The notes under the pieces are model-generated. The model was not told the DNA's origin and made no database searches. It saw only the letters and a list, made by a program, of their open reading frames with translations. From Levilactobacillus fujinensis (GTDB lineage: Bacteria; Bacillota; Bacilli; Lactobacillales; Lactobacillaceae), in assembly GCF_003946335.1 (NCBI RefSeq), contig NZ_RHNX01000001.1, forward strand, positions 1 through 64,000: a stretch of 64,000 nt of DNA. The letters run 5' to 3'. The position numbers and the translations under genes are program-made. Positions 1 to 64,000 of the stretch are shown here, one piece after another (within the stretch, counting starts at the first letter, position 1; each line of letters begins with the position of its first letter).

Positions 1-555
1 AACTTTCACTTAGTTCAAATGGCTCTCCGGTCTTTAAATCAGACCCGGGTTCAACTGATGCGCCGGTTCCCCCAAAATACACGTGAATATCGCATTCTTA
101 AGCATTATTGGCGTCTTTACTTGAAGAGCTATAAAGACCTTGAGAAGAACAAAAAGCAGTGGTATTCACACCTTAAGGACCACCTCACGCAAGAACAGCT
201 CGTCCTGGACGGTTTGGATCTTAGCGAAGAATTCGCGAACACTTATTATTCAGCACACGCATTGGTAGAGGCCATCCGAAGCCGTGACTACGACGCCTTT
301 ATCGAGGCCTTAGGTGAAGTTGAGAACGTCAGTCCTCAACTTCTAACGACCATCAAAACCTTCATTCAGAAAAAGCAGTTCATTGAGAACATGACTAAGT
401 GTTCAATATCCAATGGGCCTATTGAAGGTATCAATCGTAAAATCAAGCAAATCAAACGTACTGCTTACGGTTATCGAAACTGGATCAACTTCTGTTACAG
501 AATACAAATTGAATTCAACATCAGGGTACAAAAAAGAGGCCCAATTCGTAAATGA
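1..555 (+). CDS. ISL3-family transposase, C-terminal part (5' end outside window)
   Basis: DDE transposase of the ISL3 family, which cuts and joins the ends of its own element. The frame is open from base 1, before the first ATG at 19, so this is the C-terminal part of a longer protein. The sequence contains the characteristic C-terminal stretch of ISL3 transposases: a basic helical region, then SNGPIEGINRKIKQIKRTAYG, in which the conserved Glu of the DDE triad (SN-x-x-x-E) is followed by the basic KxIKRxAYGYRN motif. The stop at 553-555 lies 21 bp inside the terminal inverted repeat. It could be functional if the upstream part is intact, which cannot be judged here. Confidence 0.85.
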   Translation, partial: NFHLVQMALRSLNQTRVQLMRRFPQNTREYRILKHYWRLYLKSYKDLEKNKKQWYSHLKDHLTQEQLVLDGLDLSEEFANTYYSAHALVEAIRSRDYDAFIEALGEVENVSPQLLTTIKTFIQKKQFIENMTKCSISNGPIEGINRKIKQIKRTAYGYRNWINFCYRIQIEFNIRVQKRGPIRK

Positions 556-602
556 ATTGAACCTCCGAAATTCCCTCCATCAACACCGGTTGACAAAGAG
601 CC
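1..602 (+). mobile_element. Right part of an ISL3-family insertion sequence
   Basis: The window opens inside an insertion sequence. The transposase frame runs from base 1 to 555, and the element appears to end in a 26-bp terminal repeat at 577-602 (CCATCAACACCGGTT...GAGCC). Read outward-in this is GGCTCTTTGTCAACCGGTGT, a sequence of the type seen at ISL3 ends. The left end lies outside the window, so the target duplication cannot be checked. The insertion lies just downstream of oatA, whose own terminator I cannot find between 602 and 675. Confidence 0.75.
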
Positions 603-674
603 TTTGTTATATTAGCCAGTAACCATATCTGCTGGCGATCTGTTCACTCGTGTTGGTAAAGGTGACGCCCAAAA

Positions 675-2618
675 CTAGCCGTTGACCTTCGCAATGGTTT
701 TCGCAATCAGCGACGTGAAGTACTGGTTCCCAGTGTTGTTCGGGTGAACGTGATCGCTCACAAACCAGGTTGGATGGGCCTTCGCCGTCGTGTACCAATC
801 GATCACGTGAACGTTCTTGTACTTGTCCGCCGTCTTTTGAATCCGGTTGTTGACGGAGTTTTGCCACTCACGTGTTGGCACATGGGCCGTGACCCAGAAA
901 ATTTGATGGTTCGAGCCAATGGCGTGAATGATTTGATCGGATTGGGCCGGCGTGATGTACCCATTGGTTCCAATATTGATCAAGACATTTTTTGCCAACT
1001 GACCGCGTTGGGCCATGCTAGAAATGACACCGGGAACATCTGCAGCTTGCCGACCAACGGCCCCATTGACGATGGCTCCTGGGAACACATCCTGCAAATC
1101 ACCAGAATCATCCAGTAGCACGGAATCCCCGATGGCCGTCAGTGCCGTTTGCTTGCTGGACTGTAGCTCATCGGCTGTCAAGAAGTAGAATTTCGCCGTC
1201 TTCTGATCAGCCGCAGACATCTTGGAGAATGCCACAGCCTTGGCGTGATTCTTCTTTTTCTGCGATGCGGCCTTGGCTAACGCCTTTTGCTTCTTAACGG
1301 CCGCCTCGTTTTTCTTCTTCGCCGCAGCCGAACGCGCAGTAATCGTCTTTTGCAACGCCGTTGGTTTTGCAGCGGCCGGCTGTTGGACAAAACCTACAGC
1401 CGTTAAACCAAACAACAATGCCGCAACCACGCCCAAGGTGTTCGCGAGTCGGTGCGCCCGTGGTTGACGCAAGTAACGTACCACGTCGTTAGTCAACTGA
1501 CCATAGTGGTAATGCCGCATTGGATTTTCGATCCAGCGGTAACTGGCTTCCGTGACCAACATGATCAAAACCACTTCTACTAAGGAGTTCAACAACGGAT
1601 GGTTCCCAATGTTGACCCGTGACTCGTAGAAGATCATGACCGGAAATTGGTATAGGTAGATGCCATAACTGCGTTTACCGACATAGGTGAAGGCCCGGTT
1701 CGTTAAAATCCGGTTCATATCACTCCCCGGATGGGCCACCGTTCCGACCAACACGGCGGACAGGGCCGTGAACCAGAACATGCCGCCGCGATATGTGCTG
1801 GCTGCCTGACCATTCATGGTAAAGAACATATGAATCAACAAGAGCAGGGACACGATTCCCACCGCATCTAACGTTAGGCGATGGGCACGCGACACATCGG
1901 CATTTAGCTTATGTGCCGGCCAAACAAACGCCATGCTGGCCCCCAGTAAAATTGCAAACATCCGGGTGTCAGTTCCGTAGTAGACCCGGTTAGTATTCGC
2001 GGGGTCATACATCAGCGCCATCCCTAGCGCCGACAGAACGGCAACCGTTAACAGAATGGTTAAGATCCGTGACCGTTTACGAATAAATAATAACAGTAAG
2101 ATGACGACGACCGGCCAAACCAAGTAGAATTGGCCTTCGATCGATAGTGACCATAAGTGGGTAAACGGCGACTCCCCGCTGAACCGATTAAAGTACGACT
2201 GGCCGTGATTAATTTCAAACCAGTTATAACCATAGATGAGGTTAGTCATCACCGTTGAACGGATATTGACCAACAAGTCACGCTGGAACAACGTGATGTA
2301 GGCGGTCGTCCCCAGCAACATGGTGACGAGGGCCGGATATAGTCGCTTGAGCCGGCGCCCGTAGAACCCGAGAACATCAATTGAGTTCTTGGTATCCCAC
2401 TCTTGAATCAAGAGATAGGTGATCAGGTATCCAGAAACGACGAAGAAAATTGGGACCCCCAGATAGCCCCCCTGTAGCGTTGACGGTGCCAAATGATAGA
2501 TAATGACCCCTAAAACGGCCAGCGTCCGAATACCATCGAATCCGCTGATATACCGCCGTTTCCCCGCGCGCTGGTTACGCAACAGGGTCCGCGTAAGCCG
2601 CGTGTTTGTTTGATTCAT
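675..2618 (-). CDS. oatA: OatA-type peptidoglycan O-acetyltransferase (acyltransferase-3 plus SGNH domain)
   Basis: 647-residue integral membrane acyltransferase. Residues about 25-370 form the multi-span acyltransferase-3 domain, with FDGIRTLAVLGVIIYH near the start and FFVVSGYLIT and HLWSLSIEGQFYLVWP further on. A Lys/Ala-rich linker at about 415-475 leads to an extracytoplasmic SGNH hydrolase-like domain with GDS at 497-499 (Ser499) and the DxxH dyad Asp622/His625. This two-domain layout is that of OatA, which moves acetyl groups across the membrane onto cell-wall MurNAc and gives lysozyme resistance. GlcNAc-specific or exopolysaccharide acetylation by a relative is also possible. RBS AGAAGGAG lies 7 bp before the ATG. 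It is transcribed alone, towards the ISL3 element. Confidence 0.88.
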   Translation of the reverse strand: MNQTNTRLTRTLLRNQRAGKRRYISGFDGIRTLAVLGVIIYHLAPSTLQGGYLGVPIFFVVSGYLITYLLIQEWDTKNSIDVLGFYGRRLKRLYPALVTMLLGTTAYITLFQRDLLVNIRSTVMTNLIYGYNWFEINHGQSYFNRFSGESPFTHLWSLSIEGQFYLVWPVVVILLLLFIRKRSRILTILLTVAVLSALGMALMYDPANTNRVYYGTDTRMFAILLGASMAFVWPAHKLNADVSRAHRLTLDAVGIVSLLLLIHMFFTMNGQAASTYRGGMFWFTALSAVLVGTVAHPGSDMNRILTNRAFTYVGKRSYGIYLYQFPVMIFYESRVNIGNHPLLNSLVEVVLIMLVTEASYRWIENPMRHYHYGQLTNDVVRYLRQPRAHRLANTLGVVAALLFGLTAVGFVQQPAAAKPTALQKTITARSAAAKKKNEAAVKKQKALAKAASQKKKNHAKAVAFSKMSAADQKTAKFYFLTADELQSSKQTALTAIGDSVLLDDSGDLQDVFPGAIVNGAVGRQAADVPGVISSMAQRGQLAKNVLINIGTNGYITPAQSDQIIHAIGSNHQIFWVTAHVPTREWQNSVNNRIQKTADKYKNVHVIDWYTTAKAHPTWFVSDHVHPNNTGNQYFTSLIAKTIAKVNG

Positions 2619-3176
2619 ATGAATTGCTCCTTCTCTTTAAAAACCAGTAACGCGACTAACTGGTGATACTCCCCCAACGGTTGTACGCCTAGTTATTTAA
2701 GTTGTGTTCATAAACCGTACGATATTATTAAATCAGCCGGTCAGTGCCAAGCTGCGTTGCCATTAATTTTTAATGAATCATAGATGACTGATAGTTGGTG
2801 GTCTTGATATTCACTATGTTAATCCACCTGACGTAGGAAAACGTCAGCCCAAGCAGACTGCCCCGAATCTCAACGTCAAACCGTCTAATGATTAGACCTA
2901 TCATATAATGTTTAGCCCCACGAAACAACGTTTTTCACCTAAGTTTCTCATTTGTAAAATTTGCAATCAGAATGTCAAATCCACGCCGGCTAGTTTAGCG
3001 GCATTGTAAGGGATTTCAGTCATTTACTGAATGGGATTAATTAGTTTAATTAACATTTATAAACGGTAAGCGCGAAATCATTTCCTATTTATTGCTAACC
3101 CCTGGCAAACCGCTGTCAACCTTAACTGATAATGCTAGTGGATTCAGTTGGTTAATTTAGCATTTTAAGACTAGTC
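2619..3176. other. Intergenic region between divergent oatA and add, with a palindrome and -10 box
   Basis: No credible gene is present in this roughly 560-bp gap. A perfect 15-bp palindrome GTCTAATGATTAGAC at 2883-2897 is followed 6 bp later by a perfect TATAAT at 2904-2909 on the plus strand. This looks like an operator over the -35 region, but no open reading frame follows it before add. The rest is AT-rich and contains a weak cre-like TAAGCGCGAAA near 3067. Promoters for oatA must lie at the left end on the minus strand, but I could not assign them. Confidence 0.4.
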
Positions 3177-3199
3177 GGTAAGCGTTTTCATGATATACT
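3177..3199 (+). promoter_or_regulatory. add promoter -10 with overlapping cre-like site
   Basis: GGTAAGCGTTTTCA at 3177-3190 matches the catabolite-responsive consensus TGWAARCGYTWNCW at 13 of 14 positions, with only the first base differing. It lies 3 bp upstream of the -10 TATACT at 3194-3199, so bound CcpA would cover the -35 region and should repress. The add RBS GAAGGAGGAG and ATG follow about 30 bp later. Confidence 0.6.
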
Positions 3200-3230
3200 G
3201 TAAGGAAGTTATTGAAGGAGGAGTTCAGCA

Positions 3231-4268
3231 ATGTCCCAAGTTAAACCTTTTACCGAAACCGCAGTTCGTCACTATCCCAAGGTTGAATTACACTGTCACT
3301 TGGATGGATCCATCTCGCTTGCCGCCCTACGCAAAATGGCGGCAGTCACTGGTGCGACATTGCCGGCAGACGACGCCGATTTACGTCAGCTGGTCACAGC
3401 CCCACTAGACACCGTTAGCCTGATCGATTACTTAAAACGATTCCAAGTGGTGACCGACCTCATGCAGACGCCGGAACAACTACGAATCGCCGGCTATGAC
3501 ATGGTCCAGACTGCTGCGGAAGACGGCATCATTTACTTAGAAACCCGCTTTGCCCCAGCCATTTTCACTGAAAAGGGGTTATCGATCAAGGAAGCCCTCG
3601 CCGCTACGTTGGCAGGCCTGCATGAAGGAACCAAACATTTTGGTATCCCCGTAAATGCCATTGTCTGTGCCATGCGTGACCGTCCACTAGCCGAATGCAT
3701 CGAGGTCTTCCAAACGGCCGCAGAGTTCGCCGACCAAGGTGTGGTGGGCTTAGACTTTGCCGGCGATGAGTTCAACCACCCCGCGCTCGAATTAGCTGAC
3801 GCGGTTAAGGCGGGCCTCGCTACCGGGTTACCATTTACCCTGCACGCAGGTGAAGCCGGTCCCGTCGACAACGTGGCCGTTTCTCTGACCATGGGTGCCA
3901 AGCGAATCGGCCACGGCGTCCACATGAGCGGCTTCCCGGCCACCATTCAACAAGCCAAGCGCGCCGGTGCCACTATCGAAATGTGCCCGACCAGCAACGT
4001 GCAGACCAAGGCCGTAAACGGTTATGAAAACTTTCCTCTATCCGAGTTTCTCAGTGCCGGCTTAAAAGTGACCATCAACACTGATGATCGGACCGTGTCC
4101 AACGTGACGCTGACCGATGAGTTTGTGACGCTCCACGAGAAGTTCGGCCTGAACTGGTCGCTGATGGAACAGCTCACCTTAAACGCCATCGATGGTGCCT
4201 TCATTGATGATGCGGCTAAAGCCAAGTTGCGCGAAAAGGTTCATGCTGCCAGCGTGGGAACGAACTAA
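3231..4268 (+). CDS. add: Adenosine deaminase
   Basis: Zinc-dependent hydrolase that converts adenosine or deoxyadenosine to inosine or deoxyinosine plus ammonia in purine salvage. All the family's metal and catalytic motifs are visible: ELHCHLDGS with His21/His23, HAGE at 205-208 with the catalytic Glu208, MCPTSN at 251-256, and NTDD with Asp285/Asp286. At 345 residues it has the usual bacterial length. The start is set by GAAGGAGGAG 7-8 bp upstream. It is a single gene, cut off downstream by the family A element at 4309. With purB and purA at the other end of the window it belongs to AMP/IMP interconversion. Confidence 0.95.
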   Translation: MSQVKPFTETAVRHYPKVELHCHLDGSISLAALRKMAAVTGATLPADDADLRQLVTAPLDTVSLIDYLKRFQVVTDLMQTPEQLRIAGYDMVQTAAEDGIIYLETRFAPAIFTEKGLSIKEALAATLAGLHEGTKHFGIPVNAIVCAMRDRPLAECIEVFQTAAEFADQGVVGLDFAGDEFNHPALELADAVKAGLATGLPFTLHAGEAGPVDNVAVSLTMGAKRIGHGVHMSGFPATIQQAKRAGATIEMCPTSNVQTKAVNGYENFPLSEFLSAGLKVTINTDDRTVSNVTLTDEFVTLHEKFGLNWSLMEQLTLNAIDGAFIDDAAKAKLREKVHAASVGTN

Positions 4269-4301
4269 CTTTGTTGGCGTGTTTTAGCTCTCGACGTTTA
4301 G

Positions 4302-4797
4302 TTAATAACTGAGGTTGAAAGTTCCAAAACACACATTACGACTGTTGTCACAACGATACTGGGTCTAAAATTAGGTAACGTTATCCAACCATCGCCTTAC
4401 CGGCCGGCAGATATGGGCTGAATCGGTGCGAACACGCCTGAACCCATATCTCTGCCGACCTCTCGACTGACGTAGTTGGTCTGAGGCAACACAGATTATG
4501 CCTACAGAAACGTTATTGTTTTATGCTTAAACCCTGACAACCACCTGGGATTCAATGATTGGAATTGACGGACACAATCAGATCCGGAGGCGGTCAGGGA
4601 TGCAGCTAGCCGTGTCGACGATGTTAGTTGGCGGCTTTCAGGCGAGCTGGAAGCCCGTCCTTTGGCTGGAAGCGTTCCCCACAGCAAGCGGAATTCCTGG
4701 CAGCCGGAGTGCGGCTGTTTTCACTAATTTAGCCGTGATAATTCCTACTGTCACAAGAGTAACGCAAATATTTTGGCTTTCAATCTTTAGTTAATAA
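4302..4797 (+). mobile_element. Family A repeat, copy A1 (482 bp) with 7-bp target duplication
   Basis: The element proper spans 4309-4790. It begins CTGAGGTTGAAAG and ends with the imperfect complement CTTTCAATCTTTAG. TTAATAA is present on both sides, at 4302-4308 and 4791-4797. The interior is homologous to A2 and A3, but the block carrying two inner hairpins is missing: after GGTGCGAACAC the sequence passes directly to GCCTGAACCCATAT. No transposase is encoded. A 79-codon frame inside it is treated as spurious. Confidence 0.8.
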
Positions 4798-4978
4798 CAT
4801 CTTATCTTAGAGGACGGCTGTTTAGTCAGTTGGCCTCTTATTTTTGGTTGCCTCTTGCTAATCGCCACGAATTTCACCTGCTGTACTCCAACTATCACTG
4901 TCAGCCAAAACAATTGACCTGGCTTGCTTAACCCCCAAAACCTGGTGTAAGCGGCTTAACCAGCAGCCCTTGGCACGT

Positions 4979-4988
4979 TTGGTATAAT
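4979..4988 (+). promoter_or_regulatory. Extended -10 promoter of the recombinase-like gene
   Basis: TTGGTATAAT at 4979-4988 is an extended -10 (TGn-TATAAT). No good -35 is seen 17 bp upstream, which is common for extended -10 promoters. An ATG at 4987 overlaps this box, so translation must start further downstream. Confidence 0.55.
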
Positions 4989-5028
4989 GAAAGTAGTTAT
5001 CCGTTACTTAATAGAAAGGAGGCCCCCC

Positions 5029-5856
5029 ATGCCACAACTCGACTATCCCTATCAAGACGCCTTCAACCGCCAGTTGACCGATCGCAGTATGGCCGCCGCC
5101 ACACGCGACGAGTATACGGCTACGCTCAAGGACTTTTTCAAATACCTTGAGAACTTTAATCCGACCTACCAACGTGACCACCGCGTTAATCAGCTACAGA
5201 CGACCGATGTGCAGCAATATCTGGCCATGCTGGTCGACGCACGACAGATTCAAAATCAAACTTACAATAAAATTCTGTCGCACCTGAACATCTATTTTAA
5301 GTTTCTCTTTTCCCACAATTGGACACCCTACCTGCCCACACTGGACTTGAAAAGTAAACCCAAGCAAGCCGCCCAACCAATCAACTATCGATGGGTCGAC
5401 CATCTAAGTGACCTGTTGGCAAATCAGCGACTACACTACTATACGCGACTGACCCTCTTACTCATCTCACAAGGCTATCCCGTGCAGGTCTTCCTTCAGC
5501 CCCACTTCACGGCTAACTTGACTACCACCGATTGGTCCACAGACGCACAGAAGTTTCTCGTTGCGTTCCGCCAATTTGTTATACCACTACAAGACCGTTT
5601 TCAATGTGGCGATTGGTTCTTGAAGCAGCGATCCGCCGCCGATCCACATTTGACCTTACCTGGCCTCCACAAATATTTAAAGCCGGACGAAGCCATCGCG
5701 GTATTTGCATTGAGTCCGACCATTTTGTACCAAGGTTACTTAGTTAACTATCTCCGGCGACACCCACAAAAGACCGACAGAGAGGTCATTGCGACCCTTC
5801 ACTTGGAACCAGATTCCATCGATTACTACCGGCGACTTGCGCAACGGGCGGACTAA
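5029..5856 (+). CDS. Integrase-like protein with core-binding domain but no recognisable catalytic residues
   Basis: 275-residue cytoplasmic protein starting at 5029, 6-7 bp after AGAAAGGAGG; an in-frame ATG at 4987 lies in the -10 box and is rejected. Residues about 5-110 resemble the SAM-like core-binding domain of tyrosine recombinases: TRDEYTATLKDFFKYLENF, then a DVQQYL...NKILSHLNIYFKFL stretch. The second half has a helix (LTLLLISQGYPVQVFL) where recombinases have LLLxTGLRxSE, but the Arg is absent and I find no HxxR or C-terminal catalytic Tyr. It may therefore bind DNA without cutting it, or be a domesticated XerC/D relative. Neighbours give no hint of function. Confidence 0.5.
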   Translation: MPQLDYPYQDAFNRQLTDRSMAAATRDEYTATLKDFFKYLENFNPTYQRDHRVNQLQTTDVQQYLAMLVDARQIQNQTYNKILSHLNIYFKFLFSHNWTPYLPTLDLKSKPKQAAQPINYRWVDHLSDLLANQRLHYYTRLTLLLISQGYPVQVFLQPHFTANLTTTDWSTDAQKFLVAFRQFVIPLQDRFQCGDWFLKQRSAADPHLTLPGLHKYLKPDEAIAVFALSPTILYQGYLVNYLRRHPQKTDREVIATLHLEPDSIDYYRRLAQRAD

Positions 5857-5910
5857 ATCCACTTAATCCCCTATACTAATAGATGAAATTAATCTATTGG
5901 GGGGATTATC

Positions 5911-6765
5911 ATGCTCAAAAAATGGCGGCTCTGGGGGAGCTGTCTGCTGTTAGTCGCACTGATCATGGGCGCAGTGGTGTGGACACAAAGTCGGCCGAGT
6001 CGCGTTCAAACGACCCCGGCAACGACCAACCATGTTGCGCAGAGTCCTCAGCACGATTCGGCAACGACCACCCTCGCCGAAAAACCGTGGACCAAACTCA
6101 AGCACCCGTTAAAGCTCCCCATCCTGATGTATCACAGCATCTCGACTGGTAACCAGCTCCGCGTGCCCTTGCAACAATTTGACCGAGAAATGACCTATCT
6201 GAAGCGACACCATTACCGAACGCTGACTACGGACGAAGCGATTCGCGCACTGACGACGAATACGGTGCCACAAAAGAAGGTCGTCTGGATCACGCTGGAC
6301 GATGCTTACCGGGATAATCTGAAAATTTTGCCAATTCTCCGAAAAAATCATCAGCACGTGACCATCAACGCCATTACTGGATTTACCACTAAACGTAATC
6401 ACTTATCGTTGGCCGCCATGCGTCGAATGCGTGATACCGGCCGCGTGGACTTTGACAGTCACACGACCAACCACCTCGACTTGACGACCCTCTCTGCAAA
6501 ACAGCAACGTACAGAACTAGCCGACTCCAAAAATTGGTTGGACACAAAATTCGACCAAGACACGCGCCTATTGTGCTATCCAGCCGGCCGTAATAACGCC
6601 ACGACCCGTCACTTAGCGAAAAAAACGGGATACACGCTGGCGTTGACGACACGTGAGGGGGTGGCCCAACTGAGCCAGGGACGCTATAGTTTGGAGCGAC
6701 TGCGAATTGCGCCGGGAATGAGTCTGGCAGCATTTGCTAGCGTGGTGAATGTCAAAAATAACTAA
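5911..6765 (+). CDS. Membrane-anchored polysaccharide deacetylase (NodB domain)
   Basis: 284 residues. A short basic N-terminus and one membrane segment at about 8-27 place the rest outside the cell. After a Thr-rich linker the NodB-type deacetylase fold starts at about 68 (PILMYHSIS). Metal and catalytic residues are visible: TLDD with Asp130/Asp131, and SHTTNH with His184 and His188 (HxxxH). CYPAGRNN supplies the motif-3 region. Family members remove N-acetyl groups from peptidoglycan or from poly-GlcNAc; the YHSI..LDDAY style is closer to the IcaB/PgaB group than to PgdA, so the substrate is open. The start ATG follows GGGGGGATT. Confidence 0.8.
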   Translation: MLKKWRLWGSCLLLVALIMGAVVWTQSRPSRVQTTPATTNHVAQSPQHDSATTTLAEKPWTKLKHPLKLPILMYHSISTGNQLRVPLQQFDREMTYLKRHHYRTLTTDEAIRALTTNTVPQKKVVWITLDDAYRDNLKILPILRKNHQHVTINAITGFTTKRNHLSLAAMRRMRDTGRVDFDSHTTNHLDLTTLSAKQQRTELADSKNWLDTKFDQDTRLLCYPAGRNNATTRHLAKKTGYTLALTTREGVAQLSQGRYSLERLRIAPGMSLAAFASVVNVKNN

Positions 6766-6787
6766 AGTTGGAATCGGACCCCATTTT

Positions 6788-6831
6788 TGTAAGCGGTTCC
6801 TATTGCTTCACGTCAACCTTCGCCGTACAAT
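6788..6831 (+). promoter_or_regulatory. Promoter with cre-like site for the 30-residue membrane peptide gene
   Basis: -35 TTGCTT (6803-6808), 17-bp spacer, -10 TACAAT (6826-6831). TGTAAGCGGTTCCT at 6788-6801 matches the cre consensus at 13 of 14 positions and abuts the -35, suggesting CcpA control. Confidence 0.5.
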
Positions 6832-6867
6832 AGAGATAGTTAAAACGGTCACAAGGAGGTCTTTCAA

Positions 6868-6960
6868 ATGGGGAGCATTGCAACGCTAGCCACCTGGTCG
6901 TTCATGTTGATTTTGATTGGTGCGGAAATTGTCCGGGGAATCTTTATGTTCAGAGGCTGA
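6868..6960 (+). CDS. Small membrane protein, 30 residues
   Basis: ATG at 6868 to TGA at 6958-6960, encoding a 30-residue peptide: MGSIATLATW, a hydrophobic core SFMLILIGAEIV, then RGIFMFRG. It would span the membrane once with a basic C-terminus. The case for a real gene is the full expression cassette: a good promoter with a cre-like site, a strong RBS ACAAGGAGGT 8 bp before the ATG, and an intrinsic terminator 10 bp after the stop. I do not recognise the family. It could be a small regulator of a membrane complex; a toxin-type peptide is less likely because no antisense RNA partner is evident. Confidence 0.6.
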   Translation: MGSIATLATWSFMLILIGAEIVRGIFMFRG

Positions 6961-6969
6961 AATTGAGCT

Positions 6970-6999
6970 GGACTGCGACTAGTTGCGCAGTCCTTTTTT
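6970..6999 (+). terminator. Intrinsic terminator after the small membrane protein gene
   Basis: GGACTGCG and CGCAGTCC form an 8-bp GC-rich stem around ACTAGTTG, followed by TTTTTT at 6994-6999. Confidence 0.85.
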
Positions 7000-7110
7000 G
7001 TACAAAAATATGTTTTAATCAGAACTGATTAATAGAGAGCTTCATTGCCAGTGTTGACAGTTGTCCTTTTGCCTCATAGAATTAGGACATACCTATGAGG
7101 AGGAACCTAC

Positions 7111-7653
7111 TTGAAAACTGTAAACCGTTATCTCACATCACTACTGGTCATTCTCGGCATCGCTACCGGTCTAACCATTACCATCCCCGGTACATCCGTC
7201 ACAGCCAAGGCCACGGCCACGCCAGCCTGGAAACTTCCCTCGCAAAAAAAGGCCTACCCCAACTTAAAGCGATACAAGCACGCCTACATAAAAGTTTCTA
7301 TTGCGAAACAACACGTCTACATTATGACTGGCAAAAAGGTTCTTTACACCATGACCGCCTCGACGGGAACGAAATCTTCGCCGACGCCTAAGGGCACCTT
7401 CCACATTCAAAATCGGGGGACCCATTTCTACAACTCAGCTTCCGGGGAAGGCGCCAACTACTGGACATCTTTTAAGGACTGGGGGACCTACCTCTTTCAC
7501 TCCGTTCCGGTCAACGCCAAGGGTAAATACATCGTTAGTGAAGCCCATAAACTTGGCAAACGTGCCAGCCACGGTTGTGTCCGCCTAAGTGTTGCTGACG
7601 CCCACTGGATATACAGTCACGTCCCTTCCGGCATGACCGTCAAGATTCACTAA
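7111..7653 (+). CDS. Secreted L,D-transpeptidase (YkuD domain)
   Basis: 180 residues starting at a TTG codon, chosen because GAGGAGGA lies 6-7 bp upstream and the signal peptide (KTVNRYLTSLLVILGIATGLTITI) begins right there. Cleavage is likely near VTAKA at about 32-36. The YkuD catalytic domain covers about 55-180: His130 in LFHSVPV, then SHGCVRL with His154, catalytic Cys156 and Arg158. Such enzymes act outside the membrane, cross-linking peptidoglycan stem peptides 3-3 or attaching molecules to them. There is no LysM or other wall-binding domain. It is a single gene ended by the hairpin at 7696-7750. Confidence 0.9.
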   Translation: MKTVNRYLTSLLVILGIATGLTITIPGTSVTAKATATPAWKLPSQKKAYPNLKRYKHAYIKVSIAKQHVYIMTGKKVLYTMTASTGTKSSPTPKGTFHIQNRGTHFYNSASGEGANYWTSFKDWGTYLFHSVPVNAKGKYIVSEAHKLGKRASHGCVRLSVADAHWIYSHVPSGMTVKIH

Positions 7654-7695
7654 GTATTAATGTTGCATAGCGAGAACGACACTACTTTTTATATG

Positions 7696-7750
7696 ACTAA
7701 AACGGGTGACAGAAAGGGGCAACTAACCACCTTCTGTCACCCGTTTTAGT
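7696..7750. terminator. Long perfect-stem hairpin after the L,D-transpeptidase gene
   Basis: 19-bp complementary arms: ACTAAAACGGGTGACAGAA at 7696-7714 and its exact complement at 7732-7750. The U-rich part (CCGTTTTAGT) lies inside the stem, as in many bidirectional terminators. Confidence 0.7.
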
Positions 7751-7806
7751 TGTCATCACCATTACGGGTCATCATTTATCGTGTTCCCCTATCCCCTCAC
7801 GTCTAA

Positions 7807-7884
7807 CTAGGGTAAACTAGAGGAAGTAACCGTTTCTAGTCAGACGCTGACTAGTTGAAGCATGGCTGAGCACCAGCTGACTAG
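7807..7884 (+). promoter_or_regulatory. Cluster of CTAG motifs including palindrome CTAGTCA-GACGC-TGACTAG
   Basis: Five CTAG tetramers occur at 7807, 7817, 7836, 7851 and 7881 upstream of the 576-residue protein gene. Two of them form a 19-bp inverted repeat with 7-bp arms at 7836-7854, and the arm TGACTAG recurs at 7878-7884. CTAG is usually rare in bacterial DNA, so the cluster suggests a regulator binding region. The regulator is unknown. Confidence 0.4.
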
Positions 7885-7935
7885 TCCCTCATATAGCCGT
7901 CACTGTTTCCATACATAAAAGGAGTTTAGTAATCT

Positions 7936-9666
7936 ATGCTTTTAGTTGCGTTATTCGGAACCCTCACCGCACTAGGAATGACCATCCTGGCTTGCATCCA
8001 GCGGCCAAATCGTTGGCAATTACTGGTCGGTACCTACGTTATCTTCTATTTAGTGGCGCTGGTCATTGACTTTGTCAGCCTACCTAGCAAGGCCCTCTAC
8101 AGTCTAATTACAATGAACCTGATCTATGGTGTCTGCTACCTACCACTGTTGGTCATTAGCAGTCCGCAAGCCAAGGTGGAGGTCGAGCGCAAGTCGAATT
8201 CACCATTCAACATTCGTCTCCCCCGCTTAAACTTTGGGACCAAAATTGCGGCGTTGGTTCTGGCAATTCTAGTTGTCCTCGGCCTTTTTGGGTCGCTGCA
8301 AACCCGCTTTGGCGTCAAAGCCGTCTATGATTCCCTAAAGGTCAAGACAGTCAAGACCGCGCCTCTGTTGGATAAATCGGCAACGCCCATCGCCATTGCC
8401 CCCGAGACCGTTCGAAACAAGATGAACAAGGCGATGAGTACCGTGCCAAACACGTCCTATTACAAATTAGGTGCGCTCCAAACGCAAGTCGTTAAGGGCA
8501 AGACTGTCTACATTGCCCCGGTTGAATTTGACGGTTTCTGGCGTTGGCAGCGAGCCCGCAACACCCCCGGTTACTTCATCATCGACGCTACGAACGTCAA
8601 TGCTGAACCCCATTTTGTGAAGCAATCCATGAAATACACACCGAGTGCCTATCTCTTCGACGACGCCCAGCGGGTCATTTACAACCGCTTTCCGAGTTGG
8701 GTCCAAGAAGGTCAGCCGCAGTTGGAAGTCAATGACCAAGGCGAACCTTACTTCATCCAAACCGTCTACAAGGCCCGCGGTGTCTCCAAGCGAATCAATT
8801 ATCGCAGTCTCCATGTCGTCGTGTTAAATGCTAAGACCGGGACCACTAAACTCTACACGGCCGCTGGTGCACCAGCATTTATCAATGAATCGATTGCCTC
8901 ATCGACCGCTGCTGAAATGAATGAAATCTTCGGCCGTTATGGCAATGGTTTCTTCAACGCCTACTTCAACAAGACCGGCGTTAAACTACCTAACAGCAAC
9001 GGGACCGAAGATGGGGTCACACCGGTCGCTGACAAGCATGGCAACATCTCCTACTTTAACGACTTCACATCGCCAAAGACTAGTGCTGACTCGACCATGG
9101 GGTACTCCATGATCAATGCTCGGACTGGAACCCTGACCTACTACACCGGTAAGAATATCGGGGTCATGGACAGTGACGGCGCCAAGAAGATTGCCGAGAA
9201 GGAATACGTTGCGCAGAAATGGTCGGCGACGATGCCCATCATGTACAACATTGACGGCACACCAACCTGGGTCGTTTCCCTGCTCGACTCCACGGGGGCC
9301 TTCCGGAGTTACGCCTACATCAAGGCGGCCGACCAAAGTGTCAAGGCCTATGCCACAACGGCTGCACAGGCCCTCGACCAATACCGGGTACAACTCGCGG
9401 CGGCCGGTTCCACTGCAAGTTCAACGGCAACGAAGCTGACTAAGGTCAGTGGGACCGTTTCGCGGGTCGCCATCGTTCCTAATGGCAGCACCCAGAGTGT
9501 CCTCTTTACTTTGAAAGGCAACGACGTCCTTTGGTCAGTCGGTACTGGCGACTACCCGAAGGCCGCACTCCTAGAATCCGGTGACAAGGTTAAAATGACC
9601 GCCAACGTGAATAAACAAGCGAAGACCGGCGCAGTCCAGTCGTTTACGAATGAATCGTTTAAGTAA
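7936..9666 (+). CDS. Large membrane-anchored protein with extracytoplasmic domain, function unknown
   Basis: 576 residues. Three membrane segments lie at about 1-75 and a fourth at about 100-120 (IAALVLAILVVLGLFGSL). The remaining 450 residues should lie outside the cell. That part includes an early LDKSATPIAIAPETVRNKMNKAMS region, two segments resembling PepSY-like strands that pair a sequence with stored dialogue-style repeats (YFIIDATNVNAEPHFV, SMINARTGTLTYYTG, AYIKAADQSVKAYATT), and a C-terminal small beta domain after a Ser/Thr-rich linker at about 495-505. I do not recognise the family and assign no function. RBS AAGGAG lies 9 bp upstream. It is a single gene between hairpin 7696-7750 and the A2 repeat. 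Confidence 0.7.
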   Translation: MLLVALFGTLTALGMTILACIQRPNRWQLLVGTYVIFYLVALVIDFVSLPSKALYSLITMNLIYGVCYLPLLVISSPQAKVEVERKSNSPFNIRLPRLNFGTKIAALVLAILVVLGLFGSLQTRFGVKAVYDSLKVKTVKTAPLLDKSATPIAIAPETVRNKMNKAMSTVPNTSYYKLGALQTQVVKGKTVYIAPVEFDGFWRWQRARNTPGYFIIDATNVNAEPHFVKQSMKYTPSAYLFDDAQRVIYNRFPSWVQEGQPQLEVNDQGEPYFIQTVYKARGVSKRINYRSLHVVVLNAKTGTTKLYTAAGAPAFINESIASSTAAEMNEIFGRYGNGFFNAYFNKTGVKLPNSNGTEDGVTPVADKHGNISYFNDFTSPKTSADSTMGYSMINARTGTLTYYTGKNIGVMDSDGAKKIAEKEYVAQKWSATMPIMYNIDGTPTWVVSLLDSTGAFRSYAYIKAADQSVKAYATTAAQALDQYRVQLAAAGSTASSTATKLTKVSGTVSRVAIVPNGSTQSVLFTLKGNDVLWSVGTGDYPKAALLESGDKVKMTANVNKQAKTGAVQSFTNESFK

Positions 9667-9680
9667 TTAGAATGGCGAGT

Positions 9681-10200
9681 GGGCCTAAATTAGGCAACGT
9701 TGTCCAACCATCGCCTTACCGGCCGGCAGATATGGGCTGGAACGGTGCGAACACAACTTGAAGCCTCGAAAGGACCGAGTCTCCAAGCTTGGTTTTCTAC
9801 TAAGCCAGTGGGAAATTCACCCACTAACTAAGTAGAACGACGCGCCTGAGCCCATATTTACCGACCTCTCGGCTGACGTAGTTGGTTTGGGGCGACATGG
9901 ATCATGCTGCTAGGAATGCTGTTGAATTATGCTTAAACTTTAGCAACCATTTGGGATTCAGTGATTAGAATTGACGAGCACAATCAGAGTCGGAGGCGGT
10001 CAGGGATGTAACTAGCCGTGTCGCGTTCTTTCCGGCTTACCTCGTGGGAGGCCCTGAGCTGGAAGCCCGTCCTTTGGCTGGAAGCGTTCCCCAGCAAGCG
10101 GAATTCCTGGCAGCCGGAGTACGACCAGTACCACTAATTTAGCGGTGACAATTCCTACGGTTGCAAGAGCAGAATAAGCATTTTGACTTTCAACCTTCAG
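9681..10200 (+). mobile_element. Family A repeat, copy A2 (left end missing)
   Basis: Homologous to A3 from GGGCCTAAATTAGG to the right terminal repeat CTTTCAACCTTCAG at 10187-10200. The left 55 or so bases with the left terminal repeat are gone. It keeps both inner hairpins; the second is at 9795-9837 with stem AGTGGG/CCCACT. Its right end abuts TTATCAG, which is the middle of a family B element, so A2 seems to have inserted into B1 and later lost its left flank. Confidence 0.7.
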
Positions 10201-10284
10201 TTATCAGTTTTAAGCGGAGTCAGCCGCCTTTTGTCCCACGTTTCAGCTATGTAAATTCGAAGATACCAAAGGACTCTGGGGATT
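10201..10284 (+). repeat. Family B repeat, copy B1 (right part)
   Basis: Starts in the middle of the B consensus (TTATCAGTTTTAAGCGGAGT), then CAGCCGCCTTTTGTCCCACG, and continues through AAATTCGAAGATACCAAAGG to CTCTGGGG. The left half is replaced by A2. From 10285 to 10620 I see no gene, only the hairpin at 10341-10384. Confidence 0.65.
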
Positions 10285-10340
10285 TGTGGAGCTGCTGAAA
10301 AACTAAATTGCTATTTAAAGATACCCCACTCGAACTTTAA

Positions 10341-10384
10341 AATAACCAGCAAAGCGGATAAGGTTTCCCACTTTGCTGGTTATT
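10341..10384. terminator. 14-bp stem hairpin in the A2-ABM gap
   Basis: AATAACCAGCAAAG (10341-10354) and CTTTGCTGGTTATT (10371-10384) are exact complements around a 16-nt loop. There is no long T-run outside the stem, so this is either a bidirectional terminator or another small inverted repeat. Confidence 0.45.
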
Positions 10385-10620
10385 TGACGACATATTCTAG
10401 GACTTCATTTTTAAAAATCTTGAATTTCTGACTTTTTCAGTATCCCCGGGCCTGTCCCAAGCTCTTGTTTGACCGAAACATCAAAAGATAGCTAGTTTCG
10501 TTTAGAGCGGCGCAACCACCGGAGATTCCGTGTTTGAAGCTGACCTGCACAATCAGAACCGACGTGTGGCCAGCACCCCTAAATTAGTGGAAATGATATT
10601 AGCAACCTTTCTTTTCGTCA

Positions 10621-10652
10621 AAAAAGCACCACCCATCGACTCAGGTGATGCC
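10621..10652 (-). terminator. Intrinsic terminator of the ABM-acetyltransferase operon
   Basis: On the minus strand GCATCACC...GGTGGTGC forms a stem with one mismatch, followed by TTTTTT (A-run at 10621-10626). Confidence 0.7.
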
Positions 10653-10686
10653 CCACTGATCCTATTATTAACCGGCTACAACGACT

Positions 10687-11358
10687 TTACCCTTTAAACA
10701 CCAAGCCGCCCCGCTGGACCAACGTATCGCCAAATAGTCGTGTTGACCTGGTCTGCGCAACCAGTGTCTGACTATCGGTTTGATATTGCTTGCCTGCCGC
10801 CGACTGACCGTGTGCTTGTTCAGCCGCTGCATCCTGAAAGACAGCGAAGATGACCCACTTCTGCGAATCGGTTGCCTCGTGGCCAATCTTAAGTGTTAAT
10901 GTTCCTGGTTCCGTCGCCAAGACGGCTTGCATGGTGCGCATGATTACTTGCCGATAGGCTGCGGCTTTGCCCGGTTTAACAGACACCTCCAGCAACCACA
11001 CCACTTGTTCAGCGTTTGTACTGATCCGTAGTGGCTGCGGCTGTTCCAGTAACAGAACCGGCGTTAAATTCACCACTTCTTGTTGGACAACGGCCTGTTT
11101 GGCGATTGCCTTGAACGCCGCAAACTGCGGTGAGTTCGCGTGGATATCATAGCTCGGCGCATCGCGATAAACTTCGACAACGTCATTTTCCACGCCCAAT
11201 TCATCCGCATGTGTTGCGTACATCGCGAGTGTCCCGGGTTCGTTAGCAAGCGACGTCAACAGATTCTGACGGCCCGCCGCGAGAAAATTAGCACGTTGGT
11301 CGGCCGTAATTTTTAACTTGAACAGTCGAAAGAGTGGCACTGCTTGTTTTGAATTCAT
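10687..11358 (-). CDS. Protein with two antibiotic-biosynthesis-monooxygenase-like (ABM) domains
   Basis: About 224 residues. Two copies of a ferredoxin-like ABM fold can be seen: about 8-100 (PLFRLFKLKI...NEPGTLAMYATH...VVEVYRD...HANSPQFAAF) and about 120-210 (VWLLEVSVKPGKAAAYRQVI...TEPGTLTLKIGHEA...WVIFAVFQD). The repeated EPGTL motif is typical. Members include quinol monooxygenases and heme-degrading relatives; no residue here fixes a substrate. ATG triplets cluster at the start; I prefer the third, 8 bp after AGGTGG. It lies about 18 bp downstream of the acetyltransferase gene and is probably co-transcribed with it. Confidence 0.7.
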   Translation of the reverse strand: MNSKQAVPLFRLFKLKITADQRANFLAAGRQNLLTSLANEPGTLAMYATHADELGVENDVVEVYRDAPSYDIHANSPQFAAFKAIAKQAVVQQEVVNLTPVLLLEQPQPLRISTNAEQVVWLLEVSVKPGKAAAYRQVIMRTMQAVLATEPGTLTLKIGHEATDSQKWVIFAVFQDAAAEQAHGQSAAGKQYQTDSQTLVAQTRSTRLFGDTLVQRGGLVFKG

Positions 11359-11375
11359 CATCATACCCACCTGCT

Positions 11376-11960
11376 CTAGTCTAACGGTGCCAACGGCTTG
11401 ATGACACGTGCCGGCACCCCCGCGACGACCGTATTATCAGGAACATCCTTGGTCACGACCGCCCCGGCACCAACGACCACATTATTTCCAATGTGGACGC
11501 CACCAATAATAGTCACGTTGCCACCGATCCAAACGTCATTTCCAATAGCGATTGGCTTGGTCGTGGTGATCAAGTAACGCGTTCCATCTGGCCGTGTACC
11601 AAAACGTTGGGTCGCGTCCAGAGAATGGCCGCCGCAATACAATTTCACATCTGGCGCAATAATGACCCGGTTACCCAGCGTAATTCGATTGGAATCTTGA
11701 AAGGTACAATTGCCGTTGATAAAGACATCGTCACCGACCAGAATATGGGCGCCATAAACCGCGCTAAACGTCCCGTTGATCGTCAAACGCTGGCCGACAC
11801 GACCGAAGAGCTGCTGAATAGCTGTGGAACGCTGGCCAACATCCTGCGTGGTATTAATCACCGTCAGCAATTTTTTCCCTTGTGAAATCATTTTTTGTAG
11901 CTCGGGGTCCCGGTAATCGTAATCCTGACCCGCCAATAATTTTTCATGTTCCGTCATCAT
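11376..11960 (-). CDS. Sugar O-acetyltransferase, maltose/galactoside type (left-handed beta-helix)
   Basis: About 194 residues. The N-terminal [17 protein letters not shown] is the Mac-type cap seen in maltose and galactoside acetyltransferases. Hexapeptide repeats ([50 protein letters not shown]) build the left-handed beta-helix. CGGHSLD contains the usual catalytic His, and [13 protein letters not shown] closes the domain. It moves acetyl from acetyl-CoA to a sugar hydroxyl in the cytoplasm. A GTG at 11972 sits only 1 bp from AAGGAG and is unlikely to be the start; the ATG at 11960 is 13 bp away, so the start is uncertain. It is the first gene of a two-gene operon. Confidence 0.82.
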
Positions 11961-12073
11961 TTGGCTTGACACGCTCCTTTACCATTTCCCGATTAACTGG
12001 CTACTTTCGGCCACTTTCGGTCAACAATGCTATACTTGCGAACAGATAGTTTAAATCTGAAAGGAAGACTTTC

Positions 12074-12352
12074 ATGGCGGTATTCACTACTGATCTTAAT
12101 AATGCACAGAAAAACTTGATTGCGCTGACCGACAACATCGTTGCTCACGACGACCACATCATTGTCCGGAAACCCGGCAACAAAAACGTGGTTATCATGA
12201 GTGAAGCCGAATTTAACTCCTGGCAAGAAAGGGTCCGTTCGCTGACTACTGCGGTTAATCGTGAAGTCCTAACGCCGCACTTCGCACAAGTCAGCCATCA
12301 TCAGACGCCCCTGAGGCCAGCAGAGCGGGCCCACTCGCAGGCTAAGGACTAG
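12074..12352 (+). CDS. Orphan Phd/YefM-type antitoxin-like protein
   Basis: 92 residues. The N-terminal 55 residues fit the Phd/YefM antitoxin fold: a short strand, the helix NNAQKNLIALTDNIVAHDD, strand HIIVRKPGNKNVVIMS, then the helix EAEFNSWQERV. The remaining tail is basic and polar (PLRPAERAHSQAKD) and would normally bind the toxin. No toxin gene follows: the stop overlaps by 4 bp the end of a convergent amidohydrolase gene. It may act as a stand-alone DNA-binding repressor or titrate a toxin encoded elsewhere. RBS AAAGGAAG lies 7 bp before the ATG. It is divergent from the acetyltransferase operon. Confidence 0.65.
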   Translation: MAVFTTDLNNAQKNLIALTDNIVAHDDHIIVRKPGNKNVVIMSEAEFNSWQERVRSLTTAVNREVLTPHFAQVSHHQTPLRPAERAHSQAKD

Positions 12353-13266
12353 CCTAGGCTCGCCAACAATCGTTGCCAATTGCCACTCAAAATTGCCTGT
12401 TTTTGTTCCGCCGTCACCGTCATATCGCTGACGGCCTGTTCGATCACCGCCGTTGGCCCAATTGGTGGAATACCAAATGGTGAATCGGTCCCGAACAGGA
12501 CGTGCTCGCTGCCAAAGAAATCGGCGGCGAGGTCCAGCGCTAACGGATTCCCCAAAATGGCCGTGTCCACGTAGAACTTTTTAAAGTCCGCGTAGTCCTC
12601 CGGCGTTTGAATGTACTTGATGCGCTGGCTAAAGTACGGCACCATTGCGCCGGCATGATGGACAATGACCTTTAATTCAGGATACTTTCGGAAATAGTGT
12701 GCCGCAACAATTCCCGTCATGGCCTGCGTCAGCTCGTATTCCCAACTGAAAGTCAGGTTGTTATCTGGCTTGCGCGTGTCAAATACGGGATGCAGCCAGA
12801 TGGGGGTGTTGATCGCTGCCATCTTTGCAAAAATCGGCTCATATGCCGCGGCCGTAATGGGTTCGCCCATGGCCTGCGTGAAGAGCTGGATTCCCACCAA
12901 CGCATCGCTGCCAGCGACTTGCTCGGCGATGATCTCTAACGCGGCCGGGACATTGTTCATGGGCACCATCGCCACGCCAGCCGGGAAAACATCGCGGTTG
13001 GCACGGACCATGGCCGCAATCTCATCATTAGCGGCCCGGCAAAGTACGGCGGCTTGTTTTGGGTCCACAAAATCTTCGGGGTTTAAATTGACCGCCGAAA
13101 TAATCTGTTGATGATCAGCCGGTAACGACGCACGGTGTTCTGCGACGTCTGTTAACAGCTGATTTTTCATGTACGGAAATTTTGCCAAAATGGCCGGGTG
13201 AATCGCATCCATCCGGGCCAAAAATTCCGGTGGTAACACGTGAGCAAAAACATCAACAACTGTCAT
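12349..13266 (-). CDS. ACMSD-like amidohydrolase / decarboxylase family protein
   Basis: 305-residue TIM-barrel protein of the amidohydrolase_2 (ACMSD-like) family. Recognisable metal-site regions are DVFAHVLP at 5-12, IWLHP at about 169-173, VIVHHAGAMVP at about 211-221 and LFGTDSPFG at about 270-278. In the first motif the usual HxH reads Phe7-Ala8-His9, so one zinc ligand is missing. Relatives decarboxylate aromatic or related acids. The altered site leaves the reaction open. Its stop overlaps the convergent antitoxin-like gene. The SDR gene ends 12 bp upstream, so both are likely one transcript. Confidence 0.72.
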   Translation of the reverse strand: MTVVDVFAHVLPPEFLARMDAIHPAILAKFPYMKNQLLTDVAEHRASLPADHQQIISAVNLNPEDFVDPKQAAVLCRAANDEIAAMVRANRDVFPAGVAMVPMNNVPAALEIIAEQVAGSDALVGIQLFTQAMGEPITAAAYEPIFAKMAAINTPIWLHPVFDTRKPDNNLTFSWEYELTQAMTGIVAAHYFRKYPELKVIVHHAGAMVPYFSQRIKYIQTPEDYADFKKFYVDTAILGNPLALDLAADFFGSEHVLFGTDSPFGIPPIGPTAVIEQAVSDMTVTAEQKQAILSGNWQRLLASLG

Positions 13267-13278
13267 CGTGTCGCCCCC

Positions 13279-13920
13279 TTAAAACCAGCTTGGTTGGTCA
13301 CCAGCGGTCCCCGCTTTATCCAAACCGACGCTAGTATTTTGGAAAGTGGCGGGCGCCTGAATGACGTTGAAAGCAAAGTCCGCGACACTCTGCCGAGAAA
13401 CTTCAGTCCCCTTAAATCCCTCAGCCACCGTCAATGTCTCGTAATCGACCTCATCGTTATTCGTCAACCAGGCCGGTCGAATTTCGGTATATGTCAAACC
13501 GGACTTGGCAACCAGGTCCGCTGTTCTGCGGAATGCTGGTAAATAAGCGCCAATCATCCGTTCATTCCATTCACCAAAGTTACCACCGACTTCGTTCTGG
13601 GCACCGAGCGAACTGATGTAAAGGAGCCGTTGCTTCCCCGTCTGACGCATGGCATCGACCACACTCTGTGTCTGGGCGTCGAGGTCCTGACCACCCAAGT
13701 TGGAGTAGACGATGTCCGCATCAGCCATCGCCTTTGCGACTACAGCCGTATCATGCACGTCACCATCGACCAAGGTCACACGGTCGTTGTCGTCGTATTG
13801 ACTCAGGCGGGCAGCATCCCGTAGAAATAAGGTCAAAGTTACATCCGTTTCGTTTAATAAGCGGTCCGTTAGAATACGGGCCATGGCGCCATGGGCACCG
13901 AGAATCATAATTTTAGTCAT
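13279..13920 (-). CDS. NAD(P)-binding atypical short-chain dehydrogenase (NmrA/YwnB-like)
   Basis: 213 residues starting at 13920, 8 bp after GGAAGGA; an upstream in-frame ATG overlaps that RBS. The N-terminal IMILGAHGAMARILTDRLL is the dinucleotide-binding loop (GxxGxxA form). RVTLVDGDVHD and YSNLGG follow the NAD(P)-binding sheet. LLYISSLGAQNE and YTEIRPAWL are typical of the NAD(P)H-binding NmrA-like group. No classical YxxxK is present, so it may be a redox sensor or a reductase of unknown substrate. It is probably the first gene of an operon with the amidohydrolase, and the two may act on the same compound. Confidence 0.78.
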   Translation of the reverse strand: MTKIMILGAHGAMARILTDRLLNETDVTLTLFLRDAARLSQYDDNDRVTLVDGDVHDTAVVAKAMADADIVYSNLGGQDLDAQTQSVVDAMRQTGKQRLLYISSLGAQNEVGGNFGEWNERMIGAYLPAFRRTADLVAKSGLTYTEIRPAWLTNNDEVDYETLTVAEGFKGTEVSRQSVADFAFNVIQAPATFQNTSVGLDKAGTAGDQPSWF

Positions 13921-14060
13921 TTTATAAAATCCTTCCATATTTGCTTACTTTAAAAATCACTTTATTGCTATTATCATACTGGTAGTCAATAACACTGTAA
14001 AATATTTAGTTCCAACAGTTTGCTATCCGATTTGTGAACACCTTGATGATTGTCTCTACC

Positions 14061-14122
14061 TTGATTGAAATGCTTGCACTCCGACTGTCAGAGATTCCGC
14101 TTGCTGTGAGGAACGCATTCCT
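14061..14122 (-). repeat. Decayed fragment of family A (copy A8)
   Basis: The complement reads GCGTTCCTCACAGCAAGCGG followed by AATCTCTGACAGTCGGAGTG, close to the A consensus GCGTTCCCCACAGCAAGCGG...CCTGGCAGCCGGAGTG. Neither terminal repeat is recognisable. Confidence 0.55.
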
Positions 14123-14142
14123 ATACAGACCACATTCTTTAT

Positions 14143-14496
14143 TTACCTCTGACCGTTCACCTGCAAAGTCTGCGTTGGTAGCCGGGTAATCTTCGTTTCC
14201 AATCGTTCCAGGGAATCCTGCAGCTGCGCAATCTGGGCGCGTAATTCGGCGGCCTGCGTCGTTAGGATTTGGCATTGACCCGCGACCGAGTTTTCCGCTT
14301 GGAGTTGCTTGATTTCATCAATCGTCACGCCACAGTCACGCAAGTCTAAGATAGTCTTGATTTGGGCAATATCGGTGGCGGTGTAGTCGCGCATGCCACT
14401 CGTTCTCGCTACTGGCGCCATAATACCGACCTGTTCATAATAGCGTAGCGTCCACGCGCTGGTGCGTAACTGTTTAGCGGCTTCGTTGATTTTCAT
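14143..14496 (-). CDS. MerR-family transcriptional regulator
   Basis: 117 residues. Residues 1-70 form the winged helix-turn-helix: MKINEAAKQL, TLRYYEQVGIMAP, RDYTATDIAQI, LRDCGVTIDEIKQ. Residues about 78-108 are the antiparallel coiled-coil dimerisation helix. There is no extended effector domain and only one Cys (about 74), so it falls near the AdhR/NmlR/CueR-sized group without a metal-binding loop. Such regulators activate promoters with 19-bp spacers. The aldo/keto reductase promoter at 19305-19335 has exactly that layout and is a possible target. It lies 19 bp downstream of the DUF2255 gene and is probably co-transcribed with it. Confidence 0.88.
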   Translation of the reverse strand: MKINEAAKQLRTSAWTLRYYEQVGIMAPVARTSGMRDYTATDIAQIKTILDLRDCGVTIDEIKQLQAENSVAGQCQILTTQAAELRAQIAQLQDSLERLETKITRLPTQTLQVNGQR

Positions 14497-14515
14497 TTGG
14501 ATTCCCCTTCACTTT

Positions 14516-14893
14516 CTATAATGGCAAAATTTCCACGGTGGCTGACTGTGGTCCCGCTTGGAGCATGGGGTGGACGTAGGCACTATTCACATATTTTTGG
14601 CGATAAGCGGTATCAATTCTAGCAGTCAATTTCGGGTCCCCTTGCACTGGGCTAAATCTAACTTTAAAATTACGCCCATCCAAGTGAATTCGACCGGCAC
14701 ATTGGCTGATCGCCGCTTGGTACCACGACGAACGCTGACCATTCCAAGCGCGAACGTACAGGTGGTCACCGACGACCACAGACCAGATCCAGGTCGGCGT
14801 GCCATAAGTCTTACCGTCACTGTAAAATGGTGAGACGCGTAGATCATCGGCCGTGGCAAAGGCCCGTAGTCGTTGTGCTGTCCACGTTTTCAT
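14516..14893 (-). CDS. DUF2255 family protein
   Basis: 125 residues. Recognisable DUF2255 features are the WTWSVVVGDHLYVRAWNGQRSSWYQAA-like core (here IWSVVVGDHLYVRAWNG then SSWYQ), followed by GRIHLDG and a C-terminal AYRQKY. The family is small and cytoplasmic, with a predicted split-barrel nitroreductase-like fold, and has no established reaction. A paralogue lies at 21652-22050. It is the first gene before merR, and divergent from lysR across an intergenic region that carries the motif at 14955-14973. Confidence 0.75.
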   Translation of the reverse strand: MKTWTAQRLRAFATADDLRVSPFYSDGKTYGTPTWIWSVVVGDHLYVRAWNGQRSSWYQAAISQCAGRIHLDGRNFKVRFSPVQGDPKLTARIDTAYRQKYVNSAYVHPMLQAGPQSATVEILPL

Positions 14894-14954
14894 GTGACCC
14901 CTTCCCTTCTGTTAAACGCTACAAGTCCCATCTTATGGCTTGACTTTTAATATG

Positions 14955-14973
14955 TCGAATGCTTAGATTAAAT
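14955..14973 (+). promoter_or_regulatory. 19-bp motif shared with the acetyltransferase-lipoprotein promoter
   Basis: TCGAATGCTTAGATTAAAT at 14955-14973 upstream of lysR matches TCAAATACTTAAATTAAAT at 17193-17211 with only three G/A differences. Two promoters near one LysR gene sharing such a sequence suggests that regulator's binding site. Confidence 0.45.
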
Positions 14974-15010
14974 TAAATGGTATACAAATTAGCTATAGGA
15001 GATGATGACG

Positions 15011-15892
15011 GTGGAATTACGCGTATTACGTTACTTTTTAATGGTCGTTCAGGAAAAAAATATTAGTAAGGCCTCCGACCGCCTTCACGTCTCGCAACCC
15101 ACTGTTTCCCGTCAGTTGAAGGAACTGGAGCTCGAACTGGGAACCGTCCTCTTTGAACGGGGTAATCGGACCATTCAGCTCACGCCAGATGGTGAATACT
15201 TTGCCAACCAGGCCAAACAAATCTTGTCTTTGACCGACAAAACGCTGGCTAACATTCACCAAGAACAGGAGATCAGCGGGTCCGTCTTCGTGGGAAGTGC
15301 CGAAGCGCGTAGCATGTTAACCGTCGCACAGGCCATCGGTCACCTGAATCAAGAACATCCCCACGTTCAAATCAACCTCGTCAGCACCGATGCCAGTGAG
15401 ATTCATCAGCAGTTAAGCTCGGGCGTCTTCGACTTCGGCGTCGTCATGGAACCCACCGACAAGACCGACTACAACTTCTTACGGTTACCTGGTGAAAGTC
15501 GCTGGGGATTACTGGTCCAGGCTCACTCACCGTTAGCACAACAGGCCACGGTAAGCCTTGAAGATGTCGCTCACGCCAAGCTCATTTTGCCGCAACAAGG
15601 TGGCAGTCGCCGTATCCACGATCTCTTTGGCCTGGCATGGGATGACCTGAATGTGACCGCAACCTACAATCTACTGTATAATGCGTCCCTACTGGTCTCG
15701 GCCGGTGTCGGCAACGCACTGGGGTTAGACGGGATCATCAACACCAACCAATCTGATCTGGCCTTCGTCCCCCTCGAGCCACGGACCTCGTCTGGCTCAA
15801 GTCTGGTCTGGTTGCAAGGTCAACGCCTGTCGGTCGCTGCCCAAGCCCTCTTAGAACAAATTCGCGCTGAGTTAACGCCAACTGAAAATTAA
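15011..15892 (+). CDS. LysR-family transcriptional regulator
   Basis: 294 residues. The N-terminal winged helix covers 1-60 (MELRVLRYFLMVVQEKNISK, then DRLHVSQPTVSRQLKELE). The effector-binding domain begins at about 88 with SGSVFVGSAEA and continues with DFGVVMEP and LILPQQGGSR. The start is set at GTG 15011, which is 9 bp from TAGGAG and gives the usual LysR N-terminus. ATGs at 15002 and 15005 lie too close to the RBS. It is divergent from the DUF2255-merR pair. The shared 19-bp motif suggests autoregulation and control of the 17137-16063 operon. The effector is unknown. Confidence 0.9.
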   Translation: MELRVLRYFLMVVQEKNISKASDRLHVSQPTVSRQLKELELELGTVLFERGNRTIQLTPDGEYFANQAKQILSLTDKTLANIHQEQEISGSVFVGSAEARSMLTVAQAIGHLNQEHPHVQINLVSTDASEIHQQLSSGVFDFGVVMEPTDKTDYNFLRLPGESRWGLLVQAHSPLAQQATVSLEDVAHAKLILPQQGGSRRIHDLFGLAWDDLNVTATYNLLYNASLLVSAGVGNALGLDGIINTNQSDLAFVPLEPRTSSGSSLVWLQGQRLSVAAQALLEQIRAELTPTEN

Positions 15893-15902
15893 AGGAGACG
15901 CA

Positions 15903-15961
15903 TGATTTTGGCGGTCTGCAGGCCAGATGGAAGCCCGTTCTTTGGCCGGCGGCGTTTCACC
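15903..15961 (+). repeat. Family A fragment (copy A7) fused to a family B right end
   Basis: GATTTTGGCGGTCTGCAGG...AAGCCCGTTCTTTGGCCGG matches the right-central part of family A. At 15959-15985 it runs directly into CCAATGTAAATTCGGAGATA, which is the B right-end sequence. This is a relic of an A insertion next to a B element. Confidence 0.55.
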
Positions 15962-15972
15962 AATGTAAATTC

Positions 15973-16024
15973 GGAGATACAAAAGAGCCCGAGGTTTTGT
16001 CATCTCAGGCTCTTTTGTATCTCC
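15973..16024. terminator. Bidirectional terminator with 17-bp perfect stem
   Basis: GGAGATACAAAAGAGCC (15973-15989) and GGCTCTTTTGTATCTCC (16008-16024) are exact complements between the convergent lysR and lipoprotein genes. The left arm is the family B sequence GGAGATACmAAA, showing B ends being used as terminators. Confidence 0.8.
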
Positions 16025-16062
16025 CAGTAGCCGCTTGCATCTAGTTCCGGTACAAATCTACT

Positions 16063-16560
16063 CTATTCTGCTGAAATTTTGACCACAAATGGGTTGTGCT
16101 GTTGGCGGATAATTTTGATGGCTCGTTGGCGCTGATCAAAATGACCGAGCACATGAATTCCCGCATAGTAATCGACGTCTCCCCAGTAAAAGACGAGTCG
16201 CGGTTGTGGCGACCAATAGGCAATGTCTCCCGGACGTGGATTCGCGCCATTTGGTGTTTGCTGATAACGTAACGCCTGCTTTAGGTCACTCGTTCGCTCA
16301 GGATTACCAGCCCCCATTCCGTTAAATCGAAAGGTAGCTGGTAGGCGTTGCCCTAGTTGCCGTGCGGGTTGACTTTGATTGAAGTGCGCCGTTAAGCGCT
16401 GACCAGCAATGGTGACTTGAACACGGTTTGTAGTAGCACGTTTCGACTTGACTGTTGTGTTTGCGGCTGGTTTCGTGGACTTAACTGTTGTTTGTGGTGC
16501 CGCACACCCTGCCACTCCTACAACCACTGTCCCCACTAATACCCATATTTTAAGCATCAC
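16063..16560 (-). CDS. Lipoprotein with cyclophilin-like fold
   Basis: 165 residues. A short hydrophobic N-terminus ends in the lipobox VAGC with Cys19, so it should be lipid-anchored outside the cell. A Thr/Lys/Ala-rich linker at 20-45 is followed by a cyclophilin-like domain of the small bacterial type: VQVTIAGQRLTAHFNQSQPA, then NPRPGDIAYWSPQPRLVFYWGD. The function of these domains is not established and prolyl isomerase residues are not evident. It overlaps the upstream acetyltransferase gene by 11 bp, which implies translational coupling. Confidence 0.75.
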   Translation of the reverse strand: MMLKIWVLVGTVVVGVAGCAAPQTTVKSTKPAANTTVKSKRATTNRVQVTIAGQRLTAHFNQSQPARQLGQRLPATFRFNGMGAGNPERTSDLKQALRYQQTPNGANPRPGDIAYWSPQPRLVFYWGDVDYYAGIHVLGHFDQRQRAIKIIRQQHNPFVVKISAE

Positions 16561-17137
16561 CTTTGGAGCCTCCCTTCACACGTCGCAGGACCTTGGCCGG
16601 TGACCCCACGACGATAACGTTAGCTGGCACGTCTTTAGTCACGATGGCTCCGGCCCCCACGATGGCATTTTCACCAACCGTCACGCCCGGAAGCACCAGC
16701 GCGTTGGCACCGATCCAAGCATTCTTTTCAATGTGAACGGCCTGTGCGTACACGTCACGGCGGTGTGCGGGATCTTCAACATGATTGACCGTGATCAGTG
16801 AAGCACCAGGACCAATCAACGCCCCATCCGCCAGATAAATACCGCCCAAGTCCACAAACATTACCCCCTGATTGACGTAGACGTTCTCGCCAATAAAAAT
16901 ATGTGGGCCAAAGTCACTGTGTATCGGTGCATTCACCTCAGTCGACTCGGGAACACTGTAGCCCACGACTTGACTGAGCGTCGCACGTCGTTGTGCATTG
17001 GTCTGATCACTATGATTGAATTTTTTGAGTAGCTCCTGCGTCCGTTGAACAGTTTGACTAATGCGTTGAAAGTCCGCACCCGTGAAATCTAATGGTTTTC
17101 CGGACAAGGCCCGTTGGAAAATTGCTGGTTCGATCAT
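16550..17137 (-). CDS. Hexapeptide-repeat O-acetyltransferase
   Basis: 195 residues. An N-terminal helical cap (1-60) precedes a left-handed beta-helix with FIGENVYVNQGVMFVD, LIGPGASLITVNH (catalytic His of the family), IEKNAWIGANALVLPGVTVGEN, IVGAGAIVTKDVPANVIV and VGSPAKVLRRV. It transfers acetyl from acetyl-CoA to an unknown hydroxyl or amino acceptor and is a distant paralogue of the 11376-11960 gene. RBS AAAGGAGGC lies 8 bp upstream. It heads an operon with the overlapping lipoprotein gene. The 19-bp motif at 17193-17211 lies upstream and is probably bound by the neighbouring LysR regulator. Confidence 0.82.
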   Translation of the reverse strand: MIEPAIFQRALSGKPLDFTGADFQRISQTVQRTQELLKKFNHSDQTNAQRRATLSQVVGYSVPESTEVNAPIHSDFGPHIFIGENVYVNQGVMFVDLGGIYLADGALIGPGASLITVNHVEDPAHRRDVYAQAVHIEKNAWIGANALVLPGVTVGENAIVGAGAIVTKDVPANVIVVGSPAKVLRRVKGGSKGDA

Positions 17138-17192
17138 CGCTGTTGCCTCCTTTTACTTATAGTCGTCAGTATAGAAAGCTAGCTCAAATATA

Positions 17193-17211
17193 TCAAATAC
17201 TTAAATTAAAT
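17193..17211 (+). promoter_or_regulatory. Second copy of the lysR-region 19-bp motif
   Basis: TCAAATACTTAAATTAAAT, 56-74 bp upstream of the acetyltransferase start codon, matches the lysR promoter motif at 16 of 19 positions, all differences being transitions. Confidence 0.45.
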
Positions 17212-17283
17212 CATTACCTATAACTATGACGTATAGTAGATTGTCGTGAAACACCCGACTGCATCATCTAAATCGGCCAATAT

Positions 17284-17336
17284 TCACGAAAAAAGGCCAA
17301 CCGAGACGGGGGAATGTCGGTTGGCCTTTTTCGTGA
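17284..17336. terminator. Intrinsic terminator of the aldo/keto reductase operon
   Basis: A roughly 20-bp stem of TCACGAAAAAAGGCCAACCG with its complement (17317-17336) around a G-rich loop. On the minus strand it reads GGCCTTTTTTCGTGA at its 3' arm. Confidence 0.85.
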
Positions 17337-17399
17337 TAGGTAATCCTGTAAGTTCGATTGTTTTTGACTCGTTACTAAATCCTGTTTCTAAGCTTTCAT

Positions 17400-18410
17400 T
17401 TAACGTTGAAAATTCGTGTCATCTGAAACTAGCGGCCCGACCAATTCATGTGGCAGGTAAGGTTCTTCCAGGTACTGAACGTCTTCGGAACTGAGCGTCA
17501 GGTCCAGCGCCTTTACAGCACCTAGCAAGTGAGAAATCTTCGTTGCCCCAATGATCTGCGCCGTCACAGTCTGCTTTTGCAGCAGCCAAGCCAACGCAAC
17601 CTGAACGCGATCAACGCCGTGCTTGTCCGCAATCTCACCAACCCGTTGAATGATCGGGAGGTCTAACTGCTTACTGTCATCATATTTCGAACGAGCAACC
17701 TTATCCGTGGCGTAACGCTTGGTCTCGCCCGCCCAATCACGGGTCAACCGGCCGGAAGCCAACGGACTATATGGCGTAACTGCAATGCCTTGATCGGCGC
17801 ACAATGGCAGCATTTCCCGTTCTTCTTCCCGGTACAATAGGTTCAAATGGTTCTGCATGGATACAAACTTCGCCCACCCATGTGCTTCGGCGACGGCCTG
17901 GGCCTTTTCAAACTGCCAAGCAAACATCGCGGACGCCCCAATGTAGCGAACCTTACCGGACTTAACCACGTCGTTTAAGGCTTCCATGGTCTCCTCGATC
18001 GGCGTGTTGTAATCCCACCGATGAATGATATAAAGGTCGACGTAGTCCGTCTGCAGGCGCTGCAAACTCTGATCGATCTGGGAAAAAATGGCCTTACGTG
18101 AGAGACCGGCAACGTTGGGCGCTTTGTTCGGCGTAAAGAACACCTTGGTGGCCAACACAATTTCATCACGGTTAGCTAATTTCTTTAGGGCTTGACCCAC
18201 AAATCGTTCGCTATCTCCGTGTGAATAAATATTTGCGGTATCAAAGAAGTTGATGCCGAGATCCAAGGCCTTGTGAATAACCTCTTCACTGTGTTCTTCA
18301 TCGACGGCCCAGGGGAACATCCCCGTAGACGCGTTACCAAACCCCATTGTTCCTAGACACAGGCGCGAGACGTCTAATCCCGTGTGTCCTAATTTCACGT
18401 AATCCATCAT
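17400..18410 (-). CDS. Aldo/keto reductase (AKR11/YajO-like)
   Basis: 336-residue NADPH-dependent oxidoreductase with a TIM barrel. Catalytic residues of the superfamily are present: Asp and Tyr in FFDTANIYSHG (about 56-66), Lys in VLATKVF (about 88-94) and His in DLYIIHRWD (about 130-138). The cofactor end is seen as QIIGATKISHL near 290. The substrate is probably small carbonyl compounds but cannot be fixed. It is the second gene of a two-gene operon, 16 bp after another reductase, ended by the hairpin at 17284-17336. The two together suggest detoxification of aldehydes or ketoaldehydes. Confidence 0.9.
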   Translation of the reverse strand: MMDYVKLGHTGLDVSRLCLGTMGFGNASTGMFPWAVDEEHSEEVIHKALDLGINFFDTANIYSHGDSERFVGQALKKLANRDEIVLATKVFFTPNKAPNVAGLSRKAIFSQIDQSLQRLQTDYVDLYIIHRWDYNTPIEETMEALNDVVKSGKVRYIGASAMFAWQFEKAQAVAEAHGWAKFVSMQNHLNLLYREEEREMLPLCADQGIAVTPYSPLASGRLTRDWAGETKRYATDKVARSKYDDSKQLDLPIIQRVGEIADKHGVDRVQVALAWLLQKQTVTAQIIGATKISHLLGAVKALDLTLSSEDVQYLEEPYLPHELVGPLVSDDTNFQR

Positions 18411-18426
18411 ACTTGGTGCTTCCTTT

Positions 18427-19272
18427 CTAATCGCCTACCGGATGCCAACCGTTCGCATCACTCAACCGGTTCAAGAATGCCATGTCCTTGTCGTTGATTT
18501 CGAAATCGAGTTGGGCATTGGCTTCGACGTGAGCCATCGCCCGGGCCTTAGGTAGTGGTGCAACACCATTTTGGATAACGAACCGTAGTGCAAGTTGTGG
18601 AATGGAAACGCCATAATTGCCAGCGACCCGTTCCAGCTCAGGACTATCGACTAAGCCACCGGTTGCCAGTGGCGAGTAAGCTTGAACGACGATCTTATTG
18701 GCCTCGGCAGTCTTCACGATGGAAGCTTGCGTGTGCCCAACGTAGTACTGAATCTGGTCGACCGCGGGGGTCACCGTTAGCCCATCCCAAGTTAACAGGT
18801 TTTCCAAGTCATGTGAGTTGAAGTTGGAAACCCCAACCGCCTTGGCCCGGCCACTGTTGTAAATGTCTTGCATGGCCCGCCAAACGTCACGGTTTTCGGC
18901 ATCATGGTTGGACCCCATCTGTGCCCAAGGCCATGGCGCATGAATGATGTAGGAATCGACATAGTCTAGGTCTAATGCGGCTAAACTACTGTCAAAGTCA
19001 GCCATGGCTTCATCGTAAGTCTTCGATTCGGCGGGCAGCTTCGTTTGCACAAAGATGTCTTCGCGAGCAACGTCGCTAGCAGCAATGGCTTCGCCGACAC
19101 TTTGCTCGTTTTGATAGGCCTTAGCGGTATCGATAAACCGGTATCCGGCCTTTAAGGCGTTGCTGACGGCGTCGTAAGTTTCCTTACCAGGGCGCGTCTG
19201 CCAGGTCCCAAACCCGACCTTAGGCATCTTTAATCCGTTATTTAAGTCAAACGTTTCTGTAATTGTTGGCAT
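18427..19272 (-). CDS. Aldo/keto reductase (2,5-diketo-gluconate reductase type)
   Basis: 281-residue aldo/keto reductase of the AKR5-like group. The catalytic tetrad is visible as RFIDTAKAYQNE (Asp and Tyr, about 46-57), QTKLP (Lys) and DSYIIHAPWP (His). VVQAYSPLATGG and PLPKARAMAHVEAN form the cofactor-binding end. It reduces carbonyls with NADPH in the cytoplasm. RBS AAGGAGGAT lies 5-6 bp before the start. It is the first gene of the operon, and its promoter carries a MerR-type inverted repeat at 19314-19332. Confidence 0.9.
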   Translation of the reverse strand: MPTITETFDLNNGLKMPKVGFGTWQTRPGKETYDAVSNALKAGYRFIDTAKAYQNEQSVGEAIAASDVAREDIFVQTKLPAESKTYDEAMADFDSSLAALDLDYVDSYIIHAPWPWAQMGSNHDAENRDVWRAMQDIYNSGRAKAVGVSNFNSHDLENLLTWDGLTVTPAVDQIQYYVGHTQASIVKTAEANKIVVQAYSPLATGGLVDSPELERVAGNYGVSIPQLALRFVIQNGVAPLPKARAMAHVEANAQLDFEINDKDMAFLNRLSDANGWHPVGD

Positions 19273-19304
19273 GTGTTCATCCTCCTTAATTGCTTATGTG
19301 TCTG

Positions 19305-19335
19305 AGTATAATACCTTCGTGTAGGACGAAGGCAA
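19305..19335 (-). promoter_or_regulatory. MerR-style promoter of the aldo/keto reductase operon
   Basis: On the minus strand -35 TTGCCT (19330-19335) and -10 TATACT (19305-19310) are separated by 19 bp. The inverted repeat CCTTCGT-GTAGG-ACGAAGG (19314-19332) fills the spacer. An overlong spacer with a central palindrome is the classic MerR activator layout. An alternative -10 (TATTAT) would give a 16-bp spacer. Confidence 0.55.
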
Positions 19336-19404
19336 GGGGAAAATTTAATTTTTTTTGACTATTTTAGCCGCGTGTCGGCTTACCACACTTTAACTACCAG
19401 AAAT

Positions 19405-19673
19405 TATGTCGGCTCAGGACAACCTCGTCAGCGGAGCGGTTGGCAGATATGGAATCCGTGCGTGTCGTTCTACTAGGTCAGCGGGTGTTTCCCCACTGGT
19501 TTATTTAGTAGAAAACAAAGCTTGGAAACTCGGTACTTCGCGGCTTCGAGTTGTGTTCGCCCCGCTTCAGCCCATGCCTGCCGGTCAGTAAGACGATGAT
19601 TGGACAACATCGCCTAATTTTAGCCACAATATCACTGCTGCAACAGATATAAGTGGTATTTTGAAGCTTTTAG
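19405..19673 (-). mobile_element. Family A repeat, copy A6 (minus orientation, right half missing)
   Basis: The complement matches A3 from a diverged left end (CTAAAAGCTTCAAAATACC) through CTAAAATTAGGCGATGTTGT to GGCAGATATGG..., ending after the small CGACCTCTCGG-like hairpin. It keeps the inner hairpin, with stem AGTGGG/CCCGCT. Sequence divergence and the missing half make it the oldest-looking large copy. It lies between the reductase promoter and the end of the CoA-disulfide reductase gene. Confidence 0.65.
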
Positions 19674-19676
19674 TCT

Positions 19677-21335
19677 TTAACTGAGATTAATTAAGTCTTG
19701 TGGTCGCACTTCCCTATAGAGCGAAAATGCACCATCCAAATTCACGACATTGAAGCCCCTTTGCCGCAGAATTCGCTCAGCAATGTAGCTGCGTTGGCCG
19801 CTGAAACAACTGACCACGTATGCTTGCTGCGGATTCAACTCATCTAGTCGGTCACGCAACTGGTCTAATGGGATATTCAGACTATCCGGGAACCGGCCAT
19901 CATCTTTTAACTCATCTGGGTTTCGTACATCCAATAACTGTTTGCCCGCCGCCAACGCCGCCGGTAACTCATGCCACTGAATGGACTTACTCAGGCCCAA
20001 TGCCAGATTTTCCGCGACGTAGCCTAACATATTCACGGGGTCTTTGGCCGACCCAAACGGTGGCGCATAGGTCAATTCCAGTTCCGGTAGGTCATCAATC
20101 GTTAAGCCACCCTTGATGGCGGTCGCCAACACATCAATGCGTTTGTCAACACCCTGGGCGCCCACACCTTGAGCCCCATAGAGTTGCCCCGTCTGCGGAT
20201 TAAAGACCAACTTGAGCGTCATCGGCGTCCCGTTTGGAAAGTAGCTGGCATGGTTCTGCCCCCGCACGTGGACAACTTGATAAGTAAGTTGCTGTTGCCG
20301 AACTTGTCGCTCACTGAGGCCCGTCATCGCCGCCGTTAGGCCAAACGTCCGCACGATGGCAGTTCCCAGACTACCGCGGTTCGGATGAGCGATACCCATC
20401 ACGTTATCGGCGACCTGTCGCCCCTGTCGATTTGCTGGTGACGCCAGCGGAATTAGCGTGGGGTCTCCGGTTAGCTGTTGTTTGACCAAAATGGCATCCC
20501 CGACTGCATAAATATTCGGGTCACTGGTTCGATAATGGGTGTCGACTACGAGGCCACCATGCCAACCTAATTCTAGCCCAGCCGCCTTGGCCAATTCATT
20601 GGCCGGTCGCACGCCAACCGCTAAGATCGTCAAATCCGTAGTCACCCGTGTACCATCATGTAAGACTGCCACGTGGCCATCCGCTTTAAATGCTTCAATG
20701 GCCTGGTTGGTCAAGACTTGAACGTTGTGACGGGTCAACTCATTTTGAACCATCGCTGCCATTTCTTCGTCTAATGGTGGTAGCAAGTGTGACGTCCGCT
20801 CAACGATGGTCACGGCCAAGCCACGTTGCCGCAAACTTTCAGCAACCTCCAACCCAATGAAGCCACCACCAATCAGCAGTGCCCGTTTAGTCGTCGGCGC
20901 ATTGACCGATGCCATGATGCGATCAAGGTCGGGAATGGTGTGTAGGGTAAACACCGACTTAGCCGTTGCCAACCCAGGGAGTTCGGGCACAATCGGGCGT
21001 GACCCCGGCGCCAGAATCAATCGGTCGTAATGAGCGGTCAGAACCTCTCCCGCATGACGGACAACCACGGCCTTTTCAGCTGGGTGGATCGCGATAACCT
21101 CATGATTTGGCTGAACGTTTAGGTTAAACCGTTGCTGCAACTTGCCTGCACTCTGGACAATCAAATCATTTCGGTCCGCAATCTCACCAGAAAGATGAAA
21201 CGGTAGCCCACAGTTCGCAAACGACACGTATGGTCCCTTTTCGTAAACGGTAATCTCGGCTTGCTCGTCTAACCGTCGTAACCGTGTCGCCGCCGACATG
21301 CCACCGGCAACACCACCAATAATGATAATTTTCAT
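19677..21335 (-). CDS. CoA-disulfide reductase / rhodanese-fused FAD-NAD(P) oxidoreductase
   Basis: 552 residues from the ATG at 21335, preceded by GAGGAGGA; an earlier in-frame ATG at 21362 overlaps that region. Residues 1-450 form a two-dinucleotide-fold flavoprotein: IIIIGGVAGGMSAATRLRR, the redox Cys in FANCGLPF (Cys42), a second fold near 150 (RALLIGGGFIGLEVA) and the FAD site YAVGDA near 280. Residues about 460-550 are a rhodanese domain with CFSGQRS. The CoADR-rhodanese fusion reduces CoA or persulfide disulfides using NAD(P)H and handles sulfane sulfur. Single-gene unit. Confidence 0.88.
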   Translation of the reverse strand: MKIIIIGGVAGGMSAATRLRRLDEQAEITVYEKGPYVSFANCGLPFHLSGEIADRNDLIVQSAGKLQQRFNLNVQPNHEVIAIHPAEKAVVVRHAGEVLTAHYDRLILAPGSRPIVPELPGLATAKSVFTLHTIPDLDRIMASVNAPTTKRALLIGGGFIGLEVAESLRQRGLAVTIVERTSHLLPPLDEEMAAMVQNELTRHNVQVLTNQAIEAFKADGHVAVLHDGTRVTTDLTILAVGVRPANELAKAAGLELGWHGGLVVDTHYRTSDPNIYAVGDAILVKQQLTGDPTLIPLASPANRQGRQVADNVMGIAHPNRGSLGTAIVRTFGLTAAMTGLSERQVRQQQLTYQVVHVRGQNHASYFPNGTPMTLKLVFNPQTGQLYGAQGVGAQGVDKRIDVLATAIKGGLTIDDLPELELTYAPPFGSAKDPVNMLGYVAENLALGLSKSIQWHELPAALAAGKQLLDVRNPDELKDDGRFPDSLNIPLDQLRDRLDELNPQQAYVVSCFSGQRSYIAERILRQRGFNVVNLDGAFSLYREVRPQDLINLS

Positions 21336-21651
21336 CTTCACGTTCCTCCTCAATGCCCCCATAGGTATTCACACGGTCAGTATACCAATTTTCATTTCCT
21401 AATCGCCATTATTTTCCCAATACCAAGACATCAGCCCAGAATAGGTGGTAACCCGTGCCCCAGCAAGCACCGTTAGCCATCAGTTTTGGATAAATGCGAC
21501 TGATATTCGGATAATAACTAGCAGATTAGTCATAATGGGTATATTCATTAATAACCTATAGGAATATACTTACAAATCGTAAGTGATAGGTGAGATTTAT
21601 TTCTCGCCAAGCAAAATGACCGTCAGGAACCCATAAATGGAGGACGTAACC

Positions 21652-22050
21652 ATGGATCAAACCTTAACACAATGGACACCAGAACAATTAAACCTATTTT
21701 TAAACGATAAAACGCTAACCATGAAGCCTTATAAGGCCGACATGACGACCTTTGAAGAGGAATCTCCGGTTTGGGAAGTCGTCGTGGACGGCAATGTTTA
21801 CTCCCGTGGCTGGAACGGGCAGAAGACTAACTGGTACATGGCTGCTGTGGCCCAATGCGCCGGCGAAATTAGCGTGAGCGACCACGACTTTGCTGCTCGC
21901 TTTGAGCCTGCCGACCGAACGACAGAGTTAGATGCCAAGATTACCGCCGCCTACCGCGCAAAGTACGACGGTCAACGGTCCCTACCGAAGATGACATCGG
22001 CAGATCCAACCACGGCGACGCTTCACGTTTTACCTGCTATTCAAGCTTAA
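21652..22050 (+). CDS. DUF2255 family protein (second copy)
   Basis: 132 residues starting at 21652, 7 bp after TGGAGGA; an ATG at 21637 overlaps that RBS. It is homologous to the 14516-14893 product: WEVVVDGNVYSRGWNGQKTN followed by WYMAAVAQCAGEI matches SVVVGDHLYVRAWNGQRSSW and YQAAISQCAGRI. An acidic N-terminal 40 residues differs. The family's function is not established. Single gene with a good terminator at 22063-22095. Confidence 0.78.
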   Translation: MDQTLTQWTPEQLNLFLNDKTLTMKPYKADMTTFEEESPVWEVVVDGNVYSRGWNGQKTNWYMAAVAQCAGEISVSDHDFAARFEPADRTTELDAKITAAYRAKYDGQRSLPKMTSADPTTATLHVLPAIQA

Positions 22051-22062
22051 TCCGACTCAAAG

Positions 22063-22095
22063 CTAGCACGTCAATTTGGCGGTGCTAGTTTTTTT
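22063..22095 (+). terminator. Intrinsic terminator after the DUF2255 gene
   Basis: CTAGCAC (22063-22069) pairs with GTGCTAG (22082-22088), followed by seven T (22089-22095). Confidence 0.85.
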
Positions 22096-22202
22096 CTATT
22101 ATCCTGTAACCGGTTTCCGTTGTGTTTCCCAGTCCAGCCGTCTACAATTAATGTAAGACTTGGGGCTGATTGGACGCCCCACCACAGAACAGGAGCACAC
22201 AA

Positions 22203-22904
22203 ATGGCTTACATAGAAGTTAAAAACGAAACCCGTAAATTCGTTCAGGGTGATCAGGAAACCATCGCCAATCACGACATTTCCTTTAGCGTCGAACAGGG
22301 GCAGGTCGTCACCATTCTCGGTCCCAGTGGTGCCGGAAAATCTACACTACTCAACATTCTCGGTGGGATGGACAGTCCCACCAGCGGCCAAGTCCTGATT
22401 GATGGCAAGGATATCGCACAGCACAATGCCAAGCAGCTGACTACGTATCGTCGACAAGAAGTCGGTTTCGTCTTTCAATTTTATAATTTAGTCCCCAACT
22501 TAACGGCCAAGGAAAATGTGGAACTGGCCTCACAAATTACCAGTGATGCGCGTGACGTCGATGAAACGCTAGCGCTGGTTGGCTTGGACCAACGAGCTGG
22601 CAACTTCCCCGCGCAACTCTCCGGCGGTGAACAGCAACGGGTCGCTATTGCCAGAGCCATTGCGAAGAACCCCAAACTTCTTTTGTGCGACGAACCCACT
22701 GGTGCGCTAGATTACCAAACGGGAAAGCAAGTGTTGCAGGTCATCCAGGATGGCGCGCGACAAACCAACATGACCGTTATCATTGTGACCCACAATGGCG
22801 CGATTGCTAAGATGGGCGATCAGATTATTCATATCAACGACGCCCGGGTCCAGTCGATTCAACAGAACCTGCACCCCACGCCAATCGCTGAGATTGAATG
22901 GTAG
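22203..22904 (+). CDS. ABC transporter ATP-binding protein (MacB/LolD/YxdL-like)
   Basis: 233 residues from the ATG at 22203, 7 bp after AGGAG; an upstream ATG at 22170 lies before the RBS. Walker [10 protein letters not shown] is at 40-48, the Q-loop region at about 89 ([14 protein letters not shown]), signature [14 protein letters not shown] near 140, Walker [13 protein letters not shown] near 160 and the H-loop VTHN near 195. It powers the FtsX-type permease encoded 9 bp downstream. Such pairs export or extract lipids, peptides or antimicrobials. No sensor kinase or regulator gene is adjacent. Confidence 0.93.
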
Positions 22905-22913
22905 GCGGCTCTT

Positions 22914-25490
22914 ATGACAAATTCATTTTGGAAAGTCCTTTTTCGTGAAATCGGCCACTCTAAGGCCCGTTTTTTCTCGATCATGTTGATCATTTTTCTC
23001 GGTGTCGCCTTTTATACCGGGATTCGTGCGACCGGCCCGGACATGTCTCAGGCCGCAACCGACTACTATGCGAAACAAAAATTGGCGACTAACAGCGTTC
23101 AGTCCACGGCTGGCTTGACCAAGAGCGACCTCGCCGCTTTACATCAACACCGTCGCCAGATCACCTATCAAACCGTCAACTACTTAGACATTAATCAATT
23201 AAATAATAATCAAGTTGTTCGGGTCGCCGAGCTTCCGACGACCCAAAAGCTCAACCGGGTGGCCCTCGTTAGTGGCCGGCTCCCTCACAAGGCTGACGAA
23301 ATCGTTTTAGATCAGCAAGCGCGCACGCTCCAACCTAAGCTCAAGCTAGGCGCAACTTATCGCATTGCTACGACGCGTCAGCTCAACCGGCAATTCAGAC
23401 ACCGCACATTTAAAATTGTTGGCTTCGTCAATTCACCACGCTACGTGGAAACGACCGACCGTGGGGTGACTAACGTCGGTAAAGGCACATTAGACTACTT
23501 TGCCCTCGTCAAACCTGGTACCCTGACCACTAAGGTAGCCAGCCGAATCGATATCGGCTTTAAAAACCTGCGGCACGTGACCCCCTATACGGCCAAATAT
23601 AATCGGATCAATCGCGCCAACACAACCAAACTGAAGCGTTGGTTGAAACCCCAAGCTGCAAAACGGCAGACTCAGTTGCAAAGACAAGCCAAGGCCCAAG
23701 TAGCTCCTCAAGTAATCAAGGTCCAGCAACTGGCGCAACAATTACCAGCTAGCTCACCCATTCTTCAAAAAGCTCAAGCCCAAATCAAACAAGCGCAGGC
23801 TAAAATCAGCGCAATCGCCCAACCGACTTACCTCTATACTAGTCGGGTAGCCAATCCTGGCTACAGCGAATATCATGAGAACACGCAGCGCGTCGTGGCC
23901 TTATCCACGGTCTTTCCCCTCTTTTTCATTGCGATTGCCGCGTTGATCTGTTTGACGACCATGACCCGGATGGTGGCTGAACTCCGAATTCAGATGGGGA
24001 CGTTGAAAGCTCTAGGTTATAGCAATACCGTTATCGGGAGTGAATTCTTACTTTATGGTGGGCTGGCAAGTCTACTCGGGACCTTAGTCGGTGTCGGCTT
24101 TGGTGTCAATTTCTTCCCCCGCTTCATCGCACAGGCCTACGGGACCATGTACAACCTTCCCCCCATCTCCGCGCAATATATCTGGACGGATATCCTAATT
24201 GCGCTAGCCATTGCGTTGATCTGCACCATGGGCAGTGCCCTCATCGTTTTGCGGGTCGACCTGCACAGCTCACCTGCAACCTTGATGCTGCCAAAGGCAC
24301 CTAAGGCTGGTAAGACGCTATGGTTGGAACACTGGCATGGCCTCTGGAATCGCCTAAATTTCAATCACAAGGTTACGCTCCGGAACCTCTTTCGCTACAA
24401 GCAACGCCTGTTGATGACGGTACTGGGCATTGCCGGGTGTATGGCCATGATGATCACTGGCTTTGGCCTGAAGGATTCCATTGGTGACATTAGTCTCAAA
24501 CAGTTTAATCAACTTTGGCGCTACGACGCTATCGTCGTGCGTAATGGCTCACAGACCGCTAAGCAGCGGCAGGCTCTCCACTCGGAAAAGCTCTATCATA
24601 ACGATTTGGTGCTTAAACAAGCTCAGGTTACCGTTGAGGAGTCCGGGGTTGCCGACCAAACCGCTACCCTGAGCGTTCCGCAACATCCACAACAGCTGAA
24701 GAAGTTTGTCGTCCTGCGTGACCGCCAGACTCATCGCGCCTATCACCTTGGGAATCACGGTGCGATTATTGATGAAAAACTGGCTAAGCTTTACCACGTT
24801 AAGGTCGGCGATCAGCTCCCTATCAAATTGGGAAATCGACCTGCTAAAAACGTTCGGGTTGCAGCCATCGCCGAGAATTACATGGCACATTTCATCTACC
24901 TTTCGCCGACCTACTATCGGCAGCTGTTTGGCCAACACCTGGTCTACAATGGCAATTTGGTGCAGTTCACCGCCCATCATCAGAAACAGGAGAATACGTT
25001 TGCCAATAATCTGCTCAAACATACGGGCATGTTGAACGTCACCCTCCTCAGCACCCAGAAGAAAACTAGTTCCCAAATGCTAGATAGTATGAACCTCGTC
25101 GTTTTGATTTTCGTCGTCGCAGCTGGTGCTTTAGCACTCGTTGTGCTTTACAACCTGACCAACATCAACGTTTCCGAGAGAATTCGGGAGTTATCGACGA
25201 TCAAGGTCCTCGGCTTCTATGACGGTGAGGTCACCATGTATATCTTCCGTGAGAATCTGATTCTAACCGTCATGGGAATCGTTGTCGGTTGCTTCTTTGG
25301 CGATTGGCTCCATACCTACATTCTCCAAACGGCTGAAACCAATAACCTCATGTTCTCACCGGGAATTCATCCCTTAAGTTACGTCTACGCAGCAGTCCTG
25401 ACCTTGGCCTTTAGCCTATTCGTCATGTTCTTCATGCACCGTAAACTGAAACGAATCAACATGCTCGATGCCTTACAATCGGTTGATTGA
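22914..25490 (+). CDS. ABC transporter permease, FtsX/MacB superfamily (two-copy type)
   Basis: 858 residues with two FtsX repeats. The first transmembrane segment is at about 20-40, followed by an external domain whose residues 235-300 are Gln/Ala/Lys-rich and probably coiled coil. Three segments lie at about 335-465, a second start segment at about 495-520, another external domain, and three segments at about 735-845. YNLTNINVSERIRELSTIKVLG is the hallmark cytoplasmic loop. It works with the ATPase 9 bp upstream, most likely in bacteriocin or peptide resistance or lipid extraction. The substrate is not shown by the sequence. Confidence 0.9.
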   Translation: MTNSFWKVLFREIGHSKARFFSIMLIIFLGVAFYTGIRATGPDMSQAATDYYAKQKLATNSVQSTAGLTKSDLAALHQHRRQITYQTVNYLDINQLNNNQVVRVAELPTTQKLNRVALVSGRLPHKADEIVLDQQARTLQPKLKLGATYRIATTRQLNRQFRHRTFKIVGFVNSPRYVETTDRGVTNVGKGTLDYFALVKPGTLTTKVASRIDIGFKNLRHVTPYTAKYNRINRANTTKLKRWLKPQAAKRQTQLQRQAKAQVAPQVIKVQQLAQQLPASSPILQKAQAQIKQAQAKISAIAQPTYLYTSRVANPGYSEYHENTQRVVALSTVFPLFFIAIAALICLTTMTRMVAELRIQMGTLKALGYSNTVIGSEFLLYGGLASLLGTLVGVGFGVNFFPRFIAQAYGTMYNLPPISAQYIWTDILIALAIALICTMGSALIVLRVDLHSSPATLMLPKAPKAGKTLWLEHWHGLWNRLNFNHKVTLRNLFRYKQRLLMTVLGIAGCMAMMITGFGLKDSIGDISLKQFNQLWRYDAIVVRNGSQTAKQRQALHSEKLYHNDLVLKQAQVTVEESGVADQTATLSVPQHPQQLKKFVVLRDRQTHRAYHLGNHGAIIDEKLAKLYHVKVGDQLPIKLGNRPAKNVRVAAIAENYMAHFIYLSPTYYRQLFGQHLVYNGNLVQFTAHHQKQENTFANNLLKHTGMLNVTLLSTQKKTSSQMLDSMNLVVLIFVVAAGALALVVLYNLTNINVSERIRELSTIKVLGFYDGEVTMYIFRENLILTVMGIVVGCFFGDWLHTYILQTAETNNLMFSPGIHPLSYVYAAVLTLAFSLFVMFFMHRKLKRINMLDALQSVD

Positions 25491-25512
25491 GCTCCCATTT
25501 ACTTAAAAAATG

Positions 25513-25552
25513 GCGTTATCTGGTCTTCTTTTGAAAACGAGATAACGCTTTT
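25513..25552 (+). terminator. Terminator of the ABC exporter operon
   Basis: GCGTTATC (25513-25520) pairs with GATAACGC (25541-25548), followed by TTTT. Confidence 0.75.
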
Positions 25553-25675
25553 CTGTTGCCCTGACACTGCCTAAATTGGTGGAATCAAAATTAACTGCAC
25601 CACAATCACCAATTTGTGGTTAAATAGTTATGTAAGCCATTTCAAATTACATATTTCGGAGGGGAATCATTAATC

Positions 25676-26782
25676 ATGAGGAAAGCAGCATTATTAACGG
25701 CTTTCGCCGCAGCTGCCCTGTTTGTCGGGGGAACCACCACGTTGGCTCAGGCCAAAACGTACACGCAACACGGTAGCGCACTAACTAACTATAACGTGAA
25801 TAAGTACAAGACTGTTAAGAACCAGAACATGTTTGTCCCACGTTACACTTTCAAACAAAGCTACAGTTATATTTTCCAAACGACACCGACAAGTATTAGC
25901 AGTACCAAGGGGAAAAAGGTCACGTTTAAGTCAAACGTCTTCCTTCCAGTCACCTACAAGACCTCTGCTGACTGGGGCAACCCCCAAAGCGAAGTGCTAT
26001 CTAAAGATGGCAACACGCTCTACGAATTGATTACGACGAGCAGCCAGAGCACCCGTGGCTGGATTGTCCGCTATAACCTTGGTGCACTGCGCAGTAAGTT
26101 TGGTATCAGTACCAGTCATATGGATGCCCTACGCCGCGCGACATACGACCACGCCGTTGGCAAGATGACCAGCACTGACAAGGCCATTATGGCTAATGTT
26201 AAGATTGGGCCAACGTTCAATACCGGTCATGGTCAATCCCTGACCTTGAACCCAAAGAACGGCCAGCTCTGGTTCATCGGCAAACCCGTTGCCGTAAAGA
26301 CGAACGTGCAACAGGTCTCCACAAGTTCTCTAAAACCCGTTAAGCAGATCAACTTCACCTTGAAGAGCACGGTCACCATGGGCTCCAATCTGACCTTTGA
26401 TAAAAACGGCAACGCCTACTTCTTCACCTACTCCAACGGTGGCTGGTCACCTAAGGGCGCCGTTAAGATCTACAAAGGCAAGATCAATAGCAAGTCTGTC
26501 AAGTTCCACTTAGTCATGCAAGGACTGCGTTACCGTCCCGGGACAAAACCGCAATCCATGGCCTACAACCAGAAACGTAATCGGTTATACTTCGCCTCTG
26601 ACAGTAGCATTTCCTCCGTACCCGTTTCCAAGTTGGGCAAGTTGACGCCTAGTCAAGTCGAGGCTACGAATCTTAGTGGTCAACGCGAATTCGAAGGTAT
26701 TCAGTTCACTTCTAATGGCGCTGGTTACTTACTCGTTAACAAGGGTGCCGAACTTATGCAAACGACTAGCAACAATTTCTAA
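25676..26782 (+). CDS. Secreted protein, probably beta-propeller-like, function unknown
   Basis: 368 residues. Signal peptide MRKAALLTAFAAAALFVGG with likely cleavage at AQA-KT near 27. The mature protein is rich in Thr, Ser, Lys and Tyr. It shows repeated strand-turn units with NG or DG turns: LSKDGNTLYELIT, LNPKNGQLWFIGKP, FDKNGNAYFFTYS, YNQKRNRLYFASD, TSNGAGYLLVNKG. That spacing fits a beta-propeller. No cell-wall anchor is seen. Similar extracellular proteins are common in lactobacilli but their role is unknown. RBS GGAGGGGAA lies 8 bp upstream. Single gene. Confidence 0.75.
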   Translation: MRKAALLTAFAAAALFVGGTTTLAQAKTYTQHGSALTNYNVNKYKTVKNQNMFVPRYTFKQSYSYIFQTTPTSISSTKGKKVTFKSNVFLPVTYKTSADWGNPQSEVLSKDGNTLYELITTSSQSTRGWIVRYNLGALRSKFGISTSHMDALRRATYDHAVGKMTSTDKAIMANVKIGPTFNTGHGQSLTLNPKNGQLWFIGKPVAVKTNVQQVSTSSLKPVKQINFTLKSTVTMGSNLTFDKNGNAYFFTYSNGGWSPKGAVKIYKGKINSKSVKFHLVMQGLRYRPGTKPQSMAYNQKRNRLYFASDSSISSVPVSKLGKLTPSQVEATNLSGQREFEGIQFTSNGAGYLLVNKGAELMQTTSNNF

Positions 26783-26795
26783 GATTTTTTCACAA

Positions 26796-26835
26796 GACGC
26801 TATTCCCGTTAAACTGCGGGCTGGCGCCTTTTTTT
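26796..26835 (+). terminator. Terminator after the secreted protein gene
   Basis: GACGCTATTCCCG / GCGGGCTGGCGCC forms a bulged GC-rich stem, followed by seven T ending at 26835. Confidence 0.7.
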
Positions 26836-26942
26836 ACCGAATTTTGCTGTCGAAAAACTGCTCAATTGACCAGCACAATGTTATACTTGCCCCGAGGCGA
26901 GCTAGAACCCGTCTGAGAAACACACCATAACTCAATCTCCAA

Positions 26943-26988
26943 CAAGGGGAACGCGAATACCGGTCGTGCGGTAGGAACGTTCCCCTTG
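26943..26988 (-). terminator. Hairpin downstream of the SOS polymerase operon
   Basis: CAAGGGGAACG (26943-26953) pairs exactly with CGTTCCCCTTG (26978-26988), with a small inner ACCG/CGGT stem. There is no strong T-run, but the position fits the 3' end of the minus-strand operon. Confidence 0.5.
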
Positions 26989-27011
26989 CTAACGTTTTAA
27001 GCGTCAATCAC

Positions 27012-27389
27012 CTATAATTGCACACAGCGAATCTCCCCCAAACGCAAACGCCGGTAGTGCCCGGACACTAACCGTAGAATAATTTGGTCGTCATTGATTC
27101 CGCAAACGATGCCATCCACTAGCTTAAGAACTTGATCATCATCCATCACGTTCAGCTGAAGATGCACCGCTTTTTTAGTGTGCCATGCATTTGCTAATTT
27201 TCGACTAACTTCAGCAATGTCTTGTTCTGGCAGTGGGGCCTCCACTTGCTCTGCTGCATGCATCTTCGCCAGTGCACTGGTATGGTCAGACAGATAAAAC
27301 CCTCCCCACTTCAGCATGCCCCGATCTTGATAATCGTGCTGAAAAAAGATTGTTGCCATCTTGTCATCTGGTAGTCGTTTTAAGTGCAT
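27012..27389 (-). CDS. YolD-like protein
   Basis: 125 residues. The N-terminal DYQDRGMLKWGGFYLSDH is the diagnostic YolD-family motif (DRGMxKWxxFxLxEH). YolD-like proteins are small partners encoded with Y-family polymerases such as UvrX/YqjW. C-terminal strands VDGIVCGINDDQIILRLV and HYRRLRLGEIRCVQL look like a small beta domain. It is the third gene of the LexA-controlled operon, 14 bp after the small hypothetical gene. It is therefore expected to be expressed after DNA damage and to modulate polymerase activity or access. Confidence 0.8.
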   Translation of the reverse strand: MHLKRLPDDKMATIFFQHDYQDRGMLKWGGFYLSDHTSALAKMHAAEQVEAPLPEQDIAEVSRKLANAWHTKKAVHLQLNVMDDDQVLKLVDGIVCGINDDQIILRLVSGHYRRLRLGEIRCVQL

Positions 27390-27403
27390 CGACTGTCACT
27401 TCC

Positions 27404-27727
27404 TTACCGAATCCACCGCTGACTTTCTGGCCAGCGCACATGGCCAAAATCAACAAAGTTTAGCGTCAACTCCGTCTGTTGCCGCACGCCATTGACAACC
27501 TGCTCCAATACCGTCAAGTCCGTCGTCTGTAGACTATGCAAGGGAATCGATCGCTCACGGTGATTCTTTCGCTGAATATCCAAAAAGAAGTTGAACTCCA
27601 ATCCATATACATTATTGACCACGTCGATTCGGTAGCGACAATGCCACTGCGGTGTGAAATACGCTTGTAACCGACTTCCAATCAGCTTGGCTTCCTGCTC
27701 AGAATCAATCAAAACTATTCCCCCCAT
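27404..27727 (-). CDS. Hypothetical protein between the Y-family polymerase and YolD-like genes
   Basis: About 108 residues. No family recognised. It reads as an alpha/beta protein with strands HCRYRIDVVN and YGLEFNFFLDI and a basic turn QRKNHRERSIPL. It overlaps the 3' end of the polymerase gene by about 23 bp. The start is uncertain: ATG at 27727 with GGCGGA 5 bp before it, or TTG at 27712 preceded by GGGGGG. In related operons a short gene often occupies this slot between umuC-like and yolD-like genes, so a role in translesion synthesis is an inference from position only. Confidence 0.6.
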   Translation of the reverse strand: MGGIVLIDSEQEAKLIGSRLQAYFTPQWHCRYRIDVVNNVYGLEFNFFLDIQRKNHRERSIPLHSLQTTDLTVLEQVVNGVRQQTELTLNFVDFGHVRWPESQRWIR

Positions 27728-29003
27728 TGTGTCCGCCAACTAGCGCTGCACGACGTAACATCGTCCCACCGGGCATTAAACTGCTGGCAGGAATGACCGC
27801 CGTCTTGCCGAACCGGTCCCGTAACTCATCAATGACCCGATCAAATTGATCATTTTTTATCTGGCGCTGTGGGTCCTGAAACAGGTCTAATTGCAATTGG
27901 CGGCTCGCACTTAATCGTGACAGTCCTACCCCAATATTGCGGACTGGCTGGCCATCCCAGTGCTCACGAAACAAGGCTAGCAGCGTGGCAACAATCGTCT
28001 GCGCGTTATCTGTCGGGTCAATGCGTCGCGTGTGATTCATCCCACTACGACCATCTCCGGCTTTACCATCCCAAGCAAACCCGATACCTAAACTGACACA
28101 CGCTGCCTGTTGCCGATGATGCCGCATTCGCGACGTGACCTGTTGACCAATCTCGCGAATAACCAATTCAATCTCACTTTGAACGCTATAATTGCGCGGC
28201 AGTACCTGTGAATTGCTCCAACTTTTCTCCTTTGCCGGCCGCAGCTGGTGTAACTGGCTACGGTCGATTCCCCAGGCCAATGCAAATAGTTGATCGCCAA
28301 TGATTCCCATCTCCTGATGCAACTCGTAGGGATTAATCTTCGCGAGATCTGCCATGCTGTGAATGCCCAACCGCTGTAAATGTGCAGCCGTCCGGTGACC
28401 AATACTCCAGACTTTCTCTAAGTTAGTGATGGGCCAAATTCTATCCGGAAAATTCTCATAGGTCAGCCGGCCAATTAAATCGTGATCATGCTTGGCCTGT
28501 AAGTCTAACGCCAACTTGGCTTGCACCGGATTTTCACCAATACCGACCGTCGTGTAGAGCCCTAATTCGTGACGAATCCGTAGCTGAATCGTCCGTGCAA
28601 CGGCTTCCGGCGTCTCTCCAAACAGCCGCCAAGAATGGGTCATGTCTAAGATGGATTCATCGATTGAATACGGAAAACAGTCCGCATCCGCCACAAATTG
28701 ACGAAAAATGCGATTGACGGCTAAGTTCATTTGAATATAGTGATTCATCCGTGGTGGCACCACTAAAATTCGGGGGTCATCAGGCACTTCATACTGCCGT
28801 GATACATTACTAATGCCAAACAGCTTTTTCGCCATGGGTGAAGCTGCCAAAACCAGGCCACTCCCGGTATTATCAGCCTCAGACATCACAACAATCACCG
28901 ATCTCAGTGGGTTCAATCCCCGCGTCACGCTCTCAACACTGGCATAGAATGACTTGTTATCGATCATGAAAAAAAGTCCATGCGGTTCTTGACGATAATC
29001 CAT
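27705..29003 (-). CDS. Y-family (UmuC/UvrX-like) translesion DNA polymerase
   Basis: 432 residues. The palm begins with FFMIDNKSFYASVESV (first catalytic Asp at about 14) and SIDESILDM near 112-120 supplies the Asp-Glu pair. The helix-hairpin-helix thumb is VWSIGHRTAAHLQRLGIHSM, and the little-finger domain covers about 255-370. The C-terminus holds QLDLF (about 385-389), which resembles a beta-clamp binding pentapeptide. It copies past DNA lesions with low fidelity. The promoter carries a perfect LexA box. RBS AAAGGAGGT lies 7-8 bp before the ATG. First gene of a three-gene SOS operon. Confidence 0.92.
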   Translation of the reverse strand: MDYRQEPHGLFFMIDNKSFYASVESVTRGLNPLRSVIVVMSEADNTGSGLVLAASPMAKKLFGISNVSRQYEVPDDPRILVVPPRMNHYIQMNLAVNRIFRQFVADADCFPYSIDESILDMTHSWRLFGETPEAVARTIQLRIRHELGLYTTVGIGENPVQAKLALDLQAKHDHDLIGRLTYENFPDRIWPITNLEKVWSIGHRTAAHLQRLGIHSMADLAKINPYELHQEMGIIGDQLFALAWGIDRSQLHQLRPAKEKSWSNSQVLPRNYSVQSEIELVIREIGQQVTSRMRHHRQQAACVSLGIGFAWDGKAGDGRSGMNHTRRIDPTDNAQTIVATLLALFREHWDGQPVRNIGVGLSRLSASRQLQLDLFQDPQRQIKNDQFDRVIDELRDRFGKTAVIPASSLMPGGTMLRRAALVGGHNGGNSFD

Positions 29004-29033
29004 CTTGATGACCTCCTTTCTGTCGTTATTTAC

Positions 29034-29053
29034 ATTATACGAACACTTGTTCG
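29034..29053 (-). promoter_or_regulatory. LexA (SOS) box and -10 of the Y-family polymerase operon
   Basis: CGAACACTTGTTCG at 29040-29053 matches the Gram-positive LexA consensus CGAACN4GTTCG exactly. On the minus strand it is followed directly by -10 TATAAT (29034-29039). Bound LexA would occlude the promoter. Confidence 0.9.
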
Positions 29054-29269
29054 ATATTGCAAGACAATTTTTAATTTAAATTTTGCCTACAGATTTCAAA
29101 AAACAAGTCTCTTATTTTGCCGTTATTTACATTTTTTAATTCACCGGCAAAACCCGTCACTCTTTAAACTAACCGCCCCTTGGGTATTGGTTGATATCAC
29201 ACGTTATTCATTAGGTAAACGCCTAGCGTAACAAAACGATTAGGTTCGCTTTTAACCACGTTACGTGTT

Positions 29270-29372
29270 AGAATGTATTTGTGAAGTTAGCCCTAGTCAA
29301 CTAGCTTCCTCAACTTAGAACATCAGAACCAGCCCGACCGTCACTTAAACGCGGTCGAGCTGGTTTTGTCTT
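29270..29372 (+). ncRNA. Possible short transcript ending in an intrinsic terminator
   Basis: A -10-like TAGAAT at 29270-29275 is followed by about 85 nt without an open frame, ending in AACCAGCcCGACCG / CGGTCGaGCTGGTTTT (29327-29367) and a further TTTT. A small CTAG-TCAA-CTAG hairpin lies at 29292-29304 with CTTCCTCAAC after it. The gap 29054-29540 has no gene. The -35 is poor, so this may be the terminator of an unseen leader and not an sRNA. Confidence 0.35.
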
Positions 29373-29478
29373 TTATCGCTAATTTCAGCTGAAATTATTA
29401 AGGTTACAGGCAACTCAATTTGTTACAATTTTACAACTTACATATTTTAACGATTCAGCCCTGAAATCGAAGTCACAT

Positions 29479-29511
29479 AAAAAACCTGAACCGTAATGGC
29501 TCAGGTTTTTT
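29479..29511 (-). terminator. Terminator of the 5'-nucleotidase gene
   Basis: AAAAAACCTGA / TCAGGTTTTTT stem around an 11-nt loop; on the minus strand the 3' arm ends in a T-run. Confidence 0.85.
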
Positions 29512-29540
29512 GGTTTAATTTGGAGGAGAAATGTTAAAAC

Positions 29541-31367
29541 TTAGTTTGCACCCAAGAAGACTTTCCGGTCCAATTTTGGTGCTTGAACTGGTGTCCCAGC
29601 GGCCGTCATGTCCTTGATGTAATTGACGAACGTATCGGTATCAGTCCCAATGGAAGAAACGATCTTGGTATCCTTGAAGGCTGCGAAGTCATCCCCACCA
29701 CCATGCAAGAAGTCATTGATGACAACGTTGTAAGTGGCATCCATTTCGACTGGATCGCCGTTGGCCTTGGTCACTTGTTCAACCTTGTAAGGCGTGTCGG
29801 CCCCACCAGCTGGATTGTTGGTGTAGGTGTACTTCAAACCTGAAATTTGCAGGTAGTACTGTTGCTTTTGGTCGTACTGCTGATTCAATGCGTCCTTGAT
29901 TTGTTGTCCGGTCATGGAAACGACTTGTAAGATGTTCCCGAACGGTTGAACGGCTGTTGCAGCACCCCAAGTGATGGACTTGTCCGGTTGTACCACGAGG
30001 TCTGAACGAACCCCACCGTTATTAGTCATCGCAAAGTCTGCCTTACTACCAACCTTATTGGCTTCGTAAAGTTGACCATCAACGACCAATTCACCGGCTG
30101 CATTTTCCATGGTCTTCGAGTTGTTCAAACGACCCGTAATGGTTTCGGCAGTAGCCGCCTTCCCAATCACGGCGTTAACTTGTGGGGCAACCCGCTTGTC
30201 AGCGTCAGCTACGATTGCTGAAACCTTAGCGTTATCCTTAACCTTTGGTGCTAAAGTCTTCGGCAGAACAGGGTAAACGTGCGAAACGAGCCGCATAAAC
30301 TTACCCGTCTTCGGGTTGATGTATCCCTGCGTGTTGTTATAGGCTTTCCCAGTGTAGACGGCTTGAACGACGTGCGTCTTGCCGACCGTTGCGTTCGCGT
30401 ACTGGTGAGAATGCCCCGCCACGTACAGGCCAATGTTGTTCTTAGGATCGGTCTGGTTGACCTTCTTCAAGATATCGACGGCCGTCCCAGTGGTCTGTTT
30501 GCCGTAAGTTGAAACCCCAGTATGGGCTAAGACAACAACCGCCTTAACGCCCTTCTTGTTCAAAATACGATCGTACTTTTTGATGGTCTTGGCTTCGTCC
30601 AAAATCTTATAGTCTTGGTAATTTTGGAGTAACGTCAACGTTGGTAAATCAGTCGTTTCAATTCCGATAAATCCAACCTTGGCCGTCTTGCCGTGGGCCT
30701 TCACCGTCTTAATAACGTATGGCTTGTACCCATAAGGCCGCTTGTTATCACTCTTCTTAACCACATTGGCAACAACTAATTTAATATTAGAATTTTGATG
30801 TGGGTAATCTTTGATCAATTGTGATGCCGTGGCAGCTGGTTTTTGCCCCGTCAGGATGCGGTTAAATTCACCCAGACCGTGGTCAAATTCATGGTTCCCT
30901 AACGTCCCAATTTGAAACTTCATGGCGCGTAGTGCGTGCATGGTCGATTCATGAGCCAGTAACGTTGAATTGGCTGGTGATGCACCAACCATGTCTCCGG
31001 CTTCCACTCTAAACGTGTTGTTCGAGTGTTGAACTGTCTTGAACTGGTGCTGTGCTTGGTCCAAACCAGCTGCTAGCCGGTTGACCGTCCCAACACCCTG
31101 ATAAGTGCTCGAGCCAATATTTACATAACCGGTCGTTTCCAAGCCCCCGTGAAGGTCGTTGATCCCTAACACTTGAACTGGAATGGCCGTTTTGTACTTC
31201 TTTGGAACCGTCTTGTAGCCTGGTTGTTCCGTTGGCATGGTGTAGTTATCCGACTTGGTCGTAACCTTTGCCGTACTGGCATTGGCCGATAAATCAACCC
31301 CACCTGCGATTAGTGCGGGAACTAGAACCGTTCCCATAAGTATATGACGCCAATAATGTTTCCCCAT
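29541..31367 (-). CDS. Secreted 5'-nucleotidase / 2',3'-cyclic-nucleotide phosphodiesterase family protein
   Basis: 608 residues from the ATG at 31367, 10 bp after GGGAGG; an in-frame ATG at 31403 lies upstream of it. A signal peptide at 1-32 ends near ANA-ST. The N-terminal calcineurin-like metal domain shows GINDLHGG, GDMVGAS, GTLGNHEFDHG and VAGHSHQ. The C-terminal substrate domain shows NNGGVRSD, VQPFGN and NDFLHGGGDDF. It hydrolyses nucleotides outside the cell to nucleosides and phosphate. It lacks an LPxTG anchor, so it is probably released or loosely bound. It would feed nucleosides to the salvage route that includes adenosine deaminase. Confidence 0.9.
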   Translation of the reverse strand: MGKHYWRHILMGTVLVPALIAGGVDLSANASTAKVTTKSDNYTMPTEQPGYKTVPKKYKTAIPVQVLGINDLHGGLETTGYVNIGSSTYQGVGTVNRLAAGLDQAQHQFKTVQHSNNTFRVEAGDMVGASPANSTLLAHESTMHALRAMKFQIGTLGNHEFDHGLGEFNRILTGQKPAATASQLIKDYPHQNSNIKLVVANVVKKSDNKRPYGYKPYVIKTVKAHGKTAKVGFIGIETTDLPTLTLLQNYQDYKILDEAKTIKKYDRILNKKGVKAVVVLAHTGVSTYGKQTTGTAVDILKKVNQTDPKNNIGLYVAGHSHQYANATVGKTHVVQAVYTGKAYNNTQGYINPKTGKFMRLVSHVYPVLPKTLAPKVKDNAKVSAIVADADKRVAPQVNAVIGKAATAETITGRLNNSKTMENAAGELVVDGQLYEANKVGSKADFAMTNNGGVRSDLVVQPDKSITWGAATAVQPFGNILQVVSMTGQQIKDALNQQYDQKQQYYLQISGLKYTYTNNPAGGADTPYKVEQVTKANGDPVEMDATYNVVINDFLHGGGDDFAAFKDTKIVSSIGTDTDTFVNYIKDMTAAGTPVQAPKLDRKVFLGAN

Positions 31368-31630
31368 AACTAAAATGCCTCCCTGGAAGATAAGATTATG
31401 CACAATCCCAGCGTAGCAATGAAAGCTGTTACAAGCAATCGCTTTTTTTGATTAAATTTGGGTGCCCATTTCAAGACGGCCACCAGTGGGGTTGGTGCCC
31501 GTGAAAAACTAATTCAGGGGGTGTTTGACAAGTCAACGAATGAACCGGCAGTAGGGCTTTCACATGGATCGCTATGTTTTGGGTTGAACGTTTTACTTTC
31601 ATAACTTTTCGATTATATCCTCATTTTTCC

Positions 31631-31668
31631 CGAAAAAAAAAACGCGACTAACCCATCCGCGTTTTTCG
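31631..31668 (-). terminator. Terminator of the flippase gene
   Basis: On the minus strand AAAAACGCGG...CGCG pairs and runs into TTTTTTTTTT (A-run 31633-31642). Between 31368 and 31630 no gene is seen. Confidence 0.85.
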
Positions 31669-31670
31669 AC

Positions 31671-33281
31671 TTACCGGTGAAGCGCGACCTTTAACGGCCG
31701 TTTAAAAATCAATTGGGCGACACCTAACCGGTTGGCGAGCCAAACGTACAGTCCCAACGTCAGCAAGCCGAGCACCCCTACGTATCCCATCGTTAATAGC
31801 TTACCGGTAAAGAACACGTGACCTAACAGCCATTGACAACCGTCGACCAGCACCGTAGCCGCCATTGCAAAAACTAAGTTAAGCTTGATAATCGGTAAGA
31901 TAGCGTCTAATTTGACCGCATAGCTTCGCCGAATCAAACGCCAACTCGCAATCGTAATCCAACCAAAGGCAATTGCCGTGGTCAGCAACGCCCCGTAACC
32001 TTGGAACACATAGACTAATGGCAATTGTAGAACGATTTTAATGCCCAGACCAATCAGTAAGTACGTTGTGGCCTTTTTGCTCATCCGGAGCGCCTGCAAG
32101 ACCGTTAAAAAGTCCAATGCCAATCCTAAGACCAGACTCTGCCACACATTTGCCACCAAATACGTTGCTCCAGCACCATCAAAGTTGAAGAAGATTCCAT
32201 AAGTCGGGTAGGCAAAAGCGCTGACCATGATGACCAAAGGCAGAAGGACAAACGTTAATAATTGAAAGTTATTCGTTAACAACGCACCGATCTGCGTCCG
32301 ATTGGCCTTGATATCACTCAGTTTACCGGCCAATAGGGGTAGCGACGTCTCCGCCACCGCCATAGCCAACGACACAATCACCGTGGTGATCTTATTGGGA
32401 TTAGCCGAGAAGATCGTAAACACGTATTGCGTTATCGCCGCCGACTGGTGCAACAATCCCTGCATGATCTGCTTGAAAAATAACTGATCCACCAATTGGC
32501 TCAGTGTAATTCCAGACCCAACGATCACAAACGGAATCGATTCATAACCAATCATTTTCAACAAGTGACTCGCTGCATGTTGCTTGCCAACCTGGCTCTT
32601 AGCCGTTAAACGGCGATACTCACCCCGCTGGCGCCACAAGTGACCCAACAGGTACAAGTAGCTCGCAATGGCCCCCACAAAGGCAGCAGCCACACTCACG
32701 AAGACCGCCTGCACGTAACCTTGATGGCCAACTTCAATCAGCCAATAGGTGCCGCCCAAAATTACAATGATGCGGATAAACTGTTCCCATAGCTGAGAAA
32801 TTCCAAACGGCTTCAGGTCCCCATTTCCCTGAAACCAGCCCCGTAAGATACTCATCGACGGTAAAATGACGATAGCTGGTACCAAGCATCGAATCGCAAT
32901 CGTCGCGTTCGCCACCGAGCTAACGGGACTATTTGCCGCCAAAACTGGTGCTAGTCCGTAAAGTAAGGCGCCACATATAACGCCAGAAACAACCATAAAG
33001 CCGAACCCGGCGGCCGCAATGTGTTTTGAATTCATAAAACTGTCTTCACCATTAAAGAACGCGACTCGCCGAGCAATGGCGGACGGAAAGCCCGCAGTCC
33101 CCAGCGCAATGAATAACGCGTACGGCGTATAAGCCGTGTTAAATAAGGCTTGCGCCACGGTTTGATGCTGCGGCGATCCAATCATCGCCAACCACGGAAT
33201 CAGGTAAACTACCCCTAAAATCCGTGAAAAAATGCTCCCAAATGAGAGCCAAAATGATCCTGAAATAATTTTTTTATCCAT
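31671..33281 (-). CDS. Polysaccharide/lipid-linked precursor flippase, MurJ/Wzx/SpoVB-like (MOP superfamily)
   Basis: 536 residues with about 14 hydrophobic segments. The N-terminus GSFWLSFGSIFSRILGVVYLIPW is typical of the PST/MVF branch of MOP exporters. FPSAIARRVAFFNG, FQGNGDLKPFGISQLWEQFIRI and the loop with TTVIVSLAMAVAETSLPLLA are hallmarks of the SpoVB/YtgP/MurJ-like group. It would flip undecaprenyl-linked wall or polysaccharide units across the membrane; which one is not shown. The start is taken at ATG 33281; a GTG 9 bp upstream is possible. RBS is weak. Single gene. Confidence 0.85.
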   Translation of the reverse strand: MDKKIISGSFWLSFGSIFSRILGVVYLIPWLAMIGSPQHQTVAQALFNTAYTPYALFIALGTAGFPSAIARRVAFFNGEDSFMNSKHIAAAGFGFMVVSGVICGALLYGLAPVLAANSPVSSVANATIAIRCLVPAIVILPSMSILRGWFQGNGDLKPFGISQLWEQFIRIIVILGGTYWLIEVGHQGYVQAVFVSVAAAFVGAIASYLYLLGHLWRQRGEYRRLTAKSQVGKQHAASHLLKMIGYESIPFVIVGSGITLSQLVDQLFFKQIMQGLLHQSAAITQYVFTIFSANPNKITTVIVSLAMAVAETSLPLLAGKLSDIKANRTQIGALLTNNFQLLTFVLLPLVIMVSAFAYPTYGIFFNFDGAGATYLVANVWQSLVLGLALDFLTVLQALRMSKKATTYLLIGLGIKIVLQLPLVYVFQGYGALLTTAIAFGWITIASWRLIRRSYAVKLDAILPIIKLNLVFAMAATVLVDGCQWLLGHVFFTGKLLTMGYVGVLGLLTLGLYVWLANRLGVAQLIFKRPLKVALHR

Positions 33282-33490
33282 AAATTGCACTCACATTTCT
33301 AGTCTAGTGCGTTAGGCACCACTAGTTAGGATACGCCACTCCTTAGCCGCTGTACATAACCAATGCATCCGTTTGGCGTAACCCCCCTTCCGGCCGCCAA
33401 AATTCGACGCTGAAAATAACCGTGTCGACAAACATAAACACGTGCTTAGAGATACCGGCAGATATGCGCTCAGGCATGTCATTTTGCTTA

Positions 33491-33654
33491 GAGAGTGGAA
33501 AGGCAATTAGCCAGCGAGCATTAAGGGCGATAACCGAATAATCTCGGGCTTAGATTATTTAGTTATTAGCCTTAATCGGCGTCAGCTGCCTTTTGTCCCC
33601 GCTTTAGCAATGTAAATCCGGAGATACCAAAGGCGTCTGGGGTCCGTCCCAGAC
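33491..33654 (+). repeat. Family B repeat, copy B2
   Basis: Runs from GAGAGTGGAAAGGCAATTAG to CCCAGAC. Left hairpin arms are GGAAAGGCAATTAGCCAGC and GTCAGCTGCCTTTTGTCCCC. The inner hairpin GATAACCGAATAATCT / AGATTATTTAGTTAT encloses CGGGCTT. The right end GGAGATACCAAAGGCGTCTG is followed by a CTGGG/CCCAG stem. Confidence 0.75.
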
Positions 33655-33663
33655 TGTTTAAAT

Positions 33664-34296
33664 CTGAGATCTGAAGGTTGAAAGTCCCAAAACACACATT
33701 ATGACTGTTGTCACAACGATACTGGGTCTAAAACTAGGCAACGTTGTCCAACTATCGCCTTACCGGCCAGCAGATATGGGCTGGATCGGTGCGAACACAA
33801 CTTGAAGCCTCGAAAGTACCGAGTCTCCAAGCTTGGTTTTCTACTAAGCCAGCAGGGAACCCACCTGCCGACTAAGTAGAACGACGCGCCTGAGCCCATA
33901 TCCGCCGACCTCTCGGCTACCGTAGTTGGTCTGAGGCGGCATGGATCATGCCGTTTGAAACGCTATTGAATTATGCTTAAATTTTAGCAATCATTTGGGA
34001 TTCAGTGGTTGGACTTGACGCGCACAATCAGAGCCGGAGACAGCCAGGGATGGAGCTAGCCGTGTCGACGATGTTAGTCGGCGTTTTCCGGCTTACATCG
34101 TGGGACGACCTGGGAGACGCCTGATTTTGGCGGCTTTCAGGCGAGCCGGAAGCCCGTCCTTGGGCTGGAAGCGTTCCCCACAGCAAGCGGAATCCCTGGC
34201 AGCCGGAGTGCAGCTGTTTCCACTAATTTAGTCGTGATAATTCCTACTGTCACAAGAGTAATGCAAACATTTTGGCTTTCAACCTTTAGCTGAGAT
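33664..34296 (+). mobile_element. Family A repeat, copy A3 (619 bp, complete) with 7-bp target duplication
   Basis: The element is 33671-34289, from CTGAAGGTTGAAAG to CTTTCAACCTTTAG. CTGAGAT flanks it at 33664-33670 and 34290-34296. Interior: outer stem ATATGGGCT (33774-33782) / AGCCCATAT (33893-33901) enclosing two hairpins, CTTGAAGCCTCG/CGAGTCTCCAAG and the long one at 33839-33881. It is the longest copy and the best reference sequence for the family. It inserted 9 bp to the right of B2. No protein is encoded. Confidence 0.85.
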
Positions 34297-34313
34297 CAAG
34301 AACTCTTTGACAC

Positions 34314-34342
34314 CAAAAAAGAACCGACTTTTTCAAGTCGAT
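34314..34342 (-). terminator. Terminator of the ATPase-permease fusion gene
   Basis: On the minus strand CGACTT-GAAA-AAGTCG is followed by GTTCTTTTTT. Confidence 0.8.
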
Positions 34343-34423
34343 TCCACTTTAGTTTAAAATCAATTTTATATCAACCGCTTAACTGCCGACTAAGATTCGT
34401 CTGAATGCGACAATTTCCGCTCA

Positions 34424-36349
34424 TCATTCATAAGCCAATGCCTCGATTGGATCTAGCTTAGCGGCCTGTCCTGCTGGTGCTAAGGCTGCTAGCAAGCTAA
34501 TGATGACCGCAACGACGATTCCGAAGATCATATAATTGCTGGTAATTTCAATAATCGTGTAACCAATATACTTATTGGCAACGTTATTGGCCAGCAACGC
34601 GACAATTTCAGTAAAGATCAACGCTAGCACACTGGAGAATAACCCCAGGAAGAAGGCTTCCGACAAGAACAGGTGCCGAACGTCTTTACGCCGAACACCG
34701 AGTGCTCGCAAAATCCCGATTTCCTTGGTTCGCTCGGAAACGCTGATGTAGAGCACCACGATAATCATGATGGCCGATACCAACAGCGAGATACCAGCGA
34801 TGGCGGCCAAGACGTAGAACGCCAACTGAATGTAGGTGTTCAGCGTTGACACCATGGCCCCCGCCCCGGTCAACTGGTACTGCTTCTTGCCGTTGTCTGT
34901 CTTGAGCGCCTTGATCTTATCCTGAACACTGGTCACATTCTTCAGTGAGTCGATCATGACCGTCGCAAAGTTCGCCCTGAAGGTCAACTTTTTACTGCTG
35001 TACATGTTGCGAATCGTTTGTAAATTAGTCTGCAGTTGACCCGAACTGTCATCGGTAATCCCACTAACCGTCAGCGACTTTGTCATCACAACGGGTAAGT
35101 GCTTACTATTCATGCCCGTAATGGACACCTTGACCTTCTTACCAATCAACTGGTACGGATGTTGCTTATTAAATTTCTTGGCAAAGGCCTTGGATAACAT
35201 GACCTCACCCGTCTTGGCCTTGGTCCCCTTCTTCACACTCTTTGCCAACATTTGGTCAGTCGTTGTTTGGAAGATAGAAGACGTCGCTGAAGTCCCGCTG
35301 CGTTGCACTTGAACACCTTGCCCGTAGTAACCGAGCTCAACCTTCTTCACATGACTGATTTTCTTGATGCGGGCCACATCGGACTGCCCCATCTCGAGTT
35401 TTTTCGCATCTTGACCATCCGTGTTCTGCGCTACTTGGACCGCAGTTGGCTTGATCTGCGAGTAAATTTCATGATTGATGTACCCCTTAACACCGCGACC
35501 AAGACCCAGCATTAGAATCACACTGAAAATTCCAATTGAGGCCCCAAAGATGATCAACAGGTTGCGTTTCAGGTTGTAGCGCATATGTTTCAGCGCCATC
35601 TTGACCATCGCCGTGAAACTCAGATGCTTAGACGGCAACACACTGTGGTCCTTCACTGGAAAAGCGGGTTTGAGCTGCGTATCGTGGTCAATGACTCCGT
35701 CTTCCATATGCACGATTCGGGTGCCGTGGTCGGCGACCTCTTGGGAGTGGGTCACACAGATGACCAATTTGCCATCGGCCGCAATCTCATCCATCAGTGC
35801 CAAAATTTCCTTGGTGTTCTGCGAATCCAACGCCCCAGTTGGCTCGTCGGCAATAATAATGTCAGGATCAGAAGCCAGCGCCCTGGCGATTGCAACCCGT
35901 TGTTTTTGCCCACCGGACAATTGGTTGGGATGCTTGTGGATGTGTTCCTTTAAGCCCACTTGCTCCAGTAATTTTACGGCCCGGTCATGCTGTTCCTTAT
36001 GACTCAGCCCGGTCATCTGTAACGAAACCAACACGTTGTCCAGGATGCTCAGATGGCTGATCAAGTTGAAGTTTTGGAAAATAAAACCAATCGTCTGCCG
36101 ACGAAAGGCGTCAAGTTTCTTTGCCGAAATGTTACGGACGGACTCCCCATTCAGAAGCACATCGCCCTCGTACTGGGCGTCTAGGCCACCGATAATGTTC
36201 ATCAGCGTGGTCTTCCCGCCACCAGATTCCCCCAAAATAGAAACGAACTCACCACGTTCAAACTTCAGGTCAATTCCCTTTAACACGGGGAATGCCGTCT
36301 TATTCATGTAGTAAGACTTATGAATATCCCTTAACTCTAAAAAGCTCAT
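34424..36349 (-). CDS. MacB-like ABC transporter with fused ATPase and FtsX-type permease
   Basis: 641 residues from the ATG at 36349, 4-5 bp after GAGGAGGAA; longer in-frame starts lie upstream of the RBS. Residues 1-225 are the ATPase: Walker A GESGGGKTT near 41-49, signature [14 protein letters not shown] near 142, Walker [13 protein letters not shown] near 163. A first transmembrane segment follows at about 270-295 (LLIIFGASIGIFSVILML), then an external domain of about 220 residues, and three segments at about 515-630 with VLYISVSERTKEIGILRALG. No membrane-fusion partner gene is adjacent. The role is probably export of peptides or lipids. Transcribed alone. Confidence 0.92.
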   Translation of the reverse strand: MSFLELRDIHKSYYMNKTAFPVLKGIDLKFERGEFVSILGESGGGKTTLMNIIGGLDAQYEGDVLLNGESVRNISAKKLDAFRRQTIGFIFQNFNLISHLSILDNVLVSLQMTGLSHKEQHDRAVKLLEQVGLKEHIHKHPNQLSGGQKQRVAIARALASDPDIIIADEPTGALDSQNTKEILALMDEIAADGKLVICVTHSQEVADHGTRIVHMEDGVIDHDTQLKPAFPVKDHSVLPSKHLSFTAMVKMALKHMRYNLKRNLLIIFGASIGIFSVILMLGLGRGVKGYINHEIYSQIKPTAVQVAQNTDGQDAKKLEMGQSDVARIKKISHVKKVELGYYGQGVQVQRSGTSATSSIFQTTTDQMLAKSVKKGTKAKTGEVMLSKAFAKKFNKQHPYQLIGKKVKVSITGMNSKHLPVVMTKSLTVSGITDDSSGQLQTNLQTIRNMYSSKKLTFRANFATVMIDSLKNVTSVQDKIKALKTDNGKKQYQLTGAGAMVSTLNTYIQLAFYVLAAIAGISLLVSAIMIIVVLYISVSERTKEIGILRALGVRRKDVRHLFLSEAFFLGLFSSVLALIFTEIVALLANNVANKYIGYTIIEITSNYMIFGIVVAVIISLLAALAPAGQAAKLDPIEALAYE

Positions 36350-36504
36350 AGACTTCCTCCTCATAACTGGTATGCCTTGAACAATACCCCTTTTATAGCT
36401 AGGGGACAAGTTCTTCACCCCATAAATTCTTCGTTATTTTAGCGAACTGGTTTGCCTCACCTTGCAAAATTAAGTCGCAGTGAACTTGACGTTTTTCACG
36501 CCAA

Positions 36505-36674
36505 AGAGAGGGGGACAAAAGGCGTTTAGCTGGCGAGCATTAAGGCTGATAACCGAATAATCCTGGGTTTGAATTATTTGGTTATCAGTTTTAAGCGGAG
36601 TCAGCTGCCTTTTGTCCCACATTTCAGCAACGTAAATTCGGAGATACCAAAAGTGTCTGGGGTTTTGTCCCAGA
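36505..36674 (+). repeat. Family B repeat, copy B3 (complete)
   Basis: About 170 bp. Outer arms GGGGGACAAAAGGCGTTTAG...CTG and CAGCTGCCTTTTGTCCC enclose a near-perfect 16-bp hairpin CTGATAACCGAATAAT / ATTATTTGGTTATCAG with one G-U pair. The right end has AAATTCGGAGATACCAAAAG and a CTGGG/CCCAG stem. Best reference for family B. The gap 36350-36832 holds only B3 and B4. Confidence 0.78.
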
Positions 36675-36697
36675 TGCAACTTTTATTTACACCACGT

Positions 36698-36820
36698 GCC
36701 GAAACGTGGGACATCAGGCAGTCTATTGCGCTTAACCCGCTAGCAAAAATCATGCCAGAATCAGGCATAATTCCTACTATCACGTTAATGTTCGCACACG
36801 AACCGCTTGATGTCCCACAC
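36698..36820 (-). repeat. Family B repeat, copy B4 (diverged, minus orientation)
   Basis: GCCGAAACGTGGGACATCAG then GCGCTTAACCCGC resembles the complement of B (GCTGAAACGTGGGACAAAAG...CCGCTTAAG). The other arm is TTGATGTCCCAC at 36808-36819. Inner hairpin ATGCC-AGAATCA-GGCAT differs from the other copies. It immediately follows the end of thiE and may act as the operon's terminator region. Confidence 0.5.
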
Positions 36821-36832
36821 GCTCAAACTTCT

Positions 36833-37489
36833 TTAATTTTTCTGAAATGCCCGCCGCATTGCCGTAACGTCTGCTACAGGTTGCGTGCTGTTGGTCAGTA
36901 ATGTAATCACCGCTACACCCGCCGCGCCTGCCTGTGCAATCGCTGGCAACGATGCTACGGTCACACCACCAATGGCCACGATAGGCACATTGGCTTGGTC
37001 AACTAACCTTGCCAGGCCTGCCGTCCCAATCACGGGGTCAGCATCATCCTTGGACGTGGTCGGGTAAATGGGACCACTGCCCAAGTAGTCGATACCACTA
37101 ACTTGATTGGCTGCCGAAACTTCTTCAGCCATCGAACAGGATAACCCCACGAAAAGATTTTGCCCAGCAACCGCATCGATCACCCGTTGCACGCCTGCGT
37201 CACTTTGACCTACATGGATTCCATCAGCGTGTAAGGCCAACGCCATCTCCACGTCGTCGTCCACGATGAATGGCACGCTGGCCGCACGACATTGTTCACG
37301 CAAATCGCGGCCCAGTGCCAGCCGTTCGTCGGCGGTCAACTGACTTGCACCCTTGTCACGGAACTGATACGCCGTGATGCCAGCTTTTAACATGGTTGCC
37401 AACACGTCACGTAGATCTCTACCGGGAACGTCTTGACTCCCCGCAACGAAATATGCGCGTAGTAATCCGGATTCAAATGTTACTGACAT
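36833..37489 (-). CDS. thiE: Thiamine-phosphate synthase
   Basis: 218-residue TIM-barrel enzyme that joins hydroxymethylpyrimidine diphosphate and hydroxyethylthiazole phosphate to give thiamine phosphate. Visible motifs: YQFRDKGAS near 39-47, VDDDVEMAL near 77-85, GIHVGQSD near 91-98, YLGSGPIYPTTSKDDAD near 135-151 and IVAIGGVT near 173-180. Its start overlaps the thiD stop by one base (TAATG), implying translational coupling. It is the last gene of the TPP-riboswitch-controlled thiM-thiD-thiE operon, which salvages pyrimidine and thiazole moieties; no de novo genes are in the window. Confidence 0.95.
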   Translation of the reverse strand: MSVTFESGLLRAYFVAGSQDVPGRDLRDVLATMLKAGITAYQFRDKGASQLTADERLALGRDLREQCRAASVPFIVDDDVEMALALHADGIHVGQSDAGVQRVIDAVAGQNLFVGLSCSMAEEVSAANQVSGIDYLGSGPIYPTTSKDDADPVIGTAGLARLVDQANVPIVAIGGVTVASLPAIAQAGAAGVAVITLLTNSTQPVADVTAMRRAFQKN

Positions 37490-38304
37490 TATTCAGCGCC
37501 TCCTTGACGATAAGCCCAATGGTTCAAGGGTCCATGACCGTGACCGACCGCGATTGGATTGGCAATTGCCGCCGTCACATAATCTTTGGCCACGCGAATG
37601 GCAGACTCAAAGTCCGCTCCCTTCGCCAATTCGGCCGTGATACATGAGGATAGCGTGTCCCCCGTCCCGTGTGTCCGCACCGTGTCGACCCGTGGTGCCG
37701 TCAGCCAAAACGACCGGCCATCGGCCAACAAGACAAAGTCACTGGCTTGGTCTGGCGTCGCCTCGTGGCCCCCTTTGATGACCACGTTACTGGCCCCTAA
37801 GTCTTGCAGGGCTACGGCCGCTTGTTCCATACCGACCGCGGACGTAATCTCCTGGCTCGTTAATCGCTCTGCCTCAGGTAAGTTGGGTGTCAATACATCC
37901 GCTAGGGGTACCAGTTCATTACGTACTGTTTCCACGGCATCATCCGCTAGCAGAGCCGCGCCACCCTTGGCAATCATTACGGGATCGACCGTTAACGGGC
38001 CGAAATCATAACGTTTTAAATTCTCCACGACCCCGTGCACGTGCTCGGCATCCGCCAACATTCCGGTCTTGCACGCCCGAACTTTTAAATCGGCCGCTAA
38101 TGACGCGAATTGTTCATCGATCAGTTTCTGCGGCAGAGCCATAAAGTCCTGCACACCGAGCGTATTTTGTGCGGTAACTGCGACGATGACCGCCGTGCCG
38201 AAAACATTACGTTCCTGCATGGTTTTTAAGTCCGCCATGACGCCGGCGCCACCACCACTATCGGTCCCCGCTATCGTTAAGGTCTGTGGAAATTCATTTG
38301 CCAT
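37489..38304 (-). CDS. thiD: Hydroxymethylpyrimidine/phosphomethylpyrimidine kinase
   Basis: 271-residue ribokinase-fold enzyme that phosphorylates HMP twice to HMP diphosphate. Visible motifs: LTIAGTDSGGGAGVMADLKT near 9-28, VIVAVTAQNTLGVQDF near 38-54, VDPVMIAKGGAALL near 105-118, NVVIKGGHEA near 176-185 and VRTHGTGDTLSSCI near 210-223, with the catalytic Asp in GTGDT. It lies 19 bp after thiM. It supplies one of the two substrates for ThiE. Confidence 0.95.
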   Translation of the reverse strand: MANEFPQTLTIAGTDSGGGAGVMADLKTMQERNVFGTAVIVAVTAQNTLGVQDFMALPQKLIDEQFASLAADLKVRACKTGMLADAEHVHGVVENLKRYDFGPLTVDPVMIAKGGAALLADDAVETVRNELVPLADVLTPNLPEAERLTSQEITSAVGMEQAAVALQDLGASNVVIKGGHEATPDQASDFVLLADGRSFWLTAPRVDTVRTHGTGDTLSSCITAELAKGADFESAIRVAKDYVTAAIANPIAVGHGHGPLNHWAYRQGGAE

Positions 38305-38323
38305 ATTGTCTCATCCCTTCTAC

Positions 38324-39112
38324 CTACTGATACGCTGCCACCGTTTTAATCTCGTCGACCGTGGTCAGTTGTAAGCCGTCCAATAGCTGCACTGTAAAAC
38401 TCCCCGCAGCTAGATTCGGCGTTTTTTTAGTAATCAGTTCACCAATGGCCGCAAAGACCAGGCAAGCTGTTTGAGCTGCTTCAAAATAGTCGTCTTCAAC
38501 CGCGCAAAATGCCGCGACGATACTCGACAACATGTCACCGGAACCCACGTGAACTTGAAAGAGCGGCGTGCCGTTCATGACCTTGACCGTCCGCGTGCCA
38601 TCGGTAATAACGTCAGTTGGGCCGGACAGAATGACCGTGCAAGCTAATTTCTGCGCGCAGGCCTGAGCAATTGCAACCAAGTCGCCGTCGCCCTCACCAG
38701 CGTCGATGCCCTTCGCCTGCCAAGACACGTCGGCTAACGCAGCGATTTCACCAGCATTTCCGCGAATCACATCCGGATGAAATTCCTGCAGTAGCTTCGT
38801 GGCGACTTGCTTTCTGTAGGCAACGGCCCCCACCGCTACCGGATCGATCACAAGTGGCCGATGCTGCTCGTTAGCCAGTTTACCGACCGTTTCGATCTGT
38901 TCGACCTGCCGCTGCGTAAAGGCCCCCAGATTCAGACAAACGGCACTCGCCAGTCCGACCATTTCATCGGCTTCAGCCACCTCTTCAGACATGATCGGTG
39001 ACGCGCCCAACGCATTCAATCCGTTGGCAACATCCTGAACCGTAACGAAGTTGGAAATGTTAAAGACGATTGGATTTTGCTGCCGTAACTCATTCAACAG
39101 AGCTAATTTCAT
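38324..39112 (-). CDS. thiM: Hydroxyethylthiazole kinase
   Basis: 262-residue enzyme that phosphorylates the thiazole alcohol for ThiE. Visible motifs: VFNISNFVTVQDVANGLNA near 16-34 (family NxVTxxxxAN), ASPIMSEEVAEADEM near 37-51, LVIDPVAVGA near 86-95, VIRGNAGEIAAL near 114-125, VILSGPTDVITDG near 160-172 and HVGSGDMLSSIVAAFCA near 190-206 with the catalytic Asp. First gene of the operon; GGGGGATTCACC precedes the ATG. The riboswitch terminator lies 50 bp upstream. Confidence 0.95.
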   Translation of the reverse strand: MKLALLNELRQQNPIVFNISNFVTVQDVANGLNALGASPIMSEEVAEADEMVGLASAVCLNLGAFTQRQVEQIETVGKLANEQHRPLVIDPVAVGAVAYRKQVATKLLQEFHPDVIRGNAGEIAALADVSWQAKGIDAGEGDGDLVAIAQACAQKLACTVILSGPTDVITDGTRTVKVMNGTPLFQVHVGSGDMLSSIVAAFCAVEDDYFEAAQTACLVFAAIGELITKKTPNLAAGSFTVQLLDGLQLTTVDEIKTVAAYQ

Positions 39113-39161
39113 GGTGAATCCCCCTTATGATTGCCGATTTCTCAGCATTTCCCAAGTCACT

Positions 39162-39201
39162 AAAAAACGGGCCGTCAGTTCACGATAGAACTAGCGACCC
39201 G
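39162..39201 (-). terminator. Riboswitch expression-platform terminator upstream of thiM
   Basis: On the minus strand CGGGTCGCTAGTTC...GAACTGACGGCCCG forms a long stem, followed by TTTTTT (A-run 39162-39167). It sits between the TPP aptamer and thiM, so bound TPP should favour termination. Confidence 0.85.
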
Positions 39202-39204
39202 AGA

Positions 39205-39305
39205 TGGGTGCCACGACACGTTCCCTTCGCAAGTCTGAACTTGACAGGTTCCAAGGGATCGCGATTGCTCGCATCTCAGCCCGGTCACGGACACCCCTAG
39301 TGTTC
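39205..39305 (-). promoter_or_regulatory. TPP riboswitch aptamer (THI element)
   Basis: On the minus strand the conserved THI-box blocks appear in order: ACTAGGGGTGTC, GGGCTGAGATGCG, GATCCCTTGGAACCTG, then GCGAAGGGAACGTG. These are the aptamer core that binds thiamine diphosphate. With the downstream terminator it controls thiM-thiD-thiE by attenuation. Confidence 0.95.
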
Positions 39306-39317
39306 TTGGTTACTTCA

Positions 39318-39345
39318 AGCATAACAGGTTTTCCACCAACGTCAA
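39318..39345 (-). promoter_or_regulatory. Promoter of the thi operon, just downstream of the SDR gene
   Basis: On the minus strand -35 TTGACG (39340-39345), 16-bp spacer, -10 TATGCT (39318-39323). It starts only 12 bp after the SDR stop codon, giving the riboswitch its own transcript. Confidence 0.6.
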
Positions 39346-39356
39346 CGACTCTTAGA

Positions 39357-40193
39357 TTACTCAATAATCCGTTGAGCAACTTCACCAATTAGCCGCCAGC
39401 CCCGATCAATGGTCTTGTCGGACAAGAACCGCCGAAGATAGAGAACTTGGCTCCCGGAACCGGCGTGATACCGGGTCTTTGGTCGGCGCGAAAGGGCAGC
39501 CCGGTCGACTAATCGCGCAATCACCTGTGGCCTACTGGAAAACTGCTTAACGGCCTTCAAAATGGCCGTAGCTCGGTCGGCAGTTTCCTGGTAAGGCCCC
39601 TTGGCAGAGGTTGCTTGCAAGTGTTTAGCCGCAATATCGGCCCACTCGGACTGGATACCACCGGGTTCAATAACGACTGCATCGATGCCAAGCGGTTGGA
39701 GTTCCAGTCGCAGTGAATCGGACAACCCTTCTAAGGCAAATTTAGACGCAACGTACCAGCTAGCCATTGGCTGAGCGATTTTACCATCAACAGAGGTAAT
39801 ATTGATGATCCGCCCAGCGTGCTGTTGGCGCATCATAGGCAGGACGGATTGAATCAGCCGTGCCGCACCAAATAAGTTCACGTCAAATTGATCCTGTGCC
39901 TGAGTCAACGGCACGTCCTCCAACGCGCCCATCAACCCATAACCGGCGTTGTTGACTAGAATGTCGATACGACCGGTCTCACTGACGATGCGGTCGACGA
40001 CGCGCTCCACACTATCCGGGTCTGTCACGTCCAAAGGCAACGTGGTAATGCCCAGATCGTCGAGGTCGTTCATCCGACTGACCCGCCGTGCCCCAGCGTA
40101 AACGGTGACACCATTACGATGTAGACTCCGTGCAATAGCGTTTCCAATTCCGGATGACGCCCCAGTAACCAACGCAACTTTTCGATGAGCCAT
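39357..40193 (-). CDS. Short-chain dehydrogenase/reductase
   Basis: 278-residue classical SDR. Residues 6-17 are the dinucleotide loop VTGASSGIGNAI; LVNNAGYGLMG near 84-94; the active-site Ser in INITSVDGK near 133-141; YVASK near 151-155 gives the catalytic Tyr and Lys. RVSRMNDLDDLG after the second strand has an Arg, which favours NADPH. The extended C-terminus (about 190-278) is like the YusZ/DltE-type subgroup. Substrate unknown. It is transcribed on its own and is followed directly by the thi promoter and riboswitch. Confidence 0.88.
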   Translation of the reverse strand: MAHRKVALVTGASSGIGNAIARSLHRNGVTVYAGARRVSRMNDLDDLGITTLPLDVTDPDSVERVVDRIVSETGRIDILVNNAGYGLMGALEDVPLTQAQDQFDVNLFGAARLIQSVLPMMRQQHAGRIINITSVDGKIAQPMASWYVASKFALEGLSDSLRLELQPLGIDAVVIEPGGIQSEWADIAAKHLQATSAKGPYQETADRATAILKAVKQFSSRPQVIARLVDRAALSRRPKTRYHAGSGSQVLYLRRFLSDKTIDRGWRLIGEVAQRIIE

Positions 40194-40325
40194 AAGTATT
40201 TTCCTCCTTGAATTATCTGTTTATTTCGAGTATTTCAAACCCGGTTCATGTAAAATTATCACACTTTGGCTTCAGCCATCCCTTCCTGGACAAATAAGCC
40301 TAAGCTACCACAGGCGAAGGGCCAG

Positions 40326-41084
40326 CTAAATCGTCAACTGCTTGCGCTCGTTGTAGAAGCCACGGTAGGCCCAGTAACAGGCGAGGACGGAACCGATGCT
40401 GGTCGCTGACATTAGCATAAAGGTCACCATGATCTGATATTTAATCGCGCGCACAGGGTCGACACCGGCAAAGATCAAACCGGACATCATCCCTGGTAAG
40501 CTCACGATACCCACGGTCTTCGCGGAATCAATCGTCGGCTGCATACCGGTTTTGATGCTATCGCGCACAATTTCTCGTGAGGCATCCTTCAGGTCGGCAC
40601 CCAACGCTAATTTTTCCAAAACGGCCTGCCGCTCTTGCTTGAATTGCGCGTTTAAATTGCGGTAACACAGACCAATAGCGACCATCGAATTAGACGCGAT
40701 CATCCCCGAAATTGGAATCATCTGGGCCGGAATAAACTTGATGGCGCCCGCCAACATCAGGACCCCTAACGTGACGCCCGTGCTAATTAGAATAGCCCCG
40801 ATAGAAATTGGCAAGGCGCGTGGAATCCCATCACTACGCTGCTTAGCATTATACCCAGCGTTGAAAATAATGATTAAAATCAAAACAGCCGTTAGCCAAC
40901 CGCTGTTGAGCCGGAACACATATTTCAATAGGTACCCGACCACAAATAGCTGAATTACCGCGCGGATGACGCCGATGATCATGTCGCGGTCAATACTTAA
41001 TTTTTCGTGCCAGCCAATGGCTAACGCAATCATGACTAACCCCAATGCGAACACCAATGACTGATTATTTACGGCAAGATTCAT
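40326..41084 (-). CDS. fetB: FetB/YbbM-type ABC permease (UPF0014)
   Basis: 252 residues with about seven hydrophobic segments. Motifs IGVIRAVIQLFVVGYLLKYVF, IPISGMIASNSMVAIGL and GMQPTIDSAKTVGIVSLPGMMSGLIFAG are characteristic of the FetB family (iron exporter permease in Escherichia coli; STAR1/2-like in plants). The start overlaps the upstream ATPase stop by 4 bp (ATGA type). Together they form a FetAB-like metal or metal-stress exporter. The gene symbol is assigned by family resemblance. Confidence 0.85.
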   Translation of the reverse strand: MNLAVNNQSLVFALGLVMIALAIGWHEKLSIDRDMIIGVIRAVIQLFVVGYLLKYVFRLNSGWLTAVLILIIIFNAGYNAKQRSDGIPRALPISIGAILISTGVTLGVLMLAGAIKFIPAQMIPISGMIASNSMVAIGLCYRNLNAQFKQERQAVLEKLALGADLKDASREIVRDSIKTGMQPTIDSAKTVGIVSLPGMMSGLIFAGVDPVRAIKYQIMVTFMLMSATSIGSVLACYWAYRGFYNERKQLTI

Positions 41085-41731
41085 ACGTTTCCTCCCACAA
41101 GTCGACCATTTTCAATAGTGATCAGCCGTTTAGCCGCGTCAATTTCCTCTTGATCATGCGTAATGGCGATGATCGTCAGACCGTCATCCTGATTAAAATG
41201 CTGGATCATAGACCAGACAAACGCCTTATTCTCGGCATCCAAACCAGCCGTGACCTCATCTAGAATCAGCACTTCCGGATAGATCATGACGTTGCGTAGT
41301 AAGGCGACCCGCTGGCGTTGCCCACCAGACAGGTCGTTCACAGCCTTATGCAGGTCACTTTCGGTGAGACCCACATACTCCAGGCCAGTGACAGCCCGTT
41401 GTTCGTCAAATGCCAATTGCCGAATTTCATAAGGGAACGCAAGATTGTCACGAACCGTATTCCCGAACAAGGTCGGTTGCTGAAAACTATATGAGACTCG
41501 CCGCCGATAAATGATGGGGTCGTAACTCTCGATCGGTTGACCGTCAAAAATCAGCTCACCACTAGTTTTGCTCAGCAATGACGCGACAATCCGCACCAAC
41601 GTTGACTTCCCACTACCGGAGGGTCCCGCAATCGTCACCCACTCACGCGCGTCGACCGCTAAGTTGATGTCAGTCAAGATCGACGTCTGATCGACCTGAT
41701 ATCCCACATTTCTCAACGTGATCAAGCTCAT
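41081..41731 (-). CDS. fetA: FetA-type ABC transporter ATP-binding protein
   Basis: 216 residues. Walker A GPSGSGKST near 37-45, Q-loop SYSFQQPTLFGNTVRDN near 81-97, signature LSGGQRQRVALLRNV near 134-148, Walker B VLILDEVTAGLD near 155-166, H-loop ITHD near 190. It is translationally coupled to the FetB-like permease. First gene of a two-gene operon; RBS GGAGG lies upstream of the ATG. No metal regulator gene adjoins it. Confidence 0.88.
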   Translation of the reverse strand: MSLITLRNVGYQVDQTSILTDINLAVDAREWVTIAGPSGSGKSTLVRIVASLLSKTSGELIFDGQPIESYDPIIYRRRVSYSFQQPTLFGNTVRDNLAFPYEIRQLAFDEQRAVTGLEYVGLTESDLHKAVNDLSGGQRQRVALLRNVMIYPEVLILDEVTAGLDAENKAFVWSMIQHFNQDDGLTIIAITHDQEEIDAAKRLITIENGRLVGGNV

Positions 41732-41952
41732 GCTACTGCCTCCTCCGTAAAAATTGTCTACACGTTCTTATTGTACCCAAATCGCTTAGGATTGCCTATG
41801 GAAACGGCTTCATTTTAGAGAAAAATGTTTTTTCTGTAATCATTCGTTCGCCCGTTCAGCCGGCAACCGTACGTGAACACCCCTGTGACCAGAAAAATTT
41901 GGTATACTAGTCAGGACCGTAACTACTGAACGACTTAATAATAGGAGAAAAC

Positions 41953-43854
41953 ATGGCAAACTATGAATCCAGAAACACCCGTGGGAGTGACAATCGCAAC
42001 GACCGCAGTTCCCACAGCAACCAACGTGACCGCAATACTGATCACCGGAGCTATAGCGATCGTAATAATCGCGATAATGACCACCGCAGCTACAATGACC
42101 GTAATGATCGGAGCAACGACCACAATCATCGCAACAATGACCACCACAGTTATAATGACCGCAATAGTCGCGACAATGATCACCGCAGTTATAACGACCG
42201 CAATAGTCGCGACAATAATCACCACAGTTATAACGATCGCAATGACCGCAATAATGACCGCCGCAGTTATAATGACCGCAATAGTCGCGACAATGATCAC
42301 CGCAGTTATACTAGCCGCAATAGTCGCGACAATAATCACCGCAGTTATAACGATCGCAATGACCGCAATAATGACCGCCGCAGCTATAATGACCGCAATA
42401 GTCGCGACAACGACCGTCGCAGCTACAACAACCGCAATAGCGATGACCGGCGAGGCAGCTTCAACAACGACCGCCAAGCCGAAGGCGTTCAGGTTGAAGT
42501 CGGACAACGTTTCCCATTGACCATCAAGCGTATGGGCATCAATGGGGAAGGCATCGGCTACTATAAGCGTATGGCTGTCTTTGTTCCAGGCGCTTTGACC
42601 GATGAAGAAGCCGTGGTGGAAGTCACCAGTGTTGCCACTCGCTTCATGCGGGCCAAAGTTCACCGTATTCGTAAGGCCAGCCCCCATCGTGTGGAACCAC
42701 GTGACAGTTATGCCGATCAAGTTGGTGGTTTCGAGTTAGAACATTTAGACTACCCTGAACAATTGAAATTTAAACAAGATATCGTCGCCCAATCTCTAGA
42801 ACGCTACCAACCAGAGGGTTACCGGCACTATGATTTACGGCCGACGCTGGGCATGGACGACCCTTACAACTACCGCAACAAGGCCCAATTCCAAGTTCGC
42901 CGCAATGCCGAGGGGCAAATCGAAGCTGGGCTTTACACTGAACGGAGCCACGACCTAGTTGACTTACCAACGTGTTCGGTTCAGATGCCCGTCACGATGA
43001 CCGTCATGCGGACCGTCGTTGCTATGCTGCAAGATTTGGACATGCCAATTTACGACGAAGAAGCCAAATCCGGAATCGTCAAAACGCTGGTTGTCCGTGC
43101 GGCTGCTCACACCGATGACGTGCAGTTGGTCTTCATCACCAACTCCCAAAAGTTACCGCACAAGCATGAGTTGCTGGAACGGATTGCTGCGGAGCTCCCA
43201 CAAGTTACTTCCGTCATGCAAAATATCAATCCGGGCGAAACTTCCCTGATTTGGGGCGATGACACGCGCCATTTAGCAGGCGAAGAAACGATTACAGAAA
43301 AATTAGACGGCTTAGCATTCAAGCTCTCCGCCCGCGCTTTCTTACAGTTGAACCCCTACCAAGTAGAAGTGCTGTACGGCGAAGCAAAGAAAGCCCTCGA
43401 CTTACAACCGGGCGAAACGGTCGTCGATGCTTACGCTGGTATCGGCACAATTGGACTGTCGCTAGCTAGTGTAGCCGAAGAGGTTCGCGGAATGGATATC
43501 ATTCCCGAAGCCGTCAGCGATGCAAACGAAAACGCCGCAGCTAACAATATTACCAACGCGCACTACGAATTAGGTACCGCTGAAGAACTCTTGCCAAAGT
43601 GGATCATGAGTGGCTTTCGGCCGGATGCCATCGTGGTCGATCCACCCCGCACAGGTCTGGATGGCGAACTGATTGAAACCATTATGGCTGTGCGTCCTGA
43701 GAAGCTGGTCTACATCTCCTGCAACCCATCGACGTTAGCTAAGGACTTGGTCGAATTAGCCCACGATTACCGGGTCAACTACATTCAGTCCGTAGACATG
43801 ATGCCCCAAACCGCCCGCTGTGAAGCTGTGGTTAAACTAACTCGGCGCCAATAG
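41953..43854 (+). CDS. 23S rRNA (uracil-5-)-methyltransferase (RlmCD/RumA family) with N-terminal Asn/Asp/Arg repeat domain
   Basis: 633 residues. Residues about 175-633 are a normal TrmA/RlmD-type enzyme: TRAM-like domain VGQRFPLTIKRMGINGEGIGYYKR, a middle domain, SAM site VVDAYAGIGTIGLSLA near 491-506, DPPRTGLDGE near 567-576, and the catalytic Cys590 in YISCNPSTL. It methylates C5 of uridines in rRNA. The unusual part is residues 1-170: about ten 13-residue repeats close to HRSYNDRNSRDND, highly charged, Tyr-bearing and certainly disordered. It may bind RNA or form condensates. RBS ATAGGAG lies 7 bp upstream; the frame is open throughout and shares the strong start, so the fusion looks real. 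Confidence 0.9.
   Translation: MANYESRNTRGSDNRNDRSSHSNQRDRNTDHRSYSDRNNRDNDHRSYNDRNDRSNDHNHRNNDHHSYNDRNSRDNDHRSYNDRNSRDNNHHSYNDRNDRNNDRRSYNDRNSRDNDHRSYTSRNSRDNNHRSYNDRNDRNNDRRSYNDRNSRDNDRRSYNNRNSDDRRGSFNNDRQAEGVQVEVGQRFPLTIKRMGINGEGIGYYKRMAVFVPGALTDEEAVVEVTSVATRFMRAKVHRIRKASPHRVEPRDSYADQVGGFELEHLDYPEQLKFKQDIVAQSLERYQPEGYRHYDLRPTLGMDDPYNYRNKAQFQVRRNAEGQIEAGLYTERSHDLVDLPTCSVQMPVTMTVMRTVVAMLQDLDMPIYDEEAKSGIVKTLVVRAAAHTDDVQLVFITNSQKLPHKHELLERIAAELPQVTSVMQNINPGETSLIWGDDTRHLAGEETITEKLDGLAFKLSARAFLQLNPYQVEVLYGEAKKALDLQPGETVVDAYAGIGTIGLSLASVAEEVRGMDIIPEAVSDANENAAANNITNAHYELGTAEELLPKWIMSGFRPDAIVVDPPRTGLDGELIETIMAVRPEKLVYISCNPSTLAKDLVELAHDYRVNYIQSVDMMPQTARCEAVVKLTRRQ
42043..42450 (+). repeat. Coding tandem repeat, about ten 39-bp units
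   Basis: The unit translates as (H/R)(R/H)SYNDRN(S/D)R(D/N)N(D/N). Ten units run from residue 31 to 166; one has a 7-residue insertion (HNHRNND). DNA identity between units is high, for example AGTTATAATGACCGCAATAG recurs, so the array is prone to change in copy number. The codon regularity also opens long frames on the other strand and in the +2 frame, which I consider artefacts. Confidence 0.9.
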
Positions 43855-43924
43855 ATTAATAGGCAGTCGCGACTTTTCGTGTTAGACTTTTAACTAACGA
43901 TTAAGGAACGAATTCCGTAGAAAG

Positions 43925-44380
43925 TTGGCAAATGACATGCAAGATCCTTTTAAGGGCTTTAACGACGACGATGATCAAAACAACCAAAATGGTAACGGCC
44001 CTCAAGGACTCCCGCTACCCCCGAACTACGCCACCGTCGTTAACGCTGATGGGAATATGCGTATCGCAAAGGTCGGATTTTCATGGACCATGTTGGTCTT
44101 CTCTCCCTTCCCAACAATTTTTCGGGCGGACTGGTATAACCTCCTTTGTATTCTAGGTATTGAACTTGGGGCATCCATGTTGCTGGTCATGACCGTCAGC
44201 GTTAATCAATTAGCTCAAGTAACGCCAGTGCTTCAATTGGTCTTCTACGTGCTATGGGGATCGATCTATAATATGATGTACTTTAAGCACCTTTTCAATC
44301 GCGGCTTCGTGCCAGCAGATGACCGATCACGGGACTTGTTGACACAAGCACACTACTGGACACAGCCTAAGGAAAAGTAG
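43925..44380 (+). CDS. DUF2628-like small membrane protein
   Basis: 151 residues. The N-terminal 40 residues are acidic and Asn/Gly-rich (FNDDDDQNNQNGNGPQG). The remaining part fits the DUF2628 pattern: KVGFSWTMLVFSPFPTIFRADW, two transmembrane segments at about 68-90 and 98-118, then a NMMYFKHLFNRGFVPADD tail. The function of the family is not established. The start is uncertain: TTG at 43925 or ATG at 43937, neither with a clear RBS. It follows the rRNA methyltransferase gene by 70 bp and may be co-transcribed, ending at the hairpin 44405-44441. Confidence 0.68.
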   Translation: MANDMQDPFKGFNDDDDQNNQNGNGPQGLPLPPNYATVVNADGNMRIAKVGFSWTMLVFSPFPTIFRADWYNLLCILGIELGASMLLVMTVSVNQLAQVTPVLQLVFYVLWGSIYNMMYFKHLFNRGFVPADDRSRDLLTQAHYWTQPKEK

Positions 44381-44404
44381 GTTGTAACGGTTTAAGATGA
44401 TACG

Positions 44405-44441
44405 AAAAACCCCACTACGATTTTTTTAGTAGTGGGGTTTT
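44405..44441 (+). terminator. Strong hairpin terminator between convergent genes
   Basis: AAAAACCCCACTAC (44405-44418) pairs with GTAGTGGGGTTTT (44429-44441); T-rich on both strands. Confidence 0.88.
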
Positions 44442-44512
44442 GTTGACGTTATTTGCTGCCATTTTAATCATTTAGGTGTCAACCATCAGCGACAGTCTCT
44501 CTATCTGAATAA

Positions 44513-45256
44513 CTAGGCCTGTTTCGTTGGATAAATCGTAAATTCGTTGACATTAACATCTTCCGGTTGATCGATGGCAAAGTTTACGACCCGGGCAATC
44601 GCATCTGGTGTAATCCCGACCGCATTGTATAATTGGTCCATTCCTTGCTTGGCATCTTGGTCGGTAATCGTGTGCAACAATTCCGTATTAATTGCGGCTG
44701 GGTAAAGCGTCGCGGTCCGAATATTGGTTCCTTCTTGTGCGCTTTCAGTCCGAATAACTTCCATTAGATTCCGAACGGCAAATTTGGTAGCCCCGTAGAC
44801 ACCAGCTCCAGGAAAACTCTTAATCCCCGCCACAGAGGAAGTCGTCACGATTTGACCGTGTTTTTGTTTGGTAAAATCGGGCATAACGGCAGCTACCCCG
44901 TTCAAAACACCACGTAGGTTAATGTCGATCATGTCGTTCCACTCTTGAACGTGCAACGCGCTAATCGGTGACGATGGCATGATCCCAGCATTGTTAAAGA
45001 TGACGTCAATGCCGCCAAATTCAGACTTCGCCAAATCTACTAACCCTTGCACTTCAGTGGCATCCCGCACATCGGTTACTTGGTAAACCGCCTGTCCACC
45101 TGCAGCTTTGATTTCGGTAACTAGCCGCGTTAAGCGGTCTTCACGCCGAGCACCCAAAACCAGCTTGGCACCATTGCTGGCTAACAACTTAGCGGTCGCA
45201 GCCCCAATTCCTGAGGAAGCCCCGGTAATTACAACAACTTTATTTTCTACTGACAT
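44513..45256 (-). CDS. Short-chain dehydrogenase/reductase
   Basis: 247 residues from the ATG at 45256, 10 bp after TAGGAG; a longer in-frame start overlaps the promoter region. Classical SDR motifs: VVVITGASSGIGAATAKLL near 7-25, GARREDRL after strand 2 (two Arg, pointing to NADPH), VIFNNAGIMPSSPI near 83-96, TTSSVAGIKS near 136-145 and YGATK near 150-154 with the catalytic Tyr and Lys. It is of the YdfG/serine-3-dehydrogenase-like size class; the substrate is probably a small hydroxy compound. Single gene. Confidence 0.9.
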   Translation of the reverse strand: MSVENKVVVITGASSGIGAATAKLLASNGAKLVLGARREDRLTRLVTEIKAAGGQAVYQVTDVRDATEVQGLVDLAKSEFGGIDVIFNNAGIMPSSPISALHVQEWNDMIDINLRGVLNGVAAVMPDFTKQKHGQIVTTSSVAGIKSFPGAGVYGATKFAVRNLMEVIRTESAQEGTNIRTATLYPAAINTELLHTITDQDAKQGMDQLYNAVGITPDAIARVVNFAIDQPEDVNVNEFTIYPTKQA

Positions 45257-45474
45257 TTCTGAATCGCTCCTATCTCTTAAGTGATGATGCCAGTATAAGA
45301 GGTTCGAGCGACTCGAAGTCAACTAGTAAATGCCATTTTTTTAAATAAATGACGCCATCCCTAAAATCCATTAGCCAATGATATTTAAGTTATCCTAGCA
45401 TTCTGGCCAGATAGATTGTCCCGTTGCGCCAATTCTGGTATGTTAGGGAAAATGAGTCAAATAAGGAGAATCTC

Positions 45475-46332
45475 ATGCAAACAACTCGCTCCGATGGCCC
45501 AATCAAACGCTTTTTTAAGGGCGTTATCATTGCCTTGGGCTTTATATTACCTGGTGTTTCTGGTGGTGTACTAGCCGCCATTCTTGGCATTTATGAACGC
45601 TTGTTGGGCTTTATGGCCCACTTTCGACAAAACTTCAAACGCGACTTCTGGTACTTTGTGCCGGTCGGACTTGGTGGTATTGTCGGAATTGCCTTACTTT
45701 CGGCACCACTAGAGTACCTGCTGGCCCATTGGCAGGTTATCGTCCTGTGGGGATTTGCCGGCGCTATTGTTGGGACCTTACCTGCATTGACCCAAACGGC
45801 AAGTTCCAAGACGCCTCGCGACAGTATTGACTACCTGTGGTTCTTTGGCACTCTGTTGCTCAGCGGTGGCCTTCTCTATTTCATGAGTGACATCTTCGGC
45901 ACCCTGCCAGCTAACTTTACTGGTTTTATGGTAGCCGGTGCCCTGATTGCTCTCGGCGTACTGGTTCCCGGTCTCAGTCCGTCCAACCTGTTGCTCATAT
46001 TGGGACTGTTTACTCCCATGCTAACTGGCTTCAAGAACTTTGATTTAGTTGGCGTCTACCTGCCGATTGCGCTTGGCGGGAGTCTATCCATGATTCTATT
46101 TTCAAAAGGAATGGACTACCTCATTCACCGTTACCATTCGCGTGTCTACCACTTTATTTTAGGTATCGTGACGGCCAGCACCGTCCTTATCTTGGTGCCC
46201 AACAGTCATGCCGCCGAAAGTATCTCGTATGCCAACGCAACGTGGGCAACGTTTGGTTTTAGTGCTCTAGCCCTTGTGGTTGGGATTGCCCTGGGGTACT
46301 GGATGAGCCAACTAGAAGAAAAATACAAATAG
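45475..46332 (+). CDS. DUF368 membrane protein, undecaprenyl-phosphate translocase (PopT-like)
   Basis: 285 residues from the ATG at 45475, 6 bp after AAGGAG; an earlier in-frame ATG lies upstream. About eight hydrophobic segments. The hallmark repeats are FKGVIIALGFILPGVSGGVLA near 12-32 and ALIALGVLVPGLSPSNLLLILG near 160-181, two inverted copies of the GxxPGxS motif. DUF368 proteins were recently shown in other Firmicutes to recycle undecaprenyl phosphate across the membrane. The role here follows from family membership. It is divergent from the SDR gene. Confidence 0.85.
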   Translation: MQTTRSDGPIKRFFKGVIIALGFILPGVSGGVLAAILGIYERLLGFMAHFRQNFKRDFWYFVPVGLGGIVGIALLSAPLEYLLAHWQVIVLWGFAGAIVGTLPALTQTASSKTPRDSIDYLWFFGTLLLSGGLLYFMSDIFGTLPANFTGFMVAGALIALGVLVPGLSPSNLLLILGLFTPMLTGFKNFDLVGVYLPIALGGSLSMILFSKGMDYLIHRYHSRVYHFILGIVTASTVLILVPNSHAAESISYANATWATFGFSALALVVGIALGYWMSQLEEKYK

Positions 46333-46362
46333 CCTAGCCAAACCATACCAAGGCTTATTTAC

Positions 46363-46480
46363 GAGAGTGGGACAAAAGGCGATTAGCTGGCGAACCTTAA
46401 GCGGAGTCAGCTGCCTTTTGCCCCACGTTTCAGCACTGTAAATTCGGAGATACCAAAGGCGTCTGGGGGGTGTCCCAGAC
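46363..46480 (+). repeat. Family B repeat, copy B5 (inner hairpin absent)
   Basis: GAGAGTGGGACAAAAGGCG...GATTAGCTGGCGAACC passes straight to TTAAGCGGAGTCAGCTGCC. The 55 or so bases with the inner hairpin seen in B2 and B3 are missing. The right end GGAGATACCAAAGGCGTCTG with GGGGGTGTCCCAGAC lies where the minus-strand secreted-protein gene would terminate. Confidence 0.75.
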
Positions 46481-46529
46481 CCTTTAGATTCTATCGTCAC
46501 TACGAACTTTTCCTGTCATAGTACTGTTC

Positions 46530-47129
46530 TCAATCGAAGATACCGATCGAATGTAAATACTTCTGACTGATCTTCGTATACTTGATTGTTGGCCGTTTCG
46601 CGTGTAACCGCTCATGCGCTGCCACCGGTTTTGTATTAAATTTTCTGGGGTTGCTTGACCCCTGAAAGAACAAGCTGGTTTGTCCCTTCTTCGTCTTCAA
46701 AGCGTAGCGCCCGGTAATATAATTTCTATCACCATTCTCTGCTACAAATAGTGCGTGTTGATTCCATCGATTATGACTGACTCGATAGAACGTGTTCGTC
46801 CGGTTGGCTTTTAATTTTTGAGTGATGGGTGACCCTGGATTAAGATTCAGACTATTAAATGTCTGTAATCCCAGTTTCATTGTCTTACGAGAAATAACAC
46901 TGCTGTCAATTTCATGTGCCGTCACGTGGAGGTAGACGAGGTCACTCGCATGGCGATTCTTTGTCTTGGTCCCATAGGTATACCAATACCCTTGTAGTTG
47001 CTTGGGAATTGCTGTGAGTTGTTTTTGCGCCGCCTGTGCATGTGTTGCGGGGATCATTAAAAACATTGCAGCGAGTGATAGTGTTGCCAATAACCCCATC
47101 ATCGCTTTTTGCCAGTTACTCGTCATCAT
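46530..47129 (-). CDS. Secreted protein of unknown function
   Basis: 199 residues from the ATG at 47129, 5 bp after GGGAGG. A signal peptide of about 34 residues ends at AQA-AQ (LLATLSLAAMFLMIPATHAQ). The mature part starts KQLTAIPKQLQGYWYTYGT, a pattern seen in small extracellular proteins of lactobacilli with one compact beta-rich domain, and is very basic and Asn/Thr-rich (NTFYRVSHNRWNQHALFVAE). No Cys, anchor or known domain was noticed. Its 3' end faces repeat B5, whose right stem may act as the terminator. Confidence 0.7.
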   Translation of the reverse strand: MMTSNWQKAMMGLLATLSLAAMFLMIPATHAQAAQKQLTAIPKQLQGYWYTYGTKTKNRHASDLVYLHVTAHEIDSSVISRKTMKLGLQTFNSLNLNPGSPITQKLKANRTNTFYRVSHNRWNQHALFVAENGDRNYITGRYALKTKKGQTSLFFQGSSNPRKFNTKPVAAHERLHAKRPTIKYTKISQKYLHSIGIFD

Positions 47130-47322
47130 ATCTGCCTCCCGTCGTCCGTTCCGGTCATCACCCAATCTGATTGCTGACTAAAGTATCACTTACCGGTGCG
47201 TCCTTGTCAATCTAAAGCAGCAAAAGAATGGTTATGATAAGGATTCCATAAATGCTGACATATCGGGGATTTCGACCATTTAGCATGGTTGTGCGTCCTA
47301 TTTTATTGCAAAATTTATTGAC

Positions 47323-47356
47323 AAAAAAAGACTGTGATTGAAGTTTCGTCACAGTC
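47323..47356 (-). terminator. Terminator downstream of glpK
   Basis: GACTGTGA (47330-47337) pairs with TCACAGTC (47349-47356). On the minus strand it is followed by TTTTTTT (A-run 47323-47329). The rest of the 47130-47451 gap has no gene. Confidence 0.85.
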
Positions 47357-47397
47357 GCACTTTTAGTTTATATTGTCGAAACGAGCGTGTAGCAGCG

Positions 47398-47450
47398 GGT
47401 GCTTAACTGACGAGCATTAACGATGCTAAGCGGAATCGACTACCTCTCTT
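47398..47450 (+). repeat. Family B fragment (copy B8)
   Basis: GGTGCTTAACTGACGAGCATTAA...GCTAAGCGGAATCGACTACC corresponds to the B core (TTAGCTGGCGAGCATTAA...TTAAGCGGAGTCAGCTGCC), diverged and without the right end. Confidence 0.45.
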
Positions 47451-47451
47451 T

Positions 47452-48969
47452 TTACTCTTGATCCGGCTTAAACGCCCTAGTCGCCGCCACAGCCTGTTGC
47501 CACCCAGCGTATAGGTGATTGCGATGATCTTCGTCCATGTTCGGTGTGAACAGGCGCCCGGTCGTCCGAATCTCTTTGACTTCATCCAGATTCTTCCAGT
47601 AACCCACAGCGAGTCCAGCCGTAATCGCGGCACCCATGGCCGTCGTTTCCTCATCAGCGGCCCGTTGCACTGGTGTGTTTAAAATATCCGCTTGGAACTG
47701 CATCAGATAGCGGTTCCGCGAAGCCCCACCGTCGGCCATCAGCTCGGAAATATCGATACCGGTATCCTGCTTCATCGTTCGCAAGACGTCCCGCGTCTGA
47801 TAGGCAATCGACTGCAAGGTGGCTTTTACGAAGTCATTGCGGTTCGTTCCTCGCGTCAGGCCAAACACAGCCCCTTTGGCATCCGGATCCCAGTACGGCG
47901 CTCCCAACCCGTTAAAGGCTGGGACCACGTACACTTCATCCTCATCCGTCGAGGCCATCGCTGCCTGGCGGGATTCTGGCACGCTACTGATGATCTGCAT
48001 GCTTTCGTGCAACCAAGCCAGCGCGGTTCCAGCAACTAGAATAGACCCTTCCAACGCGTAAGTCACTTCACCGTTGAGTTGATAAGCAATCGTGGTCAAC
48101 AAGTTGTGTTTAGAAATTTGGGACTCATTTCCTGTGTTCATCATGACGAAGGCCCCGTCCCCGTACGTGTTTTTCACCGTCCCTGGGGCCAAAGCCAGTT
48201 GACCGAGGAGGGCGGCAGATTGGTCACCAATAATCCCAGCAATCGGCACTTCTACCCCGTAGAACTGGAAGTTTTGCGTGACGCCGTAGACTTCCGAACT
48301 GGATTTGACCTCTGGTAACATGGCTACCGGAATATTCAACCAGCTCAAAATGTCCGCGTCCCACTGTAACGTGTGAATGTTGAACATCATGGTCCGACTG
48401 GCATTACTGTAGTCAGTGACGTGAATCTTACCACCGGATAGCTTCCAAGCTAGCCAACTGTCAACGGTCCCAAACAGGAGCTCCCCATTTTCAGCACGCT
48501 CCTGGGCCCCTGGCACGTGGTCCAAGATCCAGCGAACCTTGGTCGCACTAAAGTAGGCGTCAACAACTAACCCGGTCTTTTCCTTAATAGTCTCCGCACG
48601 CCCTGATGCGACGAGTTCTTTGGCAAGACTAGCCGTCTGTTGACTTTGCCAACCGATAGCATGATAGATGGGATCGCCGGTGACTTTATCCCAAACGATC
48701 GTGGTTTCCCGTTGGCTACTGATTCCAATAGCCTGGATGTTTTCTGGATGGATCGACGCGTCGATCAGAGCACTCGCAATCACCGATAACACACTGTTCC
48801 AAATCTCATTCGCATCGGATTCGACCCAGCCCTTGTGTGGATAATATTGTGGAACTTCTTTATAGCCTTCGATCACCTTACGACCGGTGTGATCAAAGAT
48901 CAGGGCCCGCGTGCTACTGGTCCCTTGGTCAATAGCTAAAATGTAATCTTCCGGTTTTTTTAGTGCCAT
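47452..48969 (-). CDS. glpK: Glycerol kinase
   Basis: 505 residues from the ATG at 48969, 9-10 bp after GGAGGGAG. FGGY-family motifs: [18 protein letters not shown] near 11-28, [18 protein letters not shown] near 78-95, [19 protein letters not shown] near 260-269, [14 protein letters not shown] near 276-289, and [20 protein letters not shown] near 406-425. The phosphocarrier-regulated His of Gram-positive GlpK may lie in the 225-240 loop but was not pinned down. It converts glycerol to glycerol-3-phosphate for glycolysis and lipid or teichoic acid synthesis. Stand-alone gene with a cre site upstream and its own terminator. Confidence 0.96.
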
Positions 48970-49001
48970 ATGTAAAACTCCCTCCAAAATATCCCCGTTT
49001 A

Positions 49002-49015
49002 CGAAAACGGTTTCA
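49002..49015 (-). promoter_or_regulatory. cre-like site upstream of glpK
   Basis: On the minus strand TGAAACCGTTTTCG matches the cre consensus at 12 of 14 positions. It lies about 35 bp upstream of the start codon and should mediate CcpA repression of glycerol use. Confidence 0.65.
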
Positions 49016-49102
49016 AATTCACTTCGTTCATCATAGCACGTCCCTTGTGAAAAACGCTAAATTTTGTCCCCGCCCACTTTCGCCTTGAAAGTTTCTTAAC
49101 CT

Positions 49103-49750
49103 TTATATCACCAACTTTTTGTCAGCTAGGAAGGACTGATCAAAGTCCGCGGTTGATTTCACTTGTTTGCCGAACTCATCGATCAAGGCGTGAAATTCCT
49201 GGCAATCGCTAAGTCCCAAGGGAAATTGGACTAAAACCTTTTTCTGAAACGCCGGATAGGTCTTAGGCATGGTCGCGTCCAGCCACGTAAACAACCGGCG
49301 GGCATAGGTATCGACCATGAACGTCCCATGGTCCAGCGTATACATCAAAATGTAATCGGCCGTCTCATTCCCAATACCCGTAATGCCCAACAAGTCACGG
49401 CGCAAGCTAACTCCATCTTGCTGCTTTAGGACGTCCAAGTCATCATCGACGGTCCCCAAGAATTCGGCTAAGGCTAGAATGGCTGCTCCCTTGCGGTGAT
49501 AGAAACCACTAGTCTGGATCAACGGTAGTAGGTCATCTAAGGACAACCGCCGCAACCGTTCAGGATCGAAGCCCGTTTCGCGTTTCAAATTGATCAAGGA
49601 CGGCTCCACATTACGCCAGTTGGTGTTCTGCACCAAGATAGCACCCAACATGATTTCCACGGGTGTCTCGGCCCAAGGCGTTCCGGGTCGTAACCAAGGT
49701 TGTGGCCCCATCTTCCGCGCCATCAGGTGATATAACTCTTCAATGGTCAC
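49103..49750 (-). CDS. HhH-GPD superfamily DNA glycosylase (endonuclease III-like, monofunctional)
   Basis: 216 residues from the GTG at 49750, 8 bp after AAGGGAGA. The helix-hairpin-helix is LLGITGIGNETADYILMY, followed by the catalytic Asp in FMVDTYARR. The Lys that gives lyase activity in Nth (GxGxKTA) is Glu here (GIGNETA), so it is probably monofunctional, like the MagIII or MutY-adjacent group. The C-terminus has no four-Cys iron-sulfur loop. It removes damaged bases in base-excision repair; the lesion is not predictable. It is about 90 bp downstream of a small acidic-protein gene on the same strand. Confidence 0.85.
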   Translation of the reverse strand: MTIEELYHLMARKMGPQPWLRPGTPWAETPVEIMLGAILVQNTNWRNVEPSLINLKRETGFDPERLRRLSLDDLLPLIQTSGFYHRKGAAILALAEFLGTVDDDLDVLKQQDGVSLRRDLLGITGIGNETADYILMYTLDHGTFMVDTYARRLFTWLDATMPKTYPAFQKKVLVQFPLGLSDCQEFHALIDEFGKQVKSTADFDQSFLADKKLVI

Positions 49751-49839
49751 GCAGCACGTCTCCCTTCTATTTTCCGTTCCGATACAAGACAAAAGCCAGC
49801 CGCGTTTGCCGTGACTGGCCATTAGCCAACTCTATTGCG

Positions 49840-50103
49840 CTATTCAGCGTCGTCGTTACGCTTGATAACCAAGCGAATATCGTCATCGACACCTTCGGGA
49901 TTTAACTCCTCTTGGTAGTCAAAGTTGGCGCTTTCAAAATATTTCTTGATTTCGTTGTTCAACGTTTCCACGGCGCGAACATCCTGGTCCTGCCGCTTTA
50001 ATAAAAGCGTGTATTCCTTAGAATCCTCATCGACATTCTCGAACTTGTATTCAATCGCTTCGGAATTCAAAATTTCTTGAATCAACTGCCGTTCTGTCAT
50101 CAT
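49840..50103 (-). CDS. Small acidic protein of unknown function
   Basis: 87 residues: TERQLIQEILNSEAIEYKFE, strands EYTLLLKRQ and DIRLVIKRNDDAE with helices between. It looks like a compact alpha/beta cytoplasmic protein. Rich in Glu and Asp, no Cys, and no motif recognised. RBS GAGGTAAAC lies before the ATG pair. It is divergent from puuD, with about 180 bp between them, and upstream of the DNA glycosylase gene. Confidence 0.6.
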   Translation of the reverse strand: MMTERQLIQEILNSEAIEYKFENVDEDSKEYTLLLKRQDQDVRAVETLNNEIKKYFESANFDYQEELNPEGVDDDIRLVIKRNDDAE

Positions 50104-50287
50104 GTTTACCTCGCTTAAATTTTAGTCTACTACCCTACTATAGAGTTATTCACGAAAATTGTTAATTATTTCATCAAGTTATTTCACTGGTCTAGCCAAA
50201 CGGCCTTTCTCGACAAGCTTCGCCGCGAACGCGTATACTGAGTTTTAACTAAAATTTTGATTACGTGCTCTGAAAGGATGCGACGCT

Positions 50288-51022
50288 ATGCGCCCACGAA
50301 TTGCTTTACCCGCCGACACGCTCGACGAGGCTACAAACATCATTAACGAACGAAATGCCGCCTTTGCGCCCCGACCTGCCGTTGAGGCCATCGTCAAGGC
50401 TGGCGGTCTCCCAATCATTTTACCTAGCGTCGATCCAGCCGACGTTGCTGATTACCTGCCGTTATTTGACGGGGTCATCTTCTTAGGTGGCGCCGACGTT
50501 GATCCCACCTTTTTCGGCGAAGAACCCCACATGCGGTTAGGAAAAACCTACCGCAAACGCGATTTATTTGAAATTGAATTGTTAAAACAGGCCGTCGCCG
50601 CCAACAAGGCCATCATGGGTATCTGTCGGGGGCTCCAGCTGATCAATGTCGGTTTAGGTGGCACTCTGTATCAAGACCTCAGTGAGGACCCTAACGCCAC
50701 CCTCAAGCACAGTCAAGCGGCCATGGGCAACCAACCTAGTCATCACGTGACCGTTGTCTCTGGTAGCACGCTCGCCACCTTGACCGGTGATCGCCCTTAC
50801 GTCAACTCGCGCCACCACCAAACGGTAAACGCCGTGGCACCAACGTTAACCGTGACGGCTCGTGCTGATGACCAGGTCGTCGAGGCCCTAGAATCCAAGG
50901 ATAGTGACCAAATTCTCGCTGTTCAATGGCACCCGGAAAATATGTACAAGCACCACAACGAATCGCGCCAACTTTTCAAAAACTTTATCGATCGCGCAGC
51001 AAAGCGAATCGACCGGCATTAG
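50288..51022 (+). CDS. Gamma-glutamyl-gamma-aminobutyrate hydrolase family protein (class I glutamine amidotransferase, C26)
   Basis: 244 residues. The catalytic triad of the class I amidotransferase fold is visible: Cys113 in IMGICRGLQLINV, and His215 and Glu217 in AVQWHPE. VIFLGGADVDPTFFGEEPH near 64-82 is the PuuD/C26 subgroup marker. Family members hydrolyse gamma-glutamyl compounds such as gamma-glutamyl-GABA or folate polyglutamates; the actual substrate is uncertain. Upstream a -35 TCGACA and -10 TATACT with 18-bp spacing serve as promoter, and GAAAGGA is the RBS. A family A element sits 10 bp after the stop. Confidence 0.9.
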   Translation: MRPRIALPADTLDEATNIINERNAAFAPRPAVEAIVKAGGLPIILPSVDPADVADYLPLFDGVIFLGGADVDPTFFGEEPHMRLGKTYRKRDLFEIELLKQAVAANKAIMGICRGLQLINVGLGGTLYQDLSEDPNATLKHSQAAMGNQPSHHVTVVSGSTLATLTGDRPYVNSRHHQTVNAVAPTLTVTARADDQVVEALESKDSDQILAVQWHPENMYKHHNESRQLFKNFIDRAAKRIDRH

Positions 51023-51024
51023 TA

Positions 51025-51269
51025 TTGCTTTCTGAAGGTTGAAAGTTCCAAAACACTCATTATGACTGTTGTCGCAACGATACTGGGAGACGCCTGATTT
51101 TAGCGGCTTTCAGGCGAGCCGGCAGCCCGTTCTTTGGCTAGAGGCGTTCCCCACAGCAAGCGGAATCCCTGGCAGTCGGCGTGCGGCTGTTTTCACTAAT
51201 TTAGCCGTGATAATTTCTACTATCACAAAAGTAACGCAAACATTTTGGCTTTCATTCTTTAGTTGCTTT
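51025..51269 (+). mobile_element. Family A repeat, copy A4 (231 bp internal-deletion form) with 7-bp target duplication
   Basis: The element is 51032-51262, from CTGAAGGTTGAAAG to CTTTCATTCTTTAG, flanked by TTGCTTT at 51025-51031 and 51263-51269. Compared with A3, about 390 bp are missing between GATACTGG and GAGACGCCTG, a join at a CTGGG microhomology. The left and right ends are intact. Confidence 0.8.
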
Positions 51270-51436
51270 GTAATCAAGTGCCCTAACGCCAAGCTCATCA
51301 TTCCATCGGATAAGCCATTCGAACGTTAAACAACTGACGTTATCATGACGAATCCCTTGTAAATTTGTTGTAAAAGACCTTTTAATCCATCCCATCTTCG
51401 ACTAAACTAAGAAATAGACTGAAAAGAGAGGGATGA

Positions 51437-52099
51437 GTGGTAGTGGCGAAAATGCAGGACTTTGGACAACGGATGCGTTTTTTAGGGTTTTCTATTGTCC
51501 TTAATTCCGCCGCTAACGCGTTAACCATCTCAACTAGTTTGGGAAGTGCCGTTTGGACCGGGTCATCTGTTAACTTGGCCAACTGGATTCACGTCCCCTT
51601 GGGCTCGACCTTATTTATGTATGGTATCGTGATTACCCTGCTAAACCAGGTCCTTCTGGGACAATTTGACCGGCGCCGCTTCATCTCAAATTTACTGTAT
51701 ATTATTCCGTTTAGCTATCTGGTCGAATGGATCGGCTACTTCTGGAACTGGATCGGTGTTGGTCAACTCGGCCTACCTTGGCGGGTGGTGGTCGATATTA
51801 TTGGGCTCTTTGGGGTGGCGTTTGCCGTCTCCATTTACAACCGCTGCAATATTATCATGCATCCCAACGACGACTTGGCCTACATCTTGCGTTTCAAATA
51901 CCTGCGCGGGTCCGCTGTCATTGCCCAATGGGCCAGCTATACACCACCACTGATCATCATCATTTTATCGTACCTCTTTACCGGTCAGCTCCACGCTATC
52001 GGCTTTGGGACGGTGTGGGCGCTGGTCACTCAAGGTATCGTAATGGCCTGGGCAGATACGCACGTCTTCCCACAACTCAAGCATCATGTTGATGTTTAA
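51437..52099 (+). CDS. YczE-like integral membrane protein
   Basis: About 220 residues with five hydrophobic segments, at about 10-32, 45-68, 80-100, 108-130 and 163-205. The N-terminal GQRMRFLGFSIVLNSAANAL and the glycine-rich STSLGSAVWTGSSVNLANW resemble YczE/YitT-type membrane proteins. DIIGLFGVAFAVSIYNRCNI is also in line with that group. Function not established. Start uncertain: GTG at 51437 or 51443 after AGAGAGGG. Single gene with a strong bidirectional terminator. Confidence 0.65.
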   Translation: MVVAKMQDFGQRMRFLGFSIVLNSAANALTISTSLGSAVWTGSSVNLANWIHVPLGSTLFMYGIVITLLNQVLLGQFDRRRFISNLLYIIPFSYLVEWIGYFWNWIGVGQLGLPWRVVVDIIGLFGVAFAVSIYNRCNIIMHPNDDLAYILRFKYLRGSAVIAQWASYTPPLIIIILSYLFTGQLHAIGFGTVWALVTQGIVMAWADTHVFPQLKHHVDV

Positions 52100-52112
52100 C
52101 TTAAAATATAAA

Positions 52113-52163
52113 ACCGGTACCCTAACCACTGATAGTCTAAGCGGTTAGGGTACCGGTATTTTT
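52113..52163. terminator. Bidirectional terminator between convergent genes
   Basis: ACCGGTACCCTAACC (52113-52127) pairs perfectly with GGTTAGGGTACCGGT (52143-52157), followed by ATTTTT; the left side is A-rich for the opposite strand. Confidence 0.88.
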
Positions 52164-52172
52164 GACTCATTT

Positions 52173-54011
52173 TCACTTAAATTCCTGTGCCAATTTATCA
52201 AAATCGACGGTCCCTAACCCAGCAGCTTGATTGTACGTCTTGCCGGGCTGACCAACATAGTAGAGGTTGCTATTTCCCGTTGAAGAGTCCAGCCGCGTAA
52301 ATGGTGAGTCAGTTGATTGTGCCAGGCTATACAATTGTGGATTCCACAGACCGACACGTTGACTGCGATCGCTGTTGATATCCGCCGCCAGTGCTGCGAA
52401 CTGTGGCGCCACAAAGCTCGTACCGCCCATGGTCTCCCAGCCATCCGAGCCGGTATAAACATCATAACCCGTCAGTGGATCAGCGTCAGCCACCACATCC
52501 GGATAATTCCGGCCGCTGGCTGTCCCTTGAATCAGGTTAGGATGCAATCGTGGCAGACCAGCACTCGTCAAATACTGCCGGGCCGCGTACGTGTTTACCC
52601 CAGAAACGCCTTGTTGATACTTAGGTGTCGCATACAACGTGGAAATCCCACCACCACTGCCGCTTTGTAGCATCGACAGCAGATCAGAGCTCTTCATAAA
52701 GAATGATCGGTCCTGCTGATAAGCGTTGAATAAGGCATCTCCGCCCCAAGTTCGTTCCTGAGAAATATCGACCGTCGCACCATCTGACAACCGGCCGGAA
52801 ATCGGTAACGTCGTTCCACCAGTCGCCGTGACCCACGGGTTATTCGCTGGAAAGTTCGTGTAGATGCCGTAACCTATGGAACCATCCCGCGTTAAATCTT
52901 CGCTATACGCGCCGGAATCACCGGTCGCCGCGAAGGTTGAAATTCCTTGTGTTGCCCCCTGCACCAATAACGTATTCATAATGCTCCCATAAAGTGGTGT
53001 CAACAGGTGAGCGCTATTCATCTCTTGCAAAATACCTTCCGAAATTCCCCAGCTCAAGGATAGTGAGCCGGCCTGATTCTCACCAAACGCACTGGCAAAG
53101 GCGTTGATCCAGCCCACATCACTCAACGCTGCGGTATAGACACGAATCTTAGCCTGTGGGGCCAATGCCCCGGCCTGTTCCACGTCCAGCGCCGTTTCGG
53201 TGTTTCCTGGATCGACGTTCCCCCAAACGTTAGCCCCACCGGTCGCCGCGACACTCAGCCGATTAGTATTAGCTGGAACCCCTTCAGCTGACCAGAAATG
53301 GGTGATATCACGGGTGTCAACCTTACTAAAGCTAATGATCCCAATGGTTTGTCCTTTCCCTTGATTCTGATTAGCCACCGTGGTCGCGTGGTACTGCGTC
53401 AAAAAGTTTTGTGGTGCCCCGGTCTTGGTCGGTCCATTCGTCGAAGTCCCATTGGTTGCCAAACTGGCCATTTTAACCAGGTTCGTCATCCCCACTACCG
53501 CTTCGATTGGCTGTGCCACGGTCTTAGGCAATCGCGGTTGCTTAGCCGAGTACTGCAGGCGCGTCCCACGATACCGCGCCGTTTTGAGATTAGTCGCAAA
53601 CGTCTTATCTACTGCCGACGCGGACCCCTTTAACTCCATGAATAAGCCATCATTAAACGTTGTAACGGTCAGATGTTGTTTTTTAAAATATTTAGTCAGG
53701 CGCTGTGTGGTACTCGCCGATTGGCCGAACCGTTGCCGAAACCGTTGTGGTGTTAGGAAATCCTTAAACGTAGAACTTCCTGGCGTATTCACGGCCAATG
53801 CCGTCTGCGTCAACTGTGCCGAATTACGGGGCTTCAAGACTAAGTCTAAAGTGACCGTCTTTCCCCCAGCCACCTTCTTTATTTTCTTTAAACTAGTTAA
53901 TTGACTTGCCCGATAAGGCGTCGCTAGTGGTGTTGTCGTGGCAGCATTGGCAACCACGCCAAAACTCCCTAACCCCACCAGCAGGCTTGCCATCAACACT
54001 CGAATCTTCAT
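52173..54011 (-). CDS. Secreted sedolisin (S53) serine-carboxyl peptidase with pro-domain
   Basis: 612 residues from the ATG at 54011, the point where the signal peptide MKIRVLMASLLVGLGSFGVV begins; a longer in-frame start would bury it. An activation pro-domain covers about 35-185 (pro-kumamolisin type: FLTPQRFRQRFGQS). The protease domain has the sedolisin Ser-Glu-Asp set: Glu272 and Asp276 in NTETALDVEQ, Asp365 in ATGDSGAY and Ser532 in GGTSFVAPQ. The C-terminal DSSTGNSNLYYVGQPGK to GLGTVDF region fits the Ca-binding end. Such enzymes work at acidic pH, which suits a lactic acid bacterium. Probably supplies peptides or acts on surface proteins. Confidence 0.9.
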   Translation of the reverse strand: MKIRVLMASLLVGLGSFGVVANAATTTPLATPYRASQLTSLKKIKKVAGGKTVTLDLVLKPRNSAQLTQTALAVNTPGSSTFKDFLTPQRFRQRFGQSASTTQRLTKYFKKQHLTVTTFNDGLFMELKGSASAVDKTFATNLKTARYRGTRLQYSAKQPRLPKTVAQPIEAVVGMTNLVKMASLATNGTSTNGPTKTGAPQNFLTQYHATTVANQNQGKGQTIGIISFSKVDTRDITHFWSAEGVPANTNRLSVAATGGANVWGNVDPGNTETALDVEQAGALAPQAKIRVYTAALSDVGWINAFASAFGENQAGSLSLSWGISEGILQEMNSAHLLTPLYGSIMNTLLVQGATQGISTFAATGDSGAYSEDLTRDGSIGYGIYTNFPANNPWVTATGGTTLPISGRLSDGATVDISQERTWGGDALFNAYQQDRSFFMKSSDLLSMLQSGSGGGISTLYATPKYQQGVSGVNTYAARQYLTSAGLPRLHPNLIQGTASGRNYPDVVADADPLTGYDVYTGSDGWETMGGTSFVAPQFAALAADINSDRSQRVGLWNPQLYSLAQSTDSPFTRLDSSTGNSNLYYVGQPGKTYNQAAGLGTVDFDKLAQEFK

Positions 54012-54159
54012 GTCGCATCCCCCCATCAGCATTATTATAGGCGCGTCCCCCAAAAAGTAACGCGCCACTCGCTATTTCCAATCAGTATCGTTACTCAAGT
54101 TAACAAAAGGAGCCAATCTAGCAACGGATTGGCCCCTTAAAAGGTTTATTTAAGAATCA

Positions 54160-55836
54160 TTAAAACTGATAGACTTTTGCTTCATACGGCCGCAAGGTAT
54201 CGCCCTGGTCGTCCGCGTAATTTTCGATTAGAACTTGCGCATCAGCTGGCACATCATAATGCCGACACAGTGTTTCTTGCGTGTCATTGAGAATCACGAG
54301 TAACGTCGTTGTCGCATTCTTCCGTGTATAGGCGTAGACCTGGTCATCATCCTCATTACCGGCGACCAGCGCATAGCTCCCATCCGTGATAACGGGAAGC
54401 GTATGCCGTAGCCGAATCAATTTTTGATAATAGTAGAAGATCGAGTTCGGGTCTGCCAGCGCTTTTTCAACATTAATTGTCGGATCGCTCGCGTTGGTCT
54501 TCAACCACGGTGTATGTGTTGAAAAACCAGCGTTAGCGCTCGCATCCCACTGCATTGGTGTCCGCGCGTTGTCTCGGCTGCGCATTCCCAAGTACTTCAA
54601 CATCTGCTCGCCCGTCAACACGTGTTGGTCATCTACTAAGACGTGGTAAGCATTAATGGCATCTAGGTCGCGATAGTCGTCCAAGCTTGCAAAGTGGGCA
54701 TTGGTCATACCAATCTCTTCCCCTTCGTAAACGTATGGGGTTCCCTGTTGCAGATGCAGCATCGTCGCTAACATCTTGGCACTCAACACACGATAGTTTT
54801 CGGTCGATTCGTTACCGAACCGGGAGACCACCCGCGGCTGATCATGATTATTCCAGTATAGAGAGTTCCACGCCGTCCCCGCTAGACCCTTTTGCCACTT
54901 GGTCAGGTTAGCACGTAAGTCCTTCAAGGACGCCTTACGGTCAGTCCACCGCCCCAGAATGGGATTGGTACTTTCATCAAGACCCATGTGTTCAAATTGA
55001 AAAACCATGTTGAGCTCATCACCGTCAAGGCTGGCGTACTTTTTGGCTTCCGCAATGTTAACCGCCGGTGCCTCACCGACCGTCACCATTTTATGTTGGC
55101 GCATCACGTTTCGATTCATTTCTTGTAGGAATTCGTGAATCCGTGGTCCATTAGCAACAACTGAACCAGCATCACCATAGACTGGACCGGCTGTCTTTTT
55201 TGCGTCCGGTAATCCCCTGGGTTTGGAAATGTAGTTGATCACATCCATCCGGAACCCATCGACCCCCTTAGCCGCCCACCAATTCATCATATCGTAAACA
55301 GAATGGCGGACGTTGGGATTCTCCCAGTTTAAATCAGGTTGTTGTGGCGCGAACAAATGGAGGTAGTACTGACCGGTCCGCGCATCTAATTTCCACGCAG
55401 AGCCCGTAAAAAAAGCTCCCCAATTATTAGGTGTGTGACCATCTTGACCATCCCGCCAAATGTAGTAGTCTCGGTACGGATTGTCTTTACCTTGCCGCGA
55501 TTGCTTAAACCACTTATGCTCGTCGGACGTGTGGTTAACAACTAGATCCATCATGATCTGCAATCCCAGACTGTGAGCCTTACGTAGCAAGGCATCAAAA
55601 TCAGCCATGCTACCGAATTCCGGGTTAATCGCCCGGTAGTCAGAAATGTCGTACCCGTTATCAACTTGGGGCGACTGATAGATTGGGCTCAACCAAATAA
55701 TGTCGGCGCCGAGCCTCTTGATGTAGTCCAGACGTTGTGTGATTCCCGGTAGATCACCAATCCCGTCGCCATTACTATCTTGATAGCTCCGCGGATACAC
55801 TTGATAAACAACTGCATTTTGCCACCATTTTGCCAA
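54160..55836 (-). CDS. GH13 alpha-glucosidase / oligo-1,6-glucosidase
   Basis: 558 residues. Family 13 motifs: WWQNAVVYQVYPRSYQDSNG at the N-terminus, DLVVNHTSDEH near 97-107, nucleophile Asp198 in GFRMDVIN, acid-base Glu255 in VGEAPA, and Asp332 in NNHDQPR. IWLSPIYQSPQVDNGYDISD and GEEIGMTN are typical of the GH13_31 group (alpha-glucosidase, isomaltase, trehalose-6-phosphate hydrolase-like). Intracellular, since there is no signal peptide. It releases glucose from alpha-1,4 or 1,6 oligosaccharides. A LacI-type operator lies about 110 bp upstream; no transporter genes adjoin. Confidence 0.92.
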   Translation of the reverse strand: MAKWWQNAVVYQVYPRSYQDSNGDGIGDLPGITQRLDYIKRLGADIIWLSPIYQSPQVDNGYDISDYRAINPEFGSMADFDALLRKAHSLGLQIMMDLVVNHTSDEHKWFKQSRQGKDNPYRDYYIWRDGQDGHTPNNWGAFFTGSAWKLDARTGQYYLHLFAPQQPDLNWENPNVRHSVYDMMNWWAAKGVDGFRMDVINYISKPRGLPDAKKTAGPVYGDAGSVVANGPRIHEFLQEMNRNVMRQHKMVTVGEAPAVNIAEAKKYASLDGDELNMVFQFEHMGLDESTNPILGRWTDRKASLKDLRANLTKWQKGLAGTAWNSLYWNNHDQPRVVSRFGNESTENYRVLSAKMLATMLHLQQGTPYVYEGEEIGMTNAHFASLDDYRDLDAINAYHVLVDDQHVLTGEQMLKYLGMRSRDNARTPMQWDASANAGFSTHTPWLKTNASDPTINVEKALADPNSIFYYYQKLIRLRHTLPVITDGSYALVAGNEDDDQVYAYTRKNATTTLLVILNDTQETLCRHYDVPADAQVLIENYADDQGDTLRPYEAKVYQF

Positions 55837-55944
55837 GATGAATTCACTCCTTCACGTCTAATCGCCCTTTAACCCTAATGAAATCTCGCATCAAAGGCTA
55901 TCCCTGAACTTATTCGGGAAACATTCAATAACGCCATTAAATAG

Positions 55945-55958
55945 CACAAACGTTTGTG
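55945..55958. promoter_or_regulatory. LacI/MalR-type operator upstream of the alpha-glucosidase
   Basis: Perfect palindrome CACAAACGTTTGTG. It has the central CG and AAACGTTT core of LacI-family operators such as those of MalR. It could also be read by CcpA, though its flanks differ from the cre consensus. Confidence 0.55.
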
Positions 55959-56047
55959 TGGCCTTGATGTAATCTCTTTCGTTTTGTTTGTCAATGCCCT
56001 TTCAACCCGATTTTTTTACCCACCTAGCGCTTAAATTTTCCTGCACC

Positions 56048-56074
56048 AAAAAAGGACCCAGTCTCCTAGGTCCC
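56048..56074 (-). terminator. Terminator of the esterase gene
   Basis: On the minus strand GGACC...GGTCC forms a stem, followed by TTTTTT (A-run 56048-56053). Confidence 0.7.
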
Positions 56075-56082
56075 TACGCTTG

Positions 56083-56970
56083 CTAGTCAAGTTCACCAGT
56101 CAAGATAAACTGTTTGATTTCCTTTAATGTCCGCTTGGATTCCGGTAGTTTAGACCACAAAATGTAGTCATGCAGCATCGATTTCATCCGGTGGGTTCGA
56201 AACGGTGTCCCATTGGCCATCTGGAACTTTTGTAATAGCCGCTCATCATCGGCAACCAGTAATTCATTGGTCCCATAATACAATAGGACAGGCCCCAGGT
56301 CATCAAACGTCCCGTAAATTGGGCTCACCACGGGATCGGTCACCGGATGCTCACCCGCGTATTCAAATCCAATCTTTTTCAGCGTCGCCAACGTCAGGTA
56401 CGGATCGTGTTTCGCCGCAGCCTGAAGGTCCGGATTCATCATACTGAGATCCGTCCATGGCGATACCAGAATGGTTCCGGCAGGTAGCGGTTCTTGGTGC
56501 AACTTCAGTTGTTGTAGCAGAGTCAAGGCAAGGCCGCCACCGGCCGAATCGCCCATCAAGAAGAAGTGGTCATCAGGATACTGTGCACGCAGGTAACTAT
56601 AGGCGCGCATTGCAAAGACCACCGTTTCGTCCACGGTCGCCTCGGGCACCAGCGGATAATCTACATAAGTCACACGTAAATTAGCCTCATTGATCAATGT
56701 TTCCATGAGTTGCCGGTGACTATCGATGCCTTGCATAGTATAAGCGCCGCCGTGAAATAACAACACGTGTTGCGGCAATAGCGCACCGGAAGCAGCCGTC
56801 AATAACCGACCACCGAAAACCCGGCGTTCCTCCGTCACAATGTTCGCCGCAAACTTTTCGGGCACAACGGCACGATTCTGCCGACTAGGCTGTAGAAATG
56901 CTTGCTGGATCTGTTGTTTGAGCTGACTGTGTTGGGTCTTGAAAAGTAACCATTTCCCACGCAAACTCAC
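56083..56970 (-). CDS. Alpha/beta hydrolase, HSL-type esterase
   Basis: About 295 residues. The oxyanion motif HGGAY near 74-78 and the nucleophile Ser in GDSAGGG near 140-146 mark the hormone-sensitive-lipase family. The Asp in DPVVSPIYG (about 220) and His in MLHDYILW (about 264) complete the triad. VTYVDYPLVPEATVDETV is also typical. It hydrolyses short-chain esters in the cytoplasm. Start uncertain: GTG at 56970 with weak AGGG, or GTG 9 bp earlier. It is divergent from the tyrosine phosphatase gene. Confidence 0.85.
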   Translation of the reverse strand: MSLRGKWLLFKTQHSQLKQQIQQAFLQPSRQNRAVVPEKFAANIVTEERRVFGGRLLTAASGALLPQHVLLFHGGAYTMQGIDSHRQLMETLINEANLRVTYVDYPLVPEATVDETVVFAMRAYSYLRAQYPDDHFFLMGDSAGGGLALTLLQQLKLHQEPLPAGTILVSPWTDLSMMNPDLQAAAKHDPYLTLATLKKIGFEYAGEHPVTDPVVSPIYGTFDDLGPVLLYYGTNELLVADDERLLQKFQMANGTPFRTHRMKSMLHDYILWSKLPESKRTLKEIKQFILTGELD

Positions 56971-57175
56971 GACTATCACCCTATCTTTTTGCCTTCATCA
57001 AATCCTTGGTCTCTCTTAAGCCGCCTAATCGTCTGTGTCAAAAGACGAAACGTATAAAGATAGTATACAGCGTTTTATCGCAAAACACCCCCCTCAGAAT
57101 CAATTACTAGGTAATTTCTGCGAAAACCGTTAGAATAGAAGTCATGACAGTTGCTATTGAAAGGTGGATAAATTG

Positions 57176-57970
57176 ATGACAAATAACCGAATTTTAAACG
57201 TGACCGGCGGCCGGAACTTCCGTGAGCTCGGTGGGTACCCAACAGTCGACGGCCACACGGTTAAGTGGCATAAGTTACTGCGGACCGCGGGACTTGCGGA
57301 CCTCACCCCCACTGATCAACAAAAACTGACCGATTATGGCGTAGTCGCTGACGTTGATTTCCGTTCCAAAGACGAGCAAACGCAAGCACCCGACCGTGTC
57401 CCGGCTGGGGCTACGTACCATTTTTTACCGGTCTTCCCTGCCGACGACCAAACGGATGCTTCGGCTACTGAAGATGAATTGGAAAAACGTTTCTCGGTCA
57501 ACGGTCAAGCTGGCCACGACCACATGGTAGAAGTTTACCAACAAATGGTGACCCTACCGTCTGCGCAAAGTGCCTATCATGACTTTTTTGCCACGATGTT
57601 GGCAGCGGACCAACCGGACCAAGCGGTACTCTTCCATTGTACGGCCGGTAAAGATCGAACCGGCATGGGCGCCTTCTTTGCGCTGAGTGCACTGGATGTT
57701 GACCCCCAAGTCATTCGCAAGGACTACTTGTTAACCAACGAGACGACAGCCGATCACGTTAACCAGATCAGCGAGGCTGCTCGTCAACAAGGTCACGGCG
57801 AAGCCTTCGTCACTAATTTACGGGCATTGTACTCCGTGAGTGACGACTACTTTAATGCTGCTACCAAATTGATCAACACACAGTTTGGTGGCGCGCAAGA
57901 TTATTTGCACGATGTTTTGGGCTTATCGCATAGCGACTTAAATAACTTTAGACAGCTCTATTTAGACTAA
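57176..57970 (+). CDS. Tyrosine-protein phosphatase (LipA/MptpB-like)
   Basis: 264 residues from the ATG at 57176, 8 bp after AAAGGTGG; a GTG at 57164 overlaps that RBS. NVTGGRNFRELGGYPT near 7-22 and ADVDFRSKDEQ near 60-70 are early motifs of the MptpB/LipA-type phosphatases. The active-site loop HCTAGKDRTG has Cys155 and Arg at 160. KDR in the loop is linked to combined protein and phosphoinositide phosphatase activity in the family. Cytoplasmic, no signal peptide. It could control exopolysaccharide or stress phosphosignalling, but its targets cannot be inferred here. Confidence 0.9.
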   Translation: MTNNRILNVTGGRNFRELGGYPTVDGHTVKWHKLLRTAGLADLTPTDQQKLTDYGVVADVDFRSKDEQTQAPDRVPAGATYHFLPVFPADDQTDASATEDELEKRFSVNGQAGHDHMVEVYQQMVTLPSAQSAYHDFFATMLAADQPDQAVLFHCTAGKDRTGMGAFFALSALDVDPQVIRKDYLLTNETTADHVNQISEAARQQGHGEAFVTNLRALYSVSDDYFNAATKLINTQFGGAQDYLHDVLGLSHSDLNNFRQLYLD

Positions 57971-57979
57971 CACCCCTTG

Positions 57980-58013
57980 CCAGGATAACCGTTTTAGCGG
58001 GTAGCCTGGTTTT
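57980..58013 (+). terminator. Terminator after the tyrosine phosphatase gene
   Basis: CCAGGATAACCG / CGGGTAGCCTGG forms a bulged stem, followed by TTTTT. The next gene starts only 27 bp later. Confidence 0.7.
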
Positions 58014-58039
58014 TCTAACCCACGAAAGGACCTGATGAG

Positions 58040-58972
58040 ATGAAAAAGAAAACTCTGACTTGGACGCTACCCCTACTAGGAATTGCCGCAACGTCGTTAG
58101 TCGCCAGCGAGCACCTGTTCAATTTTGCCTTTAAACGGGTCAACTACGTTCCGGAAACTTCCGCGGATAAACAAAAATACGCCGACGCCTATTACGCCTA
58201 CGTCGACTGGTATCAAAAAATTAGTAAGGAAAAATGGTATTTACACGAACACGACCCCAAAAATCGCATGGTTGCGGAGTACATCCCTGCTGAGACGCCG
58301 AGCAAGAAAACCGTCATTATTTCTCACGGCTATAAGGGCAACGGCGAGACGATGGCGAACTTTGCCCAAATGTATCACCGACTAGGATTCAACGTCCTGC
58401 TACCCGACGACCGCGGTCACGGCGAAAGTGCCGGCAAGTATATCAGCTTTGGCTGGCTCGACCGTCTAGACTACCTCCAGTGGATTCAACAGGTCATTGA
58501 CCGCTCTGGTGCCGACATTAAAATTTTGATGTTTGGTGTCAGCATGGGCGGCGCCACCATGGAGATGCTCTCCGGTGAAAGCCTGCCCTCACAGGTGAAG
58601 GCGATTATTGCCGACTGTGGCTACTCCAGCATTGAAGCCGAACTGACCTATCTGTTAAAACGTCAATTTCATTTGCCAAAATATCCAATCGAACCGCTGG
58701 TCAGCACCATTTCTAAACGGCGACTCGGCTACTACCTCGGCGATGTGACCGCCACGGAACAACTCAAGAAAAACAAGCGGCCGATTCTCTTCATTCACGG
58801 GGAAAAGGACGTGTACGTTCCGGTTGGCATGGCTTACGAAAACTATGCGGCAACCCACGCACCGAAACAACTCTGGATCGTAAAGAATGCCTCTCACGCC
58901 GAGAGCTTCTGGATGAATCCAGCACGGTATCAGGCGCATGTGACGGAGTTTTTGCAGACCTACTTTGATTAG
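58040..58972 (+). CDS. Membrane-anchored alpha/beta hydrolase (BAAT-like/YqkD family)
   Basis: 310 residues. An N-terminal segment at about 8-24 (WTLPLLGIAATSLVASEH) is a signal anchor. Alpha/beta hydrolase motifs: VIISHGYKGNGETM near 92-105 (oxyanion), PDDRGHGES near 120-128, nucleophile Ser168 in FGVSMGGAT, Asp in GEKDVYVP near 257, and catalytic His in NASHAESFW near 285. The substrate is probably a lipid or peptide ester outside the membrane. RBS GAAAGGA lies 8-9 bp upstream. Terminator at 59008-59034. Confidence 0.85.
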   Translation: MKKKTLTWTLPLLGIAATSLVASEHLFNFAFKRVNYVPETSADKQKYADAYYAYVDWYQKISKEKWYLHEHDPKNRMVAEYIPAETPSKKTVIISHGYKGNGETMANFAQMYHRLGFNVLLPDDRGHGESAGKYISFGWLDRLDYLQWIQQVIDRSGADIKILMFGVSMGGATMEMLSGESLPSQVKAIIADCGYSSIEAELTYLLKRQFHLPKYPIEPLVSTISKRRLGYYLGDVTATEQLKKNKRPILFIHGEKDVYVPVGMAYENYAATHAPKQLWIVKNASHAESFWMNPARYQAHVTEFLQTYFD

Positions 58973-59007
58973 ACCGTTTTTTACTTGAAGCCTAATTTCT
59001 ATGCGCT

Positions 59008-59034
59008 AAAGGCCCGGTTTTTGCCGGGCCTTTT
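59008..59034 (+). terminator. Terminator after the hydrolase gene
   Basis: AAAGGCCCGG (59008-59017) pairs with CCGGGCCTTTT (59024-59034). Confidence 0.88.
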
Positions 59035-59255
59035 GGCTGTACTGTACTTACCATCCTAATCAGTCTGCATCATGTGGTTGTCATGAATCCCCGTACAGCA
59101 AGGCTTTTCCATTATTTACACCTGTGTACGCACAACCTTAATTTAGCCTGAAATCCCACGAATCTTCACACATTTAGATTTCCTTTAATAATTTATCGCA
59201 AAGTCATCACAACTTTAGCCCTTTTCTGGTCACAATATCCGGGTATAGTAATAAT

Positions 59256-59457
59256 CATAGTAATTAGCCAATAACTGTTACTAATCAAATTCTATATCCA
59301 ATCCCTTTTAGATTCTCTCCCCCTAAGAGAATCATTCCTAGTTAGGTTCCCTCAAGCCTAACTACTCCTCTAACAATGAATTCACACCCCCTATGTGAAT
59401 CCACTCCTCATGATAAAAATCGCGCCGCTCTCCTCCCCGAGAGTCGCGCGATTTTTT
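59256..59457 (+). ncRNA. Candidate small regulatory RNA with four C-rich-loop hairpins
   Basis: No gene lies in 58973-59987. A -10-like TATAGT (59244-59249) precedes about 200 nt with four consecutive hairpins: (1) GATTCTCT/AGAGAATC, loop CCCCCTA (59311-59333); (2) AGTTAGG/CCTAACT, loop TTCCCTCAAG (59340-59363); (3) ATTCACA/TGTGAAT, loop CCCCCTA (59380-59400); (4) a terminator AAAAATCGCGC...CGCGCGATTTTTT with inner stem CTCTC/GAGAG and loop CTCCCC (59415-59457). Linkers contain CTCCTC twice. Such exposed C-rich loops are typical of sRNAs that pair with Shine-Dalgarno sequences (Listeria LhrC, streptococcal csRNAs). The -35 is poor, so the 5' end is approximate. Confidence 0.6.
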
Positions 59458-59573
59458 TGTTCGCTGTTAATGTACATTCTTTAACCTAATTTGATCGCGC
59501 ACGCGCCCCAAGGCTCGGCGTTGGAAAATTATACGTTCCTAGTAACGCAACCCCCGCGACGCAGAAAAGCGTG

Positions 59574-59755
59574 AGCTAGCCTGCATCTGAACTTGGCGGC
59601 CTTCAGGCGAGCCGGAAGCCCGTTCTTTGGCTGGAGGCGTTCCCCGCAGCAAGCGGAATTACTGGCAGCCGGAGTGCGACTGTTTCAACTCGTTTAGCGG
59701 TGACAACTCCTACTGTTGTAAGAGCAACATGAACATTTTAACTTTCAGCCTTCAG
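59574..59755 (+). mobile_element. Family A repeat, copy A5 (right part only)
   Basis: From GAGCTAGCCTGCATCTGAAC through GGCGGCCTTCAGGCGAGCC to the right terminal repeat CTTTCAGCCTTCAG at 59742-59755. The left two thirds are missing. As with A2, a family B right half follows at once. Confidence 0.65.
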
Positions 59756-59770
59756 CTTTTAACCTTACTC

Positions 59771-59858
59771 ATCAGTTCTAAGCGGAACCGGTTGCCTTTT
59801 GGTGCATTGTTCGACCATATAAAATTGAATACCAAAAAAGCCTGGGGGTGTCCCAGAC
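59771..59858 (+). repeat. Family B repeat, copy B6 (right part)
   Basis: ATCAGTTCTAAGCGGAACCG, GTTGCCTTTTGG, then AAATTGAATACCAAAAAAGC and CTGGGGGTGTCCCAGAC. It begins at the same internal B position as B1 does beside A2. Confidence 0.6.
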
Positions 59859-59987
59859 TTTTCACATCTACGAATTACGCTGAAAAATGTTCCAGCAGGT
59901 AATCTGTTCAGTGTAACGGTGTTAACTAGCTAAACACTTACTGCTACATGCTTTAACACATATTCTGCTTCGGTCACGTGCACCAAC

Positions 59988-61397
59988 CTATTTTGCAATC
60001 AGTTTACCGCCACCACTCAAGGTATAAGTCTTGCCATTGAGCCACTTGTTCGCGCTACTACTCTTATCATAGTACACATTGTGGCCATTAGATTTAATAT
60101 TCGTTAAGCCACTCTTGGTGCTGATCAGTGACGTCACGTACGAATTTTTAGTCACGTGCCACGTGTTGTTGCCCTTAAGGGTGACCGTGGTTTTTCCAGC
60201 CGTATCAGCACTGTTAATGGCCCCGGTAAAGACGCTACCAGAAGTCAAATTAAGCTTTAGCGTGCTTCCTTTGGCAATGAGAATGTTCCCTTTCATCGTT
60301 TGATTTTTTGCAGTGAACGTCAGCTTGCCGCCATTACTGCCACTGGTTCCCCAACGGTCACTGGCTAGCCGAATCAAGGTCGTCGAGGCATTACTTAACT
60401 TCACGTTGTTCAGATTGATCTTCGCTGTCGTATTGGTGACATAGAAAAGCGCTCCCGTATGGTTAGTTGTGCCCTTAGAACCGCTCTTCACCGTCGATGT
60501 CAGGCTCCCATTCGTCATGGAGAAGACCGAGGTCCCAACTTCAGAATCACCAGACATACTCTGATAGAGCATGACCCCGTTATTCTTTTTCCCGGTTAGC
60601 TGACTATTCTTGATCGTGATACTGTTCGACCCTTCAATATCGGCCGCCTCCGCACCAGTAGCGGTTCCCGTCACATTCTGTACGGCAATTGCGCCCGTTG
60701 AGTAGATGACCGGCGAGCCATCCCCCGCTGTCTTCAGTGTCCCCTTGTTCAGACTAACCGTGCCACCACCCCGATCCGTAGCTAGTGCTGCGGAGTGGCT
60801 GCCCTTGGTCGTGATGTTGGTATTTGTGGCCATGATTTTGCCTTTATAAGTCGCATCAAGTCCACGTGACGAGCTCTTGGTCGTATTGATTTGACTGTTC
60901 TTAATCGTCACCTTGGCATTCTTCCCAGTTGCAAAGATACCGTTGGCACCAGTGGCCGCCGTCTGTTCGGTCAGGTTGGCAATTGTCGCCTGCCCACCCT
61001 TAGTTACTAGTAAACCGGCATTTTGACCGAAGAAATTACTGTTATCGGTGCTAGTCGTATTGCCAGTCTTGGTCACCTGACTGCCGGTGAGTGTGAGCTT
61101 ACCACCATTTTTAACGTAGACAGCTGAGCGATTAGCCGTGCTAGCCTTAATCGTTTTGGTACTTAATTTTTGGGTGCTAGAAATCGTCTTTTGTCCTGAC
61201 AACTTAGCACTACTACTGCTTGTCTGGCCGGGGGCACTGGTGCCGCTGGGTTTGGCACCACTCGGCTTCGTTTTGGCCATCGCCTGAGTCGGTGGTGTCG
61301 ATTGACTGGCATTCAGTAGTTGTGGTGCCGCAATCAGGCCGCCCACAACGGCGGTTCCTGCTAACGCGATGGTGATGGTTCGTTTGGTTTTTGTCAT
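59988..61397 (-). CDS. Secreted right-handed beta-helix (adhesin-like) protein
   Basis: 469 residues. Signal peptide MTKTKRTITIALAGTAVVGG with cleavage near 30. A Ser/Thr/Lys/Pro-rich linker covers about 32-85. The rest is made of short strand-turn repeats with Asn/Thr/Gly ladders: VYVKNGGKLTLTGSQVTKTG, LVTKGGQATIANL, FATGKNAKVTIKNSQINTTK, IEGSNSITIKNSQLTGKKNN, SNGGKLTFTAKNQTMKGNIL. This is the look of pectate-lyase-type parallel beta-helices used in adhesins and polysaccharide-active proteins. No LPxTG anchor and no obvious catalytic set. RBS GGGAGGAC lies 6-8 bp upstream. Function is inferred only as surface interaction. Confidence 0.78.
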   Translation of the reverse strand: MTKTKRTITIALAGTAVVGGLIAAPQLLNASQSTPPTQAMAKTKPSGAKPSGTSAPGQTSSSSAKLSGQKTISSTQKLSTKTIKASTANRSAVYVKNGGKLTLTGSQVTKTGNTTSTDNSNFFGQNAGLLVTKGGQATIANLTEQTAATGANGIFATGKNAKVTIKNSQINTTKSSSRGLDATYKGKIMATNTNITTKGSHSAALATDRGGGTVSLNKGTLKTAGDGSPVIYSTGAIAVQNVTGTATGAEAADIEGSNSITIKNSQLTGKKNNGVMLYQSMSGDSEVGTSVFSMTNGSLTSTVKSGSKGTTNHTGALFYVTNTTAKINLNNVKLSNASTTLIRLASDRWGTSGSNGGKLTFTAKNQTMKGNILIAKGSTLKLNLTSGSVFTGAINSADTAGKTTVTLKGNNTWHVTKNSYVTSLISTKSGLTNIKSNGHNVYYDKSSSANKWLNGKTYTLSGGGKLIAK

Positions 61398-61549
61398 TAG
61401 AAAGTCCTCCCTTACTTAATCAACAAGCTGTTGCTTACTCTGGTTATACCCCGTGAACCTTAAGCTGCAGTTTAGATTGGAAAAAGCTTAACAAACTTTC
61501 AAAAATCGTTAGTTTTGCTGGGTAATACCTCTAGCTCGGAGTGAGGCGC

Positions 61550-61715
61550 GGTAGAAAGGGCGATTAGCTGGCGAGCCTTAAGCGTGATAGCCAAATGGTT
61601 CTGAACTTCAATTGTTGCGTTATCAATTTTAAATGGCGTCAGCTGTTCTTATCGTCTGTTTTAGCAATATAAGTTTGGAGATACAAAAAGGCGTCTGGTT
61701 TTTATTACCCCAGAC
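61550..61715 (+). repeat. Family B repeat, copy B7, doubling as the purB terminator
   Basis: GTAGAAAGGGCGATTAGCTG GCGAGCC...GGCGTCAGCTG..., then GGAGATACAAAAAGGCGTCT. On the minus strand the end reads GTGTCTGG...CCAGACGCCTTTTTG, a stem and T-run 55-100 bp after the purB stop. The inner hairpin region is diverged (TGATAGCC...GTTATCA). Confidence 0.7.
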
Positions 61716-61769
61716 ACCTCCGAACTCACTTGTCGAAATCTTCGACACATTCGCTTTTTATGGCCTATT

Positions 61770-63065
61770 TTAAATCAATCCCAGGCGTTTAAAGATAAAG
61801 TCTACTCGTCGCAAATGATAATGATAGTCGAATGCATCCGCAATCTGGTCTGGCGTGAGTCGACTGGTGATTTCAGGATTAGCTTCCACCAGTGGTCTGA
61901 ATTGCGTCTGTTGATCCCAAGCTTGGGCCGTCAATGGTTGGACCAAGTCGTAGGCATCTTCACGACTCAGGCCCGCTTCAATCAGCTTCAACAGGAGCCG
62001 TTGGCTATAGATCAACCCATAAGTCCGGTTCATGTTGGTCTTCATCGTCTCTGGGAATACGTCAAGATTCGTCAAGATCCGATTGATGCGGTGCAGCATG
62101 TAATCCAACAACGTCGTATCCTCCGGCAAAATCATCCGTTCGGCCGACGAATGGGAAATGTCACGTTCATGCCACAAGCTGACGTCTTCGTATGCCGTCA
62201 CCATGGTTCCTCGCAACACGCGGGCTAAACCAGTCACGTTTTCCGAACCAATCGGATTACGCTTGTGTGGCATTGCCGATGAGCCCTTTTGCCCAGGATT
62301 GAAATGTTCCTCGACTTCATGAATCTCAGAACGCTGCAATCCGCGAATCTCGGTAGCAATATTTTCGACACTAGTTGCAACTAGGGCCAACGTCGCAATG
62401 TAGTCGGCGTGTAGATCTCGTGGCAACACTTGTGTGGCGATTGGTTGCGCGCTAATCTCCAATTGGTCACAGACGAAGGCTTCGACCTCAGGTGGCACGT
62501 TAGCAAACGTGCCCACGGCCCCACTAATTTTTCCCGTTTCCACTTCGGCAGCGGCCCGGTCAAAGCGGACGAGATTCCGTTGCATTTCCGCATAGAAGCG
62601 CGCAATTTTCAGCCCAAAAGTCGTTGGCTCGGCTTGAACGCCATGCGTCCGACCAATCATAACCGTGTCCTTATATTGGCGGGCCATCTTCTTTAACGTC
62701 GCAATCAAGGTTTCCAAATCGGCCCGTAAAACCGCATTAGCCTGCTTCAACCGGTAGCCCTGTGCCGTATCCACAACATCAGTACTGGTAACGCCAAAGT
62801 GAATCCATTTTCGTTCAGCACCTAACGATTCGGAAACGTTCCGCGTGAAGGCAACCATATCATGGTGGGTAACGGCTTCAATTTCGGCGATACGGTCCAC
62901 ATCAAAGGTAGCATTGGCACGAATCTTGGCAGCATCTTCGGCGGGAACCTCTCCTAGTTTGGCCCAAGCCTCATCAATAGCGATTTCCACAGCTAACCAG
63001 GATTGATATTGATTCTCTAATGACCAAATCTGGCCCATTTCCGGTCGGGTATAGCGTTCTAACAT
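61770..63065 (-). CDS. purB: Adenylosuccinate lyase
   Basis: 431 residues, the usual length. It cleaves SAICAR to AICAR and adenylosuccinate to AMP, releasing fumarate in both cases. Motifs: FTRNVSESLGAERKWIHFGVTSTDVVDTAQ near 73-103, GRTHGVQAEPTTFG near 139-152 (catalytic His) and the superfamily signature GSSAMPHKRNPIGSE near 261-275. RBS AAGGAGGAA precedes the start. It is divergent from purA, with PurBox-like repeats between. Terminated by repeat B7. Confidence 0.96.
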   Translation of the reverse strand: MLERYTRPEMGQIWSLENQYQSWLAVEIAIDEAWAKLGEVPAEDAAKIRANATFDVDRIAEIEAVTHHDMVAFTRNVSESLGAERKWIHFGVTSTDVVDTAQGYRLKQANAVLRADLETLIATLKKMARQYKDTVMIGRTHGVQAEPTTFGLKIARFYAEMQRNLVRFDRAAAEVETGKISGAVGTFANVPPEVEAFVCDQLEISAQPIATQVLPRDLHADYIATLALVATSVENIATEIRGLQRSEIHEVEEHFNPGQKGSSAMPHKRNPIGSENVTGLARVLRGTMVTAYEDVSLWHERDISHSSAERMILPEDTTLLDYMLHRINRILTNLDVFPETMKTNMNRTYGLIYSQRLLLKLIEAGLSREDAYDLVQPLTAQAWDQQTQFRPLVEANPEITSRLTPDQIADAFDYHYHLRRVDFIFKRLGLI

Positions 63066-63096
63066 GGCGATTTCCTCCTTGAAAGTCAGTAAAACA

Positions 63097-63131
63097 CGAA
63101 CATTATTTTAATATTTCGGTATTGCTTCGGT
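63097..63131. promoter_or_regulatory. PurBox-like repeats upstream of purB
   Basis: On the minus strand two tandem ACCGAA-type boxes (TACCGAAGCAAT and TACCGAAATATT) lie next to an inverted GTTCG at 63097-63101, giving CGAA...TTCG spacing like paired PurR boxes. They lie about 30-65 bp upstream of the purB start. Confidence 0.5.
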
Positions 63132-63258
63132 ATTTATCATAACATAGATTATCCTATTTTTACTAGAGATTTCCGCGACATCACGGGATTTATTCGTTGT
63201 GGGGCGACATTAAAAAGAACAATAATTAAGACAATTTAAAAAATAGTTCGCTTTTTAG

Positions 63259-63287
63259 TTGATTTCTATTCACGAACTTGATACAAT
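63259..63287 (+). promoter_or_regulatory. purA promoter
   Basis: -35 TTGATT (63259-63264), 17-bp spacer, -10 TACAAT (63282-63287). A CGAAC sits in the spacer and GTTCG lies downstream at about 63301-63305, possible PurR half-sites. Confidence 0.65.
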
Positions 63288-63338
63288 TATTCTTGCTGGG
63301 TGTTCGGCCTAGTAAAAAATAACGATGAGGTGTTTGCG

Positions 63339-64000
63339 ATGTCATCAACAGTAGTAGTTGGTAGTCAATGGGGCGATGAAGGTAAAGGAAAGATCACGGA
63401 TTTTCTAAGTGAGAAGGCTGATGTCATTGCCCGCTACCAAGGTGGTGACAACGCTGGCCACACCATTGTCTTCAATGGTCAAACGTTTAAATTGCGGCTG
63501 ATTCCGTCCGGTATTTTTTACGCCGACAAGCTGAGTGTGATTGGTAACGGGGTCGTTGTGAACCCTAAGTCCTTAATTGAAGAGCTGACTTACCTCCACG
63601 ACAACGGCGTTTCCACGGATAACTTACGGATTTCCGACCGGGCCCACGTGATTCTGCCCTACCACATTCTGTTAGACCAGGCCCAAGAAAAGGCCAAGGA
63701 AAACAAGATTGGCACCACGAACAAGGGTATCGGACCCGCCTACATGGATAAAGCCGAGCGGATCGGGATTCGAATCGCTGATTTGCTTGACCACGACATT
63801 TTTGCCGATAAGCTCCGTCAAAACTTAATCGAAAAGAACAACGTTTTAACTAAACTGTATAATGTAGAACCACTCGATTTCGACACCATTTTTAATGAAT
63901 ACTACGCGTTAGGTCAACAGATCAAAGGTCACGTCACAGATACCTCCGTTGTGATCAACGATGCTATTGATGCCGGTAAAAACGTCCTGTTCGAAGGTGC
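63339..64000 (+). CDS. purA: Adenylosuccinate synthase (3' end outside window)
   Basis: First 220 codons of purA. GTP-dependent enzyme that makes adenylosuccinate from IMP and aspartate, the step before PurB on the AMP branch. The P-loop-like [15 protein letters not shown] at 9-23, [14 protein letters not shown] near 33-46, GNGVVVNP near 70-77 and [11 protein letters not shown] near 126-136 are hallmark motifs. ATG at 63339 after GATGAGGTG. It runs off the end of the window in frame at [11 protein letters not shown]. Confidence 0.95.

Follow-up and report, generated by a model that had tools for sequence, protein, structure and literature searches.

A conserved predicted small RNA of Levilactobacillus with exposed C-rich loops and complementarity to G-rich Shine–Dalgarno sequences

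A predicted non-coding small RNA (sRNA) gene of ~200 nt was located at 59257–59458 on the forward strand of a 64,000-nt stretch of the Levilactobacillus fujinensis genome (hereafter 'the window'), based on its predicted fold and a covariance model match. The gene stands alone between an alpha/beta hydrolase gene upstream (58040–58972, forward strand; Pfam Hydrolase_4) and a convergent gene downstream (61770–63065, reverse strand) that we take, from its sequence, to be purB. Both neighbours serve as synteny markers, as the hydrolase gene also precedes the RNA in a second genus (designated g34) and purB lies beyond the RNA locus both in g34 and in a third genus (g28). A terminator-like hairpin is found behind the hydrolase gene (~59008–59034), and the large open reading frames (ORFs) next downstream of the RNA are on the opposite strand, with a 469-aa reverse-strand ORF between the RNA gene and purB in this genome. 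In the ORF list of the window, the RNA region is free of any ORF of at least 60 aa. Elsewhere in the window, an ordinary TPP riboswitch (Rfam RF00059) is present at 39204–39308 on the reverse strand.

Sequence and fold both contain the four C-loop hairpins and the two CTCCTC linkers described in a first-pass annotation of this DNA. However, position 59244, which had been taken as the start of the RNA, is instead the start of a −10 box (TATAGT, 59244–59249), and the RNA likely starts near 59257. Moreover, two 5′ elements had been missed: a hairpin (UAGUAA...UUACUA, 59258–59283; mean unpaired probability 0.37) and a nearly invariant single-stranded region (TCAAATTCTATATCCAATCCCTTTTA, 59285–59310; mean unpaired probability 0.89) that is a candidate seed. 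These are followed by hairpin 1 (59311–59333; GATTCTCT-CCCCCTA-AGAGAATC, loop at 59319–59325), hairpin 2 (59339–59364; TAGTTAGGTT-CCCTCA-AGCCTAACTA, loop at 59349–59354), the first linker (59365–59370; unpaired probability 0.96), hairpin 3 (59377–59403; loop CCCCCTA at 59387–59393), the second linker (59404–59409; unpaired probability 0.95) and a putative intrinsic terminator (59416–59458) with the loop CTCCCC (59433–59438) and a T run. Hairpins 1, 2 and 3 were each assigned from fold, covariation and pairing probabilities, and the terminator from sequence and fold; a consensus terminator scan returned none in the RNA region.

The minimum free energy of the RNA fold is −55.8 kcal mol−1 (z = −10.56), a stability reached by 0 of 200 dinucleotide shuffles, and all six C motifs are predicted to be 95–100% unpaired. 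Four C-loop hairpins within 220 nt were found at this locus only, on either strand of the window (the next best place has two), and among 200 dinucleotide-shuffled windows none contained four while 24 contained three. Thus, the C-loop cluster is not a chance occurrence.

To probe conservation, the RNA was searched for by blastn, which recovered it in 22 of 24 genomes of the same genus (own genome included) and in 0 of 16 genomes belonging to the order's other families. From 30 distinct sequences, this genome's RNA among them, a covariance model was then built; it had exactly one match per genome in 34 of the 35 Levilactobacillus genomes, many of these having contributed to the model, and missed only a 72%-complete assembly. 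In this genome the match covers 59256–59410 (E = 1.9e-39, with its own sequence in the model). A 26-base pattern of the RNA was found in 27 named contigs, of which 25 are from Levilactobacillus, one from a 'Lactobacillus sp.' and one from a metagenome-assembled 'uncultured Lactobacillus'; L. brevis ATCC 14869 is among the carriers.

Across the 30 sequences, the 35 pairs of the structure are paired in 95.9% of cells. Double-sided changes were observed at 16 pairs (shuffle mean 10.0) and in 84 cells (shuffle mean 24.7), while slid versions of the structure yielded only 3–6 pairs, a comparison in which the true structure has an advantage because it was taken from one of the 30 sequences. A weaker measure, the number of further pair types, was 31 versus 27.9 and was reached by 34 of 500 shuffles. 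The double-sided changes fall on three of eight pairs in hairpin 1, five of nine in hairpin 2 and seven of nine in hairpin 3; the 5′ hairpin yields little covariation because seven of its nine pairs are invariant. The expectation that loops would be more conserved than stems held for hairpin 2 (mean entropy 0.17 for loop versus 0.50 for stem) and hairpin 3 (0.26 versus 0.77) but not for hairpin 1, which shows no clear contrast (0.34 versus 0.38). Outside the loops, the linkers (0.15 for the CTCCTC columns) and the 5′ single strand (0.23) are conserved as well as the loops are. It is very likely that the locus is a real sRNA gene.

Beyond Levilactobacillus, a model search of 301 genomes of the family, run with stricter filters at the cost of weak matches, returned 15 Levilactobacillus genomes and three others. 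Two of the three belong to g34; the third (L069, genus g18; E = 0.06) matches mainly at the 5′ end and carries no C-loop array, and was set aside as probably spurious. A search with the hydrolase matched 13 of 15 g34 genomes, and in 12 of these 13 loci the gene is followed by a promoter module (below) and then by C-rich loops or stretches; the thirteenth (L147), where no cluster was seen, ends ~500 nt past the hydrolase gene and stood outside the promoter test. In one g34 genome the loops read TCCCCT, CCCCCT, CCCCCA and CTCCCC, on stems unlike those of Levilactobacillus.

Genus g28, which the stricter search had missed, carries C-loop RNAs near purB in three of four genomes (G063, G130 and G156), with at least two copies each, and no other stretch had a cluster among 15 from the family that included these three (one of the 15 being just 421 bases long). 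The fourth g28 genome (G100) showed no C-loop cluster near purB. The g28 RNAs are shorter and arranged in tandem (L116:1010–1430, L157 and L159). Among 16 other stretches, the 11 from g52, g46, g37, g50, g19 and g28 (L135–L145) showed no cluster of at least three. Six stretches from g34 and g28 had fold z-scores from −5.8 to −10.2, with downstream sequence included in some. At matching loci next to the hydrolase gene, purB or both, the C-rich loops thus stay across genera, on stems that have been replaced. The proposal that homologous loci preserve the loops is therefore borne out by 34 of 35 genomes of the genus, by covarying stems and by two further genera with C-rich loops on different stems.

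The −10 box of the RNA was assigned from sequence and an alignment of 22 loci; it has no good −35 box, and a promoter scan of the region did not list it among its predictions. Exactly 9 bp before it lies a GTCACA half-site (59229–59234, forward strand), and the arrangement KTCACA-N9-TATAGT was found in three of three Levilactobacillus loci tested and is seen in the 22-locus alignment as well. Further upstream, an array of 6-mers in 11-bp steps (TTTAGA, TTTAAT, ATCGCA and ATCACA; 59173–59211, forward strand) is conserved in the 22-locus alignment and is proposed to be a response-regulator site. The g34 promoters are more complete: all 12 loci tested have a −10 box (TATATT) and, exactly 9 bp upstream of it, a 6-N5-6 direct repeat whose first half is TTCACA (eight loci), TTCATA (three) or ATCACA (one) and whose second half is GTCACA, ATCACA or GCCACA. 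A close form of the module KTCACA-N5-KTCACA-N9-TATAR is therefore present in 12 of 12 g34 loci, while the Levilactobacillus C-loop RNA promoter keeps half of the module, with the proximal half-site alone in the exact position. In g28, TTCACA repeats were noted by eye upstream of the C-loop RNAs.

The exact module occurs at one place each in 23 of the 35 Levilactobacillus genomes, and a reversed control pattern at none. At all eight module loci that were read, the module starts a second conserved C-loop sRNA-like gene, with a potential 5′ hairpin, a hairpin with CUCCUCC in its loop and a terminator. In the own genome this gene lies outside the window (L305:1501–1700; G000:C1:165632 onward) under the promoter GTCACATTTTCTTCACAATT-N7-TATAG, and its fold has a z-score of −3.4, the best fold being one without the 5′ hairpin. 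The pattern of that hairpin was found in nine of the 301 family genomes, all Levilactobacillus (15 genomes of that genus were in the draw). With two mismatches allowed, four further places were found in the own genome versus three for the control, so most of these are due to chance. One of them, however, is the promoter of a third sRNA-like gene (L311:1501–1660; G000:C82:32243 onward) with three hairpins, all of whose tips read UAACCA, and a fold z-score of −4.76; its sequence has a blastn match in 29 of the 35 genomes, in one by 22 bases only. The module starts the second sRNA and, probably, this third one too.

The promoter geometry resembles that of activation by CiaR, with different letters, and we infer on this basis a regulator of the OmpR type. 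The shared module suggests that one such response regulator stands behind several multi-loop sRNAs, and it probably drives the C-loop sRNA plus one or two others. Nine genes with OmpR-type DNA-binding domains were found in this genome; upstream of them no clear KTCACA pair was seen, and one (L171) has weak repeats. PhoP, whose box (TTNACA) resembles the KTCACA half-site, was considered for this likeness and dropped as unproven. The stretch before a pst-like gene has no KTCACA pair and, as judged by eye, carries another 6-N5-6 repeat (TTTACC-GAAAA-TTTACA).

To examine complementarity to ribosome binding sites, duplex energies with the RNA were computed at the starts of 331 genes. The mean was −11.7 kcal mol−1 versus −8.3 kcal mol−1 in coding controls, so that the predicted Shine–Dalgarno (SD) complementarity typical of streptococcal csRNAs is found here as well. 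However, energies below −14 kcal mol−1 were reached by 90 of 331 genes (11 of 331 coding controls); anti-SD complementarity is thus easily obtained and target lists based on energy only are too permissive, and they were replaced by a test of gene classes. A MucBP/KxYKxGKxW surface protein and a family-5 solute-binding protein (Pfam SBP_bac_5) are among the low-energy predictions. First in rank is a ROK-family gene, present in 35 of 35 genomes, which would be paired by the 5′ strand (−21.2 kcal mol−1).

G-run SDs at genes of predicted secreted proteins were first noticed in an exploratory set (the window plus further stretches; 331 ORFs), in which GGGG was present in the SD region of 16 of 38 secreted versus 35 of 245 cytosolic genes. 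Later sets were tested by the same rules, under which starts and secretion are called crudely. The bias was found again in a second set from the own genome (14 of 32 versus 46 of 237) and in another Levilactobacillus (17 of 35 versus 41 of 280), which pooled to an odds ratio of 4.21, the two species being partly dependent through orthologues. A g34 genome, which joined the test after the first results were known, gave 5 of 24 versus 30 of 273 (P value = 0.18 alone). For the three carrier sets pooled, exploratory set excluded, the odds ratio was 3.67 (P value = 3e-8). For the two control genera, in which no such RNA was found (g52 and g26; 10 of 40 versus 49 of 274, and 2 of 25 versus 39 of 266), the pooled odds ratio was 1.12 (P value = 0.87), their non-carrier status being based on the stricter-filter model search that also missed g28, and on stretches of g52 and of another g26 genome.

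The same picture was obtained when starts were chosen by purine content (pooled, 4.12 versus 1.21) and when families were collapsed (median odds ratio 4.2 in the two Levilactobacillus test sets and 3.5 with the exploratory set, versus 1.3 in the two non-carriers). AGGAGG showed no bias (odds ratios 0.81 and 0.64, neither significant), and GGGGG alone was not significant in the second set of the own genome (P value = 0.1). For membrane proteins with at least three predicted helices, GGGG did not differ clearly between carriers (15 of 57, 11 of 45 and 9 of 42) and non-carriers (12 of 53 and 11 of 52). For the two Levilactobacillus test sets together, a control stretch at −40 to −26 contained GGGG in 1 of 67 versus 9 of 517 genes (P value = 1.0); when the exploratory set was included, the counts were 5 of 105 versus 14 of 762 (P value = 0.07), which leaves room for a small bias beyond the SD region. 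A statistical association of G-run SDs with genes of predicted secreted proteins, as called by sequence heuristics, is thus present in carriers, and it may reflect regulation by the RNA.

Two further pairs of genes drew attention. In one (L198:7608–9598), a helicase gene (Pfam DEAD/Helicase_C) resembling comFA and the gene that follows it both have an AGGGGG ribosome binding site complementary to the loop of hairpin 3. In the other (L219:8762–10595; Pfam BPD_transp_1), two neighbouring transporter permease genes, which we take to be pstC and pstA, keep G-run SDs in their apparent counterparts in a second Levilactobacillus species (L235:4822–6652), as judged by eye.

Considered together, these features favour a trans-acting anti-SD sRNA that has an activator-type promoter and a terminator of its own, is driven by an OmpR-type regulator and has mRNAs with G-run ribosome binding sites as targets; we put the probability of this whole explanation at roughly 0.7. 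As read from the sequence, the RNA would be transcribed from its own promoter and end at its own terminator. Its stems, in the predicted structure that covariation supports, would be scaffolds presenting six C-rich sites along with the conserved 5′ single strand. Each C-rich site could then pair with a G-rich SD, block ribosome entry and repress translation, and this anti-SD mode of action is likely. Preferred targets would be mRNAs with G-run ribosome binding sites, which are over-represented at genes of predicted secreted proteins, and an OmpR-type response regulator would, as the shared module suggests, co-ordinate the RNA with one or two more multi-loop sRNAs. The targets are perhaps mainly the mRNAs of secreted and cell-surface proteins; this secretome role and the shared regulator are plausible, the association above lending a first statistical support.

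Redundant sites kept on replaceable stems would equally fit a decoy, that is, a sponge whose C-rich loops sequester some other, G-rich regulatory RNA, or else a protein that binds RNA, with no pairing to mRNA. Such a decoy does not predict the bias of carriers towards G-run SDs at secreted genes, and the linkers and 5′ strand, which are not loops, equal the loops in conservation; we regard it as unlikely. The CUCCUC of the linkers and the CUCCUCC of the second sRNA recall the 3′ end of 16S rRNA (CCUCC), so that the RNA might, as a mimic, bind a ribosome-assembly or translation factor and affect translation globally. However, the loop that recurs is CCCCCUA instead of CCUCC, and its GGGG counterparts are spread unequally among gene classes, which makes a global mimic distinctly improbable.

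Slightly less probable still is a cis-acting element, be it the 3′-UTR of the hydrolase transcript or the leader of some gene further downstream. The RNA does lie downstream of the hydrolase gene, here and in 12 of 13 g34 loci, yet a terminator-like hairpin intervenes, a −10 box and a terminator belong to the RNA itself, the large ORFs that come next run on the opposite strand, and g28 has duplicate copies of its RNAs near purB. Finally, short ORFs can be drawn in individual RNA sequences, as would be needed for a small-protein mRNA or a dual-function RNA. None of the 15 commonest start-codon positions, however, is common to more than 19 of the 30 sequences, the commonest sit in the stem of hairpin 3 with short frames, and the RNA lacks ORFs of 60 aa or longer; a coding role is therefore hardly credible.

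A broader form of the anti-SD reading can be sketched, albeit tentatively and with more doubt than belief: Levilactobacillus and its sister genera might control their cell surface post-transcriptionally by a dedicated system, with one regulator and a set of sRNAs (bearing C5UA loops, a CUCCUCC loop and UAACCA tips), for which secreted genes would have evolved G-run SDs as an address label that the C-loop sRNA could recognize on all of them together. If this were true, the ribosome binding site would serve at the same time as a barcode marking an entire category of proteins. In any case, the association of G-run SDs with secreted genes offers a concrete idea of how one sRNA might address a functional class of mRNAs, and the genera with kept loops on replaced stems amount to an experiment of nature that can show which features an anti-SD sRNA requires.

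The first-pass annotation had judged that the sequence belongs to no familiar RNA, and an Rfam search agreed: at the gathering score no family was matched by this RNA, by four loci of its relatives or by two loci of the second sRNA, the best weak match of the RNA being to an alphaproteobacterial family (E = 0.52). Rfam contains models for LhrC and for 6C, the latter grouped below with the actinobacterial B11. By title, the open literature on Levilactobacillus and sRNAs yielded nothing on sRNAs of the genus, and no description of this RNA was found among the titles listed.

In anatomy, the RNA is close to LhrC1-5 of Listeria monocytogenes, in which CU-rich UCCC sites, three in number and redundant, are spread over loop, linker and terminator; they pair with SDs and repress the surface proteins OppA, TcsA and LapB (PMC4132741; PMC5880928). 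LhrC is activated by LisR under envelope stress. Redundant C/U-rich sites in loops, linkers and terminator are predicted here as well, six of them unpaired, and while oligopeptide-binding OppA is among the LhrC targets (PMC4132741; PMC5880928), an SBP_bac_5 protein is among the low-energy predictions in this genome. The differences are that LhrC is present in five copies, versus one per Levilactobacillus genome (at least two copies were found only in the three g28 genomes), and that the present RNA has six C-rich sites, the hydrolase/purB locus and no Rfam match. It is presumably also longer than LhrC.

The csRNAs of the streptococcal CiaRH system are likewise complementary to SDs, and their −10 box has a TTTAAG-N5-TTTAAG repeat ten bases upstream of it (PMC3091779), a geometry similar to the 6-N5-6-N9 of g34. 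The box differs (KTCACA here versus TTTAAG in streptococci), the SD complement of csRNAs lies in an unpaired region between two stem-loops, and Lactobacillus is reported to be without CiaH homologues (PMC3091779). The staphylococcal IsrR likewise has C-rich regions that are conserved and single-stranded, three in all, located in loops and a linker, and the SD regions of its targets are involved too, but it is Fur-regulated with iron-enzyme targets, and its first two stems covary little (PMC9410917), whereas stems 2 and 3 covary here. Among the actinobacterial B11/6C sRNAs, B11 has two C-rich loops, either of which is sufficient to repress a target with a six-G tract in its 5′-UTR (PMC10470900); there are six sites instead of two loops here, with no Rfam match and in a distant phylum. 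RsaE/RoxS and FsrA also pair with their targets via a UCCC or C-rich motif (PMC4132741; PMC9410917). From these the present RNA is set apart by the Rfam search, which gave no match. The architectures and regulators of RsaE/RoxS and FsrA are presumably different too.

As a structured RNA that is conserved, non-coding and predicted to expose its C motifs, it would represent a new family within a kind already known, the anti-SD sRNAs with C-rich loops, with an anatomy like that of LhrC, IsrR and B11. With it, a group of Lactobacillaceae that includes L. brevis appears to have a conserved equivalent of the sRNAs that serve Listeria and streptococci in envelope stress.
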